Source: Bacteroidota bacterium
GTDB taxonomy: Bacteria; Bacteroidota; Bacteroidia; CAIKAF01
DNA: 64,000 bases
Direction: 5' to 3'
NCBI GenBank assembly: GCA_016866335.1
Contig: VGMT01000001.1
Span: 1-64,000 of the forward strand
The position numbers and the translations under genes are program-made. Each line of letters begins with the position of its first letter. Within the stretch, counting starts at the first letter, position 1. Of this stretch, positions 1 to 64,000 are shown piece after piece. The notes beneath the pieces are model-generated. The model was not told the DNA's origin, did no database searches, and saw only the letters and a list, made by a program, of their open reading frames with translations.

Positions 1-2238
1 GCTGATCTGAGCATCCCAATTGATTAAGTGTTGAATGCGGTACTTTAAAATACCAGGGTCAGCACCTGAATTTACCGAGGTGTTGCTGTACGATATGGCA
101 ATGGTGTCGTAGGTTGTTGGGAAAACATTGTTTACTTTAACTATATTCTGGCCAAACTCGTAGTTTGAATCCAACGATATGGGCATGGTGTAGGTGTATC
201 CGAAATTAAAATCGACCGACCAATATTTGGCGGGTTGGTATTGCAAATATGCAATGGCTTCGAGCCCGGTAATGCGGGCTGGCCCGGTATTGAAAAACTT
301 AAAGCCTTTGATTAGGGAATCCGTTGGATTCAAATTTGAATTAAAGAATCCAACAAAGGCGAATTCCACATAATCGGTGTACTCTTGCCAAAATCCCGAG
401 AAGTCAACAAAACCTCGAATTTTCTTACCCATTTTGTAAAGCTGCTTGATCCCAAGCTCAGCACTCCAGCTTGTTTCAGGCCTTAAATTGGGATTGGCAA
501 AGAAACCGCTGCCACCGCTGGTGGTCGAAATATACCGTTCGCCGATGGTTGGGAATCGAAAGCCTTGGCCCCAAGAACCACGAATGTAGGTGCCCTCGCT
601 GGCTCTGAAATTGGCTCCTACACGAAACACGGGCTTGTTGTCGGTTACCTCATTGACCTTAAAATACTCCCAACGCGCTCCGCCCGTTACTGTAAGCCGT
701 TTGAAAAATTTCTTTTCCAATTGCAGGTATCCAGCCGCGTTCAGGGCAATGCTCGTTGAATCGCCGGTTCCATTGTCGCTAAATACCCCTCCGGTACTCC
801 AGGTGTGGGTAAATGATACCCCTGCTGTTACGCTCAAATCTTTGGTTAAAAAGGGTAGGGCGGTAGATTTGCTGAAATCTTTGTTGAATTGGTATTCGGC
901 AAAACTGGTTCTGGAGCGGCTGTCTTGAACATTTTGGGCGGGTTTGGGCCCCACATCTCCGTCAGAAATGCTTCCAAAAAGCCGCCCCCTAAGCACGTGC
1001 CGGCTGCCTTTGCTGCCTCCGTAGGTGATGTAAGGGTCTAAGTAGAAAAAAACATTGCTGAAATTGGTCAGGCTGCCCGGTGCCATTTTAAAAATATTGG
1101 TGTCGGCATCTTGCCAAAAAAAAGATTGTGATTCGTTCATCAACATGGCGTTTCCATTCAATCCAAAAGAAAGTCCCTCGATCGACTTGATTCGGAAACG
1201 GGTATTGAAATTGGCACGAACGCTGTGCTCGTATTCTCCGTCGTTTATGCGTGAGGTGTCAAAGTCCCCAGGCAGAGATTTAAGAGGCTCGCCACCCTTA
1301 AACCCTTGGTCGTAAATGGCTTGGGCTCCTACCACCAAATCCATTTCCCATTTTTCGTTTTTGGGTTTAATGATGCGCGAATGCAGCACATTCATTCCTG
1401 ATTTCATGTTGTTGAATGATTTTCCTTGCCAGGGCGAAGCAGCAGGTCCAGAGGGTTCGCTATACATTCCAGAAAATAGGCTGATTTTGGTTTGGGGCTT
1501 TTGGCTGGGGAAAGCAGTCCGGATGTTGATGACACCATTGGAAGCACCTGAGCCGTAAAGGACTGAAGATGCTCCTTTTACTACCTCAATTTGTGAGGTA
1601 TTTTCCATGGGATAGAAGCTCCACATGGGTCGCCCGGCATCGGCCCGAAGAATGGGCATATCGTCGATTAAAACCAAAACCCGGCTTCCAAGTCCAGAGC
1701 TCCACCCGCTGCCTCCACGCACCTGTGGTTCGGCATCAATAATAGAAACACCCGGAATTTGTTCAATAACCAAATCGGCGCTAATGGCATTCCTGGCCTG
1801 AATTAGTTCTGGTTTGATAAGCGAAACCGAAACGGTGGCTTCTTCAATTTTTTGAGGACTTCGGTTTTCTGAATATATCACCTCGTTTAATTCTAAAACC
1901 GAAGATTCCAGTTTGACGTTCAGTTTGACGGTTTTTCCCGCATTCAGCTCTACGGTTTCTGTTTTTGATGTAAAGCCAACCGCCGAAAAATGGACGATAA
2001 AGGTGCCCGGTTTCGATTCCAGTTTGTAATTCCCATTAAAATCGGTTACCGCTCCTTTGACATTCGACAAATCGCTTGATTTTTGTCCTGGGGTCGTCAA
2101 ATAAATAGTAACCAAGGGGACGGGCTCCCCGGTTTCATCGCTGTTGACCTTTCCTTCAACATAACCAATTTGGGCTTGTACTCCAATCGAAAATAAACAC
2201 GCCAACAGTGCAGTAAAAAAGGATATTCCGTACTTCAT
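1..2238 (-). CDS. TonB-dependent receptor, partial (3' end beyond window), with N-terminal CarboxypepD_reg-like domain
   Basis: Reverse-strand translation reads through to the window edge; contains plug-like QVRGGSGWSSGLGSRVLVLIDDMPI...IEVVKGASSVLYGSGASNGVINI and many alternating beta-strand segments; start ATG at 2238. Confidence 0.88.
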   Translation of the reverse strand, partial: MKYGISFFTALLACLFSIGVQAQIGYVEGKVNSDETGEPVPLVTIYLTTPGQKSSDLSNVKGAVTDFNGNYKLESKPGTFIVHFSAVGFTSKTETVELNAGKTVKLNVKLESSVLELNEVIYSENRSPQKIEEATVSVSLIKPELIQARNAISADLVIEQIPGVSIIDAEPQVRGGSGWSSGLGSRVLVLIDDMPILRADAGRPMWSFYPMENTSQIEVVKGASSVLYGSGASNGVINIRTAFPSQKPQTKISLFSGMYSEPSGPAASPWQGKSFNNMKSGMNVLHSRIIKPKNEKWEMDLVVGAQAIYDQGFKGGEPLKSLPGDFDTSRINDGEYEHSVRANFNTRFRIKSIEGLSFGLNGNAMLMNESQSFFWQDADTNIFKMAPGSLTNFSNVFFYLDPYITYGGSKGSRHVLRGRLFGSISDGDVGPKPAQNVQDSRSRTSFAEYQFNKDFSKSTALPFLTKDLSVTAGVSFTHTWSTGGVFSDNGTGDSTSIALNAAGYLQLEKKFFKRLTVTGGARWEYFKVNEVTDNKPVFRVGANFRASEGTYIRGSWGQGFRFPTIGERYISTTSGGSGFFANPNLRPETSWSAELGIKQLYKMGKKIRGFVDFSGFWQEYTDYVEFAFVGFFNSNLNPTDSLIKGFKFFNTGPARITGLEAIAYLQYQPAKYWSVDFNFGYTYTMPISLDSNYEFGQNIVKVNNVFPTTYDTIAISYSNTSVNSGADPGILKYRIQHLINWDAQIS

Positions 2239-2270
2239 GCATTCTAAATCTCGGGTAAAAAAAACGATTA

Positions 2271-2290
2271 TTGCCTTAACGTTAAGGCAA
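2271..2290. promoter_or_regulatory. Perfect 20-bp palindrome, candidate operator upstream of TonB receptor
   Basis: TTGCCTTAACGTTAAGGCAA is exactly self-complementary and ends 32 bp upstream of the receptor start codon. Confidence 0.6.
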
Positions 2291-2314
2291 AACGAAGTCA
2301 AAGATGTACGTTTT

Positions 2315-3025
2315 TTAAGGAATTTGGAAATATTCGCCCGCCGAAAGTGGAAGGCATCGTGGATCTTGAAGCAGGATACTCCATTGTTTTTCAGTGGGTT
2401 GTTCAGATTTTCCGAACCGAGACACCAATCCTTTACCCGGTTTTTGAATGTCGTGGGTTCGGGTAAAATACCGGGGCTTTAGTTTTGCCAAGGTTTGTTG
2501 GTGGTACTTAAATCCTAAAGCTATTTCACCGCCCAACCAAAAAGGCAATTTGTATCCACCCACAGCCGAAATCCACACATCAATTTGGTCGGGCATGCTG
2601 GGGTTGTCAGCATGAAAGCCGTGAGGCGTATAAAAAATCCGTTTCCCCTCGGCCTGAATAAGCCAACCGGAGTGTAAAAAATGACGGCCTACCTTTTCAC
2701 AGGTAAAGGGGCCTATGCTGCCTTTGTGTGAAATTTGCTTAGAAAAAGCCTTGGGCCCCTTGAAGCCAAGCACAATTTCAGCCCCTTTCATCTTGAGTTT
2801 ATTTAAGGTGTCCAGGTGGAAATGGTCGGAAAAAGGGAAGGCCACAAAAACCGAAAAATTCCCAGGTAAGGCCTGATATCCAGGAGAATAATCGGGCAGC
2901 CATTGGGTATTAAACCAAGCCGGTCCGTTGCTTTGAACTCCCTGAAACCAAGGATCCAAAACCAAATGGCCTTGGTCGGTTGAAATCAACCAACTGGAAT
3001 CCGAATTTAGCCGTTGAATCAGCAT
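2315..3025 (-). CDS. MBL-fold metal-dependent hydrolase-like protein
   Basis: 236-aa ORF; LVLDPW..., FSDHFHLDT, HGFHADNPSMP pattern resembling UlaG/MBL-fold proteins. Confidence 0.6.
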   Translation of the reverse strand: MLIQRLNSDSSWLISTDQGHLVLDPWFQGVQSNGPAWFNTQWLPDYSPGYQALPGNFSVFVAFPFSDHFHLDTLNKLKMKGAEIVLGFKGPKAFSKQISHKGSIGPFTCEKVGRHFLHSGWLIQAEGKRIFYTPHGFHADNPSMPDQIDVWISAVGGYKLPFWLGGEIALGFKYHQQTLAKLKPRYFTRTHDIQKPGKGLVSRFGKSEQPTEKQWSILLQDPRCLPLSAGEYFQIP

Positions 3026-3089
3026 GCCAATGGCGTTTTTGGGTGATTGGAATAACCTAAAACGAAGGGTTTAGGATTTTGTAGGGTTT

Positions 3090-3242
3090 GCGGTAGGGAT
3101 TGAGCCGGGTAGCGCGCAAAGGGCGAAGTGCGGGGTTCCGCGTGCTGCGGAGGCGACTTCAGGAGCCACCGCAAAGCCGCTGGACCCCCCACTGAGCCCT
3201 GCGTACTACCGGTGAAAGCCCGCAACCGCCCCCCCAAAAAAA
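3090..3242 (+). repeat. Dispersed structured intergenic repeat, copy 1 (orientation A)
   Basis: GCGGTAGGGATTGAGCCGGGTAGC...GGAGGCGACTTCAGGAGCCACCGCAAAGCCGCTGG...ACTACCGGTGAAAGCCCGCAACCGCCC followed by an A-run; shares core with six other copies. Confidence 0.92.
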
Positions 3243-3244
3243 CC

Positions 3245-4189
3245 TTATTCACCGTTGGAACTTCGAAATGGGAACAACATAGGCACGCGCTTGCGGTAAT
3301 CTTGATAGTCCTTTTTGCGGCTTAACTGCCTGTTTTCCATCATGGGAATGCTGGCCAGCAGAATCAACAAGGTTATGCCAAGTGCGCCTGAAAATGTCCA
3401 CCAATAATCGGGAGAACTTGCCATGCCAAACAAGAAAATTCCCCACCAAAAAGCAATTTCGCCGAGGTAATTGGGGTGGCGAGAAATACTCCACAAACCA
3501 GTTTTAAAGGTCTCGTCGGGCGAAAGTTTGCCCGAAATGCTCGCCATAAAACGTTGGTCGTCGGCCACCGTTTCAAGCAAAATGCCACCCATGGTTAGAA
3601 CGATAGCAATGCCATCGATAAAGTTAAGTTGATGGCCAGAAATGCTGGGCGAAAAAACAGCTTGAAAAGGAGTGCAGGCAAGGAATACAAACAACGTTGG
3701 AATCAAATGCAGGCTTAAAAAAGAAATGGGCCAATAGGCTTTTTTAAACTTTAAACGCATGGAAACATAGCGAAAATCTTCGTGTTGAAACCCACGCCAA
3801 GATCGAGCCCAATTGTAGGTGAGCCTCCAGGCCCAAAATGAAACCAACATGAACACAATTCCGGCCCGCACCAAAGCATGAGGGGGAGCCTGGGCCAACA
3901 GCCCCGAATCGGCCTGACCATACCAAAACATAAAAAGAAGTGGAGGGGCCACACTCCAATACGCGTCGTACATACTGGAGTTGTTAAAACCCAAGCTGAA
4001 AAAATAGATGATGACCGTTGCTGTAATATCGACCAGCAGCAATTGAAGCAAGGGGTGAATGTCGTTTAAATAGGGAAGGGCTACGCCGGCCCCAACTATG
4101 GCCGAAAGGTAGGCCATGGCGACCCAAAACAAATCGGTTTCTTTTCGAATGGAACTCAGTTCAGGGTTTGATTTCAAAGTTGAAGGCAT
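3245..4189 (-). CDS. DUF1295-family membrane protein (steroid 5-alpha reductase/isoprenylcysteine methyltransferase-like)
   Basis: Multi-TM; C-terminal SRHPNYLGEIAFWWGIFLFG motif typical of DUF1295; start ambiguous (4201 or 4189), overlaps the dnaX 3' end. Confidence 0.85.
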   Translation of the reverse strand: MPSTLKSNPELSSIRKETDLFWVAMAYLSAIVGAGVALPYLNDIHPLLQLLLVDITATVIIYFFSLGFNNSSMYDAYWSVAPPLLFMFWYGQADSGLLAQAPPHALVRAGIVFMLVSFWAWRLTYNWARSWRGFQHEDFRYVSMRLKFKKAYWPISFLSLHLIPTLFVFLACTPFQAVFSPSISGHQLNFIDGIAIVLTMGGILLETVADDQRFMASISGKLSPDETFKTGLWSISRHPNYLGEIAFWWGIFLFGMASSPDYWWTFSGALGITLLILLASIPMMENRQLSRKKDYQDYRKRVPMLFPFRSSNGE

Positions 4190-6206
4190 TTTTAAGGTCA
4201 AGTAAACTGGGGTTTGTTTCGGCCATTGCGTTGAATTTCTCTTCGGCTGTGTAGGGTTTAGTAGTTTGTTCGCTGAGCTTTATCTCGCTAATCAATTCGA
4301 TAAAATCGTTTTCAAGGTTGCTGCGCAGGTGCTGCAACAAATCAGCGCCGATTTCCACAAACGTGGTTTGCAAACCGGCATGCGGTATGTAAAACACCAA
4401 TGAGGTAGGCGATGTTTGCTCCATTTCTACGCGACTAAGCATTTGGGCGGCAACCATTTTGCCCTGGGTACTTAAGATTTGAGAAAAGGCCAAAACAGAC
4501 TCCTGCAATTCGGCCAACGAAAAGGGCTTGTTCGCTTGAGGAATAAAAACCTCTTGGCTGGTATTTTGCCGGGCGTTTTCGTCTAAAATCGACAGGGTTC
4601 CCGTGTTGAACTGACCTCGGCGGCGCAGGAGTTTGGGCGCCTCTTCGCTTGCGCCTTCTGCAGGTTTTGCCGTTCCAGAATCCGAACTGGGCGAATCCAA
4701 AGGAAGGGTGGTTTCGGTTTGAACAGGCTGGGGAGCCAATTCAGGCTCGACCTGAGTAATCAGCGCATCGTTGACAGGTTGGTCCACGTATTTTTCACCC
4801 GGATCTAAATTAACAAGGGAATCGGATTCTGCGGTTTGGTTGGCCGGTGCATCGGAATGAACCGCCGGAGCCGGCGTTGATTCCACAGATTGAATTTCAG
4901 CTGTTGGGCTTAAAATCTCAGAACTGCTGGGTGGAGGATTGGCAGGGGAAGGACTTGCTACGCCGGCCAAGGACTCCGCCTGAACGGGCTTTGAAGTTTG
5001 GGCGGAAGGGGCTTGAGCTTGAGCGGCTGAAGAAGGTGCCGAGCCTGTTTGGCTTGGTTTTGAAGCAGAAGGGCTTGCTTGTTCTGATCCATTGCCGGGA
5101 CCTTGAGGACTGGTTTGCAAAAGGGCGGCCAGCTTTAACAGCGAAAGTTCAAGGTGAAGGCGCTTGTTGTTGGCCAGGCGGTATTGGGCATCGGACTGGT
5201 TCATTAGATCTAACACCGCCAGTTTGGTTTCAAGTGAAAACAAATTAGACTGTTCAACGTACCGTTCGCGAAGAGCCTCGGTGGCTTCCAGTAGTTTTAC
5301 CGTTGCCGGTGAATGCACCACAAGCAGGTTTCTTAGGTGTTCGCATAGCCCTCCCAGCAGGTATGCCCCGTCAAAACCAAGCTGCAAAATTTCATCTAGT
5401 TTTAAAAGAAGTTCCGAGGTTTGATTGGTTCGGCCCATTTCCAACAGCTGAAAATGGTAATCGTAATCCAGAATATTCAGGTTTTCAATCACTTCCTTGT
5501 ATCCGAATCGGTTGCCCGAGAAGGTAACAATGCGGTCGAAAATGGACAGGGCATCGCGCAGCGCCCCGTCGGCTTTCATGGCAATGACATGCAGCCCACC
5601 TTCCTCGGCCTCAATGCCTTCCTTCATGGCAATTTTCATCAGGTGGCCGGTAATATCGTCTACCGTAATGCGCCTGAAATCAAAAATTTGGCAACGCGAA
5701 AGAATGGTAGGCAGGATTTTGTGTTTTTCGGTGGTAGCCAAAATGAAGACCGCGTGGGCGGGCGGTTCTTCCAGCGTTTTCAAAAAAGCATTGAAGGCAG
5801 CCGCAGAAAGCATGTGTACCTCATCGATAATGTACACCGAATGGGAACCCACTTGGGGCGGAATTCGTACCTGACCTATTAAATCACGAATGCCTTCAAC
5901 GCTGTTGTTGGAAGCGGCATCCAGTTCATGGATGTTAAAGGAATGAGAGGTTTGAAAGCCAACGCAGGAATCGCAGGTGCCGCAGGGCTCCATCTCGGGG
6001 CTGGGTTTCATGCAATTTATTGATTTTGCAAGGATTCTAGCGCAGGTGGTTTTGCCCACCCCTCTAGGTCCGCAAAACAACAGTGCATGAGGTATTTTTT
6101 TGTTGGTCAGTGCATTGCGAAGGGTCCCTGTGATGTGCAGTTGCCCAACCACATCGTCGAAAGATAAGGGGCGGTATTTTCGAGCTGAAACAATAAAATC
6201 TTCCAT
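4161..6206 (-). CDS. dnaX: DNA polymerase III subunit gamma/tau
   Basis: SARKYRPLSFDDVVGQLHI...HALLFCGPRGVGKTTCARILAKSINC...IDEVHMLS...LEEPPAHAVFILATTEKHKILPTILSRCQIFDF; likely start MEDFIV (6206) rather than ORF-track 6290. Confidence 0.95.
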   Translation of the reverse strand: MEDFIVSARKYRPLSFDDVVGQLHITGTLRNALTNKKIPHALLFCGPRGVGKTTCARILAKSINCMKPSPEMEPCGTCDSCVGFQTSHSFNIHELDAASNNSVEGIRDLIGQVRIPPQVGSHSVYIIDEVHMLSAAAFNAFLKTLEEPPAHAVFILATTEKHKILPTILSRCQIFDFRRITVDDITGHLMKIAMKEGIEAEEGGLHVIAMKADGALRDALSIFDRIVTFSGNRFGYKEVIENLNILDYDYHFQLLEMGRTNQTSELLLKLDEILQLGFDGAYLLGGLCEHLRNLLVVHSPATVKLLEATEALRERYVEQSNLFSLETKLAVLDLMNQSDAQYRLANNKRLHLELSLLKLAALLQTSPQGPGNGSEQASPSASKPSQTGSAPSSAAQAQAPSAQTSKPVQAESLAGVASPSPANPPPSSSEILSPTAEIQSVESTPAPAVHSDAPANQTAESDSLVNLDPGEKYVDQPVNDALITQVEPELAPQPVQTETTLPLDSPSSDSGTAKPAEGASEEAPKLLRRRGQFNTGTLSILDENARQNTSQEVFIPQANKPFSLAELQESVLAFSQILSTQGKMVAAQMLSRVEMEQTSPTSLVFYIPHAGLQTTFVEIGADLLQHLRSNLENDFIELISEIKLSEQTTKPYTAEEKFNAMAETNPSLLDLKNAFNFEIKP

Positions 6207-6342
6207 GTAAAAAGTGCTTACAACAAAGATAGCATTTCCTTGAGCGAAAGAAATGCATACCGGGCTCGTAAGATGCGATTGAAAATGCAAAGGCGAAAGG
6301 GTATCGGCTTTGAGCTAAGTTTGATTTTGGTTCTTTTATTGT

Positions 6343-6492
6343 GGGCGGCAAACGGGCTTTCGCGGGTTGTCCGCGGGTGCCGTAAGGCGGGCCCAGCGGG
6401 CTTGCGGTGGCTCCTAAAGTCGCCTCCGCGCCGCGCGGGCCCGGCTACGGCACCCTTGCGGGCAACCCTGCTCAATCCCTGCCGCGGGCGGC
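6343..6492 (-). repeat. Dispersed structured intergenic repeat, copy 2 (orientation A on - strand)
   Basis: Reverse complement GCGGCAGGGATTGAGCAGGGTTGCCC...GGAGGCGACTTTAGGAGCCACCGC...GGACAACCCGCGAAAGCCCGTTTGCCGCCC. Confidence 0.92.
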
Positions 6493-6584
6493 TTTGAATG
6501 AAAACCTGAGGCCTTAAACCAGAATGCAAGGAAATAGAATAATCCTATGGTTTAATCAGTGAAAATTGGGCCCAATTGACGAAC

Positions 6585-8294
6585 CTAGAATTTCTGGGAA
6601 CTCCTTAGATTAAAGTAAAGCTGAAAAACCGCGGCAAGCCCCATGGTCAGTAAGCAGCCAATCGGATTTAACCACAAATAGGCCAAACCTGAAACGTGGT
6701 TTGGAAGAATATGGGTATCAAAATACAAGAATAGCACCACGGCTTCGCTAATCAAACCCGCCAGCAGTAGGGCCCTTCCTTGTACAAACCGCAAGAAAAA
6801 TGCCGTACAAAAAATACCCAAAATGGTTCCATAAAAAAGGGAACCAATAATATTTACCGCTTCAATTAGGTTGTCGAACAAAGAAAAAATCAAAGCAAAA
6901 AAGATGGCAACCACTCCCCAAGCGGCCGTTGCCAGCCTGTTGGCCATTAATTGCCCAGAATCTGATTTAGGTAATATCCCCATTGGCCTTAGAAAATCCA
7001 TTGCGGTTACAGAACCTAAGGCGCTTAATTCTCCCGATGTGGACGACATAGCAGCCGCAAATATCATGGCAAGCAATAAACCCACCAACCCGATTGGCAA
7101 ATAACCCATTATAAACGATAAGAATATGTAGTCTCCGTCGTTGCTGTCTTCCTGGGGAAGATGTTTTTTCATTAAGACCTTTACCGATTCCCTTAATTTT
7201 TTCTCTGATTCAAGGCTGTTCAAATACGATTCTTTAAATTCCGGTTCAGGAATGCTACCTGCCGACCAAGAACGAATGCTTTTTTGCCGCTCTTGGTTTA
7301 AATTTTGGTATTCGTTGTTTAAAACCGTCAAAGAATCTTTGGCGGCAGATTTCTGCAATTCCGACCATTGAACGGAATTAAAATGCAAGGGTTGGGGGTT
7401 GAATTGAAAAAAAATAAAAACCAAAACACCAACAAACAGAACTAAAAACTGCATCGGAATTTTAAATACCCCATTGAACAATAATCCTAAGCGGCCTTCA
7501 CGAACATTCTTGCCCACCAAATACCTTCCAACCTGCGATTGGTCGGTACCGAAATAACTTAGGGAAAGAAAAAAACCGCCAAGTAAACCACTCCAAATGG
7601 TATATCGATTTGATAAATCGGGTGTCCAATCAATGGCATTCATTTTGCCGGCCATTCCTGCCAATTCTAGTCCCTGAGAAAGGGGAATATGTTTTTGAAT
7701 GTACACCAAGAGCAAAGCCAATGCTACCAAAAGCCCGCCAAGCATAACAGCCATTTGTTGTTTCTGGGTAATGGCCACAGCTCGGCTACCTCCAGTGGTG
7801 GTGTAGGCAATAACCAGCAAGCCAATGCAGATGTTGGTTAGGCTTAAATTTAATCCCAATAAGGTGCTTAAAACAATGGACGGGGCATAAATGGTAATTC
7901 CAGCAGCCAAGCCACGTTGAATCAAAAACAAAAAAGCAGTGTACCATCGAGCCCATTTTCCAAATCGGTGCTCTAAAAATTCGTAGGCAGTGTACACCTG
8001 CATTTTATAATACAGAGGGATAAACACAGCCGAAACGACCAAAATAGCCAAAGGCATCCCTAAATAAAATTGAATAAAGCCCAAACCGTCTTGGTAGGCT
8101 TTTCCTGGAACCGAAATAAAAGTAACCGCCGAGGCTTGGGTTGCCATGACAGAAATTCCTATGGTCCACCAAGGCATTTGTCGGTTGCCCAGCAAATACG
8201 ATTCAGCGTCCATTTGCTTGCGGGTTGCGTACATCCCATAAGCCACAATGCCTAAAAGGGTGCCCAGCAAAACAAACCAGTCTAACCAATGCAT
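6585..8294 (-). CDS. Sodium:solute symporter (SSS) family protein
   Basis: 569 aa, about 13 TM segments; ESYLLGNRQMPWWTIGISVMATQASAVTFISVPGKAYQDGL is SSS-like. Confidence 0.92.
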   Translation of the reverse strand: MHWLDWFVLLGTLLGIVAYGMYATRKQMDAESYLLGNRQMPWWTIGISVMATQASAVTFISVPGKAYQDGLGFIQFYLGMPLAILVVSAVFIPLYYKMQVYTAYEFLEHRFGKWARWYTAFLFLIQRGLAAGITIYAPSIVLSTLLGLNLSLTNICIGLLVIAYTTTGGSRAVAITQKQQMAVMLGGLLVALALLLVYIQKHIPLSQGLELAGMAGKMNAIDWTPDLSNRYTIWSGLLGGFFLSLSYFGTDQSQVGRYLVGKNVREGRLGLLFNGVFKIPMQFLVLFVGVLVFIFFQFNPQPLHFNSVQWSELQKSAAKDSLTVLNNEYQNLNQERQKSIRSWSAGSIPEPEFKESYLNSLESEKKLRESVKVLMKKHLPQEDSNDGDYIFLSFIMGYLPIGLVGLLLAMIFAAAMSSTSGELSALGSVTAMDFLRPMGILPKSDSGQLMANRLATAAWGVVAIFFALIFSLFDNLIEAVNIIGSLFYGTILGIFCTAFFLRFVQGRALLLAGLISEAVVLFLYFDTHILPNHVSGLAYLWLNPIGCLLTMGLAAVFQLYFNLRSSQKF

Positions 8295-8295
8295 G

Positions 8296-8409
8296 CTAAC
8301 GGTAATATGAGGATAAACAATGCAAGCCTACCACAATGATTATTTCAATAATTAAAAGCAGCAGGTACCAAGGCCAAAATCGCGAATTTGGTTCAGAAGG
8401 GTGCTGCAT
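8296..8409 (-). CDS. Small single-TM protein (37 aa) immediately upstream of SSS symporter
   Basis: Reverse translation MQHPSEPNSRFWPWYLLLLIIEIIIVVGLHCLSSYYR*; stop lies 1 nt before the symporter ATG; below ORF-track length cutoff. Confidence 0.6.
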   Translation of the reverse strand: MQHPSEPNSRFWPWYLLLLIIEIIIVVGLHCLSSYYR

Positions 8410-8442
8410 ATTTCAAAAGTAAAAGCCTTGGGTTTCCATTTT

Positions 8443-8982
8443 TTACAAATCCGTCTTTTCCGGATTACGAAACCAGTTGGCATATTTTGGATACCGCTCA
8501 ACCGTACCTATCAAAATCGTTTCAATTTCTTCGGGCTTTAATTCCCGCAGAGGTTTTGCGGGAATTCCTGCATAAATCCAACCTGATTTTAGGTGGGCGC
8601 GCTCAGGAACTAGAGCTCCAGCAGCAACCAAGCAATTGGATTCAATAACAGCATGGTCCATTACAATGGCTCCCATGCCTACCAAAACCCGGTCATGTAT
8701 GCGGCAACCATGAACCATGGCTCTGTGGCCAAGAGAAACGTCTGAGCCAATATACAGCCCTGCTTTTTCAAAGGTGCCATGCAAAATGGCACCGTCTTGA
8801 ATATTAACTCTGTCCCCAATTCGAATTTCGTGAACATCTGCCCGCACCACCGATTGGAACCAAAACGTGCAATCTGAGCCAGATTGAACATTTCCGACGA
8901 TGGTAGCGTTTGGAGCCACCCAATTGTTTGGCCCCAGTTGGGGGCTAAAACCGCGTACCGGTAAAATTAAAGGTCCATTCAT
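8443..8982 (-). CDS. Gamma carbonic anhydrase-like hexapeptide-repeat protein
   Basis: NNWVAPNATIVGNVQSGSDCTFWFQSVVRADVHEIRIGDRVNIQDGAILHGTF...SLGHRAMVHGCRIHDRVLVGMGAIVMDHAVI. Confidence 0.9.
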   Translation of the reverse strand: MNGPLILPVRGFSPQLGPNNWVAPNATIVGNVQSGSDCTFWFQSVVRADVHEIRIGDRVNIQDGAILHGTFEKAGLYIGSDVSLGHRAMVHGCRIHDRVLVGMGAIVMDHAVIESNCLVAAGALVPERAHLKSGWIYAGIPAKPLRELKPEEIETILIGTVERYPKYANWFRNPEKTDL

Positions 8983-9614
8983 TCTAGTAAATCGTTTTGA
9001 AGTGGAACATGCCAAACCCATTTTTCTTCGAAATAGGGCTCTTTGAACCATTGGCTTACAGGGCTTGAGGTGGGTTGCCGCCTAAACCCTGAGAATGCCG
9101 CCGAGCCTATGTCGGGGCCTTTTAAATAATACAATCCATGTTGAGCTTTGCCCTTTTTGATTAAAAGGTGTTTTGCCCGGTTGTAAAAGTCTGGCAAAGG
9201 CTCAACTGCGCGCCCGGTAATGTATTCAGCGGTTAATTTCAAGGCTTCTATTCTGCTGTTTACCACTTCAACATTGTTCAGTTCTAAGGCCTCAACAACG
9301 GCTTGAGCCACCGTTAATTTTTTTTGAATGGAATCAACCAGCACAAACGAGACTTCAGGCATGGCAATGGCCAGTGGTATTCCTGGAAAGCCGCCACCGG
9401 TGCCCAGGTCAATACAGCGTGAGCCAGATTCAAATGGATGTGCCTTATATATGGCTAAGCTGTGCAAAAAATGGTGCAATTCTATGTTGTCGATGTCTTT
9501 TCTTGAAATAACATTGATCTTTTGATTCCATTCTATGTACTGTGCCGCAGCCTGCTCGAATTGTTGGCATTGTTCTTTCGAAAATTCGGTAAAGTATGAC
9601 TTCAGGGTATTCAT
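8979..9614 (-). CDS. rsmG: 16S rRNA (guanine(527)-N7)-methyltransferase RsmG
   Basis: QKINVISRKDIDNIELHHFLHSL...CIDLGTGGGFPGIPLAIAMPEVSFVLVDSIQKK...NSRIEAL. Confidence 0.95.
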   Translation of the reverse strand: MNTLKSYFTEFSKEQCQQFEQAAAQYIEWNQKINVISRKDIDNIELHHFLHSLAIYKAHPFESGSRCIDLGTGGGFPGIPLAIAMPEVSFVLVDSIQKKLTVAQAVVEALELNNVEVVNSRIEALKLTAEYITGRAVEPLPDFYNRAKHLLIKKGKAQHGLYYLKGPDIGSAAFSGFRRQPTSSPVSQWFKEPYFEEKWVWHVPLQNDLLE

Positions 9615-9617
9615 ATA

Positions 9618-10187
9618 TTATTGTGGCCGGCTCCGGGTTAGTTTTTGCTGCAAGGCAACTCTGGCTCTGCTTAAATTTGCTTTTACTGTACCTGTTGGCC
9701 TTTTTGTTTTTTCAGCAATTTCTTCAATGCTAAGTCCTTCAAAATAAAATAGTTCCACAACTATCTTAAAGTCCGGCTTTAGGTCAGCAACCAAAGCCCG
9801 AATTTCGGCATGCTTTTGATCGCGGATTAAATTTTGTTCAGGGTTCAGGTCTTGATCTGGAATGGGAAACTCGCGAATCCTATCTGGATGCTCCAATTTG
9901 GGTTGCAAGGGTTGGGTGGGCAATGTGCGCTTGCGGCCAAAGTCGATGGCGGTATTTTTTGCAATGGTAAACAGCCAGGTAGAAAAGGTGAAATCGGGCC
10001 TGTAGTTAGGCAGATTTCGAAAGGCCTTTTCAAAAGAGAGGTTGGTTAGATCTTCAGCATCATCAAGATTTTGCACTAGGCGTATTAAAAAAACCCGAAT
10101 GGGTTCTCGGTACCTTTTCATCAATTCCGAAAATGCAGTTTGGTCGTTCAGCTTTACAGCCCTTTGAATCAATTCCATGTCGGTCAT
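9618..10187 (-). CDS. RNA polymerase sigma factor, sigma-70/ECF family
   Basis: FSELMKRYREPIRVFLIRLVQNLDDAEDLTNLSFEKAFRNLPNYRPDFTFSTWLFTIAKNTAIDFGRK...EGLSIEEIAEKTKRPTGTVKANLSRAR. Confidence 0.93.
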   Translation of the reverse strand: MTDMELIQRAVKLNDQTAFSELMKRYREPIRVFLIRLVQNLDDAEDLTNLSFEKAFRNLPNYRPDFTFSTWLFTIAKNTAIDFGRKRTLPTQPLQPKLEHPDRIREFPIPDQDLNPEQNLIRDQKHAEIRALVADLKPDFKIVVELFYFEGLSIEEIAEKTKRPTGTVKANLSRARVALQQKLTRSRPQ

Positions 10188-10264
10188 TCCTCTCTACCCT
10201 TGTATTGTTCAACTAAGGTAAACCTGAATTCCAAAACCCTTTGCACCCAAATCAATTTCATAAT

Positions 10265-11362
10265 TTAAGAATTGGAATTCCAGGTTTTACTTGTATTGGT
10301 AGGTTTTTGAAGCAAAATCAAAACTGGAACAAAAATAGCCAATAATTCGGCCATTAAATAAACCCATAGTGCCTTCGGGGTGGGTTTGCGGATTGAAGCA
10401 AAGACATAGACCCAGAGAAAGGTTGAAAACAGCTGAATACTCCAGCCTGCCAAAACCAAACCCATTGCAATTTTAGAGTGGAAAAATGGGAGGACAATTA
10501 ATCCTAAGGTGTTTGCCCCAAGCAAAAGCCAGCGTAACACAAAAACAGCTTTTATAGGGAAAGGATAATGGGGAGCTGTTTTCCAATGCCTTTGTTTTTG
10601 AAGCGCCCAATCTTGAAATGTGGCAGGAGCATCCGACAAGGTGCTGGGTTTATATCCAAACCGTTTGTTTTGACACCGGCTAACTAAAAAAGGCAAGCCA
10701 AGGTCATCGTCTCCTCCGGCGGTGCCAAATTTTTTGGAATAGCGAAGGGCGGCCAACCCTGTTTCTTTGGGGTAGGCCATATTCCGTCCAACGGCGGTTG
10801 TAAAGCCAATCCAAGGTAATCCTGAAAAATTCATCCTAGCCAAGCGGTCGGCCTCGGCCATGGCTACATTTGAAGCCAAGCTGTTGCTTGAGATCAACAA
10901 TCCATTCCCTACAAAAAGGGCAGGCTCAGCACCCAAAATGTCCATGAGTTCCTGAAGAAAGGTTGGGGAATCAGGCCTGCAATCGGCATCGGTTACAAAA
11001 ACCTGCTGGAATTTTGCCTGACTTAATCCCAAGGCTAGCGCATCGCGCTTCCCTGGACTGGATTTTGAATCGATGGACAATACCCGAACCCGCCCCTCTT
11101 GACAGGCCAATGAATTCAAAAAGGCAAGGCTGGCATCGGTTGAGGCATCGTCGATCAAAACAAACTCGACCGGTTGTGTGGTTTTGCAGGCCAACCATAA
11201 ATCAAGATTTCGTTTCCAATCAAATTCGGCATTCCGGCCGCAAACAACCACCGATAAACCTGGGCAGGTTCCATGCCCAACTTTTGGTCGAAAGAAAAAT
11301 AGGGCACCTTGCACCAAAACCTGAACAAATCCAGCCAAACCAAGCAGGTATTCCAATATCAT
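10265..11362 (-). CDS. Glycosyltransferase family 2 membrane protein
   Basis: LSVVVCGRNAEF...VEFVLIDDASTD...VFVTDADCRPDS plus C-terminal TM segments. Confidence 0.88.
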   Translation of the reverse strand: MILEYLLGLAGFVQVLVQGALFFFRPKVGHGTCPGLSVVVCGRNAEFDWKRNLDLWLACKTTQPVEFVLIDDASTDASLAFLNSLACQEGRVRVLSIDSKSSPGKRDALALGLSQAKFQQVFVTDADCRPDSPTFLQELMDILGAEPALFVGNGLLISSNSLASNVAMAEADRLARMNFSGLPWIGFTTAVGRNMAYPKETGLAALRYSKKFGTAGGDDDLGLPFLVSRCQNKRFGYKPSTLSDAPATFQDWALQKQRHWKTAPHYPFPIKAVFVLRWLLLGANTLGLIVLPFFHSKIAMGLVLAGWSIQLFSTFLWVYVFASIRKPTPKALWVYLMAELLAIFVPVLILLQKPTNTSKTWNSNS

Positions 11363-11403
11363 TCCACAAATATTAACGAAAAATACGGACTTTTGCCTCC
11401 ACG

Positions 11404-12540
11404 ATGCATGTTTTTATAATAGAAAAGAAGGCCGAGGGGTCTCAGGCAAGGGCTGGCGTTTTATCGACGGGACATGGAGAAATCCCAACTCCAATTTTTA
11501 TGCCTGTGGGTACCTTAGGTACGGTTAAGGCCATTCACCAACGGGAATTGAAAGCCGATATAGATGCCAAAATTATTTTAGGAAACACCTACCATTTGTA
11601 TTTAAGACCTGGCACGGAAATTTTAAATGCAGCTGGGGGACTTCATTCTTTTATGAATTGGGATCGACCAATTCTTACAGATTCAGGAGGTTATCAGTTG
11701 TTCTCCCTAACCAATATGCGTAAAATCAGCGAACAGGGAGCTGTTTTCCAATCGCATATTGATGGCTCAAAACATACCTTCAGTCCAGAGTCTGTCATTG
11801 ATATTCAACGGAAAATTGGGGGAGACATTATTATGGCCTTCGATGAATGTCCCCCTTATCCTGCCTCGCACGATTACGTAAAAAAAAGCCTTGAATTGAC
11901 TCAGCGCTGGTTGGTTCGTTGCAGGCAGCAAATGGATTCAACCGAGCCGTTGTACGGACATCATCAAGCTCTTTTTCCTATTGTTCAAGGGGGAGTTTAT
12001 TCAGATTTACGGAAGCAAAGCGCCGCTTTTATTGCCGATTTGCCAAATGTAGAGGGGGTTGCAATTGGAGGTTTATCGGTGGGAGAGCCGGCAGAAATGA
12101 TGTATGAGCAGATTGAACATGTTTGCCCCTTGCTGCCAGAAAACAAACCGAGGTATTTAATGGGAGTGGGAACACCTGAAAATCTTTTGGAAGGGATTGA
12201 GAGGGGAATAGACATGTTTGATTGTGTTATGCCTGCCCGAAATGGCCGAAATGGAATGCTTTTTACCTGGAAAGGAATTTTCAATATGAAAAACAAAAAA
12301 TGGGAAAAAGATTTCAGCCCCATTGATGAGACGAGTTCTCTGTTCTCTGATCAGGAGTACAGCAAAGCCTATTTACGGCATTTATTTACGGTGAATGAAC
12401 GTCTGGCCGCTCAAATTGCTACCTTACACAATCTTCATTTTTATTTAGACCTAATGAAGCAAGCTCGTTTGGAAATTTTGGCTGGCACTTTCGCTCAATG
12501 GAAAAAGACCATGCTTCCCATACTGAATTTTAGAAACTAA
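11404..12540 (+). CDS. tgt: tRNA guanosine(34) transglycosylase
   Basis: TPIFMPVGTLGTVKAIHQREL...ILGNTYHLYLRPG...WDRPILTDSGGYQLFSL...VGTPENLLEGIERGIDMFDCVMPARNGRNGMLFT. Confidence 0.97.
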   Translation: MHVFIIEKKAEGSQARAGVLSTGHGEIPTPIFMPVGTLGTVKAIHQRELKADIDAKIILGNTYHLYLRPGTEILNAAGGLHSFMNWDRPILTDSGGYQLFSLTNMRKISEQGAVFQSHIDGSKHTFSPESVIDIQRKIGGDIIMAFDECPPYPASHDYVKKSLELTQRWLVRCRQQMDSTEPLYGHHQALFPIVQGGVYSDLRKQSAAFIADLPNVEGVAIGGLSVGEPAEMMYEQIEHVCPLLPENKPRYLMGVGTPENLLEGIERGIDMFDCVMPARNGRNGMLFTWKGIFNMKNKKWEKDFSPIDETSSLFSDQEYSKAYLRHLFTVNERLAAQIATLHNLHFYLDLMKQARLEILAGTFAQWKKTMLPILNFRN

Positions 12541-12545
12541 GCGTT

Positions 12546-13643
12546 TTGGGGGTTTTCGGCAAAATAGACAGGTACATTATTCGGCAGTTTTTGCAGACCT
12601 TCTTCGTGGCCATTCTTTTGATTTTATCTATAACCGTAGTTTTCGACTTTAGCGAAAAGTTAGATGGATTTATGGGAAAATACGGTTCTGTACCCACCAC
12701 TTTCGACATCGTTTGGAAGTATTACGCCAACTTCATTCCTTTTTTCGGCAATTTGTTTAGTCCTCTATTTGTCTTTATTTCTGTTATCTACTTTACCTCC
12801 AGAATGGCTTACCGCATGGAAATCATTGCCATTCTTAACTCTGGCTGGAGTTATTGGCGCTTGCTTTTTCCATTTATGTTAGCGGCTACTGTTGTTGCAA
12901 GCCTTAGCTATGCTCTAACCAATTTTGTTATTCCCCAAGCAAATAAAGAAAGGTTGGCCTTTGAATCTACTTACTTTCGTAAAGGAGTAGGGGCAAGTCC
13001 CAATTTTCACCTTCAGCTTAGCCCTGGAGAGTTCGTTTTCACCGATATGTATACCGATCACCGAAAATCAGCAGGTCGATTTACTTATGAACGCATAGAC
13101 AGCAATTTTAACCTCAAATACAAGGTGCTTTCAAAAGAAGGATTTTACGACAGCTTAACTGGTGCATGGCGTTTTTATTTAGGAGTATCTAGGCGCTGGC
13201 ATGACAATGGAACGGTGGAGACCCGTGAGTTTGAAAACTGGGACACCATTTTACCCATTACACCCAAAATGCTGCAACGCGACATTAAAATTGTCGAGGC
13301 TTTAGGTAACAAGGAACTTGACGAATTTATTGAACAACAAACCCTGAGCGGCTCCATTTATCTGCCCTTCTACCTCATTGAAAAGCACGGACGCCAAGCC
13401 AATCCTATTTCGGCCCTCATTTTAACTTTTATCGCTTTTCCTATAAGTTCACGAAAGGCTAGGGGAGGTATTGGAATTCAATTGGCGGCGGGCGTTACCC
13501 TTGCTTTCGCCTACATTTTCCTTCAAAAAATGACCGTGAGCTTTGCATTGAATGGAGTTATGTCTCCTTGGCTTGGAGTTTGGTTGCCAAATTTCATCTA
13601 TATAGGCATAGGATTTATTTTGGCTAAATTTGCCCAACGTTAA
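12546..13643 (+). CDS. LptF/LptG family permease
   Basis: [35 protein letters not shown]...; six-TM permease directly downstream of tgt. Confidence 0.9.
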
Positions 13644-13654
13644 TTGCGTTTTTT

Positions 13655-14608
13655 ATGAATTACTTAGATTTTGAAGGGCCCATTCAACAATTGGAAGATG
13701 AATTAACCCGTCTTCGAGAAACGGCTCTATCTACTTCGACCGACCTAAATCCGGCCATTGCTGAATTGGAAGAACAAATTCGTGAAAAAACGAAGGAGAT
13801 TTTTAAATCGCTGACTCCCTGGCAACGGGTTCAACTTAGCCGACATCCTGACCGCCCATACACCTTGGCCTACATACAAGCCATATCGAATGGAACATTT
13901 CAAGAATTGCACGGAGACCGAAATGTTAAGGACGACAAAGCCATGATTGGAGGTTTTGGCAATTTGGGAAATTACAATTGCATGTTTATCGGTCAGCAAA
14001 AAGGAATCAATACCAAAATGCGCCAATACCGCAATTTTGGCATGGCCAATCCCGAAGGGTACCGAAAAGCGTTAAGGTTAATGAAAATGGCCGAAAAATT
14101 CGGACTGCCCATTGTTTGCCTCATCGATACTCCCGGAGCCTTCCCAGGCCTTGAGGCCGAAGAACGTGGTCAAGGCGAAGCCATTGCCCGAAACCTGATC
14201 GAAATGTTCCAATTAACTGTCCCTGTTATTTGCATTGTAATTGGCGAAGGCGCCTCAGGAGGCGCCTTAGGTATTGGTATCGGGGATAGGGTGTATATGC
14301 TTGAAAATACTTGGTATTCCGTGATTTCACCCGAATCATGCTCTTCCATCCTTTGGAGAACTTGGGACAACAAAGAACAGGCCGCATCGGCCCTTAAATT
14401 AACGGCCGAAGATATGCTTGGCCTTAAATTGATAGATGGTATTATTCAAGAGCCCTTGGGTGGAGCCCACCGTGACCAACAAGGAGCTTTTGACCAAGTC
14501 AAAAAGACCATTTTGGAACAGCTCCCCAAGTTGCTTAAAATGAATCCGGAAAAGCGCATTAAGGAGCGAATTCAAAAGTTTGAATCCATGGGGGTGTTCA
14601 ATGAATGA
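13655..14608 (+). CDS. accA: Acetyl-CoA carboxylase carboxyltransferase subunit alpha
   Basis: [18 protein letters not shown]...ELHGDR...[49 protein letters not shown]...[31 protein letters not shown]. Confidence 0.97.
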
Positions 14609-15494
14609 TTTCTTAAGCATTATTCCTGGGGAAGTCCCGGTTGCTGAACTTCACGGGCATCTGCTCTCGGGAGTTTCACCTAGGCCCATAGCTTTTGTCT
14701 CTTCCATTGATTCCAAAGGCCAGGTCAACCTTAGTCCCTACAGTTTTTTTAATGTTTTTGGAGCCAATCCTCCTATTGCAATTTTTTCTCCTGCCCGAAG
14801 GGTACGCGACAATACCATTAAGCACACCCTTGAAAACGCCGTTGAAACCCGCGAGGTGGTGATCAATATTGTTGATTTCTCTATGGTTCAGCAGGTTTCT
14901 CTTTCCAGTGTGGAATACCCCAAAGGAGTCAATGAATTTATAAAAGCCGGATTCACCATGCTTCCCTCCGATTTGGTAAGCCCACCAAGGGTCGCTGAAT
15001 CCCCATTTCAGCTCGAAGCCAAAGTGATAAATGTAATTGAAACGGGTCAAGAGGGCGGTGCAGGTAATTTGGTCGTTTGCCAAATTCTAAAGATACATTT
15101 GGCCAAGCGAATTTTAGATGAAAACAACAGGATTAATCCATTTAAACTGGATGCTGTAGCGCGCGCAGGAGGAAACTGGTATGTTCGGGCTCAAGGCGAT
15201 GCCTTATTTGAAGTGCCAAAACCTGCCGGACCCCAAGGAATTGGAATTGATGCTCTTCCTGCTTTTATCCGAAACCATTCCGTATTAACAGGAAATCACC
15301 TTGGAAAACTTGGAAACCTAGAACGTTTGCCTACGCTTGAACAAGCATTTGAGTTGGCCAAAACCCCAACCTATGTTCGTTTAATTCAAGAAAAATCCCA
15401 GCTAAGTCCCCTTGAAATTGTTTTAGATTTACTAGACAAAAACGCCATTCAAGAAGCCCTCGTTTTTTTGCTTACAAATCAAAACGACCTTTAA
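14601..15494 (+). CDS. Flavin reductase-like (DIM6/NTAB) family protein
   Basis: [47 protein letters not shown]; start taken as MNDFLSI. Confidence 0.9.
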
Positions 15495-15830
15495 ATGAGA
15501 ATGTATAACGTTACCGTGCATGTCGAAGCCAGCATCGAAACTACTTGGCTAGATTACATGATGAATCGGCACATTCCAGATGTGATGAATACGGGCTGCT
15601 TTATTGAAGCACGCATCAGTAAGTTGGAATCGGACGAAGACCGCGGCGGACTAACCTTTTCCATTCAATACGGCGCCGAATCCAAAGAAAAATTAAGAGA
15701 ATACCAGCAAAATTTTGCACCCACCTTACAAGCTGAGCATCTTCAAAAGTTTGGTCAAAAATGCCTTGCCTTTCGAACAGAAATGGATGTGCTAGCTAAA
15801 TTTGTATCAAATTCAAATGAACATGACTGA
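15495..15830 (+). CDS. DUF4286 family protein
   Basis: MYNVTVHVEASIETTWLDYMMNRHIPDVMNTGCFIEARISKL...; compact Bacteroidota family. Confidence 0.82.
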   Translation: MRMYNVTVHVEASIETTWLDYMMNRHIPDVMNTGCFIEARISKLESDEDRGGLTFSIQYGAESKEKLREYQQNFAPTLQAEHLQKFGQKCLAFRTEMDVLAKFVSNSNEHD

Positions 15831-16314
15831 AGCTCAAACTTGGGTTTTTATGCTACAGAAAACCAGGGAACAAACCCTTGGTTACCTGGATAAACTTTCT
15901 GGAGAAAATCTCCACCGCTCCTATCACCTTGAAGGGAGCACCATGAACAGCGTTTTTTGGATAGCGGCTCATTTGGCCGTTTCGGCTAATTTTCTTTTGC
16001 TGCACGCTACCGGTTCTGAACGTTTAAAACTTCCATGGGCACGGGCCTATGGTTTGGGGGGAAATGGCCTCCCAGAATCAGAGGCTCCACCAATTTCTGA
16101 GGTCATGGAAGCCTTAAACGAAATTCAAATCAGAGCGGAAAAATTCCTAAGCCCTTTGACGGAATTGGATTTGTCTCAGCCAACAGCAACCGGAACCAAC
16201 TTTGGAGGAGAAGATTCCATTCGAGCCATCATTGCCCACCACATTCGTCACGAAAATGCCCACGCAGGTCAATTGGGCCTCATCTGCAAAGCTTTAGGAA
16301 AGCCAACCATTTAA
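15817..16314 (+). CDS. DinB-like family protein
   Basis: About 165 aa; MLQKTREQTLGYLDKLS...NSVFWIAAHLAVSANFLL...IRAIIAHHIRHENAHAGQLGLICKALG. Confidence 0.8.
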   Translation: MNMTEAQTWVFMLQKTREQTLGYLDKLSGENLHRSYHLEGSTMNSVFWIAAHLAVSANFLLLHATGSERLKLPWARAYGLGGNGLPESEAPPISEVMEALNEIQIRAEKFLSPLTELDLSQPTATGTNFGGEDSIRAIIAHHIRHENAHAGQLGLICKALGKPTI

Positions 16315-16316
16315 GT

Positions 16317-16973
16317 ATGCAAAATACCTCTGTTATTCGCATTTTCATAGCCGACAGCCATTTTTTGGTACGGCAAGGCTTAAAGACAATTTTTTCTGCA
16401 CAAAAGGGGTTTGAGGTGGTTGCAGAGTCGGAGGATTTAGCCAATTCCCTAGAACTTGTAGAAGAAACCCAAGCGGACGTTGTGGTAGTTGGGCTAAATA
16501 TTCAAGGGGTTTCGGTGGTAGAAACCATTGAAGATTTAAGGCAAAGACATCCATTTAAAAAGATACTGGTTTTAGATACCAATGAAGATGCCAATGAAAT
16601 TATCAGGCTTTTAAGCATGGGAGTTCATGGATACATATTGAAGCAATGCGATCACCAAGAAATTATTGACGCGGTAACTACCATAATGCAGGGGAAGAAT
16701 TTTTTCTGTTCCAACGTTCTAAAGCTTAATAAAACCCCAGTTAAATCATTGTCTCAGGTTGATTCAGAAAGTGCCATTCGGCTTTCTAGCCGTGAGATTG
16801 AAATTCTTGAACTTATTTCGCAAGGTCTTACAAACAATGAAATTGCCGATAAGACGTATATTTCAGCCCACACGGTTGCTTCGCATCGAAAAAGCCTGAT
16901 GAAAAAATTCGGGGCACGCAACAATGTGGATTTGGTCATTTCGGCCATAAAGGAAAATTTCATTGCGTTTTAG
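16317..16973 (+). CDS. Response regulator transcription factor, LuxR/NarL family
   Basis: IRIFIADSHFLVRQGLKTIFS... and SSREIEILELISQGLTNNEIADKTYISAHTVASHRKSLMKKFGARN HTH. Confidence 0.93.
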   Translation: MQNTSVIRIFIADSHFLVRQGLKTIFSAQKGFEVVAESEDLANSLELVEETQADVVVVGLNIQGVSVVETIEDLRQRHPFKKILVLDTNEDANEIIRLLSMGVHGYILKQCDHQEIIDAVTTIMQGKNFFCSNVLKLNKTPVKSLSQVDSESAIRLSSREIEILELISQGLTNNEIADKTYISAHTVASHRKSLMKKFGARNNVDLVISAIKENFIAF

Positions 16974-16992
16974 TCTTCTTTTTTAATTTTTT

Positions 16993-17132
16993 GGGCGGCA
17001 GCCGGGCTTTCACCGGTAGTCCTCAGCAAAAGGGGCTGGGGCAGCGGTCTTGCGTTGGCTCCCAAGGTCGCCTCCGCGCCACGCGCCCCAGGCCCTTTCG
17101 CTATGCGGGCTACCGCGTTCAATCCCTGCCGC
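16993..17132 (-). repeat. Dispersed structured intergenic repeat, copy 3 (orientation A on - strand)
   Basis: Reverse complement GCGGCAGGGATTGAACGCGGTAGCCC...GGAGGCGACCTTGGGAGCCAACGC...GGACTACCGGTGAAAGCCCGGCTGCCGCCC. Confidence 0.92.
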
Positions 17133-17251
17133 TTTCAAAACCATAATGCGTCGTGTGGCTGTTTTCAGGGCCATTCATCTCCTGTAGGTTTTGCCATAAT
17201 GTCAGCCCTCACCAGGGAGCCCAAAACGCCAACAACGACTTTTAGAGCCGC

Positions 17252-17274
17252 ATCCTACTTTGAAAAAGTAGGAT
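17252..17274. other. Perfect 10-bp-arm hairpin
   Basis: ATCCTACTTT-GAA-AAAGTAGGAT. Confidence 0.6.
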
Positions 17275-17341
17275 AGACTCCTGTGGACAAGTCCTTTTTT
17301 CCAGCCATCGATGTTTCATTGTTTGCTTTAGGATTCTTTAG

Positions 17342-17515
17342 GCCATTAACCTTATTCATTCTCGTCTAAACCAAACCGAACTCACCGTCCTAATTCGAAA
17401 AAGGGTGCGCTGCCACATCACCCATCTCAAACCCGATATTCCCGCTTTCCATTTCATCAAAGTTACCTTTGAATCAAAAGAAAGCACCTTTGAGATCCCC
17501 AGGGTGGATTATTAA
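17342..17515 (+). pseudogene. Possible C-terminal coding remnant without start codon
   Basis: Open frame AINLIHSRLNQTELTVLIRKRVRCHITHLKPDIPAFHFIKVTFESKESTFEIPRVDY* preceded directly by a stop codon; protein-like composition, no recognised family. Confidence 0.25.
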
Positions 17516-17576
17516 AACACCTGCCGGCGTTTCTTTAATTCACCATCTAACTTCACTCTAAAAAGCCCGAAGTATT

Positions 17577-17602
17577 CTTCGCCACCCCAATACGTGGCGA
17601 AG
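17577..17602. other. Perfect 9-bp-arm hairpin
   Basis: CTTCGCCAC-CCCAATAC-GTGGCGAAG followed at a distance by a T-run. Confidence 0.55.
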
Positions 17603-17936
17603 CTTAATTCATCAATTTTTTACACGTGCTCTGCGAAGTTACAGGAACAATTCTGGTTTGTCAAGGTCCATTTACATTTTTTTTGAAATTTGTATCAAAC
17701 GTCAATACAATGCCTTTTAGATGACGGAATGAAGCGCTGTTAAATATGGCAATGGGTTGCAAATTGCCCTTGAAATCTGGCGTATCTACGGGACAGGTGT
17801 CATTATGTCAGTATAATTAGAGTCAATTCAGACAAAAATGATACGAAAAGAAAGAGATTGCGTCAATTTATGTATGCTCTGGCCTATGGAATGATTTTGG
17901 TAAGAGAAATGGAAATTTTCATTAAAAAAAACACTT

Positions 17937-19829
17937 ATGGGAAAGATTATTGGAATCGACCTTGGCACAACAAATTCTTGTGTTGCCGTTATGGAAGGAA
18001 ATCAACCCGTCGTAATACCCAATAGCGAAGGGAAACGTACGACACCCTCGATTGTTGCCTTTTTAGATAACGGTGAGCGAAAGGTAGGAGATGCCGCGAA
18101 GCGGCAAGCGATTACCAACCCTGAACGAACCATTTATTCTATAAAGCGCTTTATAGGTAGCCGTTTTGCGGAGGTAAGTGCCGAGTTTTCACGCGTACCC
18201 TACAAAATGGTGAAGGGAGATAATGACACGCCAAGGGTATCCATTGGCGATAGAAATTACACTCCCCAAGAAATTTCGGCCATGATTCTTCAAAAAATGA
18301 AGCAAACGGCAGAAGATTATTTAGGTACTACAGTAACAGAAGCTGTTATTACTGTTCCAGCCTATTTTAATGATGCCCAAAGGCAAGCCACGAAAGAGGC
18401 TGGTGAAATTGCAGGCCTTACCGTTAAGAGAATCATTAATGAGCCTACGGCAGCAGCTTTGGCCTATGGCCTCGACAAGCAAAACAAGGACATGAAAGTT
18501 GTTGTTTTTGATTGCGGCGGTGGTACTCATGACGTTTCAATTTTAGAACTTGGCGATGGGGTTTTTGAGGTTAAATCAACCGACGGAGATACCCACCTTG
18601 GGGGAGACGATTTTGATCAAAAGATCATTGATTGGTTGGCAGATGAATTCAAATCAGATGAGGGCATCGATTTACGAAAAGACCCAATGGCACTTCAGCG
18701 CTTAAAAGAAGCAGCTGAAAAGGCAAAAATTGAACTTTCCAGTTCCACCGAAACAGAAATCAATCTTCCTTACATCATGCCTGTTGATGGAGTTCCTAAA
18801 CACTTGGTAAGGAAACTAACTCGTGCCAAATTCGAGCAATTGGCCGACGATTTAATTCGCAGGACCATTGAACCTTGCAAGTCGGCCTTGAAAAATGCCA
18901 ACATGTCGGCCTCAGATATCGATGAAATTATTTTGGTGGGAGGGTCAACCCGAATTCCAGCGATTCAAGCTGCTGTTGAAAACTTCTTCGGAAAGTCTCC
19001 TAGCAAAGGGGTTAATCCAGATGAGGTGGTAGCTATTGGCGCAGGAATACAAGGTGGTGTGCTTTCAGGTGATGTTAAAGATGTACTTCTTTTGGATGTA
19101 ACCCCTTTAAGTCTTGGTATTGAAACCATGGGTGGAGTTATGACTCGCCTCATTGAGTCTAATACCACCATTCCATCTAGAAAATCTGAGGTTTTCTCAA
19201 CCGCAAGCGACAATCAGCCTTCTGTTGAAATACATGTGCTTCAAGGGGAACGCCCAATGGCCAACCAAAACAAAACCATAGGACGCTTTGTATTAGCAGA
19301 CATTCCACCTTCACCTCGAGGAATTCCTCAAATTGAGGTAACCTTTGATATTGATGCCAATGGCATTCTTCAGGTATCGGCCAAAGATAAAGCAACCGGT
19401 AAAGAACAATCCATTCGTATTGAAGCTTCCAGCGGTTTGTCAGATGAGGAAATTGCAAAAATGAAAGCCGAAGCGGAAGCCAATGCAGACGCTGATAAAA
19501 AGGCTAAGGAGCGGGCTGAGAAGCTCAATGCCGCCGATGGTCTTATTTTTCAGGTTGAAAAGTTTATGCGAGAAAGCGGGGACAAAGTACCTGAAGATAA
19601 AAAGTCGGGAATAAATGAGGCACTTGAAAGCCTTAAAACAGCCCACAAATCAGAGGACCTGGCCTCCATTGATACGGCCATGGAAAACTTGAATAAGGTT
19701 TTCGGGGAAGTAGCATCTGCCATGTATGCAAATGAAAATGCAGGAAGTGCAGGAAATCCAGGTTCAGATTCATCTGGAAAAGATGGAACCGATGATGTAA
19801 CAGATGTTGACTTCGAGGAGGTCAAGTAA
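17937..19829 (+). CDS. dnaK: Molecular chaperone DnaK
   Basis: [42 protein letters not shown]...; ends [11 protein letters not shown]. Confidence 0.98.
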
Positions 19830-19846
19830 GAATTGTCAGTTGAATC

Positions 19847-19870
19847 AAGGGGGCTTAGGCCCCCTTTTTT
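19847..19870 (+). terminator. Rho-independent terminator of dnaK
   Basis: AAGGGGG-CTTAGG-CCCCCTT followed by T-run. Confidence 0.85.
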
Positions 19871-19906
19871 ATTTTAGATTCTATTGACAAGGTTCATACT
19901 CCTGCG

Positions 19907-19914
19907 TACTTTTG
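19907..19914 (+). promoter_or_regulatory. Bacteroidota-type -7 box (TAnnTTTG) for rnhA
   Basis: TACTTTTG with TTG about 20 bp upstream, just 5' of the rnhA ATG. Confidence 0.5.
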
Positions 19915-19918
19915 AGGG

Positions 19919-20392
19919 ATGGTTCAAATTTTTACAGACGGAGCAGCCAGGGGCAATCCAGGCCCTGGTGGATTGGGGGTTGTAATGCTTTTTAATGGGC
20001 ATAGGAAGGAACATTCAGAAGGGTACCGCAGAACAACCAACAACAGAATGGAACTGTTGGCTGTGATTCGGGCTTTAGAATTCTTAAAAACCGCGGCTCA
20101 TCCGGTTCATGTTTATTCCGACAGCAAATACGTGATAAATTCAATTACCAAGGGCTGGCTGAAAACCTGGATAAAAACTGGGTTTAAAGGAAAGAAGAAC
20201 AAGGATTTATGGCTTAGATACCACGCCATTGCGCCCCAATTTCAGCTCACCTTCCATTGGGTAAAAGGCCATGCTGACAACAAAGAAAACAACCGTTGCG
20301 ATGAACTTGCTGTCGCGGCCCGGCGAAAGCCAAACCTTCCTATTGATAAAGGCTACGAAGCTTCCAAATCGTCCAACAACGAACTATGGTGA
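19919..20392 (+). CDS. rnhA: Ribonuclease HI
   Basis: VQIFTDGAARGNPGPGGLGVV...TTNNRMELLAVIRALEFLK...VYSDSKYVINSI...WVKGHADNKENNRCDELA. Confidence 0.96.
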   Translation: MVQIFTDGAARGNPGPGGLGVVMLFNGHRKEHSEGYRRTTNNRMELLAVIRALEFLKTAAHPVHVYSDSKYVINSITKGWLKTWIKTGFKGKKNKDLWLRYHAIAPQFQLTFHWVKGHADNKENNRCDELAVAARRKPNLPIDKGYEASKSSNNELW

Positions 20393-21324
20393 AATTTAGG
20401 ACGGAATTTCCAGCATTTAAACTGCCCCCTTTGGATTATCAGCATCCGATTTTGGTGGCGGGTAGTTGTTTTGCCGAGCTAATTGAGGCTAAACTTAGGA
20501 TGGGAGGGTTTCATGTGCCTGTTCCTTCTCATGGGATATTGTACCATCCATTTGCTTTATCGACAATGCTTCAAACTTGGTGTGAAATTCCTTCAGAATG
20601 GCCGGTTTTAGAAAACCATGACAATCGGTGGATTAGTTTGGATCACCATGGTTCCTTTTCTTCTTTTAGCGAAGAAGAGGCAAAAACTGGAATGTTGATG
20701 GCTCGTGAAAATTGTGCTTTGGCGCTTAAAGAAGCTCATTTTCTTTTTCTTAGCTTGGGGACAGCACATTATTTTCAGGATAAGGTTTCGGGAAAGGCAG
20801 TAGGGAATTGCCACAAACTGCCAGCGGATCGCTTTATAAGAAACCGTTCTACGGTAACTGAAATTGTAGATTCCCTAAATTTTACTGTTCAAAACCTAAG
20901 GGAAATAAATCCGCAACTAACCGTTATTCTTAGTGTGAGCCCGGTGAAACATCTTCGCGATGGCCTCGCAGAAAATTCCCTAAGCAAATCAATTTTAAGG
21001 GTAGCTACCGATATTCTTTGTTCCCAAAATTCTAATGTTCACTATTTCCCTGCCTACGAGATTCTAACGGAAGATTTGCGGGATTATAGATTTTACAGTG
21101 AAGATTTGGCTCACCCGTCAAAAGCAGCTCAAGACTATATTTTTCAATATTTTTCATCGGCCTGCTTTTCCATTGATACTCTTGAGGTATTCAAACAGGT
21201 TTCAGCCTTTAGGAATTTGGAACGCCATTTTTCAAAGTCAAACCCAATTTTGCATCTTGACGCCGTTGAAAAAGAGAAGGAACGGTTAGTCGTCAGATTT
21301 CCTTTTTTAAGCGGCAGGTTATAA
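20386..21324 (+). CDS. GSCFA domain-containing protein
   Basis: HPILVAGSCFAELIEAKLRMGGFHVPVPSHGILYHPFAL...LGTAHYF...SVSPVKHLRDG. Confidence 0.88.
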   Translation: MVKFRTEFPAFKLPPLDYQHPILVAGSCFAELIEAKLRMGGFHVPVPSHGILYHPFALSTMLQTWCEIPSEWPVLENHDNRWISLDHHGSFSSFSEEEAKTGMLMARENCALALKEAHFLFLSLGTAHYFQDKVSGKAVGNCHKLPADRFIRNRSTVTEIVDSLNFTVQNLREINPQLTVILSVSPVKHLRDGLAENSLSKSILRVATDILCSQNSNVHYFPAYEILTEDLRDYRFYSEDLAHPSKAAQDYIFQYFSSACFSIDTLEVFKQVSAFRNLERHFSKSNPILHLDAVEKEKERLVVRFPFLSGRL

Positions 21325-21343
21325 CCGGAAAAAAACAATTGGG

Positions 21344-23026
21344 ATGCAGAACCAAAACAGGACATCTTCTTCTGGTAAAAAAATGAGGTTCATTCGTTGG
21401 ACTCTGTATCTGCTGTGGACTGTGGGATTGATTTGGTCTGCTATTTTCACGGAATTGCTTGACGACGAGGCCTATTATTGGGTTTATTCCCAAAATTTAT
21501 CGTTGGGCTATCACGACCACCCGCCTTTAATAGCTTGGAGTATTTACATAGGTTTTTCACTCTTTAAGTCGGAATTTGGAGTTAGGCTTGCAATGATTTT
21601 ATTTCACCTACTTACCATTCGAGTCCTTGAATACCTTATTTCTCCAAAATCTATCGTCTTATTTTTTGCCGTTTTGGTAAGTATTCCGGTTTTTCAATTT
21701 TCTGGATTTTGGGCGGTTCCTGACACACCTTTTCTTTTTGCATGCACCGTATTGCTGCTTGCTATTAAAAGGTTTAGTGAAAAATCAAGTTTAACCAATG
21801 CCATTTTTCTTGGAATTGTTGCAGCAATGGTATTGTTTGCAAAGTACCATGGGGCCTTGTTTATTTTTTTCTTATTGCTGTATGGGAATAAAATGTTCAG
21901 AAAGCCAACTTTTTATATATCCATTGCCGTAGGAATAGCTTTGTATTTACCCCATCTAATCTGGCTAATTGAGCATGATTTTCCAACATTTGTGTATCAT
22001 TTTGGCTACCGAAATGCGAAAGCTTATGAATGGCAGCAAACACTTTCATTTCTTGGTGGGCAATTTTTACTTTGGGGGCCAATTGCTGGATTTTTGGTTT
22101 TGAAGGCCTTATTTTATCGCAGCCCTCATGATTATTTAAGATCAATTTTCATAAAAACATCCATTTCAGTCTATGCTTTTCTATTTGTTTTCTCCTTTTT
22201 TGGACATGTAGAAGGGAATTGGTCTTTGGGGGTATTCCCTCTAATGATTACCGCATTATTCAAAAACTGGGAGGAGGAACCTAAAACAAATAGAATTTTA
22301 CTAAAGGGACTGTGGATCAGTGTTCCATTGCTTTTAATTGGACGCCTGATTTTGGTTTTTGATATAGTGCCTTTCGATGTCCCTTTTTTGAAACAGTTTT
22401 ATGGACAAAAAGAATGGGTCGAAAAAGTGGATAGTTTGGCCGGAGACCGTCCGGTTGTTTTTATGAATTCATATCAAAAGGCATCAAAGTTCTGGTTCTA
22501 CGCCCAAAAACCTTCAACTACCCTAAGCAATATTCAAGGGCGCCGCAGTCAATTTGATTTACTAAATCTACATGAATCGTGGTTGGGCAAACCTGTTTTG
22601 ATGCAAGTCAATTGGGCTTCAAGTAAATTAGATTCTATTGAAACGAAAGGAATTGGGATGTTTTATTATTCTAACGATTCATCGTTTTGGTATTTTCCTG
22701 AAGCCCAAATTGTGCCATTGGACTTGCCTGAATATTGGCAAGAAAATCAGACAAAGGAAGTCGAAGTTTCCATTCATCGACCTGAAATGAAAAGAGAACT
22801 ACATCCTCCCCAACTTGATGTTTCCTACAGTTTTATGCAAAATGGACAACGGGTTGCTGGAAATTGTCTAAAAGGGGTTTGGAATCCACAGAAAACCAAT
22901 TGCAGGCTAGTAATTCCAATTCGTGCTCCGGAAAAACAGGGAAAGTATCAACTCATTTTTTCGATTGAACGACGATGGATGCCAATGGGTATAAACAGCA
23001 GAAGGCATGATGTAATTGTTGAATAG
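21344..23026 (+). CDS. ArnT/PMT-like glycosyltransferase family 39 membrane protein
   Basis: LLDDEAYYWVYSQNLSLGYHDHPPLIAWSIYIG near N-terminus plus many TM segments. Confidence 0.85.
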   Translation: MQNQNRTSSSGKKMRFIRWTLYLLWTVGLIWSAIFTELLDDEAYYWVYSQNLSLGYHDHPPLIAWSIYIGFSLFKSEFGVRLAMILFHLLTIRVLEYLISPKSIVLFFAVLVSIPVFQFSGFWAVPDTPFLFACTVLLLAIKRFSEKSSLTNAIFLGIVAAMVLFAKYHGALFIFFLLLYGNKMFRKPTFYISIAVGIALYLPHLIWLIEHDFPTFVYHFGYRNAKAYEWQQTLSFLGGQFLLWGPIAGFLVLKALFYRSPHDYLRSIFIKTSISVYAFLFVFSFFGHVEGNWSLGVFPLMITALFKNWEEEPKTNRILLKGLWISVPLLLIGRLILVFDIVPFDVPFLKQFYGQKEWVEKVDSLAGDRPVVFMNSYQKASKFWFYAQKPSTTLSNIQGRRSQFDLLNLHESWLGKPVLMQVNWASSKLDSIETKGIGMFYYSNDSSFWYFPEAQIVPLDLPEYWQENQTKEVEVSIHRPEMKRELHPPQLDVSYSFMQNGQRVAGNCLKGVWNPQKTNCRLVIPIRAPEKQGKYQLIFSIERRWMPMGINSRRHDVIVE

Positions 23027-23071
23027 GGTTTTTAAGAGCTATAAATTCAGCCATTGCACATATTGGCTTTG

Positions 23072-23079
23072 TATATTTG
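23072..23079 (+). promoter_or_regulatory. Bacteroidota-type -7 box upstream of leuS
   Basis: TATATTTG five bases before the leuS ATG. Confidence 0.45.
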
Positions 23080-23083
23080 TGCT

Positions 23084-25852
23084 ATGAAATACGATTTCAG
23101 GGAGATTGAGCTAAATGCCAAGGTTAAATGGCAAGAACAAGAAGCCTATGCGGTTAAGGAAGACCCAACAAAACCACCTTTCTATGTGCTGGATATGTTT
23201 CCTTATCCTTCGGGTGCAGGATTGCATGTTGGACATCCACTAGGATATATAGCCTCAGATATATTGGCTCGTTACAAAGTAATGATGGGGTATAGTGTCC
23301 TACATCCTATGGGTTTTGACGCTTTTGGCTTACCGGCCGAACAATACGCCATTCAAACCAATCGGCATCCTGAGGAAACGACCAGAGAAAACATTGAAAG
23401 GTATAGGCAACAATTGGAATTGCTAGGATTGGGGTACGATTGGAATCGATCTGTTACAACCTCAGATTCCGACTATTATAAATGGACACAGTGGATATTT
23501 CTTCAGTTATTCAATCATTGCTATCATAGTAAAATTCAAAAGCCTGTTCCTATTGAGAAGGTTTCTGAATATTTTGAACAATGTGGAACCAAGGATGCCC
23601 CATTTTTTGGAAACCCTCACGAAGAGTTCACACCGAAAGAATGGTTGGCATTTAGTAAAGAAAAGCAATCGGATGTTTTGATGCATTACCGAATGGCGTA
23701 TCAAGCAGATGCTTGGGTTAATTGGTGTGAGGCCTTGGGAACCGTTTTGGCCAACGATGAGGTCAAAGATGGATTTTCAGAACGTGGAGGCCATCCGGTG
23801 GAAAGGAAAAGATTGAAGCAATGGTTTTTAAGAATTTCGGCTTATGCTGACCGCCTGCTCCTTGACCTAGAAGAATTGAATTGGTCGGCAGCTATGAAGG
23901 AAATGCAATCCAATTGGATTGGCAAATCAGAGGGTGCATCGCTTGCATTTAAGGTTGCAAATTCTGATTTGATGTTAGAGGTGTTTACCACACGACCAGA
24001 CACTTTGTTCGGGGTCAGTTTTATGGTTTTAGCCCCAGAGATTGCAATGCTACCGGAATTGGTTAAACCTGGGTTTGAACAGGCTTTGGACTATGCTAAA
24101 CAGGCTTCAAATCGGTCAGAGCGAGAAAGGCAGGCCGGTTCCGAGCAGGTAACAGGAGCTTTTACAGGTTCGTATGCAGTGCATCCCATTTCTGGGAAAG
24201 AGTTGCCAATTTGGGTTGGTGATTATGTTTTGGCAGGGTATGGGACTGGAGCTGTAATGGCTGTCCCAGCTCACGATGCTAGGGACTTCAAATTTGCAAA
24301 AGCATTTGATTTGCCGATTGTTCCTGTTGTTGAAATTCCTGAAGGCGAATCGCTTCCTTATGAAAGCAAGGATGGGGAAATAATGAATTCCGAATTCCTG
24401 AATGGTTTTCAGGTGAAGGAGGCTATTTCGGCCATGTTGGCCCATTTAGAGGAAAAGAAATTGGGCTACAGAACGGTGAATTACCGTCTTAGAGATGCCA
24501 ATTTTAGTAGGCAAAGGTATTGGGGAGAACCTTTCCCTATTGTGTATACGAAGGGAATTGCCACCGGGGTGCCTGAGCAGTGTTTGCCAGTAGAACTTCC
24601 CCACATGGACGATTTTAAGCCAACAGGTAGGCCCGAATCACCGCTTAACAAAGCCAAGGAATGGACAAATTTGCCTCATGGTATTCGGGAAACCGACACC
24701 ATGCCGGGGTTTGCTGGAAGCAGTTGGTACTTTCTTCGGTACATGGACCCAAAGAATCAAAATCAATTTGCTTCAGGCTCAGCCTTATCATATTGGAAAC
24801 AGGTTGACGTGTATATAGGAGGGACAGAACATGCGGTTGGTCATTTGCTGTATGCCCGTTTTTGGCACAAGTTTTTGTATGACTTAGGATATTTGCCTGT
24901 TAATGAGCCTTTCAAGCGATTGGTAAATCAAGGTATGATTTTAGGTCGGTCCAATTTGGTTTATAGAGAAACGGCAACTGGAAGATTTGTTTCTGCCGGT
25001 CTGGTCCCATCATCGAAAAAGGGATTTCAATCCTTGCATGTGGATGTAAATGCCGTACAGGATGATGCCTTACTGCCCGAACAGGTTTTGGCAATATTCC
25101 CTGATGCAAGGCCTCATTTATTGGTTTTGGAAGACGGTGTATTGAAATGTGGGGTTGAAATCGAGAAAATGTCAAAAAGCAAATTCAACGTTGTTAATCC
25201 AGATGCCATCGTTGAAGATTATGGTGCCGATACCTTGAGAATGTATGAAATGTTTTTGGGGCCGATCGAACAATCTAAACCCTGGAATACCCAAGGCATT
25301 GAAGGGGTGAATAAATTCCTGCGCAGGGTTTGGAGGCATTGTATTTCTGAAGAGGGACATTGTATTTTGGATTCTGGGCATGCTGAACCCGCTGCCTTGA
25401 AGTCATTGCATACGCTGCTCAAAAGGTTGCATCAAGATATTGAGTCAATGTCAATGAATACCTGCATAAGTGCATTTATGATTTGCTTAAATGAATTGTT
25501 GGATCAAAATTGCAAGTCGATAGATGTATTTAGGCCTTTTAGTTTAGCACTTTCGCCTTTTGCACCATTTATTGCTGAATCGTTATGGGAAAAAATGGGC
25601 GGAGTTGGATTGGCATGCAAACAAGAGTTTCCTAAGGTTGAGGAAAAGTACCTGATTGAAGAGAATTTCATTTATCCCGTTTCTTTTAATGGAAAAAAAC
25701 GATTTGAAATTTCCTTGCCCCTTTCTTTAGGTGTGAGTGAAATAGAACAAGAAGTCCTATCAATTGCTGAAACGAAAAAGTGGATGGAAGGTCAAACACT
25801 TCGAAAAGTAATTGTAGTTCCAGGACGAATTGTAAATATCGTTCTAGGATGA
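23084..25852 (+). CDS. leuS: Leucyl-tRNA synthetase
   Basis: PPFYVLDMFPYPSGAGLHVGHPLGYIASDILARYK...HPMGFDAFGLPAEQYA...KMSKSKFNVVNPD; start MKYDF. Confidence 0.97.
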   Translation: MKYDFREIELNAKVKWQEQEAYAVKEDPTKPPFYVLDMFPYPSGAGLHVGHPLGYIASDILARYKVMMGYSVLHPMGFDAFGLPAEQYAIQTNRHPEETTRENIERYRQQLELLGLGYDWNRSVTTSDSDYYKWTQWIFLQLFNHCYHSKIQKPVPIEKVSEYFEQCGTKDAPFFGNPHEEFTPKEWLAFSKEKQSDVLMHYRMAYQADAWVNWCEALGTVLANDEVKDGFSERGGHPVERKRLKQWFLRISAYADRLLLDLEELNWSAAMKEMQSNWIGKSEGASLAFKVANSDLMLEVFTTRPDTLFGVSFMVLAPEIAMLPELVKPGFEQALDYAKQASNRSERERQAGSEQVTGAFTGSYAVHPISGKELPIWVGDYVLAGYGTGAVMAVPAHDARDFKFAKAFDLPIVPVVEIPEGESLPYESKDGEIMNSEFLNGFQVKEAISAMLAHLEEKKLGYRTVNYRLRDANFSRQRYWGEPFPIVYTKGIATGVPEQCLPVELPHMDDFKPTGRPESPLNKAKEWTNLPHGIRETDTMPGFAGSSWYFLRYMDPKNQNQFASGSALSYWKQVDVYIGGTEHAVGHLLYARFWHKFLYDLGYLPVNEPFKRLVNQGMILGRSNLVYRETATGRFVSAGLVPSSKKGFQSLHVDVNAVQDDALLPEQVLAIFPDARPHLLVLEDGVLKCGVEIEKMSKSKFNVVNPDAIVEDYGADTLRMYEMFLGPIEQSKPWNTQGIEGVNKFLRRVWRHCISEEGHCILDSGHAEPAALKSLHTLLKRLHQDIESMSMNTCISAFMICLNELLDQNCKSIDVFRPFSLALSPFAPFIAESLWEKMGGVGLACKQEFPKVEEKYLIEENFIYPVSFNGKKRFEISLPLSLGVSEIEQEVLSIAETKKWMEGQTLRKVIVVPGRIVNIVLG

Positions 25853-27627
25853 GTGAAGCAAAACAACCGGTAAAAGTGAAGGTAAGTCGAGCTGCCCTAT
25901 TAAGGTCAACAAGGCTTTTTAAATACATTCAACCGTACCGCCTGACCTTTGGGTTGGGATTGCTTGCCCTTTTGGTATCTAGTGTTTCTGGGTTGGTATT
26001 GTTCTCGTCGTTGGGAGATTTGATTGATGTTCAGACCGATCAATTGAATAATGAAATAGGAAAAATTACGCTTTTTTTATTGGGCATTTTAGTGCTTCAA
26101 GGCCTAACTTCTTTCGTTCGAATTTATACGTTTTCCTTTGTTACCGAACGGAGCATGGCTAGGTTAAGGCAAGATGTATTTGCTTCGTTGCTAACACTTC
26201 CTATGGAATGGTTTTCAGATCGCACAACCGGAGAAATTTCAAGTAGAATAAGTGCGGACATATCGTCAGTTCAAAGTACACTGACAACCTATTTGGCAGA
26301 ATTTGTAAGGCAAGTAATTACGGTTGTTGGTACCATTGTAATTTTAATGGGGACCTCATTTAAACTAGCCTTATTTATGGTTGGCACATTGCCAGCCATG
26401 GCCGTTCTAGCTGTTGTTTTTGGCCGATATGTTCGGAAATTGGGAAAGAAGGCCCAGGAAGAGGTTGCTGAGTCAACGGCTTTGTTGGAAGAGGTATTGA
26501 ATGGCATTGCAACGGTTAAGGCATTTACTACCGAATGGTGGGAATTTTCCAAATACAGGGAAAAGACAGACCGGGTTGTTAAAACAGGGATGAAAAACGC
26601 CATTGCCCGGGGAACCTTTGCTACGTTTATCGTTGTTTTTATTTTTGGCAGTATTGTGGGATTGGTATGGTTTGGAGGTCGTTTGGTTGCATCAGGAGAG
26701 ATAAGCACGGGCGAATTGTTTCGATTTTTCATGTTAAGTGCACTAATGGCTGGGTCTGCCGGAGGTTTAGCCGAAACCTACGCTCAACTTCAAAAATCCA
26801 TTGGTGCCACCGAGCATTTGCTTGATATAATGGAAGCCACCCCAGAAATTCCAAAACCGATTGCCTTAAAAGCCAAGGTAGCGGCTCCAAAAGGTTCAAT
26901 CCGTTTTTCAAATGTTTCTTTTGAATATCTGAGTAGGAAAGGCGTATTGGTTTTGAAAGACTTTAATCTAGAAATTCCAGAAGGAAAAACAACGGCATTG
27001 GTTGGCAGAAGTGGGGCAGGAAAATCAACTATAGCTTATTTGTTGCTTCGGTTTTACCAGCCCCAATCGGGATTGGTTTATTGGGGCGAAGAGCCTGTTG
27101 AACAAATGGAATTGCTTATTTACCGTAGTTTTATTGGATATGTACCTCAAGAAGTAATGCTATTTAGTGGGAGCATTGCTGAAAACATACGCTATGGCTC
27201 GGTGCATGCAAGCAAAGATGAGGTTGAGCAGGCCGCCCGGTTGGCAAATGCGCATGAGTTTATTTCTGAATTTCCAGATGGCTATGAAACGAAGGTAGGG
27301 GAGCGGGGAATGAGATTGAGTGGAGGGCAACGGCAGCGAATCGCTATTGCAAGGGCCATGCTTGCGAATCCCGCTCTCTTGATTTTAGATGAAGCTACAA
27401 GTAGCTTAGACAATGCATCGGAAGGTTTGGTTCGTGAGGCATTGGACAGATTGATGCAAAATCGGACCTCGCTTGTTATTGCGCATCGCTTATCAACAAT
27501 TAAACATGCCGATTCTATTGTGGTTTTGGAAAAGGGACAAATTATTGAGCAGGGGAATCATTATGAATTGTTGCAGCGAAGCGGTTTTTATGCTCATTTA
27601 CTAAAAACAGGGCTTGATGCAGAGTGA
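25849..27627 (+). CDS. ABC transporter, fused permease/ATP-binding protein (MsbA-like)
   Basis: TALVGRSGAGKSTIAYLLLRFY, LSGGQRQRIAIARAMLANPALLILDEATSSLD; ATGA overlap with leuS. Confidence 0.94.
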   Translation: MSEAKQPVKVKVSRAALLRSTRLFKYIQPYRLTFGLGLLALLVSSVSGLVLFSSLGDLIDVQTDQLNNEIGKITLFLLGILVLQGLTSFVRIYTFSFVTERSMARLRQDVFASLLTLPMEWFSDRTTGEISSRISADISSVQSTLTTYLAEFVRQVITVVGTIVILMGTSFKLALFMVGTLPAMAVLAVVFGRYVRKLGKKAQEEVAESTALLEEVLNGIATVKAFTTEWWEFSKYREKTDRVVKTGMKNAIARGTFATFIVVFIFGSIVGLVWFGGRLVASGEISTGELFRFFMLSALMAGSAGGLAETYAQLQKSIGATEHLLDIMEATPEIPKPIALKAKVAAPKGSIRFSNVSFEYLSRKGVLVLKDFNLEIPEGKTTALVGRSGAGKSTIAYLLLRFYQPQSGLVYWGEEPVEQMELLIYRSFIGYVPQEVMLFSGSIAENIRYGSVHASKDEVEQAARLANAHEFISEFPDGYETKVGERGMRLSGGQRQRIAIARAMLANPALLILDEATSSLDNASEGLVREALDRLMQNRTSLVIAHRLSTIKHADSIVVLEKGQIIEQGNHYELLQRSGFYAHLLKTGLDAE

Positions 27628-27700
27628 TATAAAATCAAAGAAAGCGATGGAACGCTTAAATCTATTTTTCATTACCTTCAAAGAAGCAAATAATACCGGT

Positions 27701-29236
27701 ATGAAATCGAATGCCATTTTTTGTCTTAGGCTTGCTTTATTGTCTTTGACGGTAGGGCTTAGTGGATTAGGTTTATGTCAACGGGTAGCAATTGGAGATA
27801 CTTCGTTGGGAATTGTTCCAACGGCAAGTTTTCAATTATTGGATACAAGTCGAGGTTTTATGATTAATCGATTAACAACGGCCCAAAGAAATGCAATTGC
27901 AAATCCTGCTACTGGATTGCAAATATTTAATGTTAACAATCGATGTTTGGAGATTTTTTTTCCTGGAACAGGATGGAAGAGTATTTCTTGTGAATGTACG
28001 GTAGCGCCGCTTGCTCCAGCAAGCATACAAGGCCCTGCTCAAGTTTGCCCAGGCGATACGGTTTTGTTTTCCATTCTTGCAGTATCGGGAGCCACTCAAT
28101 ACCAATGGTCAATTCCAAGTGGCAGTATTGTTGTTTCAGGAGCTGGCACGGATAGTATCCGTGTTAAATTGGGGCAAAACTCTGGGATTGTGTCTGTAAT
28201 AGCTCAAAATGGTTGTGGAAATTCAGCGTTAACCAGCCGTTCAATAACCGTAGCATTTCCCGATAGCACTTTTACGGTAAACCCACAAAGTCCATCCATT
28301 AATAGTCAGGCGCTATTTACAGCATTGCAGATAGGAGCGAGTTATTCTTGGACTTTTTCAAGCGGGACGCCGGCAACTTCAACCCAAGCCAGTCAAGGTG
28401 TTACTTGGTCTCAGGCAGGAAATTACAATGTAGGATTAACGGTAACTCTTTACCCAGGTTGTTTTTCATCTTCAAGCCAAAATATAACCGTGAATGCCTG
28501 TCCGCCACCGCTTCAAAGTTCGGTGTCATTTTCCTACACCGGCTCGGTTCAAAGCTGGACCGTGCCAGCCTGCGCCACTTCGATTCGTATTCAGGCTGCA
28601 GGAGGTCAAGGAGGGAATTCTCAGGGAGGTAGTCCGGGGCAAGGAGGTTTAGGTGCAAGAATGCAGGGTGATTTTCAGGTGAATCCAGGCACTGTTTTAA
28701 CCATAATCGTTGGAAAACAAGGAAATACAAATGGAGCTTCGGGTGGGGGCGGAGGAGGGTCGGGAGTTCTTGTTCAAGGAAGTCCATGGATTATTGCCGG
28801 AGGCGGTGGTGGTATTAATAATGCCCAGAATTATGGGGGCTTGGCTGGAACCACATCAACGTCTGGTTCTACGGGTGAATATGGAGGAGGAGCAGGGGGA
28901 AGCAATGGAGGAGATGGGGGTGGGACTGTTTATTCAGGCAGTAATTTCGCTTATGGAGGAAAAGGTTTAAATGCTGGGGCAAACGGATCAACCGGAACCA
29001 ATGGAGTTTCAAATTTGACTACTACAACCCAGGGAGTTTATGGTTTGGGTGGAGGTGGAGGGTCGGTAGGTGGAGGGTACTGCAATTGTGGTGGGGGAGG
29101 TGGAGGCTACTCTGGTGGCGGTGCTGGAGGAGTAAATGGGTCAGGCGGAGGAGGAGGAAGTTACAATAACGGCAGCAACCAGATCAACCAAGGTGGTATT
29201 CAGAGTGGAAATGGGCAGGTGGTCATTTTGTATTAG
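27701..29236 (+). CDS. Secreted PKD-like and glycine-rich domain protein
   Basis: Signal peptide; PKD-like segments (VCPGDTVLFSILAVSGATQYQWSIPSG); C-terminal SFSYTGSVQSWTVPACATSIRIQAAGGQGG... very Gly-rich region. Confidence 0.75.
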   Translation: MKSNAIFCLRLALLSLTVGLSGLGLCQRVAIGDTSLGIVPTASFQLLDTSRGFMINRLTTAQRNAIANPATGLQIFNVNNRCLEIFFPGTGWKSISCECTVAPLAPASIQGPAQVCPGDTVLFSILAVSGATQYQWSIPSGSIVVSGAGTDSIRVKLGQNSGIVSVIAQNGCGNSALTSRSITVAFPDSTFTVNPQSPSINSQALFTALQIGASYSWTFSSGTPATSTQASQGVTWSQAGNYNVGLTVTLYPGCFSSSSQNITVNACPPPLQSSVSFSYTGSVQSWTVPACATSIRIQAAGGQGGNSQGGSPGQGGLGARMQGDFQVNPGTVLTIIVGKQGNTNGASGGGGGGSGVLVQGSPWIIAGGGGGINNAQNYGGLAGTTSTSGSTGEYGGGAGGSNGGDGGGTVYSGSNFAYGGKGLNAGANGSTGTNGVSNLTTTTQGVYGLGGGGGSVGGGYCNCGGGGGGYSGGGAGGVNGSGGGGGSYNNGSNQINQGGIQSGNGQVVILY

Positions 29237-29288
29237 TAGGCATAAACAGAAGAATATGGATTAGGATTAATTTTCCTTTATGCGGCTT

Positions 29289-29437
29289 GCGGGCGGGATT
29301 GAACTAGGTAGCTGACCCTATGGAAAGCCTAGGGCCCGCGTGCTGTGCAGGCGACTTTAGGAGCCCGCGCAAAGCCGCTGGGCCCTTGGCTTTTTGAGGG
29401 GCACTACCTGTGAAAGCCCGAGAGCCCGCCCAAAAAA
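29289..29437 (+). repeat. Dispersed structured intergenic repeat, copy 4 (orientation A)
   Basis: GCGGGCGGGATTGAACTAGGTAGC...GCAGGCGACTTTAGGAGCCCGCGCAAAGCCGCTGG...CACTACCTGTGAAAGCCCGAGAGCCCGCCCAAAAAA. Confidence 0.93.
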
Positions 29438-29515
29438 TCGGTACAAGGTTAAAAAGGAACAGCGTCAGCGGCCAATTAGGAGGCCAATTAAGCTGAGAAA
29501 GCAGGAAATAATGCC

Positions 29516-30247
29516 TTAAAAATTAGGTTTAAGGGTGTACTTGCTGTAGAAATCGTTAATGATTTTCACTGCCTCATCGGCGGTGTCTGCCACATGGAAT
29601 AAATCCAAATCTTGAGGACTAATGTTGCCTTCGGCCTCAAGCAGCGATTTTTTAATCCAGTCAATTAAGCCAGCCCAGTAATCGGAACCCATTAGAACGA
29701 TGGGGAATTTGCCGATTTTGTACGTTTGAATGAGGGTTAGGGATTCAAACAATTCGTCTAGGGTGCCGAACCCACCGGGCAGCACAATAAAACCTTGCGA
29801 ATATTTAACAAACATAACCTTACGAACGAAGAAATAATCAAAGTTCAAATTTTTATCGGAATCGATGTAAGGATTAGGTTCTTGTTCAAATGGAAGTTCA
29901 ATATTAAGTCCAACGGATTTTCCGCCGCCTTCTTTGGCGCCTTTGTTTGCGGCTTCCATAATTCCAGGGCCACCGCCCGAAATAATGCCATAACCTTGTT
30001 TGGTCAACTTTAAAGCCACTTCGGTAGCCAAAGGGTAGTATTTGTTGTTGGGTTTGGTTCGAGCCGATCCAAAAATGGATACACAGGGACCGATTTTGCT
30101 CATTTTTTCAAAACCTTCTACAAATTCAGCCATAATTTTAAAAAGGGCCCAGGAATCGTTGGTTCTGATTTCTGTCCAGTCCTTTTCTTTGAATGCATTT
30201 TTGATTTTTTCTTCGCCGCTGCGTGCGTACTCTTCATTTTCAGTCAT
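29516..30247 (-). CDS. TIGR00730/LOG family Rossmann-fold protein
   Basis: CVSIFGSARTKPNNKYYPLATEVALKLTKQGYGIISGGGPGIMEAANKGAKEGGGKSVGLNIELPFEQ...VLPGGFGTLDELFE. Confidence 0.93.
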   Translation of the reverse strand: MTENEEYARSGEEKIKNAFKEKDWTEIRTNDSWALFKIMAEFVEGFEKMSKIGPCVSIFGSARTKPNNKYYPLATEVALKLTKQGYGIISGGGPGIMEAANKGAKEGGGKSVGLNIELPFEQEPNPYIDSDKNLNFDYFFVRKVMFVKYSQGFIVLPGGFGTLDELFESLTLIQTYKIGKFPIVLMGSDYWAGLIDWIKKSLLEAEGNISPQDLDLFHVADTADEAVKIINDFYSKYTLKPNF

Positions 30248-30270
30248 AATCTGCTATTAGGGGTGAAAGA

Positions 30271-33090
30271 TCATAATTCTTTTGCTAAAAAACGAGCCGT
30301 TTGGTTGTTGTGTAAGGAAACCAATGCTTCTGGCAAACCTTGAAAAAGCACTTGGCCTCCCTGGTCTCCGCCTTCTGGTCCTAAATCAATAAGGTAATCG
30401 GCCGATTTAATAACATCCATATTGTGTTCAATGACCAAAACGGTGTTTCCTTTATCTACCAATTTGTTTAGGACATTTAGCAAAAGGCGGACATCTTCAA
30501 AATGCAATCCCGTGGTTGGTTCATCTAGGATGTAGAGGGTGTTTCCGGTTCCGGGCCGTTGCAGTTCGGAGGCCAGTTTAACCCGTTGAGCTTCGCCGCC
30601 CGACAGTGTTGTAGAGCGTTGTCCTAGGGTTAGGTAACCCAGTCCAATTTCGTTTAAAACTGAGATTTTTTTAAAGATGGCGGGGATGTGTTCGAAGAAT
30701 TCAACGGCCTTTTCAAGGGTTAGATCAAGTACATCTGAAATTGAAGCACCCTTGTACCTTACCTCAAGGGTTTCGGAGTTGTAACGTTTGCCTTGACATG
30801 TTGGGCACATAACCTCAACGTTGGGTAAAAAGTTCATTTCAATGACTTCAACACCGCCTCCACCGCAGGTTTCGCAGCGCCCCCCTTTCACATTAAACGA
30901 AAATCGGCCTGGGGAATAACCTCGTATTTTAGATTCGGGAAGTTGGGCAAAGAGTTGTCGAATGTCGTTAAAAACGCCGGTGTAGGTTGCAGGATTGCTG
31001 CGAGGGGTTCTACCGATTGGCGATTGGTCAACTCGAATGACTTTGTCAAGGTGATTTACTCCCTTAATTGAATCAAAAGGGAGATGAGATAATTCGGCTC
31101 TATTGAGGGTGTTGGCCAAATAGGGGTACAGGGTTTCATTAATAAGGGAGGATTTACCGCTTCCAGAAACGCCGGTAACACAAATAAAGCAACCCAAGGG
31201 AAAGCGTGCATTGGCTGATTTTAAGTTATGACCGGAGGCCCCAAAAATTTCAAGGCAATTTCCATTTCCTGTCTTTCTAATCTCGGGGACGGCAAGGTTT
31301 TTTTTGCCTGACAAGAATTGGGCAGTAATGGAATTTAGTTGCATTATTTCTTGGGGACTACCTGAAGCCACAATTTGCCCCCCATGAATGCCGGCACCTG
31401 GTCCAACATCTAGAATGAAATCAGATTCAAGCATGATGTCTTTATCGTGCTCAACCACCAAAATAGAATTACCTGTATCTCGAAGGGTTTTCAGTGCTTG
31501 AATCAAGCGGTGGTTGTCGCGTTGATGCAGTCCAATTGAAGGTTCATCAAGGATATACAATACCCCGACCAGCTTAGAACCGATTTGAGTAGCGAGGCGA
31601 ATGCGTTGAGCTTCGCCGCCGGAAAGGCTTCGTGCGCTGCGGTTCAGTGTTAAATAACCCAGTCCCACGTCAAGTAAAAATGAAATTCGGTGTTGAAGTT
31701 CCTTTAAAACCTCATTGGCAATGGCGGTTTGTTTGGAATTTAGCGAAGCTGGCAACTCTTTAATGAAATGCTGTAGGTCTAGAATGCTTTTTTGACCTAA
31801 TTCAACGATGGAAGCTCCGTTCAAAATAAAGTAATGAACATCGGGTTTAAGCCTACTTCCATTGCAATCTGGACAATCTTGGAATTCCATGAATCCCTTT
31901 GCCCAGCGGTTTAGTCGGCTGCTGTGTTCGTTTTCAGCTTGTTCAATAATAAAAGAAGCGATTCCATCGAATCGGAAGCTGCCACTGATTCCAGAAATGG
32001 GGCTTTTAAACTTAAGTGGCTCAGGATGTCCGTTAAGGAGGGTTGAAATAACTTCATTTGAAAGGTCTGAAATTGGGCTATCCAACGTAAAACCTAAGGC
32101 CCAACTCAATTGCTCAAGTTGTTTGAACATCCAACCATTTTTCTGGGTTCCAAGGGGAGCAATTCCCCCTTTTTTGATAGATAATAGGGGATCAGGGAAG
32201 ATTTTTTCTTGGGCAACCACGTTTACTTGGCCAATACCGTTGCATTTAGCACAAGCACCGTATGGGCTATTAAATGAGAATAGATTGGGCGCTGGCTCAT
32301 CGAATGAAATTCCGGAGGTGGGGCACATTAAATTTTTAGAGAAGAAAATGGGGGATTCTTGGTCTTTTTCAATGACCAAGGCGCTACCTTTCCCAAGTTT
32401 AAGGGCTGTTTCAAGGGAGCGTTCCAATCGCTTCATTTTAAGTGGATCAACATCGAGGGCATCAATGGCAATTTCAATATCGTGAACCTTGTAGCGATCT
32501 AATTTAAGGCCGTGCGTAATTTCACGGAATTGACCGTCAATTCTAACTTTTAAAAATCCCAGTTTGGCACAGCGTTCAAAAAGTTCACGGTAATGCCCTT
32601 TTCTACCTTTAACAAGGGGAGCCAGCAATTGAATTGATTTACCTTGAAATCGGTCTAAAATAGCCTCTTGCATTTGCTTTTGGCTGTAGCGAACCATGGG
32701 CTCTCCTGTAACGGGCGAAATGGCTGTAGCAGCCCTGGCGTATACTACGCGTAGGAAATCATAAATTTCAGTAATGGTACCCACGGTTGACCTTGGGTTT
32801 TTATTCGTTGTTTTTTGTTCAATGGCAACAACGGGGCTTAAGCCGGTAATTCGGTCAACATCAGGCCGTTCCAGGTTGCCTAAAAATTGCCGAACGTAAG
32901 AAGAGAAACTTTCAAGGTAGCGTCGTTGGCCTTCGGCATAAATGGTATCAAAGGCGAGTGACGATTTACCTGAGCCGGAGAGGCCAGTAATAACAACCAG
33001 AGAATTTCGAGGAAATTCAACATCTATGTTTTTTAGATTGTGCTCACGGGCTCCTTCAACCTTTAGGGTTGGCTTAAAGTTGTTCATCAT
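30271..33090 (-). CDS. uvrA: Excinuclease ABC subunit UvrA
   Basis: [60 protein letters not shown]; two ABC signature blocks and Zn motifs. Confidence 0.98.
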
Positions 33091-33138
33091 TACATAACCT
33101 GATATACACCAAAATGTTCAAGACCTTTCAAGGTACTT

Positions 33139-34230
33139 TCAAGTTGACCTGGTTGCGGTTTTTTTTTCCCTTCTAGTTAAGCTGTAAATAATAGAGCTAA
33201 GGCTTAAAAGTAAGGCAGCAATTCCGAGGAAATAGGTCAAATTTAACCAGCTGAAAGAATAAAGAACAACAATTCCGGTAAAAGAGCAGACCAAAGAAAT
33301 AAAAGAAAAAATAGCGGCTGTTTGGCGCTCAGAAAATCCAAAGTAGACCATATGATGGGTTGTATGGTCGCGCCCACCTACAAAGGGAGATTTGCCCGAT
33401 AATATCCTGTTTATAGTAACCGTAGCTGTATCGGTAATTGGAATAAAAAAGAAAAGGTAAATAAGGAGGAAAGCCCAGTGAGCATTGCCCAAGAAAAACC
33501 CCGAATTTAATGGACTGGCATTTCCATTCCAAACAATAGGAATGCTAAGGCCGCCAATAAAAACGCCAAGAAACATACTTCCCGTATCGCCCATAAACAT
33601 TTTGGATGGAGACCAGTTGTAGAACAAAAAGGCAAGAAGAGCCGCTCCAATGCCTGCTATTAAAGGGAAGTATAAAGCATTGCTTCCGGGGATGGAACGC
33701 ACGGTCATTAAACCGGCTAATCCCAGCAAAATTATAAAGGAAACGGAACCCGTAATTCCATCCATGTTATCGAGCATATTTAAGGAATTCATAATTCCAA
33801 CGATCCAAAGAATGGTGAGTGCGGAATCAAGTAAGACGTTGTTAAAGAGATGAATTTGCAAGCCTGAGGTGGTAAGAATAATTCCACAAAGAAATTGACC
33901 TAAAAACTTAAGCCAAGGTTTGGTATTGTAAGCATCATCGGCCAGTCCAATTAAAAACCCCAAGGTTACCGAACCGGTTAGGCCCAAAACTTCGGGCTTA
34001 ACGATATCGTTGGGATACATAACCATAGAAAAAACCAAAGAAGTTAAGAAAACGATGAAAAAGCCTATTCCACCAACAGAAGGTTTAACGGTGGTCGACC
34101 ATCGAATTAAATTGCCTTGATTTCGGTTGCCAAGGTTTGAAGAAAACTTAAGAAGTAATGCATATAATAACAGAGCAAGGCTTCCGCTAAAAACGACAAA
34201 CAGGCTGTAAACAACTTCAGGTTGAAACAC
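33139..34230 (-). CDS. MraY/WecA family glycosyl-phosphate transferase
   Basis: MNSLNMLDNMDGITGSVSF, FMGDTGSMFLGVFIGGLSI; multi-TM. Confidence 0.9.
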   Translation of the reverse strand: MFQPEVVYSLFVVFSGSLALLLYALLLKFSSNLGNRNQGNLIRWSTTVKPSVGGIGFFIVFLTSLVFSMVMYPNDIVKPEVLGLTGSVTLGFLIGLADDAYNTKPWLKFLGQFLCGIILTTSGLQIHLFNNVLLDSALTILWIVGIMNSLNMLDNMDGITGSVSFIILLGLAGLMTVRSIPGSNALYFPLIAGIGAALLAFLFYNWSPSKMFMGDTGSMFLGVFIGGLSIPIVWNGNASPLNSGFFLGNAHWAFLLIYLFFFIPITDTATVTINRILSGKSPFVGGRDHTTHHMVYFGFSERQTAAIFSFISLVCSFTGIVVLYSFSWLNLTYFLGIAALLLSLSSIIYSLTRREKKTATRST

Positions 34231-34239
34231 GGGCCAAAG

Positions 34240-34785
34240 TTAAATGAAAGGAGAAATAAAATTCATGAAAAATGGTGCAATTTTATCTTTTTCGGACAAA
34301 ATAGGTTGCTCAATCCCCCAAGCGATATTAAACTGAGGGTCGTTCCAACGCAATCCATCTTCGGCATCTTTGCAGTAAAAATTAGAACATTTGTAAGAAA
34401 AAAGGGTAGGGGTTTCAAGCGCTAAGAATCCGTGTGCAAATCCTTCTGGAATAAACAGCAATTCCTTTTTTTTATCGTCAAGGGTAAAGACCCTGTGCTG
34501 TCCGAATGTAGGTGAGGAAGTGCGTAAATCAACCACCACATCTAACGCAGCGCCACGAATTACCCGGACAAGTTTAGCTTGGGCATGGGGAGGTTTTTGA
34601 AAATGTAAGCCACGCAGAACGCCTTTTTCAGATTGGGATTCGTTGTCTTGTACAAAGTGAACAGGTACACCAAGGTTTTCAAAAACGGAAGTGTTAAAAC
34701 TTTCCATAAAATATCCCCTGTCGTCTTGAAAAATTCGAGGTTTGAGCAGGATAAGGCCCTCAATTCCTGTTTCAATTTTTTCCAT
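34240..34785 (-). CDS. rfbC: dTDP-4-dehydrorhamnose 3,5-epimerase
   Basis: EGLILLKPRIFQDDRGYFMESFN...VQDNESQSEKGVLRGLHFQKPPHAQAKLVRVIRGAALDVVVDLR. Confidence 0.96.
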   Translation of the reverse strand: MEKIETGIEGLILLKPRIFQDDRGYFMESFNTSVFENLGVPVHFVQDNESQSEKGVLRGLHFQKPPHAQAKLVRVIRGAALDVVVDLRTSSPTFGQHRVFTLDDKKKELLFIPEGFAHGFLALETPTLFSYKCSNFYCKDAEDGLRWNDPQFNIAWGIEQPILSEKDKIAPFFMNFISPFI

Positions 34786-34800
34786 TCCGCAAAACCTCCA

Positions 34801-37302
34801 TTAATCGTTTCTGTGTCTGCGTTTTTTTGATGGGAAGAGTCGTCTGCTTAAACCCGCCCAACTCATCGGATTGTTTCGAGCCCTTCGTTTGCGGATTTCC
34901 TCCTCGTTATCGTCGCTGGTATAGCCATATCCATACCCATATCCATATCCATATCCGTACCCATAACCGTACCCATATCCATAGGCATAACCGTATCCAT
35001 AACCGTACCCGTACCCACTGCCTTTTTTACGGAAGGGAGGTAAGCCGTTTATCACATAGCTTATTTTTTGAATTTGGTTGGTATCGTGAAGACGTTCGAG
35101 GTTATTGATAAAGAACTTTCTTGAATACGAGGCCCTGAACACATAGATAGGATAATCGGCTCTTCGCAGTACAAAAACGCCGTCGGTAACAATACCAACG
35201 GGAGGGTTATCAACAACGATGTAATCGTAGGTTTTTTGAAGTTCATCCAGCATTTCATCCATCCGATGTCCCATAATCAATTCAGATGGGTTTGGAGGAA
35301 TAGGGCCGGCTGTGATGTAATCCAGGTTATCGATTTCAGAGGTTTGAACGCAATCTTCAAAAGTGTCTCGTCCAATTAAAATGGTGCTAAGTCCCTTTTT
35401 ATTAGGAGAATTGAATCCGAGGTGGATTTTAGGCTTTCGCATATCGCCGTCAATAACCACGACTTTTTTACCTGCCAAAGCTAGAATTCCCGCAATATTT
35501 AAGGCAATAAACGTTTTTCCCTCGCCTGAAATGGTACTGGTAACCGCTATTAATTTGCTTCCGGGGTCCGAATTGATAAAATCGAGGTTGGCCCGAATAT
35601 TTCGAAAGGCTTCGGCAATAGTGGATTTGGGTTTTTTATCTACAATCAACTGAGAAATAGGAAGGCCAATTTTATATTGAAAAACAATTCCAAGGAAAGG
35701 CACGGAGGTATGTTTGCCAACATCGGCAATGGATAAAATTTGATTAAAGAGCAAATACCGAACAACCACAATTAAAAAACTGATAACGAACCAACCCACA
35801 AAGCTGCCGCCAACCACCAATTTTTTGTTTGGAGAAACGGGAGTGTCGTTAGGACGGCTGTAGCGTAAAAGACGGTAATCGGGGGCGTAGCCTTCTCTAG
35901 CCAAAGAAAATTCAGCTTTTTGTTGAATAAGTTCGTCGTAATATTTCTCATTCACCTCGTAAACCCGTTCGAGCCTAGCCAATTCAATTTGATCGGCAAT
36001 GCTTTTTTCGATGAATAATTTGCTTTCAAGGTCTTTGATGCGTTGTTGGGCCTCCTTGACTTTAAAATCAAGACTTTCGACTTGGTATTCAACTGCCTTG
36101 GCCATTCTGCCGCGAATAACATCAATATGAAAATCAAGCCTTTTGATTTGATTGCTGGATTCTTGAAAATTATACTGCATTAACTCACGTTGCAGCAGCA
36201 TATTTTGAATTTGTTGCACCAATGAGGCGACTCCTGGGCTATTTTGTACCTGGCTGGCAAGAATAATGGATTCACCTACAGGGATATTTTTATCGAGAAT
36301 TTTTTGGTAAACGGTACGGGTAACTTGTAGGGTTATCAAAAGTTCTTGAACCTGCTTTTCCAGTTCAAGAAGTTTGCCGAAATCGCCGGCGGTACTGAGC
36401 TCGGATGTTGGCCCATCTAAGCCATACTTTTTTTGGTAGGATTTTAGACTTGAGTCGGCCTCTTCCAATTTGTCTTTAACCAAGCCAAGAGTTTCATCGA
36501 TGTAGGTTAGCATTTTGTTGGCGCTTTCCTGTTTTGAATCGATGTAAAAGCTTTCATAGGCCATGGCTACCGCATTTACCATATCAGAAGCTCTGAAGGA
36601 GTTTACGTCGGTGTAGGCAATTTTAATGGTTTTAGCTTCTTCATTTTCAATTTCGATTTCAAGTCCTGGAAGGTACTTTCCGTTTATGGATTCAGGATCA
36701 TTAACTATGAAATAATGAAAATGGTTGGTTTCGTAATAAAAATCTGGGGCACGCCAAACTACCGACAATTCAAAATACCCAAACTTTTTGGTGGTATTTA
36801 AAGGAATGGTTGAAGACTCCTTGGTTTCATCGATTTCAAAACGGACGGTGCAGGTTCTGTCTTCATTAAAGTCAACGTGAATAGGAACACCATAAGTTAA
36901 GGGGTTGACTTTGTCAACTTTAATAAAATAGGGTGCTTTGTTGTAGTTGTCGGACGACATTATGGCTCCTTTCCGATAATAGGTGATGGAAAGGGGCAAG
37001 GTGTCAATAACGCGCTGCAAGAAAACAGGAGATCGAAGCAACTCAAGTTCTCTGGCAAGGTTTAAATCGAAAAAATTTCCTTGGTTTAAATAATCCTTTT
37101 TTTCTTCATCGGCCTTGGTAAGCTGAATAACGCTAAAGGTCTCAAATGTTGGAGTTGTGTATCTTAAAAAAAGGAAAGCGGAAGCGGCGGCAATGACACC
37201 CAAAAGCAAAATAATCCACAAAGACCTTCTGAAAATCATGCCCAGCAATGCTGGGTCTAGGTCTTGATTAATTGCAGTTACGGGCCGACGCTCTTCGCTC
37301 AT
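34801..37302 (-). CDS. Wzc-like polysaccharide biosynthesis tyrosine autokinase with Gly-Tyr repeat tail
   Basis: Wzz domain, PNKK motif, VTSTISGEGKTFIALNIAGILALAGKKVVVIDGDMRKP; C-terminal tract with 16 Tyr in (G/A)-Y repeats. Confidence 0.94.
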   Translation of the reverse strand: MSEERRPVTAINQDLDPALLGMIFRRSLWIILLLGVIAAASAFLFLRYTTPTFETFSVIQLTKADEEKKDYLNQGNFFDLNLARELELLRSPVFLQRVIDTLPLSITYYRKGAIMSSDNYNKAPYFIKVDKVNPLTYGVPIHVDFNEDRTCTVRFEIDETKESSTIPLNTTKKFGYFELSVVWRAPDFYYETNHFHYFIVNDPESINGKYLPGLEIEIENEEAKTIKIAYTDVNSFRASDMVNAVAMAYESFYIDSKQESANKMLTYIDETLGLVKDKLEEADSSLKSYQKKYGLDGPTSELSTAGDFGKLLELEKQVQELLITLQVTRTVYQKILDKNIPVGESIILASQVQNSPGVASLVQQIQNMLLQRELMQYNFQESSNQIKRLDFHIDVIRGRMAKAVEYQVESLDFKVKEAQQRIKDLESKLFIEKSIADQIELARLERVYEVNEKYYDELIQQKAEFSLAREGYAPDYRLLRYSRPNDTPVSPNKKLVVGGSFVGWFVISFLIVVVRYLLFNQILSIADVGKHTSVPFLGIVFQYKIGLPISQLIVDKKPKSTIAEAFRNIRANLDFINSDPGSKLIAVTSTISGEGKTFIALNIAGILALAGKKVVVIDGDMRKPKIHLGFNSPNKKGLSTILIGRDTFEDCVQTSEIDNLDYITAGPIPPNPSELIMGHRMDEMLDELQKTYDYIVVDNPPVGIVTDGVFVLRRADYPIYVFRASYSRKFFINNLERLHDTNQIQKISYVINGLPPFRKKGSGYGYGYGYGYAYGYGYGYGYGYGYGYGYGYGYTSDDNEEEIRKRRARNNPMSWAGLSRRLFPSKKRRHRND
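34921..35018. repeat. Hexanucleotide in-frame repeat encoding (GY)n in Wzc tail
   Basis: atatcc/ataccc/gtaccc-type 6-bp units, about 16 copies. Confidence 0.9.
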
Positions 37303-37305
37303 GAT

Positions 37306-38154
37306 TTATTTTAAGTTGGCAACAACAATAATTGTGGTAACAGAACTTGCCACAAAACTAAGCGCTGTTAGATATGGGTTAATGGCGGCAAAGAAGGTTT
37401 CAACTGGGCGAATTCTAGGTTCAATGTAAACAATATCGTTGGGTTGCAGGGTTAAATCTGCCATTTTCATGCCTTCAAGGGTAGATATGTCTAACAAATA
37501 AACCTGAGGATCCTTTAGGTCGCCTCGAATCACCTTAATTCTATGCGCCTTACCGTTGGGAGAAATGCCCCCTGACATAGCAATAACCTCAAACAAATTC
37601 ATGTTTTCTAGAACGAGAGGAATTACCTGAGTTCCTGCTCCATCTCCGTTAAACAATAGAATTCTTCTGTTTCCAACCGATACTTGAACAAAAGGGTTTT
37701 TAATTTCCAATTGCTTGTAAAGACCTTCCAAATAGGCTTCAGCTTCTCTGTTGGTCATTCCCGCCAGTGGGACCCTTCCCACGATTGGAAGTTTACAGGT
37801 GCCGTCGAACTCAACTAGAGCAGAAAATCCACCTCCGCCACCTATTCCCATAATGCCTGCACCGTTTCCGTTATTGTTGTTCATTCCACCGCCGAAACCG
37901 CCGCCGAAACCACCGCCGAAACCACCGCCGAAACCACCATTGCTAATCATAGGTGCCCCATAATCGCCTAGAATAGAAAAATTAAGGACATCGTTTACAG
38001 CCAATCTGTAAACGGTGTCAACTTTTTCAGGTATTTCATCAAATTGATAATCGGCCGGAGTCCGAAGCATGAAATTCGGTTGAAAAAGACGACAACTGCT
38101 AAATCCAGCTAGCATAAAGCCCCACAAAAGGAAGGATTTGGTCGTGAATTTCAT
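37306..38154 (-). CDS. Polysaccharide export (Wza-like) lipoprotein with GGFG-rich insert
   Basis: SSCRLFQPNFML lipobox, YRLAVNDVLNFSILG, VGRVPLAGMTNREAEAYLEGLY; GGFGGGFGGGFGGGFGGGMNNNNGNG insert. Confidence 0.9.
   Translation of the reverse strand: MKFTTKSFLLWGFMLAGFSSCRLFQPNFMLRTPADYQFDEIPEKVDTVYRLAVNDVLNFSILGDYGAPMISNGGFGGGFGGGFGGGFGGGMNNNNGNGAGIMGIGGGGGFSALVEFDGTCKLPIVGRVPLAGMTNREAEAYLEGLYKQLEIKNPFVQVSVGNRRILLFNGDGAGTQVIPLVLENMNLFEVIAMSGGISPNGKAHRIKVIRGDLKDPQVYLLDISTLEGMKMADLTLQPNDIVYIEPRIRPVETFFAAINPYLTALSFVASSVTTIIVVANLK
37887..37939. repeat. 12-bp in-frame tandem repeat encoding GGFG units
   Basis: ccgccgaaacca-type unit, about four copies. Confidence 0.85.
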
Positions 38155-38195
38155 TCAGAATGGTCTTGGCGCAAAGGTAGGAATTATTATCAAGG

Positions 38196-39416
38196 TTAAA
38201 TTGCATTTAGCATGTGGGTTCTATGGCCTTTTTGATCAAGCAATTCCTCGTATAAATTTTTAACGTCTTTTACCAATCTGGAATAATGGAAACGATTGCT
38301 GACCCAATCCCAACCCAATTCACCAATGGTACCCCTCACCATAGAATCAGAAACCAAAACCAACATATTTTCGACAAAAGCATCTAAGTCGCCGGGCTCA
38401 GACAAAAGGGCTGTTTTTCCGGGCAAAACCACGTTTTCAATTCCGCCAACGCGGGTTGAAACGATTGGTTTTCCGGAGGCTTGAGCCTCAATTAGGCTTA
38501 CTGGCGTGCCCTCGTTTAAAGAAGTTAATGCCACGATATCGAGGCCGGCATTAATTACATCAATATCTTTTTGCCACCCTGCAAAAACAACATCAACCTG
38601 CGAGGCCAATTCAGGGGTTGAAGTATAGGTTAATTCCAATTTCTGGCATTGTTTTTCCAATTCATTCCTAAGCTCTCCGTCCCCAATAATAATTGCTTTA
38701 ATAGGTTTTTGAGTGCGTTTTTTCAATTCTGCGATGGCCTGCAAAAAGAAAATGTGATTTTTAATTGGAACCAACCTTCCAATAATTCCAATGGCAATGG
38801 TGTTTTCTTTCAACAAGAATGACTGCCTAAACGCAATGCGTTTTTCAAATCGGTTTTCTTGAAAACGAAACAAATCAAAGCCCAAAGGGATAACTGAAAT
38901 TTTCTCTTCCTCGCAAATGCGATGTTCGTCCACCAACTCGTGCTTTTGCAACTCAGAAAGAGCAATAATTCGATCGGTCTTTTTAGCCAATCTACGTTCA
39001 ACAGATTTGAAAATATGCGTTTTCGCTTTGTTGAAATACGAATGGAATACGTGGCCGTGAAAGGTATGAACGACAATTGGGACTCCTGAAGCAAAAGCTG
39101 CCATGCGACCTAGTCCGCCCGCTTTTGAAGCATGAGTATGAACTATGTCCGGTTTAAATCGCTCAATAATGGACTTGATTTTAAAATAGGCCTTTATGTC
39201 GTTGTTGTAATGCAGCGCCCTTTGCATTTCCGGTATCAGCAATGGGTGAACCCCAACCTGCCTAAGAATAAAATCAGAAGAATCTTCGCTGTCTTCTTTT
39301 TGCCCCCCAATGAGCAGTGAAGTATAATCTCCCCCCAAGTGTTTGGTTAAATAGGCGGCATTGTAGGTTGGCCCTCCTAAATTAAATCGATTTATTATCC
39401 GCAGAACCTTGGGCAT
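38196..39416 (-). CDS. Glycosyltransferase family 4
   Basis: RIINRFNLGGPTYNAAYLTKHL...DIVHTHASKAGGLGRMAA...LTSLNEGTPVSLIEAQASGKPIVSTRVGGIENVV. Confidence 0.93.
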   Translation of the reverse strand: MPKVLRIINRFNLGGPTYNAAYLTKHLGGDYTSLLIGGQKEDSEDSSDFILRQVGVHPLLIPEMQRALHYNNDIKAYFKIKSIIERFKPDIVHTHASKAGGLGRMAAFASGVPIVVHTFHGHVFHSYFNKAKTHIFKSVERRLAKKTDRIIALSELQKHELVDEHRICEEEKISVIPLGFDLFRFQENRFEKRIAFRQSFLLKENTIAIGIIGRLVPIKNHIFFLQAIAELKKRTQKPIKAIIIGDGELRNELEKQCQKLELTYTSTPELASQVDVVFAGWQKDIDVINAGLDIVALTSLNEGTPVSLIEAQASGKPIVSTRVGGIENVVLPGKTALLSEPGDLDAFVENMLVLVSDSMVRGTIGELGWDWVSNRFHYSRLVKDVKNLYEELLDQKGHRTHMLNAI

Positions 39417-39461
39417 TTTCCAAAAAATGGAATTTGTTCCATCATTAAGACAAAAATAGCA

Positions 39462-41354
39462 TTATTCTTTAAAAAAGGTTTTGTCATACCATGTTTGCCA
39501 AACAAATAAACTCCATAAAATAAAAGGTAATTCCCCTGATTTCATGGAATCTAGACGATTCAGTTGGATTTGAACGGCCGTTGGGTTTAACACTTTTTGT
39601 GCATGAATTTTTTCCAGATTCAAGGTTTCAATGAGCAAACCATTTAATTCATTTTTAAACCAGGGCAGCAAAGGCACTTCAAATCCTTGCTTGCGCCTAT
39701 TCCATACCTCTAGGGGCAGTTCTCCAATAAAGGCGTCAATAAGGAGTTTTTTCTTTCTTTTTCCGTCAATTTTGTACGAAGGGGGGAGGCCATGTACATA
39801 GTTTATTAAGCGATAATCAAGAAGCGGCACCCGAACCTCCAATGAATTGGCCATGCTCATTAAATCAACCTTGGTCAACATATCAAAGGGCAGAACCATT
39901 TGAAGGTCGGCCGCCAAAAACCCATTGAAATCTGAATGCAAAACACCCTTAGGGTCGATCAAAGGAAGCAAAAGTTGGCACTCCTGCTCAGGCGAGCCAG
40001 GGTCCAAAACCAATTCTTCAATCCATGCGTCGTCAACTACTCCAGACCAGCTGCGGTAACGCTCAACGGCATCAAGTCGGCTCCCCTCTCTAAACTTTTT
40101 AAGTTGCCTTATTTTATTTTCAAATGCATTTCCTCGGCCTCCGGAAAAGCCACCAAGAAACGGATATAGAACTTCAGATAGCCATTTCTTTTTCCAGTCG
40201 TTACGCACAGCCCATTCGCCGGCATGTTTATGGTATCCGCTAAACAATTCATCGCCGCCATCGCCCGATAAGGCCACGGTTACATGCTTTCTGGTTTCCT
40301 TGCACAGTATGTAAACGGGCAATGCTGAACTATCGGCAAAGGGCATGTCCATTTGATCTAGCATTCCTGGCAAATGATTCAATAAATCATCGTTGCTCAG
40401 CGAAAAGGTTGTATGCTCAGTATTAAAGCGCGTTGCTACTTGCTCGGCAAATCGGGTTTCATCAAAATACGGTTGGTCTTTAAATCCAATACTGAATGTA
40501 TGAAGTTGTTTTACCTTTTGCGAGGCTACGGCTACCACCAAACTGGAATCAACCCCTCCACTTAAAAAACTCCCTAAGGGCACATCGCTGATCAGCCGGT
40601 CGGTTACGGAAGCCTCTACCAGTTCCCGAACCTTTGATGCGGCAACCTGATAGCTAGGAATGGTATCTACTTCTGAATTTAAAGTTGAGGGTAAGTTCCA
40701 CCAAGCCTGTGGTTTTTCAAATCCCTTTTCGCTTAGTTTAACCCAATGTCCTGGCATTAATTGCTGCCCGTTTTTAAAAACCGAAATAGGGCCAGGAATG
40801 TAACCCATTCTAAAGTAACATCGAAGGGCAGTGGGGTTCAGTTCTGGTCCCAAGCCCAAGGGATTTAAGGCTTTGTGTTCAGACGCAAAAAAATGGCCAA
40901 ACTGATTGCTGCATAGCCAGAGTGGCTTAATTCCCATCCGGTCTCTGGCCAAAAAGCAGATTTTTTGAACATGGTCAAAAAAAGCAAACGCGAAAAATCC
41001 ATTCAGTCGGGGAAGCAGTTCCATGCCCCAATGCTTTAGTCCATTCAGCAAGACCTCCGTATCGCTATCGGAACCGAAGCTGTATCCAAGTTGAAGGAGC
41101 TCTGCCCTCAAGGATTTGTAGTTGTAAATTTCTCCATTAAAAACAATGGAAAAATTCCCACAAGAGCTCAGCATAGGTTGATGCCCATTGGCGCTCAAAT
41201 CTAAAATAGAGAGCCGAGCATGCCCTAGGAACCAGGGATTAAAAAATCGAACATCTTGGTGGTCGGGGCCTCGACGATGCAGGGCTTTAACCGATGCTTG
41301 AGCGGCCTGTTTGTCAACCTCCTGAATGAAAATTCCTCCCGATATGCCGCACAC
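39462..41354 (-). CDS. asnB: Asparagine synthase (glutamine-hydrolyzing)
   Basis: MCGISGGIF...RRGPDHQDV...FNGEIYNYKSLR; SFLSGGVDSSLVVAVAS. Confidence 0.95.
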   Translation of the reverse strand: MCGISGGIFIQEVDKQAAQASVKALHRRGPDHQDVRFFNPWFLGHARLSILDLSANGHQPMLSSCGNFSIVFNGEIYNYKSLRAELLQLGYSFGSDSDTEVLLNGLKHWGMELLPRLNGFFAFAFFDHVQKICFLARDRMGIKPLWLCSNQFGHFFASEHKALNPLGLGPELNPTALRCYFRMGYIPGPISVFKNGQQLMPGHWVKLSEKGFEKPQAWWNLPSTLNSEVDTIPSYQVAASKVRELVEASVTDRLISDVPLGSFLSGGVDSSLVVAVASQKVKQLHTFSIGFKDQPYFDETRFAEQVATRFNTEHTTFSLSNDDLLNHLPGMLDQMDMPFADSSALPVYILCKETRKHVTVALSGDGGDELFSGYHKHAGEWAVRNDWKKKWLSEVLYPFLGGFSGGRGNAFENKIRQLKKFREGSRLDAVERYRSWSGVVDDAWIEELVLDPGSPEQECQLLLPLIDPKGVLHSDFNGFLAADLQMVLPFDMLTKVDLMSMANSLEVRVPLLDYRLINYVHGLPPSYKIDGKRKKKLLIDAFIGELPLEVWNRRKQGFEVPLLPWFKNELNGLLIETLNLEKIHAQKVLNPTAVQIQLNRLDSMKSGELPFILWSLFVWQTWYDKTFFKE

Positions 41355-41366
41355 GTTTTGTTCGAA

Positions 41367-42755
41367 TCAAAGGTGAATCACCTCGCCATAGGCTGCGGCC
41401 GCAGCTTCCATAACGGCCTCAGACATAGTAGGGTGGGGGTGTATTGCCGTAATAATTTCGTGTCCTGTGGTTTCGAGTTTTCTAGCCATGACAATTTCGG
41501 CAATCATTTCGGTTACGTTGGCTCCAACCATGTGTGCTCCTAAAAGTTCGCCGTACTTCTCGTCAAAAATCAATTTTACAAATCCATCTTTCGCTCCCGC
41601 AGCGCTGGCCTTGCCTGAGGCACTAAAGGGGAATTTTCCCACTTTTATGCTGTACCCGGCTTCTTTGGCTGATTTTTCGGTGTAGCCCACCGAAGCTACT
41701 TCTGGATACGTATAGGTGCAACCGGGAATGTTTGTGTAATCAATGGGGTGTGGATTTTTGCCTGCGATTTTTTCAACGCACACAATGGCCTCATGCGAAG
41801 CAAGGTGAGCTAAGGCTGGACCTGGAATTAGATCGCCGATGGCATAAATCCCCGAAACATTGGTTTCGTAAAAGGCATTCACCACTACTTTTCCTTTTTC
41901 TACTTTAATGCCAAGCTTTTCCAATCCCAAATTTTCAATATTGGCTTCAATACCAACGGCAGAAAGCACTACATCGGCCGTCAAGGTTTCTTTTTTCCCG
42001 TCTTTAGATATATGCACTTCCACTTCGTTGCCTTTAACCGCTGCTTTTTCAACACTGGTCCCGGTGTGGATGGTGATGCCCTGCTTTTTAAAAATCTTCT
42101 CCATGGTTTTTGAGCTTTCCTCGTCTTCAACCGGAAGAATGTTGGGCATGTATTCAATTAAAGTTACCTGGGTGCCTATGGAGTTATAGAAGTACGAAAA
42201 CTCGCTGCCAATGGCTCCTGAGCCAACCACAATCATGCGTTTGGGTTGTTCTTTTAATGTCATGGCCTCGCGGTAGCCAATAATGCGTTTTCCGTCTTGA
42301 GGAATGCTGTCAATTTTCCTTGAACGGGCACCGGTAGCAAGAATGATGTGTTTTGCCTGATGCAAAACGGAGATACCCGACTCGTCGGTAACGGTAACTG
42401 CACCTTTGCCCTCCAATTTACCCGTGCCCATAAGGACTTCAATTTTATTTTTACGCATAAGGAACTGGACTCCTTTTGACATTCCATCGGCCACCTGCCG
42501 TGAACGGGCAACCATATCTGAGAACTGAGCTTCAACTTGAGCTACCTTAACGCCGTATTCTGCAGCATGCTTTATGTAATCGTAAACTTGGGCGCTTTTC
42601 AAAAGGGCTTTGGTGGGAATACAACCCCAGTTTAGGCAAATTCCGCCCAAATTTTCGCGTTCAACCACAGCTACCTTTAAACCCAATTGAGCTGCCCGAA
42701 TGGCTGCTACGTAACCGCCGGGGCCACTTCCAATTACAAGTACATCGTAAGTCAT
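41367..42755 (-). CDS. lpdA: Dihydrolipoyl dehydrogenase
   Basis: MTYDVLVIGSGPGGYVAAIRAAQLGLKVAVVERENLGGICLNWGCIPTKALL; C-terminal HPHPTMSEAVMEAA. Confidence 0.96.
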   Translation of the reverse strand: MTYDVLVIGSGPGGYVAAIRAAQLGLKVAVVERENLGGICLNWGCIPTKALLKSAQVYDYIKHAAEYGVKVAQVEAQFSDMVARSRQVADGMSKGVQFLMRKNKIEVLMGTGKLEGKGAVTVTDESGISVLHQAKHIILATGARSRKIDSIPQDGKRIIGYREAMTLKEQPKRMIVVGSGAIGSEFSYFYNSIGTQVTLIEYMPNILPVEDEESSKTMEKIFKKQGITIHTGTSVEKAAVKGNEVEVHISKDGKKETLTADVVLSAVGIEANIENLGLEKLGIKVEKGKVVVNAFYETNVSGIYAIGDLIPGPALAHLASHEAIVCVEKIAGKNPHPIDYTNIPGCTYTYPEVASVGYTEKSAKEAGYSIKVGKFPFSASGKASAAGAKDGFVKLIFDEKYGELLGAHMVGANVTEMIAEIVMARKLETTGHEIITAIHPHPTMSEAVMEAAAAAYGEVIHL

Positions 42756-42935
42756 TGTTCGTTTATTTAATGCGACCAAGGTACACAATTTACCCGAATT
42801 TGGGCTGGAATTTTCCTTGAATTGCCGAAGGGAAACCCTGTTTAAGGCTGGCGAAATGGGTTTGGAAGGTCTTTGAAATCGGAGTTTTCAGCGCATTTTA
42901 TTCATGCTGAACCTTGAAAGGTTTTGCATGGCTTA

Positions 42936-43088
42936 GCGGGCGGGATTGAACCAGGTTGCCCGCAAGGCCAAAAGCCAAAGGGCCCGCGAGCTGCGCAGGC
43001 GACTTCAGGAGCCCGCGCAAAGCCGCTGGGGCCTAGGCTTTTGGCCGCGGACTACCGGTGAAAGCCCGAAACCCGCCCAACAAAAAAA
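42936..43088 (+). repeat. Dispersed structured intergenic repeat, copy 5 (orientation A)
   Basis: GCGGGCGGGATTGAACCAGGTTGCCC...GCAGGCGACTTCAGGAGCCCGCGCAAAGCCGCTGG...GGACTACCGGTGAAAGCCCGAAACCCGCCC followed by A-run. Confidence 0.93.
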
Positions 43089-43153
43089 CCATTCCAACCC
43101 TTATACCTTAAATTTAAAAGGCGGAACTCCTTGACGGATTGATTCAACCTGCG

Positions 43154-43161
43154 TATTTTTG
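43154..43161 (+). promoter_or_regulatory. Bacteroidota-type -7 box upstream of DUF4199 gene
   Basis: TATTTTTG about 23 bp before likely ATG. Confidence 0.4.
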
Positions 43162-43184
43162 ATGCCTTGGACTTCGGAAATGCC

Positions 43185-43700
43185 ATGAAACTGCTAAATT
43201 ATACCTTAGAAATCAAATGGGCTCTGCTCTTTATCCTTGTTTTTTTGCTCTGGATGCTGGGCGAAAAAGGTGCCGGCCTACACGATGTGCACATTGAATG
43301 GCATCCTATTTTAACCAATCTGTTTGCAATTCCGGCCATTGCTATGTACGTTTTAGGCTTAGCTAATTTTAAAAACGACCTGTCGTTCAATCGACTGTCT
43401 TTTTTGCAGGGGTTTTTGTTTGGGCTGCGAACCACCTTGTTGATTACCCTGCTTTCTCCCTTGATGCAATGGATTGTAAGCGAAATTATTACGCCCGATT
43501 TTTTTAATAATGCAATACACTATACCGTTCAGCATGGCATGAAAACCCAACTTGAAGCCGAACAGTACTTTAATTTGAAAAGTTATTTGTTGATGAGTGT
43601 AATTGGAAACCTGATAATGGGCATTTTTGTTTCTGCCATGGTTGCCGCAGGATTCAGTCTCTGTAGATCCTCTAAACCAACATCGAATGAATTCTTTTAA
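43185..43700 (+). CDS. DUF4199-like membrane protein
   Basis: N-terminal MKLLNYTLEIKWALLF, four TM segments, Bacteroidota-like architecture. Confidence 0.65.
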   Translation: MKLLNYTLEIKWALLFILVFLLWMLGEKGAGLHDVHIEWHPILTNLFAIPAIAMYVLGLANFKNDLSFNRLSFLQGFLFGLRTTLLITLLSPLMQWIVSEIITPDFFNNAIHYTVQHGMKTQLEAEQYFNLKSYLLMSVIGNLIMGIFVSAMVAAGFSLCRSSKPTSNEFF

Positions 43701-43711
43701 ACCAACATCGA

Positions 43712-44350
43712 ATGCAAAAAGAATCTGATTCGGGGCCCTATTATTCCTTCGAGGGACATATTCCCGCTGTTCACCCTTCGGCTTTTGTGCATCCGAACGC
43801 CACGGTTATAGGAAGGGTTTGGATTGGCAAAGATGTGTACATAGGCCCGGGTGCCGTGCTGCGGGGCGATTTTGGAATAATTGAAGTGGGTGAGGGAGCC
43901 AATATTCAAGACAATTGCGTTGTTCATATGTTCCCCGGCGAAACGGTTAGCATAGCCGCTGGTGCCCACATTGGGCATTCAGCCATTGTGCACGGTGCTT
44001 GCATAGGCAAAAACGCCTTGATTGGCATGTCGGCTGTTTTGATGGACCATGTTGTGGTAGGCGAGGAAGCCATTGTGGGGGCCTTGGCTTTTGTGCCCAC
44101 AGGCATGGAAATTCCCGATAGAAAGTTGGCCGTCGGAAACCCCGCCAAGGCTATTAAGGACGTTTCGCCCGAAATGGTAAAATGGAAAACCCTTGGAACT
44201 CAGTTGTATCAAAAGCTTCCTGAACGTTGCCAGCAAACCCTGAATGCCACTGCAGCAAGAATTTGCACAGAGAATCCAAGCTTTAGCCTAGAAAATGGCC
44301 TGGCTCGGACCGAATACCTAACTTGGAAACAGACACAGCAGCAAGATTAG
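43712..44350 (+). CDS. CaiE/PaaY-like gamma carbonic anhydrase-fold acyltransferase
   Basis: VHPSAFVHPNATVIGRVWIGKDVYIGPGAVLRGDFGIIEVGEGANIQDNCVVHMFPG...IGHSAIVHGACIGKNALIGMSAVLMDHVVVGEEAIVGA. Confidence 0.92.
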   Translation: MQKESDSGPYYSFEGHIPAVHPSAFVHPNATVIGRVWIGKDVYIGPGAVLRGDFGIIEVGEGANIQDNCVVHMFPGETVSIAAGAHIGHSAIVHGACIGKNALIGMSAVLMDHVVVGEEAIVGALAFVPTGMEIPDRKLAVGNPAKAIKDVSPEMVKWKTLGTQLYQKLPERCQQTLNATAARICTENPSFSLENGLARTEYLTWKQTQQQD

Positions 44351-44372
44351 TTTAAAATTTGGGGCAATAACC

Positions 44373-44380
44373 TATATTTG
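44373..44380 (+). promoter_or_regulatory. Bacteroidota-type -7 box upstream of DUF4476 gene
   Basis: TATATTTG. Confidence 0.4.
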
Positions 44381-44452
44381 GCATAACTTTTGTCTTCGTT
44401 GAAGCGTAAAAAACAACCGTAGAGGCCCTTTCAAAAAATAAATCATAAAACT

Positions 44453-45565
44453 ATGAAAATGAGATTTTTAACATTGATTTTTTCAAGCCTTACTTTATTT
44501 GCTGTTGCTCAAAATTGCACTGTACCTATGTCGAGCGTCGCCTTTCAACAAGGCCTAACCCGGATAAAATCCGCTGGAAACGAGCTTGGCATGAGTCAGG
44601 CCGCAGCAGCATTAGCAAACCAGTGTTTGAGTTCCGACCAAGTTAAGGCGGTGGTTATGGCATTGCCCAGCGACCAGAGCCGCTACGATTTTGCATTGTT
44701 GGCTTATCCAAAGACCGTTGATAAAGTTAATTTTTACGACGTGTACGACGGTTTTGCCTACTTCTCAACCGTTTTTCGCCTGCACGATGCAACCGCCACC
44801 ATTGGGCAACCCGTTCCACAGCCCAGCACGCCCAAAATCGAGATTAAGCAACCCAATATAGTAATTGAAACGCCAAAAAAGCGAAACTGGCCTGCCTTAA
44901 GTTACCCATCGATCGACAATTACCTTGGAAACACAGGTTGCAGTGAACCTATGCCTGAACCCAATTTTGATCAAATCACCAAAGACCTACCTGCAACCAT
45001 GGTTGAAGAGCAAGCCCAAGAGCTTTGCCGCAATCTTTTGAACAAAAATCAATGCCTTTCTACTGCACAAATCATGAAATTGGCTACCTTAATGAATTCA
45101 CAAACAAACCGTTTGAATTTTTTGAAAGATGCCTACAATGTGGTGTACGATCAAGACAATTTTGGCCGCTGCGGAGATGTATTGGCCTTGGCCAATTTAA
45201 AAAAGGACTTCAGTGTGTTTGTTAACGGTAGGCCCAATCCCAATACGGTAACTCCTGTGGCCCCCGTGTGTACGGTTTCGGTTGCAGAACAAAAAGAAGT
45301 GGTTGACGCTCTGTCAAAAATTTCATTTTCGAATACCAAGGTTACGTTAGCCAAACAGGTTATTGCCTCAAAAAAATGCTTCACTACCAATCAAATAATG
45401 GAGATTCTTAACCTGTTTGTTTACGAACAAGATAAGTTGAATATGGCGAAATATGCGTATGCCTTCTGCATTGATAAAGGTAATTACTTTAAAGTCAATG
45501 GTTTATTCAGCTACAGTTCAAGCAAAGAGGACCTGTCCAAATTTGTGAGCAACGCTGGCCAATAA
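44453..45565 (+). CDS. Secreted triple DUF4476-repeat protein
   Basis: Signal peptide; three internally similar segments beginning C-[ST]-x-P/V with 'CLS(S/T)xQ(V/I)M...' and '...YDQDNF/KVNFYDV/KGNYFKV' motifs. Confidence 0.78.
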   Translation: MKMRFLTLIFSSLTLFAVAQNCTVPMSSVAFQQGLTRIKSAGNELGMSQAAAALANQCLSSDQVKAVVMALPSDQSRYDFALLAYPKTVDKVNFYDVYDGFAYFSTVFRLHDATATIGQPVPQPSTPKIEIKQPNIVIETPKKRNWPALSYPSIDNYLGNTGCSEPMPEPNFDQITKDLPATMVEEQAQELCRNLLNKNQCLSTAQIMKLATLMNSQTNRLNFLKDAYNVVYDQDNFGRCGDVLALANLKKDFSVFVNGRPNPNTVTPVAPVCTVSVAEQKEVVDALSKISFSNTKVTLAKQVIASKKCFTTNQIMEILNLFVYEQDKLNMAKYAYAFCIDKGNYFKVNGLFSYSSSKEDLSKFVSNAGQ

Positions 45566-45574
45566 ACATAAAAA

Positions 45575-46081
45575 ATGCCCGCTCCTGCTGTTCTGCCCTT
45601 GAATCAACGGCCCTTCGACCGTTTTTTTATCGTCGCATTTTCGCTGTTCTTCATCACATCGATGATTTCAGATTCCATTCCAACGGTGCTTGGAGAGCCA
45701 ATGGTGGCAGATAGTCCCAACATCTTGGTCAGGTGGAATTACAGCTATGCTTATCAATGCGACCCCTTGTTTTTAAATCCGCCGCACTGGATGCGCATGG
45801 TTACTGGGCTTAGTGCGTTTGTGTATGGCCCTTTTTACTTGGTTTTGGTGTATGCCCTTTGGAAAGGGAAGAATTGGATCCACGTGCCTGCCATTATGTA
45901 TGCCACGGCCATTTCGGTAATTACAGGGGTAATCGTGTTTGGGGTTGAGTTTTTTGGGGAGCCGGAGTGGCGCTGTCAAAATCTGGGGCGTTTTTTGCCT
46001 TTGAATCTTCCTTATGTGCTGATTCCCTTGCTATTGCTGATCCGCATGCGGCATCCCTTTCCCTTTTCCAGAAAATTTTAA
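45575..46081 (+). CDS. EXPERA-domain membrane protein (TMEM97/sigma-2 receptor-like)
   Basis: RPFDRFFIVAFSLFFITSMISD...DPLFLNPPHWMRMVTGLSAFVYGPFYLVLVYALWKGKNWIHVPAIMYATAISVITGVIVFG...LPYVLIPLLLLIRM; pattern matches TMEM97. Confidence 0.75.
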   Translation: MPAPAVLPLNQRPFDRFFIVAFSLFFITSMISDSIPTVLGEPMVADSPNILVRWNYSYAYQCDPLFLNPPHWMRMVTGLSAFVYGPFYLVLVYALWKGKNWIHVPAIMYATAISVITGVIVFGVEFFGEPEWRCQNLGRFLPLNLPYVLIPLLLLIRMRHPFPFSRKF

Positions 46082-46123
46082 GGCAAATTTCGCCTCTAAA
46101 TTTTGCATCGCGAAAAAAAAGCA

Positions 46124-46131
46124 TACATTTG
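46124..46131 (+). promoter_or_regulatory. Bacteroidota-type promoter (-33 TTTG / -7 TACATTTG) for tRNA-Asp
   Basis: TTTTG at 46101-46105 and TACATTTG at 46124-46131, about 40 bp before the tRNA 5' end. Confidence 0.6.
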
Positions 46132-46171
46132 CACTCCCGATTTCGTTTGAAATCTTGGTTCTTTATCAGTC

Positions 46172-46245
46172 GGTCCGGTAGTTCAGTTGGTTAGAATACA
46201 TGCCTGTCACGCATGGGGTCGCGGGTTCGAGTCCCGTCCGGACCG
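46172..46245 (+). tRNA. tRNA-Asp (GTC)
   Basis: GGTCCGG...CCGGACC acceptor stem; anticodon arm CATGC-CTGTCAC-GCATG; GGTTCGAGTCC T-arm; CCA not encoded. Confidence 0.97.
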
Positions 46246-46252
46246 CTTCAAA

Positions 46253-46281
46253 ACTTCAAGGATTTCCTTGGAGTTTTTTTT
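46253..46281 (+). terminator. Intrinsic terminator after tRNA-Asp
   Basis: ACTTCAAGGA-TT-TCCTTGGAGT followed by TTTTTTT. Confidence 0.8.
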
Positions 46282-46287
46282 GTTTTT

Positions 46288-46437
46288 GGGCGGGTGCGGG
46301 CTTTCAGAGCTAGTCCGCCGTCTGCAGTCCCGGTTGCAGCGGGCTCAGGGTAGCTCCCAAGGTCGCTCCCTGCTCCACGCGCAACCCGGCCAGCATCCGT
46401 TTCGGGCTAGCCTCTTCAATCCCTCCCGCGGGCGGCT
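46288..46437 (-). repeat. Dispersed structured intergenic repeat, copy 6 (divergent; orientation A on - strand)
   Basis: Reverse complement GCGGGAGGGATTGAAGAGGCTAGCCC...CAGGGAGCGACCTTGGGAGCTACCCTG...GGACTAGCTCTGAAAGCCCGCACCCGCCC. Confidence 0.88.
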
Positions 46438-46506
46438 CATGGCATTTACCATCTCCAACAACCAAAGGAATAAGGGCGGAAATAAAACCAAAATACCCAG
46501 GAAATA

Positions 46507-46899
46507 CTAAGGGACGACTGTAAACTCAATCACCGAAATAAACCGTACTCCAGTTGAAGCAGCCACGGTGGTGCCCGCATTTAACCACAATGGAAATGCA
46601 CAGGTTGGGCCTGTAAACGACTTCCATGAACCATCGTAAAATCGAATTGCCTGAATGTAGGTAATGTTGCCGTCAATCAAAATGGATTGAACCGCTTCTA
46701 CATAGGGATTGGCTTGGGTCCATGCGCCGGCTCCATGTATTGGATCGTTTTTGTAAGGTGCCGAAACCAATTTCCAAACTTTGTTCGCTGGAACGGTATC
46801 TAAAGTGGTAACTTTTTTTACTTGGCTGAATTGAAGGGTTTGAGCGTTCATAGTGGTTATAGCCGAAACCAAAACAAGGCAGAACAAAATGGTTTTCAT
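46507..46899 (-). CDS. Small secreted hypothetical protein
   Basis: 130 aa with signal peptide MKTILFCLVLVSAITTMNAQ. Confidence 0.6.
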   Translation of the reverse strand: MKTILFCLVLVSAITTMNAQTLQFSQVKKVTTLDTVPANKVWKLVSAPYKNDPIHGAGAWTQANPYVEAVQSILIDGNITYIQAIRFYDGSWKSFTGPTCAFPLWLNAGTTVAASTGVRFISVIEFTVVP

Positions 46900-47023
46900 A
46901 AGGTAGGTTTTAGTATAAATGGCTGAAAAAGCAACACGAACAAAACTACAAATAAGAATGGGCTAGGCTGCCTAAATATGTCCTTGTTTTCTGTGTTTTA
47001 ATGTTTAATTAAAAGGGGGGGAC

Positions 47024-47137
47024 ATGTATTTAGTGGTATTCCATTTTTCAGATGGAAGATTGGAGAAAGCAATGTTGTTTTTTGAAGAGAAATACAGCGC
47101 CGTAGAATCCGATCTGTCGGGACTTTTACCGGCATAA
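47024..47137 (+). CDS. Possible small protein (37 aa) or coding remnant
   Basis: MYLVVFHFSDGRLEKAMLFFEEKYSAVESDLSGLLPA*; protein-like composition in an otherwise empty intergenic region. Confidence 0.3.
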   Translation: MYLVVFHFSDGRLEKAMLFFEEKYSAVESDLSGLLPA

Positions 47138-47156
47138 TCCATTTTCATTCAACGAT

Positions 47157-47573
47157 TTAGGGAACTGCATCAATGAAATGGGAGTTTAGGCGCAGACGGT
47201 GAAAGAGCAGGTGTCGGATTTCTGCATCTGGGTGCAAAGGGAATTCCAAGGCCTCTTGAGCCTGAGTTAATGGAAGATTGTTTACCCAATGGTTTTCGAG
47301 GGGTAAAAACAGCTCTGACCGAAGGGTCTGTTCAAAGCGTTCGGTTTCTTCCTTGCGTAGGTCAATAATCCAAAGCGTAGGAGCCGCCGAAAAGCCGGTG
47401 ATGGCATCGAAACTGCCACGGACCTCACGCATTTGAACCCAAAACCCCTTTTGATAGCACGCCAATAAAAAAGCTTCGGCCGCTGTTTTATCGCCGTATT
47501 CTCCAATGCCAACCCATTCCTTTTTTTTCTTTCCTAAAATACCAAATAACCAGTTTGTTATGCTGCTTAACAT
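47157..47573 (-). CDS. Hypothetical protein (138 aa)
   Basis: Complete ORF tightly adjacent to the next gene on the same strand; no family recognised. Confidence 0.6.
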   Translation of the reverse strand: MLSSITNWLFGILGKKKKEWVGIGEYGDKTAAEAFLLACYQKGFWVQMREVRGSFDAITGFSAAPTLWIIDLRKEETERFEQTLRSELFLPLENHWVNNLPLTQAQEALEFPLHPDAEIRHLLFHRLRLNSHFIDAVP

Positions 47574-47577
47574 AAAC

Positions 47578-49017
47578 CTAAGGTTTTATTGCTTTAATCC
47601 ATTGATTGCCTAAGCCTATAAGGTAAATACCGGAAGGCAAATGGGGTTGGGGTCGGATGAAAATGCTAGCGGCATGGATTTCCATATTATACTCTAATGC
47701 ATTGCCCCTCAAATCGGAAAGAGAAAGGCGAGCGGGGTCAAAAGCTTGTTCGTTTAACATGAGTTCCCAGGCCATTTTATGGGCCATCCATTGCACAGAA
47801 AGTATTGATTTTATTGAAGATGCATTGGTTAACAGAGCTTCAAATTGCCCATCTAAATCAACCAAGGAATCTTCCGATAACTTCCAAACAAAATGCTTTT
47901 GGTCAAAGCTGCCTGTTGCATATAAAAATTGGCTAGGGTCGCGGGTTAGTCCATACGCAATTCCTATTCCCGAACCGCTTAGGCTGGCATACCGACCTCC
48001 TGAAAAGGATTTATCTACTTTGGCAACATAAGGGTTTATGGGTAATCCTGGGTAAAATGTAGTGCTGTAGCCTGAAATAATTAGGGAATCATCTGCACTG
48101 CAAATCAGGGCAAATCCGGCCTCGGTGCCTGTGCCCCCCAAATACCCCCAACGCTGAACATGGCCAGCAGAATTGGTTGCCACCAAGAAAACATCAAAAG
48201 CAGGTCCGGAATTGGTTGTGGATTCACCTGCCATGAAAATTTGGCCAGATTGGTCAATCTCCAGTACATAGTTGCCATTTGCATTGGCGTCAGAAATTAA
48301 AGTGTCGTTAAGCCATTGGCCTTGAGAGTCAATAAATGCTAGGTAATTTCCGTATGAGCTGGTTTCAAAATCGCCAGAAATGGCCCAAGCCTGTTTTGCG
48401 GTGTGCCAGCGAATTCCGTGTCCAACGTCGTTGGCAGGTCCACCTAGGGTTCTTTCCCATTCTATGTTCCCTGTTGAATCAAGTTGAGCTATCCAAATAT
48501 CGCTGCTGGTGTTTTGGGTTGAAGTTCGGTATCCAACCAATCCAATTTTCCCATTGGGACCGGTACTTATTCGTTTGATGCTACTGGAACCGAAAAAAAC
48601 GGGGAAAGAATTGGTTTTAAGGGTGTCGCCTTGATCATCAAGCCAAAGCAAAAGACCAACGGATGCTCCAGAAGGAAGGTAGTAGCCACCGCAAGCCAAA
48701 AAAGAATGCCCATTAAAAAGCGGTTGAATTGTTCCTGGAAAAGCCGGGCCAGGAAAAAGGAATGTTCTTTTAGATAAAGCGGTTAATTGGGTATCTATAT
48801 GGTAAACAACCAAACCGTCGGACGCGTTGGCATCTGCGCGTTCGGCGCCAAAGAATAAAAAGCCATTTTGGTTGGCATTCCAAACCATATTTCGGCCTTG
48901 ACAAAAACCTTGGTCGGGACCAAAAATCCTTAATTGAGCATAGGTTCCATGAAAAAAAAAGCCGGCGTACAAGCAGGTAGAAAATAGAAAAGGAAACCTC
49001 ATTATTGTTTTGTACAA
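47578..49017 (-). CDS. Secreted beta-propeller-like protein with T9SS-like C-terminal sorting tail
   Basis: Signal-like N-terminus; repeated GxxGxxx...DS-G-N/Q motifs; C-terminus LSDLRGNALEYNMEIHAASIFIRPQPHLPSGIYLIGLGNQWIKAIKP. Confidence 0.65.
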   Translation of the reverse strand: MYKTIMRFPFLFSTCLYAGFFFHGTYAQLRIFGPDQGFCQGRNMVWNANQNGFLFFGAERADANASDGLVVYHIDTQLTALSKRTFLFPGPAFPGTIQPLFNGHSFLACGGYYLPSGASVGLLLWLDDQGDTLKTNSFPVFFGSSSIKRISTGPNGKIGLVGYRTSTQNTSSDIWIAQLDSTGNIEWERTLGGPANDVGHGIRWHTAKQAWAISGDFETSSYGNYLAFIDSQGQWLNDTLISDANANGNYVLEIDQSGQIFMAGESTTNSGPAFDVFLVATNSAGHVQRWGYLGGTGTEAGFALICSADDSLIISGYSTTFYPGLPINPYVAKVDKSFSGGRYASLSGSGIGIAYGLTRDPSQFLYATGSFDQKHFVWKLSEDSLVDLDGQFEALLTNASSIKSILSVQWMAHKMAWELMLNEQAFDPARLSLSDLRGNALEYNMEIHAASIFIRPQPHLPSGIYLIGLGNQWIKAIKP

Positions 49018-49766
49018 ATTGAATTTAAGCCTAGAACATAGTTTTCAATCGCACCAATTTTAATGGCGGTTTCGTAACCCAAAAAGCCGGAAATATCTTG
49101 GTTTGAAATCAGATTTTGGTATTCTTGAGTAAAAGGAATGGCCAAAGGCAGAAAACTCCAATGCCATTTTTCTTCCTGGTACCCACTTCGCCCTGATTTT
49201 TGTTTTGGGCTATAAACTTGGCAAAAACCGAATTCATGGGCGTGATCGAGCAGCCAATCGTAAACTCGGCAGCCCTGCTCGGTTTTGAAATAAGCCTCAT
49301 CAACGCTGTTTATGTCCAAATCGGTGCCCCAATGGTGCCTTGAAGTGCCGGGCATGCTTGAAAACCGCATAATGAGTTTGGCCTTTTCCGCTGGATTCAA
49401 CCTTGATTTACTCAAATCGCGCCCCTCAACTTTCCGAACTCCGGTCCATTTGTCTTCCCAAATTTTTTTTTGACGGTAAAAGGAACGGGTTGAACTGACT
49501 GCCTTGAGTTCAATTCCTTGATTCTGGGCTGCCATAGCCATGTCGATAAAAGCCTGAGCTGCCTGAATTCTAAGCCACTGTTCACCAACGCAGTACTTGG
49601 AAGGCAGCAAACTAAAATACTCGGGTAGGGCAGCAGGTTCAAATTTTCCGGTTAGGTAATCTTTAGGGGCGAGGTCAGCAAACAAGGTGTCGGTTGTTTG
49701 AGGCCAAAGCGATGATACAGCGAGAGGCAAAACCAGGCTGAAAACCATAGAACAGATTCCTTTCAT
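49002..49766 (-). CDS. M15 family (VanY-like D-alanyl-D-alanine carboxypeptidase) metallopeptidase
   Basis: AVSSTRSFYRQKKIWEDKW...SSMPGTSRHHWGTDLDINSV...EKWHWSF. Confidence 0.9.
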   Translation of the reverse strand: MKGICSMVFSLVLPLAVSSLWPQTTDTLFADLAPKDYLTGKFEPAALPEYFSLLPSKYCVGEQWLRIQAAQAFIDMAMAAQNQGIELKAVSSTRSFYRQKKIWEDKWTGVRKVEGRDLSKSRLNPAEKAKLIMRFSSMPGTSRHHWGTDLDINSVDEAYFKTEQGCRVYDWLLDHAHEFGFCQVYSPKQKSGRSGYQEEKWHWSFLPLAIPFTQEYQNLISNQDISGFLGYETAIKIGAIENYVLGLNSICTKQ

Positions 49767-49792
49767 GCTATAAAGATGAGAATTCTTTGAGT

Positions 49793-49800
49793 TACCTTTG
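49793..49800 (+). promoter_or_regulatory. Bacteroidota-type -7 box, near-leaderless
   Basis: TACCTTTG six bases before the ATG at 49806. Confidence 0.4.
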
Positions 49801-49805
49801 AATCA

Positions 49806-51251
49806 ATGAGATTTTTTAGAACCAAAACAATGCCAATGTATGGTTTAAGCATGCCCGCATTAGGATTGCTTTTGGTAGTGGTTGGCTGCAATTTGAACGA
49901 TTCAGAAGTGGAGGAAGAAGAAAGCCCCTTTGATTACAGGTCTTTGGTAGCAATGGTCCCCGACACGTTTATTCGGCCCGGTATGCAATGGGTAAGTTCA
50001 TATCGATTGCCCAGCGAACAGTATGGTTTTTCAAAGGCTTTTGATGGGTCCGATTCTACCTATTGGAGTACTGCCCCGGGCTTGAATAATTTAGAAGGAT
50101 TTGAGTGGCGATTTGATGAACCCTTGACTTTAGGCAAAATTGGCATTAAACCTATGAAGGGGGCAATGTTTGCCTATCCAGATCGAGTTTTGGTTTATAC
50201 AGACCGGGGGAATTTAGAAGCCGTTCCTTCAGGAACGTTAAATTTGCCCGATTCAATTCGTTGGTTGAAGGTTGTCTTTATGGTCGATCGGAATTGGAGT
50301 AGGGTAGTGCTGCCTTTAGAGAATACGGCTTTTTCTTCTATGGTTCGGGTACGCAAGGGGTTTTCGACCTTATTTGAATCAAAACCGCTTGGAATTTCAG
50401 AAATTCAAATGGAGTGTTCAAAAGGTACAGTTGCCCCATTTTTGAGCAGCGACGGATTTTCTCGTATTACGGAGCAGCAGCAGGCAAATCAACGCTTTGA
50501 TTTAAACGATGGCCGAAGCTTTTCCTCTCTTCACATAAATCAAAGCATTCCTGAGCGAAGAATTTTTTATCAATTCCCAAATTTAAGGGCCATTTTAGGC
50601 TTTCGCTTGCGTTCAGAAAACAGCGAATCAGCATGCCTGCAATTGGCATGGCATAAACCCAACGGGTCAAGTGTTTTTTACGATGTAAACCAGGGGGATT
50701 GGAGCCATAAATTGGGTTCAGACACCCTTGCAACGAAAAACATATCCTTCAGCCTTAGGTTGGTAGAGGGTAAGGAAATTTCCATATCCGAGTTTGACTT
50801 TTGGGATGGAGCCAGGTGGTTTCGTTTACAGGAAGATTCCGTGCAAAAGAAACTGGAGTTTATATTGCCCTATGGAACAACTCCGGAACAATGGCCATTG
50901 AATAAATCCATATTGTTCGACGAAGGTTTTGCAAAAAAAACCGTTGAGGCACTGGATTGGGAAACCGAACGGGATGCATCGGCGGTGCCCACCACTTCCA
51001 AAAGGGTCATTGCATTGTTTAGATCAAATGGACTTTTTGAATTGCTTTGGACCAGTGAAACCGAAAAAAACGGGAGTCAACCTTACGCTGTTTTTTCTGG
51101 AAATTGGATTTGGAATCAAGGGAAACTTGAATTGAAGGGCATGGTTTGGGAATCAGATGGGGTGCGTCAAAGGACCATGGAGTACACTTCCAAAGGAAAC
51201 CGATTGATTCCTTTGTTGGTGGGATTCCCTGAATTTGATTATACCTACTAA
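49806..51251 (+). CDS. Lipoprotein with discoidin-like (F5/8C/NPCBM-like) N-terminal domain
   Basis: Lipobox LLVVVGC; YGFSKAFDGSDSTYWSTAPGLNNLEGFEWRFDEPLTLGKIGIKP. Confidence 0.6.
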   Translation: MRFFRTKTMPMYGLSMPALGLLLVVVGCNLNDSEVEEEESPFDYRSLVAMVPDTFIRPGMQWVSSYRLPSEQYGFSKAFDGSDSTYWSTAPGLNNLEGFEWRFDEPLTLGKIGIKPMKGAMFAYPDRVLVYTDRGNLEAVPSGTLNLPDSIRWLKVVFMVDRNWSRVVLPLENTAFSSMVRVRKGFSTLFESKPLGISEIQMECSKGTVAPFLSSDGFSRITEQQQANQRFDLNDGRSFSSLHINQSIPERRIFYQFPNLRAILGFRLRSENSESACLQLAWHKPNGSSVFYDVNQGDWSHKLGSDTLATKNISFSLRLVEGKEISISEFDFWDGARWFRLQEDSVQKKLEFILPYGTTPEQWPLNKSILFDEGFAKKTVEALDWETERDASAVPTTSKRVIALFRSNGLFELLWTSETEKNGSQPYAVFSGNWIWNQGKLELKGMVWESDGVRQRTMEYTSKGNRLIPLLVGFPEFDYTY

Positions 51252-51252
51252 A

Positions 51253-53193
51253 TTAATTTTTTCGACGTCCTTGTCGATTTTTTGGGGCGGATTGCTGTTT
51301 TACCTGCTGCTCACGCATGCGTTGAGCGTCTTCAAGCCTTTGCATCCATTTGCTTTTCTTTTGGGGTTTTGCCTTATGGGCTTCCATTTTCAGCCTTAGT
51401 TTATTTTCATCAATGAAGAGATACCGAATTGCTAGGTAGATTAAAATGGAAACTACGTTCGACAAGAAGTAGTAGTAATTCAACCCCGCACTGTAGCTGT
51501 TTAAAACACCCAAAAACACAATCGGCATAATGTACATCATTATCTTCATTTGCTGCATGTTTGCGCCGGTCTGCATTTGAGAGCTATTTAAGTGGGTGTA
51601 CAGGATTGTGGTTGCAGTCATTAATAGGGTGAAAAGGCTAACATGCGAACCATAAAATGGAATTTCAAAAGGAAGATTTAAGATGCTGTCGTAGGTTGAC
51701 AAATCTTCTGCCCATAAAAAGCCTTGTTGCCTCAGTTCAATTGCCGATGGGAAGAAACTAAACATGGCAAGCAAAAAAGGCATTTGAACCAGCATAGGTA
51801 AACAGCCTGCCAATGGGTTAACTCCAGCCTGACGGTAAAGCTGCATTACGGCCTGTTGTTTTTTCAATGCCTCATCGGGTTTGAATTTGGCATTAAGTTC
51901 GTCTAATTCAGGTTTTAGAAGCCGAATTTTGGCGGAAGAAACGAACATTTTGAAATTCAAGGGCGAAAGCAACACTTTAATAATTAGGGTCAGTAATAGA
52001 ATAATTATTCCATAGCCTAAGCCCAGTTGGTCAAAAAAGTTAAATACCGGAATAACCAGATATCGGTTGATAAGGGAGAACAGACCGATGTATCCCAAAT
52101 CGATTTGCTCTTCTAATCCCATGTTCATGGATGCAAGGGTTTGAAAGTGCAGGGGAGCAAAAATCCACTCCATTGAAACAGAAGATGCCGAAGAATAGCC
52201 GTATGGAACCGATAAAAAAGCGTTGTAGGCTAAATTAACGCTGCTGTCGGCCCAACCGGGCAATTGGGTTTGTGCTTGAACGGGGCGTTTAAATTGACCA
52301 TTTTTAAAAATTAAAGAATTGAAGAAAAATTGCTGTTTAAATGAAATCCATTCGACGGCCTCTTCAATTTCTTCTGAATTTTCACCTCCCCGGCCAATTC
52401 TGGAAACAGAACCACTTTCAGTTTTGTAATAAATGGTTGAGGTGGCTCGTTCGTTCGATAAATTCAATTCCTGCCTTGGGGCAATTTGAGACCATATTAA
52501 TGGAATGTCGCTTTGGCCGCGATCAATAACCGTTTCTAACCCAACAAAACTCAAATCTACTTTTAAGGCATAACTGTTGGCGTCAAGGGAATACGACCAT
52601 TGAATGTAGCCGGCAGAATCGTTGGTGTAGGCACGCAACACTAGGGTTTGGCTTGTAGCCTTGGCAACGCTGAAGTATAGATTTTTTGATTCTATGCGTT
52701 GGTTGTTGTGGTAGAATTCAAGATTCATTGAGGCAGAATCGGAATACACCAAATCCAGGTCGGCTTTTTGACTGGAATCTTCTAAAAATCGATTTTGGTA
52801 GGTTTGCTCCCCAAGAATTTTGGCTGAAACCAACGACCCCCCTTTGGAATGAAAGCTCAAAGAAATTTTTTCGTTGGATAGAGACACTTTTTCAGGATTG
52901 CCTGCGGCAGCATTTGAAAAAACACCGAACTGTTTAGTAAGAAGAGCGTTTTCTTTCGTGGTAACCTGAGAATCTGCTGAAAGGGAATCGGCATCAACCA
53001 AAGCCAGCTCAGATTTATTTTGCAGGGTATCGATTGGGGTTAAGGCTTCGGCAGCCGCCAAGGTATCAACCGTTGTTTTTAATGAATCTACCTTGGTTAA
53101 ATCGGCATCTGTTTTGGGTTTGTTGAAAATCAAAAAGTAGGCGACCATAAGGCCACTTAAAAGCAACAACCCGGTTAACTGTTTTTTGTCCAT
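51253..53193 (-). CDS. yidC: Membrane protein insertase YidC
   Basis: MDKKQLTGLLLLSGLMVAYFLIF...LNFKMFVSSAKIRLLKPELDELNAKFKPDEALKKQQAVMQLYRQAGVNPLAGCLPMLVQMPFLLAMF. Confidence 0.95.
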   Translation of the reverse strand: MDKKQLTGLLLLSGLMVAYFLIFNKPKTDADLTKVDSLKTTVDTLAAAEALTPIDTLQNKSELALVDADSLSADSQVTTKENALLTKQFGVFSNAAAGNPEKVSLSNEKISLSFHSKGGSLVSAKILGEQTYQNRFLEDSSQKADLDLVYSDSASMNLEFYHNNQRIESKNLYFSVAKATSQTLVLRAYTNDSAGYIQWSYSLDANSYALKVDLSFVGLETVIDRGQSDIPLIWSQIAPRQELNLSNERATSTIYYKTESGSVSRIGRGGENSEEIEEAVEWISFKQQFFFNSLIFKNGQFKRPVQAQTQLPGWADSSVNLAYNAFLSVPYGYSSASSVSMEWIFAPLHFQTLASMNMGLEEQIDLGYIGLFSLINRYLVIPVFNFFDQLGLGYGIIILLLTLIIKVLLSPLNFKMFVSSAKIRLLKPELDELNAKFKPDEALKKQQAVMQLYRQAGVNPLAGCLPMLVQMPFLLAMFSFFPSAIELRQQGFLWAEDLSTYDSILNLPFEIPFYGSHVSLFTLLMTATTILYTHLNSSQMQTGANMQQMKIMMYIMPIVFLGVLNSYSAGLNYYYFLSNVVSILIYLAIRYLFIDENKLRLKMEAHKAKPQKKSKWMQRLEDAQRMREQQVKQQSAPKNRQGRRKN

Positions 53194-53375
53194 GGTAATA
53201 AATCCTGAAAGCGAGCAAAGGTAGGGCATTGAATTTAAAGTCCCAATGAAATTCAAATAAGAATTCCTACAGGGCCAAAATGCTCTGGTTTAAGATCAAC
53301 ATAAACGAAAATGGAACTTTAAGGTTTAACCTTTATTGTGAGGGGCAAATCCTTGGTGATTAGATGAATCAATGG

Positions 53376-53383
53376 TACCTTTG
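53376..53383 (+). promoter_or_regulatory. Bacteroidota-type promoter upstream of TonB receptor
   Basis: TACCTTTG with TTGG about 20 bp upstream. Confidence 0.5.
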
Positions 53384-53402
53384 TACAGCTTAAAAATCGT
53401 AC

Positions 53403-55709
53403 ATGAGAAATGCAGTCTGGTTGTTGTTGGGTTTTGGTTTAAATCTCTCCGTTCTTGCCCAAAATTCTGCCACCATTAAAGGGATTGTTCAACAAACGAA
53501 TTCAAGGGAGGCGATTCCTTTTGCCTCTGTTGTAATCAAAGAAAAGACAATTGGGACAACCACAGACAACAACGGCTTTTTTTCAATTACTAAAATACCG
53601 TCGGGCAAATTTACCGTTCTGGTTTCGGCCGTAGGCTATGAAACCTTTATTCAAGAGGTTCAATTGGTCGAAGGGCAAATTCTGCAATTAAAACCCCTGT
53701 TAAAAAACAAAACCACCCTGATTAAGGATTACGAATACACAGCCGATAAGATTCAAGAAAAGAAAGAAAACACCGGGGTTTCTGTTATAAAAATCACTCC
53801 TGAAGAAATGAAACGCATGCCCACTTATGGGGGAGAAGCGGACGTTGCCCAGATGATGCAAATTATTCCAGGTGTAATTACCACCGGCGACCAAGGTGGT
53901 CAACTCTTTATACGTGGTGGGCCGCCGGTCCAAAATAAAGTTTTGATGGACGGAGCTGTAATTTACAATCCCTTTCATTCCATCGGTTTTTTCTCGGTGT
54001 TTGATACGGACGTGTTAAGCAATATGGATGTGTATGCAGGTGGATTTTCGGCAGAATATGGAGGCAGAATCAGTTCCATCATGGATTTGTCGACCCGCGA
54101 TGGAAACAGAACCCGCTTTTCGGGCCGCACGAACATCAATTCTTTTACCGGGAAGGTATTGCTTGAGGGGCCCATGGGCCCTTTAAGAAATGGCGCTGCG
54201 AACGCCACATTTTTATTGAGTGCAAAGGGTTCCTTTTTAAAGCAAAGCTCTACCACATTTTATCCCTATGTTGATAGTTTGGGCTTACCGTTTAATTTTT
54301 TCGACGGGTATGGAAAAATGACCTTGTATGTGGGTGACAATGGATCGAAACTGAACTTTTTTGGATTTTCGCACAACGACTGGGTCAACTTTAACCAAAA
54401 TTCAGATTTGCAATGGAAGTCGGGTGGTGGTGGTGCCAATTTCTTTTTGATTCCAGGCGAGGCGAACGTAAATATAGATGGGGTATTTAGTTACTCAAAC
54501 TATGAAATAGGTTTAAATGAAGCGGTGAGCCCCCCCCGCAGATCGGTAGTGAATGGGTTTAATTTCAATGTGAATTTCCATCAATACTACGGAACCAATC
54601 GGTTGACCTACGGAATTGAAGCTAGCGGCTATTCAACCAATTTCGAATACACCAACGGTCAATACCGTAAAATTGACCAAAAAGACAATACAACGGAATT
54701 TGCCTTATTTACAAGGTATAAGTTTATGGTAGGGCGGTTTATTTTTGACCCAAGCTTCCGTCTTCACTACTACGCTTCTTTGTCGGAGGTTTCGCCCGAA
54801 CCACGATTGTCTATAAAATTCAACGTTTCAGAGCATTTTAGATTAAAAATGGCAGGGGGGCTGTATTCGCAGAATTTAATTGCCGCCAATTCCGATAGAG
54901 ATGTGGTTAATTTATTCTATGGGTTCTTATCGGCAGGCGATATTGGCATGCCAAAGAATTTTAAAGGAGAACCTGTAGGCAGCGATTTGCAAAAGGCTAG
55001 GCATGCCATTTTTGGTGCTGAATTTGAATTGTTTAAGAACCTCGAATTCAATGTTGAAGGATATTACATGGATTTCTTTCAGCTCATAAGCATGAACAGA
55101 GATAAGTTGTACGAAGACAGTCCTGGCAACTCAGCTATTCCCGATTATCAAAAAAAGGATTTGATACGAGAGCGTGGTTGGAGTGCCGGGCTGGATGTTC
55201 TTTTAAAAGCAGAAATAAAGAACCTTTATATTTGGGTTGGTTATTCCTTGATGGCATTGGAACGTTCCGATGAGGTTAGAGATTACGTACCTCATTTTGA
55301 TCGCCGGCACAATATGAACTTTGTAGCCTCCTACCAATTTGGTAAAAACAAAGAATGGGAGGTCAATGCCCGATGGAATTTTGGCACAGGATTCCCCTTT
55401 ACCCAAACCCAGGGATTCTATGAAAATCTAGGGTTCGATGGCAACATCAATGGAAATTACACCGACCAAAACGGGGATTTAGGAATTGAACTCGGTCAAA
55501 TTAACCTTGGAAGGCTGCCCAATTACCACAGGCTGGATTTCAATGTGAAACGAAGATTTAATCTTGGCGAAAACACAAAATTAGAGGTGAATGTTGGTGC
55601 TACGAATGTGTACAACCGGAACAATATCTTTTACATTGATCGAATCACCTTCAATAGGGTGGACCAGCTGCCAATTATTCCCACCATTGGATTGAATTTT
55701 TCGTTTTAA
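53403..55709 (+). CDS. TonB-dependent receptor with CarboxypepD_reg-like domain
   Basis: ATIKGIVQQTNSREAIPFASVVIKEKTIGTTTDNNGFFSI...VAQMMQIIPGVITTGDQGGQLFIRGGPPVQNKVLMDGAVIYNPFH...; C-terminal beta-barrel. Confidence 0.93.
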   Translation: MRNAVWLLLGFGLNLSVLAQNSATIKGIVQQTNSREAIPFASVVIKEKTIGTTTDNNGFFSITKIPSGKFTVLVSAVGYETFIQEVQLVEGQILQLKPLLKNKTTLIKDYEYTADKIQEKKENTGVSVIKITPEEMKRMPTYGGEADVAQMMQIIPGVITTGDQGGQLFIRGGPPVQNKVLMDGAVIYNPFHSIGFFSVFDTDVLSNMDVYAGGFSAEYGGRISSIMDLSTRDGNRTRFSGRTNINSFTGKVLLEGPMGPLRNGAANATFLLSAKGSFLKQSSTTFYPYVDSLGLPFNFFDGYGKMTLYVGDNGSKLNFFGFSHNDWVNFNQNSDLQWKSGGGGANFFLIPGEANVNIDGVFSYSNYEIGLNEAVSPPRRSVVNGFNFNVNFHQYYGTNRLTYGIEASGYSTNFEYTNGQYRKIDQKDNTTEFALFTRYKFMVGRFIFDPSFRLHYYASLSEVSPEPRLSIKFNVSEHFRLKMAGGLYSQNLIAANSDRDVVNLFYGFLSAGDIGMPKNFKGEPVGSDLQKARHAIFGAEFELFKNLEFNVEGYYMDFFQLISMNRDKLYEDSPGNSAIPDYQKKDLIRERGWSAGLDVLLKAEIKNLYIWVGYSLMALERSDEVRDYVPHFDRRHNMNFVASYQFGKNKEWEVNARWNFGTGFPFTQTQGFYENLGFDGNINGNYTDQNGDLGIELGQINLGRLPNYHRLDFNVKRRFNLGENTKLEVNVGATNVYNRNNIFYIDRITFNRVDQLPIIPTIGLNFSF

Positions 55710-55894
55710 TGATATGGATAAATGCCATACTCAAATTGAAATGGCAAATATTGGCCTTGTTCCTCTATGTGTTCTCATTCGGCCTTTTAGTCTCCGCTCA
55801 AACAGAAGACAACTTTAATCCCCGAAGCAGTTGGCGCGAGGAAGGCAAGGCGACCCCGGGAGCCACTGCCTGCCCGCTGCCAACAGCCTGTTGA
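55709..55894 (+). pseudogene. 5' fragment of a secreted-protein gene interrupted by repeat copy 7
   Basis: TAATG overlap with TonB receptor stop; MIWINAILKLKWQILALFLYVFSFGLLVSAQTEDNFNP signal peptide then translation runs into the repeat and stops. Confidence 0.5.
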
Positions 55895-55928
55895 CTGCGG
55901 ACTATAACGGAAAGCCCGTAACCCGCCC
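55822..55928 (+). repeat. Dispersed structured intergenic repeat, copy 7 (5'-truncated, orientation A)
   Basis: Retains AGGCAAGGCGACCCCGGGAGCCACTGCCT core and GGACTATAACGGAAAGCCCGTAACCCGCCC 3' arm; lacks the GGGATTGAAC 5' arm. Confidence 0.8.
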
Positions 55929-56032
55929 AAATACAGAAAGAAAAAGGATTGAATAGGGAAAAAGGGGGTTAAATCGAACACCCATTAGTTAACATAATAT
56001 AAATTATCGTATAAAAGAAATCCTCCTAAAAA

Positions 56033-56641
56033 TTAGGGTAATTGCTGAATAACCTGTTGAAGTTGCGACAGGAATGCATCGGGATTCAAATCGTTGGCGC
56101 GAAGCCCGAGCGAGCGATTCCAATGCCCTTTTTGAAATTCAGCAATGCTCTCATTTTTAAATTCAAAAAGCCTGTGCAGAAAAACCTTTACGCTTTGAGC
56201 CACCAATGGAGCGTTTCCGAACATGGTTTTAAAATACGAAGCAGAAAATCCCTGGACGCGTTTTGAATCTAATGCTTCTTTAATGGCAATGAGATTCTCC
56301 TTTGAAATGGGTTTCGGAAAAATTCCTGAAATACCTGCTCTAATAAGGTCTTGTACGTCGTATTCAAAAAATTGGGCTGAAATTCCGATAAAATGACCTG
56401 GGTAATCGGGCTTTGAGTCGAGGAAAGTTCGGAGCCATTTACCGCCTTTTTGGGCATCGAGGTGTTGGTCCAGCAGAATAAAATCGTAGCTGTGCTGATT
56501 TGAATTAAGCACCTTTTCCAATCTTTCGATGGATTCAGACCAATCGCATTTCCAGCCTAATTGTTCAGCTAGAAGTCGAATTAAAATGGCATTTAACTCG
56601 CTGTCTTCAACGACTAGGATTCGGCCTTTCCAGGCATCCAT
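56033..56641 (-). CDS. Response regulator receiver-domain protein
   Basis: GRILVVEDSELNAILIRLLAEQLGW...YDFILLDQHLDAQKGG...ISGIFPKPISKENL. Confidence 0.85.
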   Translation of the reverse strand: MDAWKGRILVVEDSELNAILIRLLAEQLGWKCDWSESIERLEKVLNSNQHSYDFILLDQHLDAQKGGKWLRTFLDSKPDYPGHFIGISAQFFEYDVQDLIRAGISGIFPKPISKENLIAIKEALDSKRVQGFSASYFKTMFGNAPLVAQSVKVFLHRLFEFKNESIAEFQKGHWNRSLGLRANDLNPDAFLSQLQQVIQQLP

Positions 56642-57138
56642 TACTTTTTAGGAGCTTTGGCCTTAGCTGTAGTGCTTTTTGCTGGTTTTGAAACCGGGGT
56701 ATTTTGCTCTTCAGCTGGGCTTTCGGTTTGGGCAGTTTCTGTTTTGGTAAAGGTGTCTGCCGAATTAAACCCATTGGAAACCAATTGGTTGTACCATTTG
56801 AATACCTTGCGAATGTCGCCGTCATAGACCCTTTCGGTATCGTAATTGGGCAGCAATTCAGCGAAGATGGACTTTAATTCCTTCATGTCCGCTTTATGGG
56901 AAGGACCTTTCTGACCTTGGAATTTATTTGACAGAGAGGCGAAGACATTACGCAGGGGTTCTTCGCCTTCTTGGGTGTACATGCTGATGTCTTTAAGGGT
57001 ACTTACTTGTTCAGCGGGGCTTACGGCTTCGGGGCGTTTGGTGTCTAATGCTTTTGCAATGAGGCCATTTTTCCCTGTAGCGATAACGCTGAACAATGTT
57101 GGTTTGCCTACTCTGGCAATCAGGCTTTCAAAATCCAT
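56641..57138 (-). CDS. DUF5606 family protein
   Basis: N-terminal GKPTLFSVIATGKNGLIAKALDTKR...VSTLKDISMYTQEGEEPLRNVF. Confidence 0.75.
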   Translation of the reverse strand: MDFESLIARVGKPTLFSVIATGKNGLIAKALDTKRPEAVSPAEQVSTLKDISMYTQEGEEPLRNVFASLSNKFQGQKGPSHKADMKELKSIFAELLPNYDTERVYDGDIRKVFKWYNQLVSNGFNSADTFTKTETAQTESPAEEQNTPVSKPAKSTTAKAKAPKK

Positions 57139-57182
57139 AGTAAAAGGTTATAATAAAGTCGGTTGATTCGTGGAAAGGAGGA

Positions 57183-58619
57183 TTATTTTCCTCCTTCCAT
57201 TTCTGCTTTAATGGCGTTTCGTTTTGCGGTGTCTTCCAGTTTAGTGTACACTTGAAGAAGGGTTTTTTGGAAAGTTTCCATTCGGTTGGGATCGGCATCG
57301 GGTTTAGCCTTTTCTTTGGCATAGCCGGTTTCAAGAATTCCTGCACTGTTGGCAAAAAAGACCTTGGCTTCGTTTTTAAGCGCCTCGTATTCCTTTACTT
57401 TAGAGAGGTCGAGTTCATTGGCTTTTTTGATTAAGGCGTTGGCCTTCATGATTTCAGCGTTGGCCAATTGAAGGTAAGCCGCTGTATAATTCGGGTCCAA
57501 TTCGATGGTTTTTTCATAACCAATTTTAGCAGAAGCTCGGCGTTCAGCGATTTGTGCGGCGAAAGCTTTGGGGTCTTTTTTTTCTAGATTTTCGGCGATT
57601 TGGTCGTTGATAACGCCTTTGTTGAAATTCAAAACGAGCAGAATTGCAGGGTCTGCGGTAAAAGCCGCAATGGCTTGTTCAATAGCGCCTAGGGCTTTTT
57701 CATCGTTTCCTGAATTGAGGTAAAAGTTGACTTCTTCGAGAATAAACTCTGTTTTCAGATTGGGAAAATCGACTTTTCCCTTTTCGATAAGGGCGCCAGC
57801 CTTTTCGATATTTCCGCTTTCCATGGCTAGTTTTACCTCAATTAGTGCAAGGTCGGCCAAACTTCCGAAGCGTTTTTTGGCTGCGTCAATGGCGGTTTGG
57901 GCTTGAGGCATTTTTTGGGCGAAGATGTTGAGTTTAACCAAAGCTATGGCAAAGGCAGTATCATCGGGGGATAGGTCAACAGCACTTTGAGCGAACACCA
58001 AGGCTTCGTCAATTTTTTGACCTTCGGTAGCTGCAACAGACTGATAATAGCTAAAGTAGGCCATTTGGCGTTTCAAGCTATTGTTTTCAGGGTCTTGCTG
58101 AGCGAGGAGTTGCATGGCTACTTTAGCGGCTCCAAATTCCTGAATGGCTTCGTTGTATTTTTTTGCCTTTAGGTTCTTTTGAGCGGATTCGGCAAATCGG
58201 GCTCCAATGCTTAGCATTCTGTTTAAAATTTCGTCGGGTTCTTCAACTTTGGGTTTGCCGTTCGATTTAAATTCAACAACCAGAGCTCTTCCGTAGGAAT
58301 ACATTGCAGTGTCGAGGGCTCCTTTTCGGGCTAAGACCAACCGAGGACTTGGGTCGGTTCCAAGCAACCAGTACACATCTCCCCTACGCTTCCATGTTTT
58401 GGATTTTGCGATGGTAGATTCGTGAAGTGCTGCGGCATCCATTTCCTTTTTTGCCTCCATCAGGGCATCGATAGCGACTTGCTCGTTTACCTCGCGTTCG
58501 CGTTTAAAGGTGTTTAGGTGTTCCCAGGCGGTGAGGACAGCCGCATCTTGGCCTAAGCTAACAAGGCTGCTCGCAAACAGTCCTAAGGTGAAAAAATGGC
58601 GAAGGGTTTTCATACGCAT
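57183..58619 (-). CDS. Secreted tetratricopeptide-repeat protein
   Basis: Signal peptide; repeated alpha-helical TPR-like segments (YNEAIQEFGAAKVAMQLLAQQDPENNSLKRQMAYFSYYQ...). Confidence 0.78.
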   Translation of the reverse strand: MRMKTLRHFFTLGLFASSLVSLGQDAAVLTAWEHLNTFKREREVNEQVAIDALMEAKKEMDAAALHESTIAKSKTWKRRGDVYWLLGTDPSPRLVLARKGALDTAMYSYGRALVVEFKSNGKPKVEEPDEILNRMLSIGARFAESAQKNLKAKKYNEAIQEFGAAKVAMQLLAQQDPENNSLKRQMAYFSYYQSVAATEGQKIDEALVFAQSAVDLSPDDTAFAIALVKLNIFAQKMPQAQTAIDAAKKRFGSLADLALIEVKLAMESGNIEKAGALIEKGKVDFPNLKTEFILEEVNFYLNSGNDEKALGAIEQAIAAFTADPAILLVLNFNKGVINDQIAENLEKKDPKAFAAQIAERRASAKIGYEKTIELDPNYTAAYLQLANAEIMKANALIKKANELDLSKVKEYEALKNEAKVFFANSAGILETGYAKEKAKPDADPNRMETFQKTLLQVYTKLEDTAKRNAIKAEMEGGK

Positions 58620-58651
58620 TGTTTAGTTGATAATAAACAAGAATAATGCCG

Positions 58652-61252
58652 TTAATCTTCAACGGGGTTATCGGTGCCGCCATCCGAAGGAGATTGATCG
58701 GTGGGATTTTCGTTGTTTAAGAGGCTATCCGGTTGAATATCGTCTTCGTTGGCATTGATTAATTCAGATTCATCAACGGCTTCTTTTTTAACCCTTGCAA
58801 CGGCGGCGATTTGATCGCCGTTTTTCAGGTTGATAAGTCGTACACCTTGGGTAGCCCTACCCATGACACGCATTTCATCGACAGCCATTCGGATTAATGT
58901 CCCTTTTAAGGTGATAATCATGAGGTGGTCGCCATCAACTACTGCTTTTAGGGCAATTAGGCTACCGGTTTTTTCGGTAACGTTGATGGTTCTGACCCCT
59001 TTTCCTCCGCGGTTTGTAATGCGGTATTCATCGAGGTTTGAACGCTTTCCGAACCCATTTTCGCTAACCACGAGGACCTCAGCGGGATCTTTGGGGTCCA
59101 TGGTAATTAAACCGATGACCTCATCGGTTTTTTCATCGGCGAGTCGAACTCCGCGTACCCCAGTAGCGGTTCTTCCCATGGGGCGCACTTTTTCTTCGGG
59201 GAACCGAATGGCGCGGCCGCTTTTCAGGGCCATCATTAATTCATGGCTGCCATCGGTCAGTTTGGCTTCAAGCAGTTCGTCGTCTTCGCGAACGGAGATG
59301 GCATTGATTCCACTGGCGCGTGGGCGGCTATAGGCTTCGAGTGTGGTTTTTTTGATGATGCCTTTTTTGGTGCACATCACAATGAAATTGCTTTCGGTGT
59401 ACTCTTTGTTGTCGAGGCCTTTTACGGCGATGTATGCCTTAACTCGATCGCCGGGTTCAATTTGAATTAAGTTTTGGATGGGTCGGCCTTTTGTGGCTTT
59501 TCCTCCTTCGGGGATTTCAAAAACCCTGAGCCAGAAGCATCTGCCTCGTTCGGTAAAGAACAGCATGTATGCGTGGGTATCGGCAATGAAGAGGTGTTCA
59601 AGGAAATCCTCATCGCGGGTAGCGGAACCTCGGGAGCCTACCCCCCCCCTACTCTGCTGTCGGTATTCTTGAAGTTGGGTTCGTTTAATGTAACCAAGGT
59701 GAGAAATGGTAACCACCACGGGTTCATCTGCGATAATGTCTTCGATTCTGAAATCTTCGGCAGAGAAAACAATTTCGGTGCGGCGTTCGTCTCCGTATTT
59801 TTCGCGAATTTCGGAGAGTTCGTCCTTAATGATTTGCATTCTTAGGGGTTCTTCGGCCAAAATGCGGTTCAGGTAGGCAATTTGCTCCATGATTTCGTTG
59901 TATTCGGCGCGGATTTTATCGCGTTCCATGCCTGTTAAACGTTGCAAGCGGAGTTCAAGGATGGCTTTGGCCTGAATTTCAGAAAGATTAAAATTGGTCA
60001 TGAGGCCCTCTTTCGCCTCATCGACGGTGGGGCTTTTTCGAATTAGGGCAATGACTTCGTCCAGGTGATCTAAGGCGATAAGGTAACCTTGTAAGATATG
60101 GGCGCGTTTTTCCGCCTGATCGAGTTCATACCGAGCGCGTCGAGTAACGACTTCGTGTCGGTGGCCAACGAATTCGCGGATCATATCCTTTAGGTTCAAC
60201 AGCATTGGTCGTCCTTTAACCAGGGCGATGTTGTTGACACTGAAGGAAGTTTGAAGTGAGGTGTATTTGTAAAGTTGGTTAAGAACAACGTTGGTTACGG
60301 CATCGCGTTTAAGTTCAAAAACAAGGCGCATACCATTTCTATCGGATTCGAGGCGGATATCAGAAATGCCCTCGATTTTCTTTTCATTTACCAGTTCGGC
60401 TGCCTTGATTTGAATTTCGGCAGGGTTAACTTGGTAAGGGACTTCGGTAACAATGATTTGTTCTTTACCGTTATCAAGGGTTTCAATGCCTGTTTTAGCG
60501 CGAATAACGATTCGGCCTCTGCCGGTTTCAAAGGCATCTTTAACTCCTTCGTATCCGTAAATAATACCACCAGTTGGGAAGTCTGGCGCTTTTACGTATT
60601 GCATAAGCCCTGCAACATCGATATCGGTATTATCGATATAGGCCATAATACCATCAATGACTTCGGTCAGGTTGTGGGGGGCCATGTTGGTGGCCATACC
60701 TACGGCGATGCCGGCTGCACCATTGACCAGCAAATTAGGAATGCGAGCAGGTAAAACTGTTGGTTCTTGAAGGGAGTCGTCGAAATTGAGTCTAAAATCA
60801 ATGGTATCTTTATCGATATCGGACAGCATTTCTTCGGCTGTCTTTTTCAATCGGGCTTCGGTGTACCTCATGGCGGCCGGGCTGTCGCCTTCCATAGAAC
60901 CAAAGTTACCTTGCCCATCCACAAGAGGATATCGAAGAGACCAATCTTGGGCCATACGGACCATGGCGTCGTAAACCGAGCTATCGCCGTGTGGGTGGTA
61001 TTTACCAAGAACCTCACCCACGATACGGGCGGATTTTTTATAAGGACGGTTTGAGAGTACACCAAGGTCTAGCATACCATACAAAACCCTTCTATGAACG
61101 GGTTTTAATCCATCTCGCACATCGGGAAGAGCTCTAGAAACAATAACAGACATCGAATAATCGATGTATGCTGACTTCATTTCCTCTTCAATGTTAATAG
61201 GAATAATGCGGCTTCCGCCTGCCGCGGGATCATTCAGATTTTCGTCTGCCAT
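58652..61252 (-). CDS. gyrA: DNA gyrase subunit A
   Basis: [36 protein letters not shown]...[53 protein letters not shown]; GyrA-box-like QSRGGVGS. Confidence 0.98.
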
Positions 61253-61467
61253 TTTTTCAGTCGATTAGTTGGGCACAAATTTTGATTAATCAGTTAGCGA
61301 AAATACGCATAACCTTCTTTAAATCGTCGTAATTTGAACGAAAGATATGGACACAATGTTAACAACCTATAATTGGTCTGACGGATTATATAGGAAAATA
61401 GAAAAGCCGTACCTTGCATTCAAGTTTAATGCCCCCAATTTTAAGTAAACCGAATATTTAGATCGCT

Positions 61468-63972
61468 ATGGAAGCTCGATTTTCTCCCAGAGTTAAGGAT
61501 GTAATAACCTTCAGCCGAGAAGAAGCCCTGCGTTTGGGGCATGATTATATAGGAACGGAGCATTTGCTTTTGGGAATGATACGAGAGGGAGAAGGAATGG
61601 GCATTAAGATATTGAAATCGTTGGGGGTTCAAATGGAAGATTTGCGGAAAGAGGTTGAAACCTCAATTCGGCCTCATTCCAAGAATACGGTAAATATTGG
61701 CAACATTCCCTTGGTTAAGCAGGCCGAGAAAGCGCTGAAGGTAACCTATTTAGAGGCTAAGTTGTTTAATTCGGCCATTATTGGAACAGAGCATCTTTTG
61801 TTGGCCATTCTTAAGGATGAAGACAGCATTGTCACCCGTTTATTAAAAAGATACCAGGTAACGTATTCTACCGTAAAAGACGAGATTGATTTTATGTCGA
61901 ACGAAAAACCAAGAGCTGAAGCCCCTAGAAACGAACCAGAGGAAGAACCGGATGATATGGGAGGGGGATTTAAAAAAAGTTTAGATCCCAAGAGCAAAAC
62001 TCCTGTGTTGGACAATTTTGGCAGAGATTTGTCGAATTTGGCCGAAATGGGTAAACTGGATCCCATAATTGGTCGGGATAAAGAAATAGAACGGGTTTCT
62101 CAAATTTTATCAAGGAGAAAGAAGAACAATCCTATTTTGATTGGAGAACCTGGTGTGGGAAAATCTGCGATTGCTGAAGGGTTGGCCCTTCGAATTTCGC
62201 AAAAAAAGGTGGCTCGGAATTTATTTTCAAAGCGTGTTGTGTCCTTGGATTTGGGTTCTTTGGTGGCAGGCACAAAATACCGTGGGCAGTTTGAAGAGCG
62301 CATGAAGGCCTTGATGACCGAATTGGAGAAATCCCCTGATGTAATTTTGTTTATTGATGAGATACATACCATTATAGGAGCTGGAGGTGCTAGTGGTTCC
62401 TTGGATGCCTCGAACATGTTTAAACCCGCTTTAGCAAGGGGAGAAATTCAATGCATTGGAGCTACAACATTGGATGAATACCGTCAATTTATTGAAAAGG
62501 ATGGTGCGCTTGACAGAAGGTTTCAGAAGGTTATGGTTGAGCCCACCACCGAGGAAGAGACCTTACAGATATTAAACAACATTAAGGATAGGTACGAAGA
62601 TCACCACAATGTTACTTACACCGAAGATGCGCTAAAAGCCTGTGTTAGCTTAACCAGCAGGTACATAACCGACCGGTTTTTACCTGACAAAGCGATTGAT
62701 GCTTTGGATGAAGCTGGTGCCAGGGTACATATTACCAACATAAAGGTGCCCAAAGAAATTGAAGAAATTGAGAAAGAAATTGAAGTGGTAAAGGTTGAAA
62801 AAACACGGGTGGTAAAGAGTCAGCGCTATGAAAAGGCAGCTGAGCTAAGGGACAAAGAACGGCAGTTGGCAGAAAAGTTAGAAAATGCCAAAGCCAAATG
62901 GGATGAAGAAACACGTCAGCACCGTGAATTGGTTGGAGAAGATGAAGTTGCGCAAGTGGTTTCCATGATGACTGGAATTCCGGTTCAACGCGTAGCGCAG
63001 AGCGAGAGCAATGTTTTATCGAAAATGTACGACATGGTAAAGGGCCGTGTGATTGGACAAGATGATGCAGTAAAAAAGGTAGTACGTGCGATACAGCGAA
63101 ACAGAGCGGGGTTAAAAGATCCAAACAAACCCATAGGTAGTTTTATATTTTTAGGACCTACGGGGGTAGGTAAAACCCAGTTGGCGAAGGTGCTTTCCAA
63201 AACTCTTTTTAACAGTGAGGATTCCTTGATTCGCATTGACATGTCAGAATACATGGAGAAATTTGCTGTTTCTCGATTAATTGGAGCGCCTCCGGGCTAT
63301 GTGGGTTACGAAGAAGGGGGGCAATTGACAGAGAAGGTGCGTCGTAAACCATATTCCGTTGTCTTGCTTGATGAAATAGAAAAGGCTCACCCAGATGTTT
63401 TCAACTTATTGTTACAGGCCTTGGACGATGGGATTTTAACGGATTCATTGGGCAGAAAAATTGACTTCAAGAATACCATTATCATTATGACCTCAAATAT
63501 TGGGTCAAGAGATTTGAAAGAATTTGGTCAAGGTGTTGGATTCAAAACGGCTGCCCGCGAAAAGCAATCGGACGAGTATTCCAGTTCGGTCATTCAAAAC
63601 GCCCTTAAAAAAGCCTTTGCTCCCGAGTTTTTAAATCGGATTGACGATGTTATTGTTTTCAGTTCTCTGAACCAAGAAGACATCCATAAAATCATAGAGT
63701 TGGAGCTTTCGGCGCTAATTCAACGTATTGAAAGCAATGGATACAAAATTAACATCAGTCCAGAAGCCAAAGATTTCATTGCACAAAAGGGATTTGACCC
63801 ACAGTATGGGGCAAGGCCATTGAAAAGGGCTATTCAAAAATACATTGAAGATGGTTTAGCTGAAGAGATTATCAGCGGACGCGTTGTTGAGGGAGATCAG
63901 ATTTCAATTGACCTGGAAGATGGGGCTGTTAAAATCAATAAAATGAAGGTTCGCAAAAAGAAGAATTCATAA
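61468..63972 (+). CDS. clpC: ATP-dependent Clp protease ATP-binding subunit ClpC-like
   Basis: N-terminal Clp_N repeats (GHDYIGTEHLLLGMIREGEG), GEPGVGKSAIAEGLA, GPTGVGKTQLAKVLS, UVR-like linker. Confidence 0.95.
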   Translation: MEARFSPRVKDVITFSREEALRLGHDYIGTEHLLLGMIREGEGMGIKILKSLGVQMEDLRKEVETSIRPHSKNTVNIGNIPLVKQAEKALKVTYLEAKLFNSAIIGTEHLLLAILKDEDSIVTRLLKRYQVTYSTVKDEIDFMSNEKPRAEAPRNEPEEEPDDMGGGFKKSLDPKSKTPVLDNFGRDLSNLAEMGKLDPIIGRDKEIERVSQILSRRKKNNPILIGEPGVGKSAIAEGLALRISQKKVARNLFSKRVVSLDLGSLVAGTKYRGQFEERMKALMTELEKSPDVILFIDEIHTIIGAGGASGSLDASNMFKPALARGEIQCIGATTLDEYRQFIEKDGALDRRFQKVMVEPTTEEETLQILNNIKDRYEDHHNVTYTEDALKACVSLTSRYITDRFLPDKAIDALDEAGARVHITNIKVPKEIEEIEKEIEVVKVEKTRVVKSQRYEKAAELRDKERQLAEKLENAKAKWDEETRQHRELVGEDEVAQVVSMMTGIPVQRVAQSESNVLSKMYDMVKGRVIGQDDAVKKVVRAIQRNRAGLKDPNKPIGSFIFLGPTGVGKTQLAKVLSKTLFNSEDSLIRIDMSEYMEKFAVSRLIGAPPGYVGYEEGGQLTEKVRRKPYSVVLLDEIEKAHPDVFNLLLQALDDGILTDSLGRKIDFKNTIIIMTSNIGSRDLKEFGQGVGFKTAAREKQSDEYSSSVIQNALKKAFAPEFLNRIDDVIVFSSLNQEDIHKIIELELSALIQRIESNGYKINISPEAKDFIAQKGFDPQYGARPLKRAIQKYIEDGLAEEIISGRVVEGDQISIDLEDGAVKINKMKVRKKKNS

Positions 63973-63986
63973 TCAAAGTGGATTTG

Positions 63987-63994
63987 TATCTTTG
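63987..63994 (+). promoter_or_regulatory. Bacteroidota-type -7 box at window end
   Basis: TATCTTTG downstream of the clpC stop; presumably for the next gene outside the window. Confidence 0.4.
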
Positions 63995-64000
63995 ACGTAA

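Follow-up and report, generated by a model that had tools for sequence, protein, structure and literature searches.

The hairpin at positions 42936-43078 (+) of the window (the whole 64-kb stretch of DNA that was analysed, from the 2.45-Mb genome, G000, of an uncultured freshwater flavobacterium) is one of many copies of a quasi-palindromic element of 142-143 nt that folds into a single long rod-like hairpin. With slightly better than even confidence, we read this element as a dispersed, long-resident DNA hairpin repeat, an elongated (~142 nt) member of the Flavo-1 superfamily carried by one uncultured Flavobacteriales genus. The copy itself, 143 nt long, is matched at 150.9 bits by R1, a covariance model built from 34 copies of the hairpin element; its minimum free energy as RNA is −85.7 kcal/mol (z −5.9), folding as DNA gives a z of −6.0, and none of 200 shuffles folds as well. 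The long hairpin that a first-pass annotation had proposed here is thereby borne out.

The element consists of two conserved modules, one at the base and one at the apex, joined by arms that are nearly free in sequence but strictly Watson-Crick. In the copy at 42936, the basal motif GGG-A-TT-GA occupies the left strand at 42942-42949 (+), facing 43060-43067, and is invariant in 34/34 aligned copies; its two central base pairs covary in relatives (TT/AA, TG/CA, CA/TG). On its right strand the basal module reads GGACTACCGGTGAAAGCCCG (43049-43068, +); this stretch contains invariant columns and is common to Flavo-1 relatives. At the apex, GGC-GA-C[TTCA]G-GA-GCC (42998-43013, +), conserved GA/GA mismatches flank a loop whose four bases interchange among TTTA, TTCA, CTTG and GCGA. 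The invariant parts of the 34-copy alignment are the basal GGGATTGA / GAAAGCCCG and the apical GA..GGAG, and the 5′ foot reads GGCCY-GCGG in most copies. In diverged subfamilies even the basal helix is altered (GCGCCCCCGATTGA ... TGAAAGCGGG..GGCGCCC), with GATTGA / TGAAAGC and the apex retained. An A-rich tract lies directly 3′ of the hairpin (43079-43088, +), as it does at most copies; on the opposite strand a T-tract adjoins most of them. Group IIC introns insert behind intrinsic terminators; insertion of this kind was considered for the element and rejected as a general rule, a terminator-like hairpin being present in only 22 of 84 cases against 9.9 expected from shuffles.

The window holds seven copies, as the annotation had counted: six full R1 matches and a 5′-truncated seventh (about 55821-55928, +; weak R1 match at 55830-55884), in which the arms, the apex and the 3′ basal strand are left and which bears the GTTGGC/GCCAAC and AGGCA/TGCCT helices ascribed to it. 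Besides the copy at 42936, the full copies lie at 3090-3231 (+), with orthologous copies in the relatives G001 and G003; at 6343-6485 (−) and 29289-29431 (+), each with orthologous copies in G001, G003 and G004; at 16993-17132 (−), present in G001 and absent from the syntenic site in G003 and G004; and at 46288-46429 (−), a member of a distinct subfamily that sits just past the terminator of a tRNA (46172-46245) and has orthologs with compensated arms in G001, G003 and G004. The G000 genome gave at least 150 R1 matches, all full-length. A directly read sample of 847 kb contained 87 non-overlapping matches, weak scores included, most of them full-length, or about 1 per 10 kb, a density from which at least 200 copies are probably present genome-wide. 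The copies lie between genes, with convergent neighbours over-represented in G000 (22/76 vs 13%, from crude gene calls), and their orientation relative to GC skew is weakly and non-significantly biased (52 vs 35). Viral contigs searched for phage carriage of the element gave no match. The copy at 42936 is placed between divergent genes, upstream of a rightward promoter. A Bacteroidota-type promoter (TTGAC ... TATTTTTG) lies downstream of the element at 43130-43175. G001 retains it in front of a different gene, a hexapeptide-repeat, carbonic-anhydrase-like gene being directly next. Elsewhere in the window, at 34910-35029, eight 12-base units stand in register (TAxCCATAxCCA type) and probably represent a short-period repeat within a coding stretch.

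Among bacterial RNA families known from prediction, Flavo-1 (RF01705) is one of the more abundant, and we know of no function for it. The connection to this family, which the first-pass annotation did not see, runs via intermediates. Two loci outside the genus, L066 from the same family and L285 from another, are each matched by R1 and by RF01705 over identical coordinates. Their RF01705 scores (32 bits, E about 5e-4) lie below the Rfam gathering cut-off of 42 bits, and in their alignment to the model the helices and loops of the base follow one another in the same order. The basal module with its GAUuGA / GaAAGC loops is present both in the window copies and in these RF01705-aligned intermediates. 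The two models do not meet directly: Rfam at its cut-offs has no match in the window, its copies included, the RF01705 model has none in the G000 copies of locus L157, RF01705 matches number 0 in G000, G001 and G003, and an R1 search of Flavo-1 loci gave no match. Across Bacteroidia, RF01705 matches 76 of 198 genomes, often in many copies. The element of the window is thus related to Flavo-1, from which it has diverged and beyond which it is elongated, but by the Rfam criterion it is a non-member.

Compensatory change keeps the long hairpin intact, as had been claimed from the repeat copies. Standard pairs fill 93.1% of the cells of the 34-copy alignment; shuffled alignments reach 77.6%, and sliding the partners gives 33-49%. 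Two-sided changes occur in 30 of 50 pairs, and the covariation score is 0.39 vs 0.11 in shuffles, with none of 500 shuffles matching any of these measures, although the copies counted are paralogs and not independent. Most of the covariation is carried by the variable arms, helices 3 and 4, and compensation is also found in place between species (below).

A single RNA strand under selection for its fold would tolerate G·U and would not tolerate A·C. When all mismatches were penalised equally, the arms of 110 elements contained 56 G·T and 99 A·C (25 and 40, respectively, among isolated mismatches) beside 3115 Watson-Crick pairs; an excess of G·T over A·C first suggested by the 34-copy table vanished on this larger set. 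G·T makes up 1.8% of arm pairs vs 8% in tRNAs of the same genome (nine tRNAs, for which ARAGORN counts standard pairs only), and in the arms of 30 genomic Flavo-1 loci a single isolated G·T compares with 715 Watson-Crick matches. Among two-sided changes, GC<->CG swaps are about as frequent as GC<->AT. The rarity of G·T, its lack of excess over A·C and the balance of GC<->CG and GC<->AT changes argue against an ordinary single-stranded RNA and for a DNA hairpin, a cruciform or a fold formed by both strands; together with the missing promoter motif (below) and the siting of the 42936 copy between divergent genes, they favour folded DNA, or a fold that both strands need, without proving either. 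The depletion of G·T would also follow if RNA from each strand had to fold, or if selection maximised stability. The conserved loops, which are strand-specific purine motifs and tetraloops, count against the DNA reading; loops of such kinds are common in RNA.

If each copy were instead transcribed as a structured noncoding RNA whose fold binds a protein, the strong covariation, the conserved tandem-GA loops and the interchange of apical tetraloops would be accounted for, and Flavo-1 has itself been listed as probably RNA and not cis-regulatory (Weinberg et al., 2010, PMC2864571) and is filed by Rfam as "Gene; sRNA". Against this stand the pairing counts and the absence of any promoter motif upstream of the element copies, on which account a promoter of the element's own was rejected. 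In the Flavobacterium psychrophilum transcriptome, moreover, Flavo-1 matches lie indistinctly sense or antisense to transcribed regions, with many outside them (PMC9723704), an indifference to transcription that fits the DNA reading. With G·T depleted, no promoter signal and this published indifference, plain RNA is disfavoured, and we consider the noncoding RNA explanation unlikely.

How the copies evolve in place was followed at syntenic sites in G001, G003 and G004, whose coding DNA is ~73-82% identical to that of the window. The copies at 3090, 6343, 29289 and 46288 are common to relatives at least as far as G003, those at 16993 and 42936 have a counterpart in G001 only, and the elements can be aligned across species where the flanks mostly cannot. 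At the site of the 42936 copy, G003 and G004 lack the element, and their intergenic DNA there is unalignable, so that the exact empty site was not seen. In the close pair G003/G004, 16/16 labelled sites still carry the element, and one-sided changes prevail (17 vs 1 two-sided); between G000 and G001 copies are kept at most sites, and two-sided changes build up over longer divergence (38 two-sided vs 50 one-sided for G000/G001, 41 vs 60 for G000/G003). The G003 ortholog of copy 46288 retains the marks of its subfamily, and its arms are changed yet still paired. Reciprocal-best ortholog pairs, from a non-random sample of loci fetched via strong matches, hold 47 two-sided vs 59 one-sided changes, which indicates that compensation in place is real.

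Exchange between copies is superimposed on this compensation. In 8 of 16 G000/G001 pairs, a paralog resembles the G000 copy more closely than the ortholog does. The copy at 42936 is among these, with 88% identity to a paralog and 73% to its ortholog, and entire arms can be replaced with base and apex unchanged. Some of the covariation thus comes from blocks replaced by paralogs, or possibly from arm-to-arm templating, neither of which needs stepwise compensation; because copies swap sequence blockwise, the covariation counts overstate the number of independent events. The annotation's suggestion that selection acts on a fold of RNA or of single-stranded DNA therefore stands only in part: the fold is maintained, also in place, but ordinary RNA is disfavoured and block replacement explains a share of the signal. 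In one orthologous copy (L227:1897-2038 in G003, L237:2546-2687 in G004) the changes cluster, nearly all of them in the left arm, which may reflect templating or conversion; other G003/G004 copies differ by 0-3 bases.

Such exchange could in principle be the main explanation, template switching between the arms and ectopic conversion keeping them complementary with no function in the cell. The affinity of half the G000/G001 copies to paralogs and the rewriting of entire arms suit this mainly mutational origin, as do the inner arms of Flavo-1, which are near-perfect palindromes of unrelated sequence. We nevertheless regard it as quite improbable, for the conserved mismatched loops escape correction and copies persist full-length at orthologous sites despite unalignable flanks.

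Least probable among the alternatives, and very doubtful, is a REP/REPIN-like non-autonomous element moved by a Y1 tyrosine transposase (RAYT / TnpA_REP): high copy number, a quasi-palindromic form, some inverted pairs at fixed spacing, sites filled in one species and empty in another, and a few Y1 genes of G002, G005 and G008 with a copy or short form nearby would suit it, but Y1 genes (RAYT, PF01797) are absent from G000 and G001, Flavo-1 is within reach at only 1 of 20 Y1 loci examined in 16 Flavo-1-rich genomes, and copies stay put over long times. The 5′ foot does not carry a GTAG/GTGG tetranucleotide, and the 142 nt of the element compare with 21-65 nt for REP sequences (PMC6006769). Target-site duplication was rejected, flank-to-flank repeats being equal to those of permuted pairs (5.35 vs 5.31). 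The eight close pairs listed, among which one pair may be recorded more than once through overlap or orthology, are all head-to-head, with spacers of 54-64 or 87 nt, and only about 3 occur in the G000 sample of 87 elements. With no Y1 gene, no GTAG foot, no target duplication and stable sites, the element is not a canonical REP. Within the same genus, short repeats form tandem arrays beside Y1 genes in G005 (L087, 748-1395) and G002 (L097, 1004-1426); they are unrelated to the element and may be a separate REP-type system.

Under the preferred reading, a long-resident DNA hairpin repeat, the working form would be folded DNA, either a strand that becomes single-stranded during replication or repair or a cruciform. 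A putative protein would recognise the purine mismatches of both modules, with the arms acting as a rod that sets the length between them; our search found no protein partner of the hairpin. Presumably a small hairpin element once gave rise to the family by spreading, and today the copies would be mostly inherited with the chromosome, its fold kept by selection on the hairpin, arm-to-arm templating and conversion between copies. A broader proposal, which we offer tentatively and hold to be possible rather than probable, is that the whole Flavo-1 superfamily is a phylum-wide folded-DNA element: a two-module hairpin of Watson-Crick pairs only, selected at fixed sites, read by a dedicated putative protein and homogenised among hundreds of copies. 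If the DNA reading is right, many Flavo-1 sRNA annotations of genomes would be misleading, and covariation in dispersed repeats would have to be weighed against conversion between copies. In the long form, comparing G·T with A·C in covarying arms provides a simple discriminator, and it points to DNA over RNA; the long form also offers many more pairs for such testing.

Among known systems, Flavo-1 is the nearest: it shares with the element the base (3 bp, then A·G, 2 covarying bp, GA/GA and ...AGCCC / GGACT...GAAAGC), variable and perfectly paired inner arms, and a dispersed distribution, often at high copy number, in Bacteroidota. Flavo-1 is ~76 nt long with a single variable inner hairpin, whereas the element reaches 142 nt and differs further in its second conserved module at the apex and its GC-rich arms. 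REP, REPIN and BIME sequences resemble it as many dispersed extragenic palindromes, some in inverted pairs, the head-to-head pairs being its one possibly REPIN-like trait; unlike them, the element has neither the GTAG foot nor a RAYT in its own genome, exceeds their usual upper length more than twofold, keeps stable positions and carries conserved loops in two modules. The MITE-like enterobacterial repeats RU-1 and RU-2 (127 and 168 bp), as far as the accessible part of their description goes, are similar in size and in their many intergenic sites; compared with them, the element showed no target duplication or transposon-like ends and forms a single rod-like hairpin with covarying arms.
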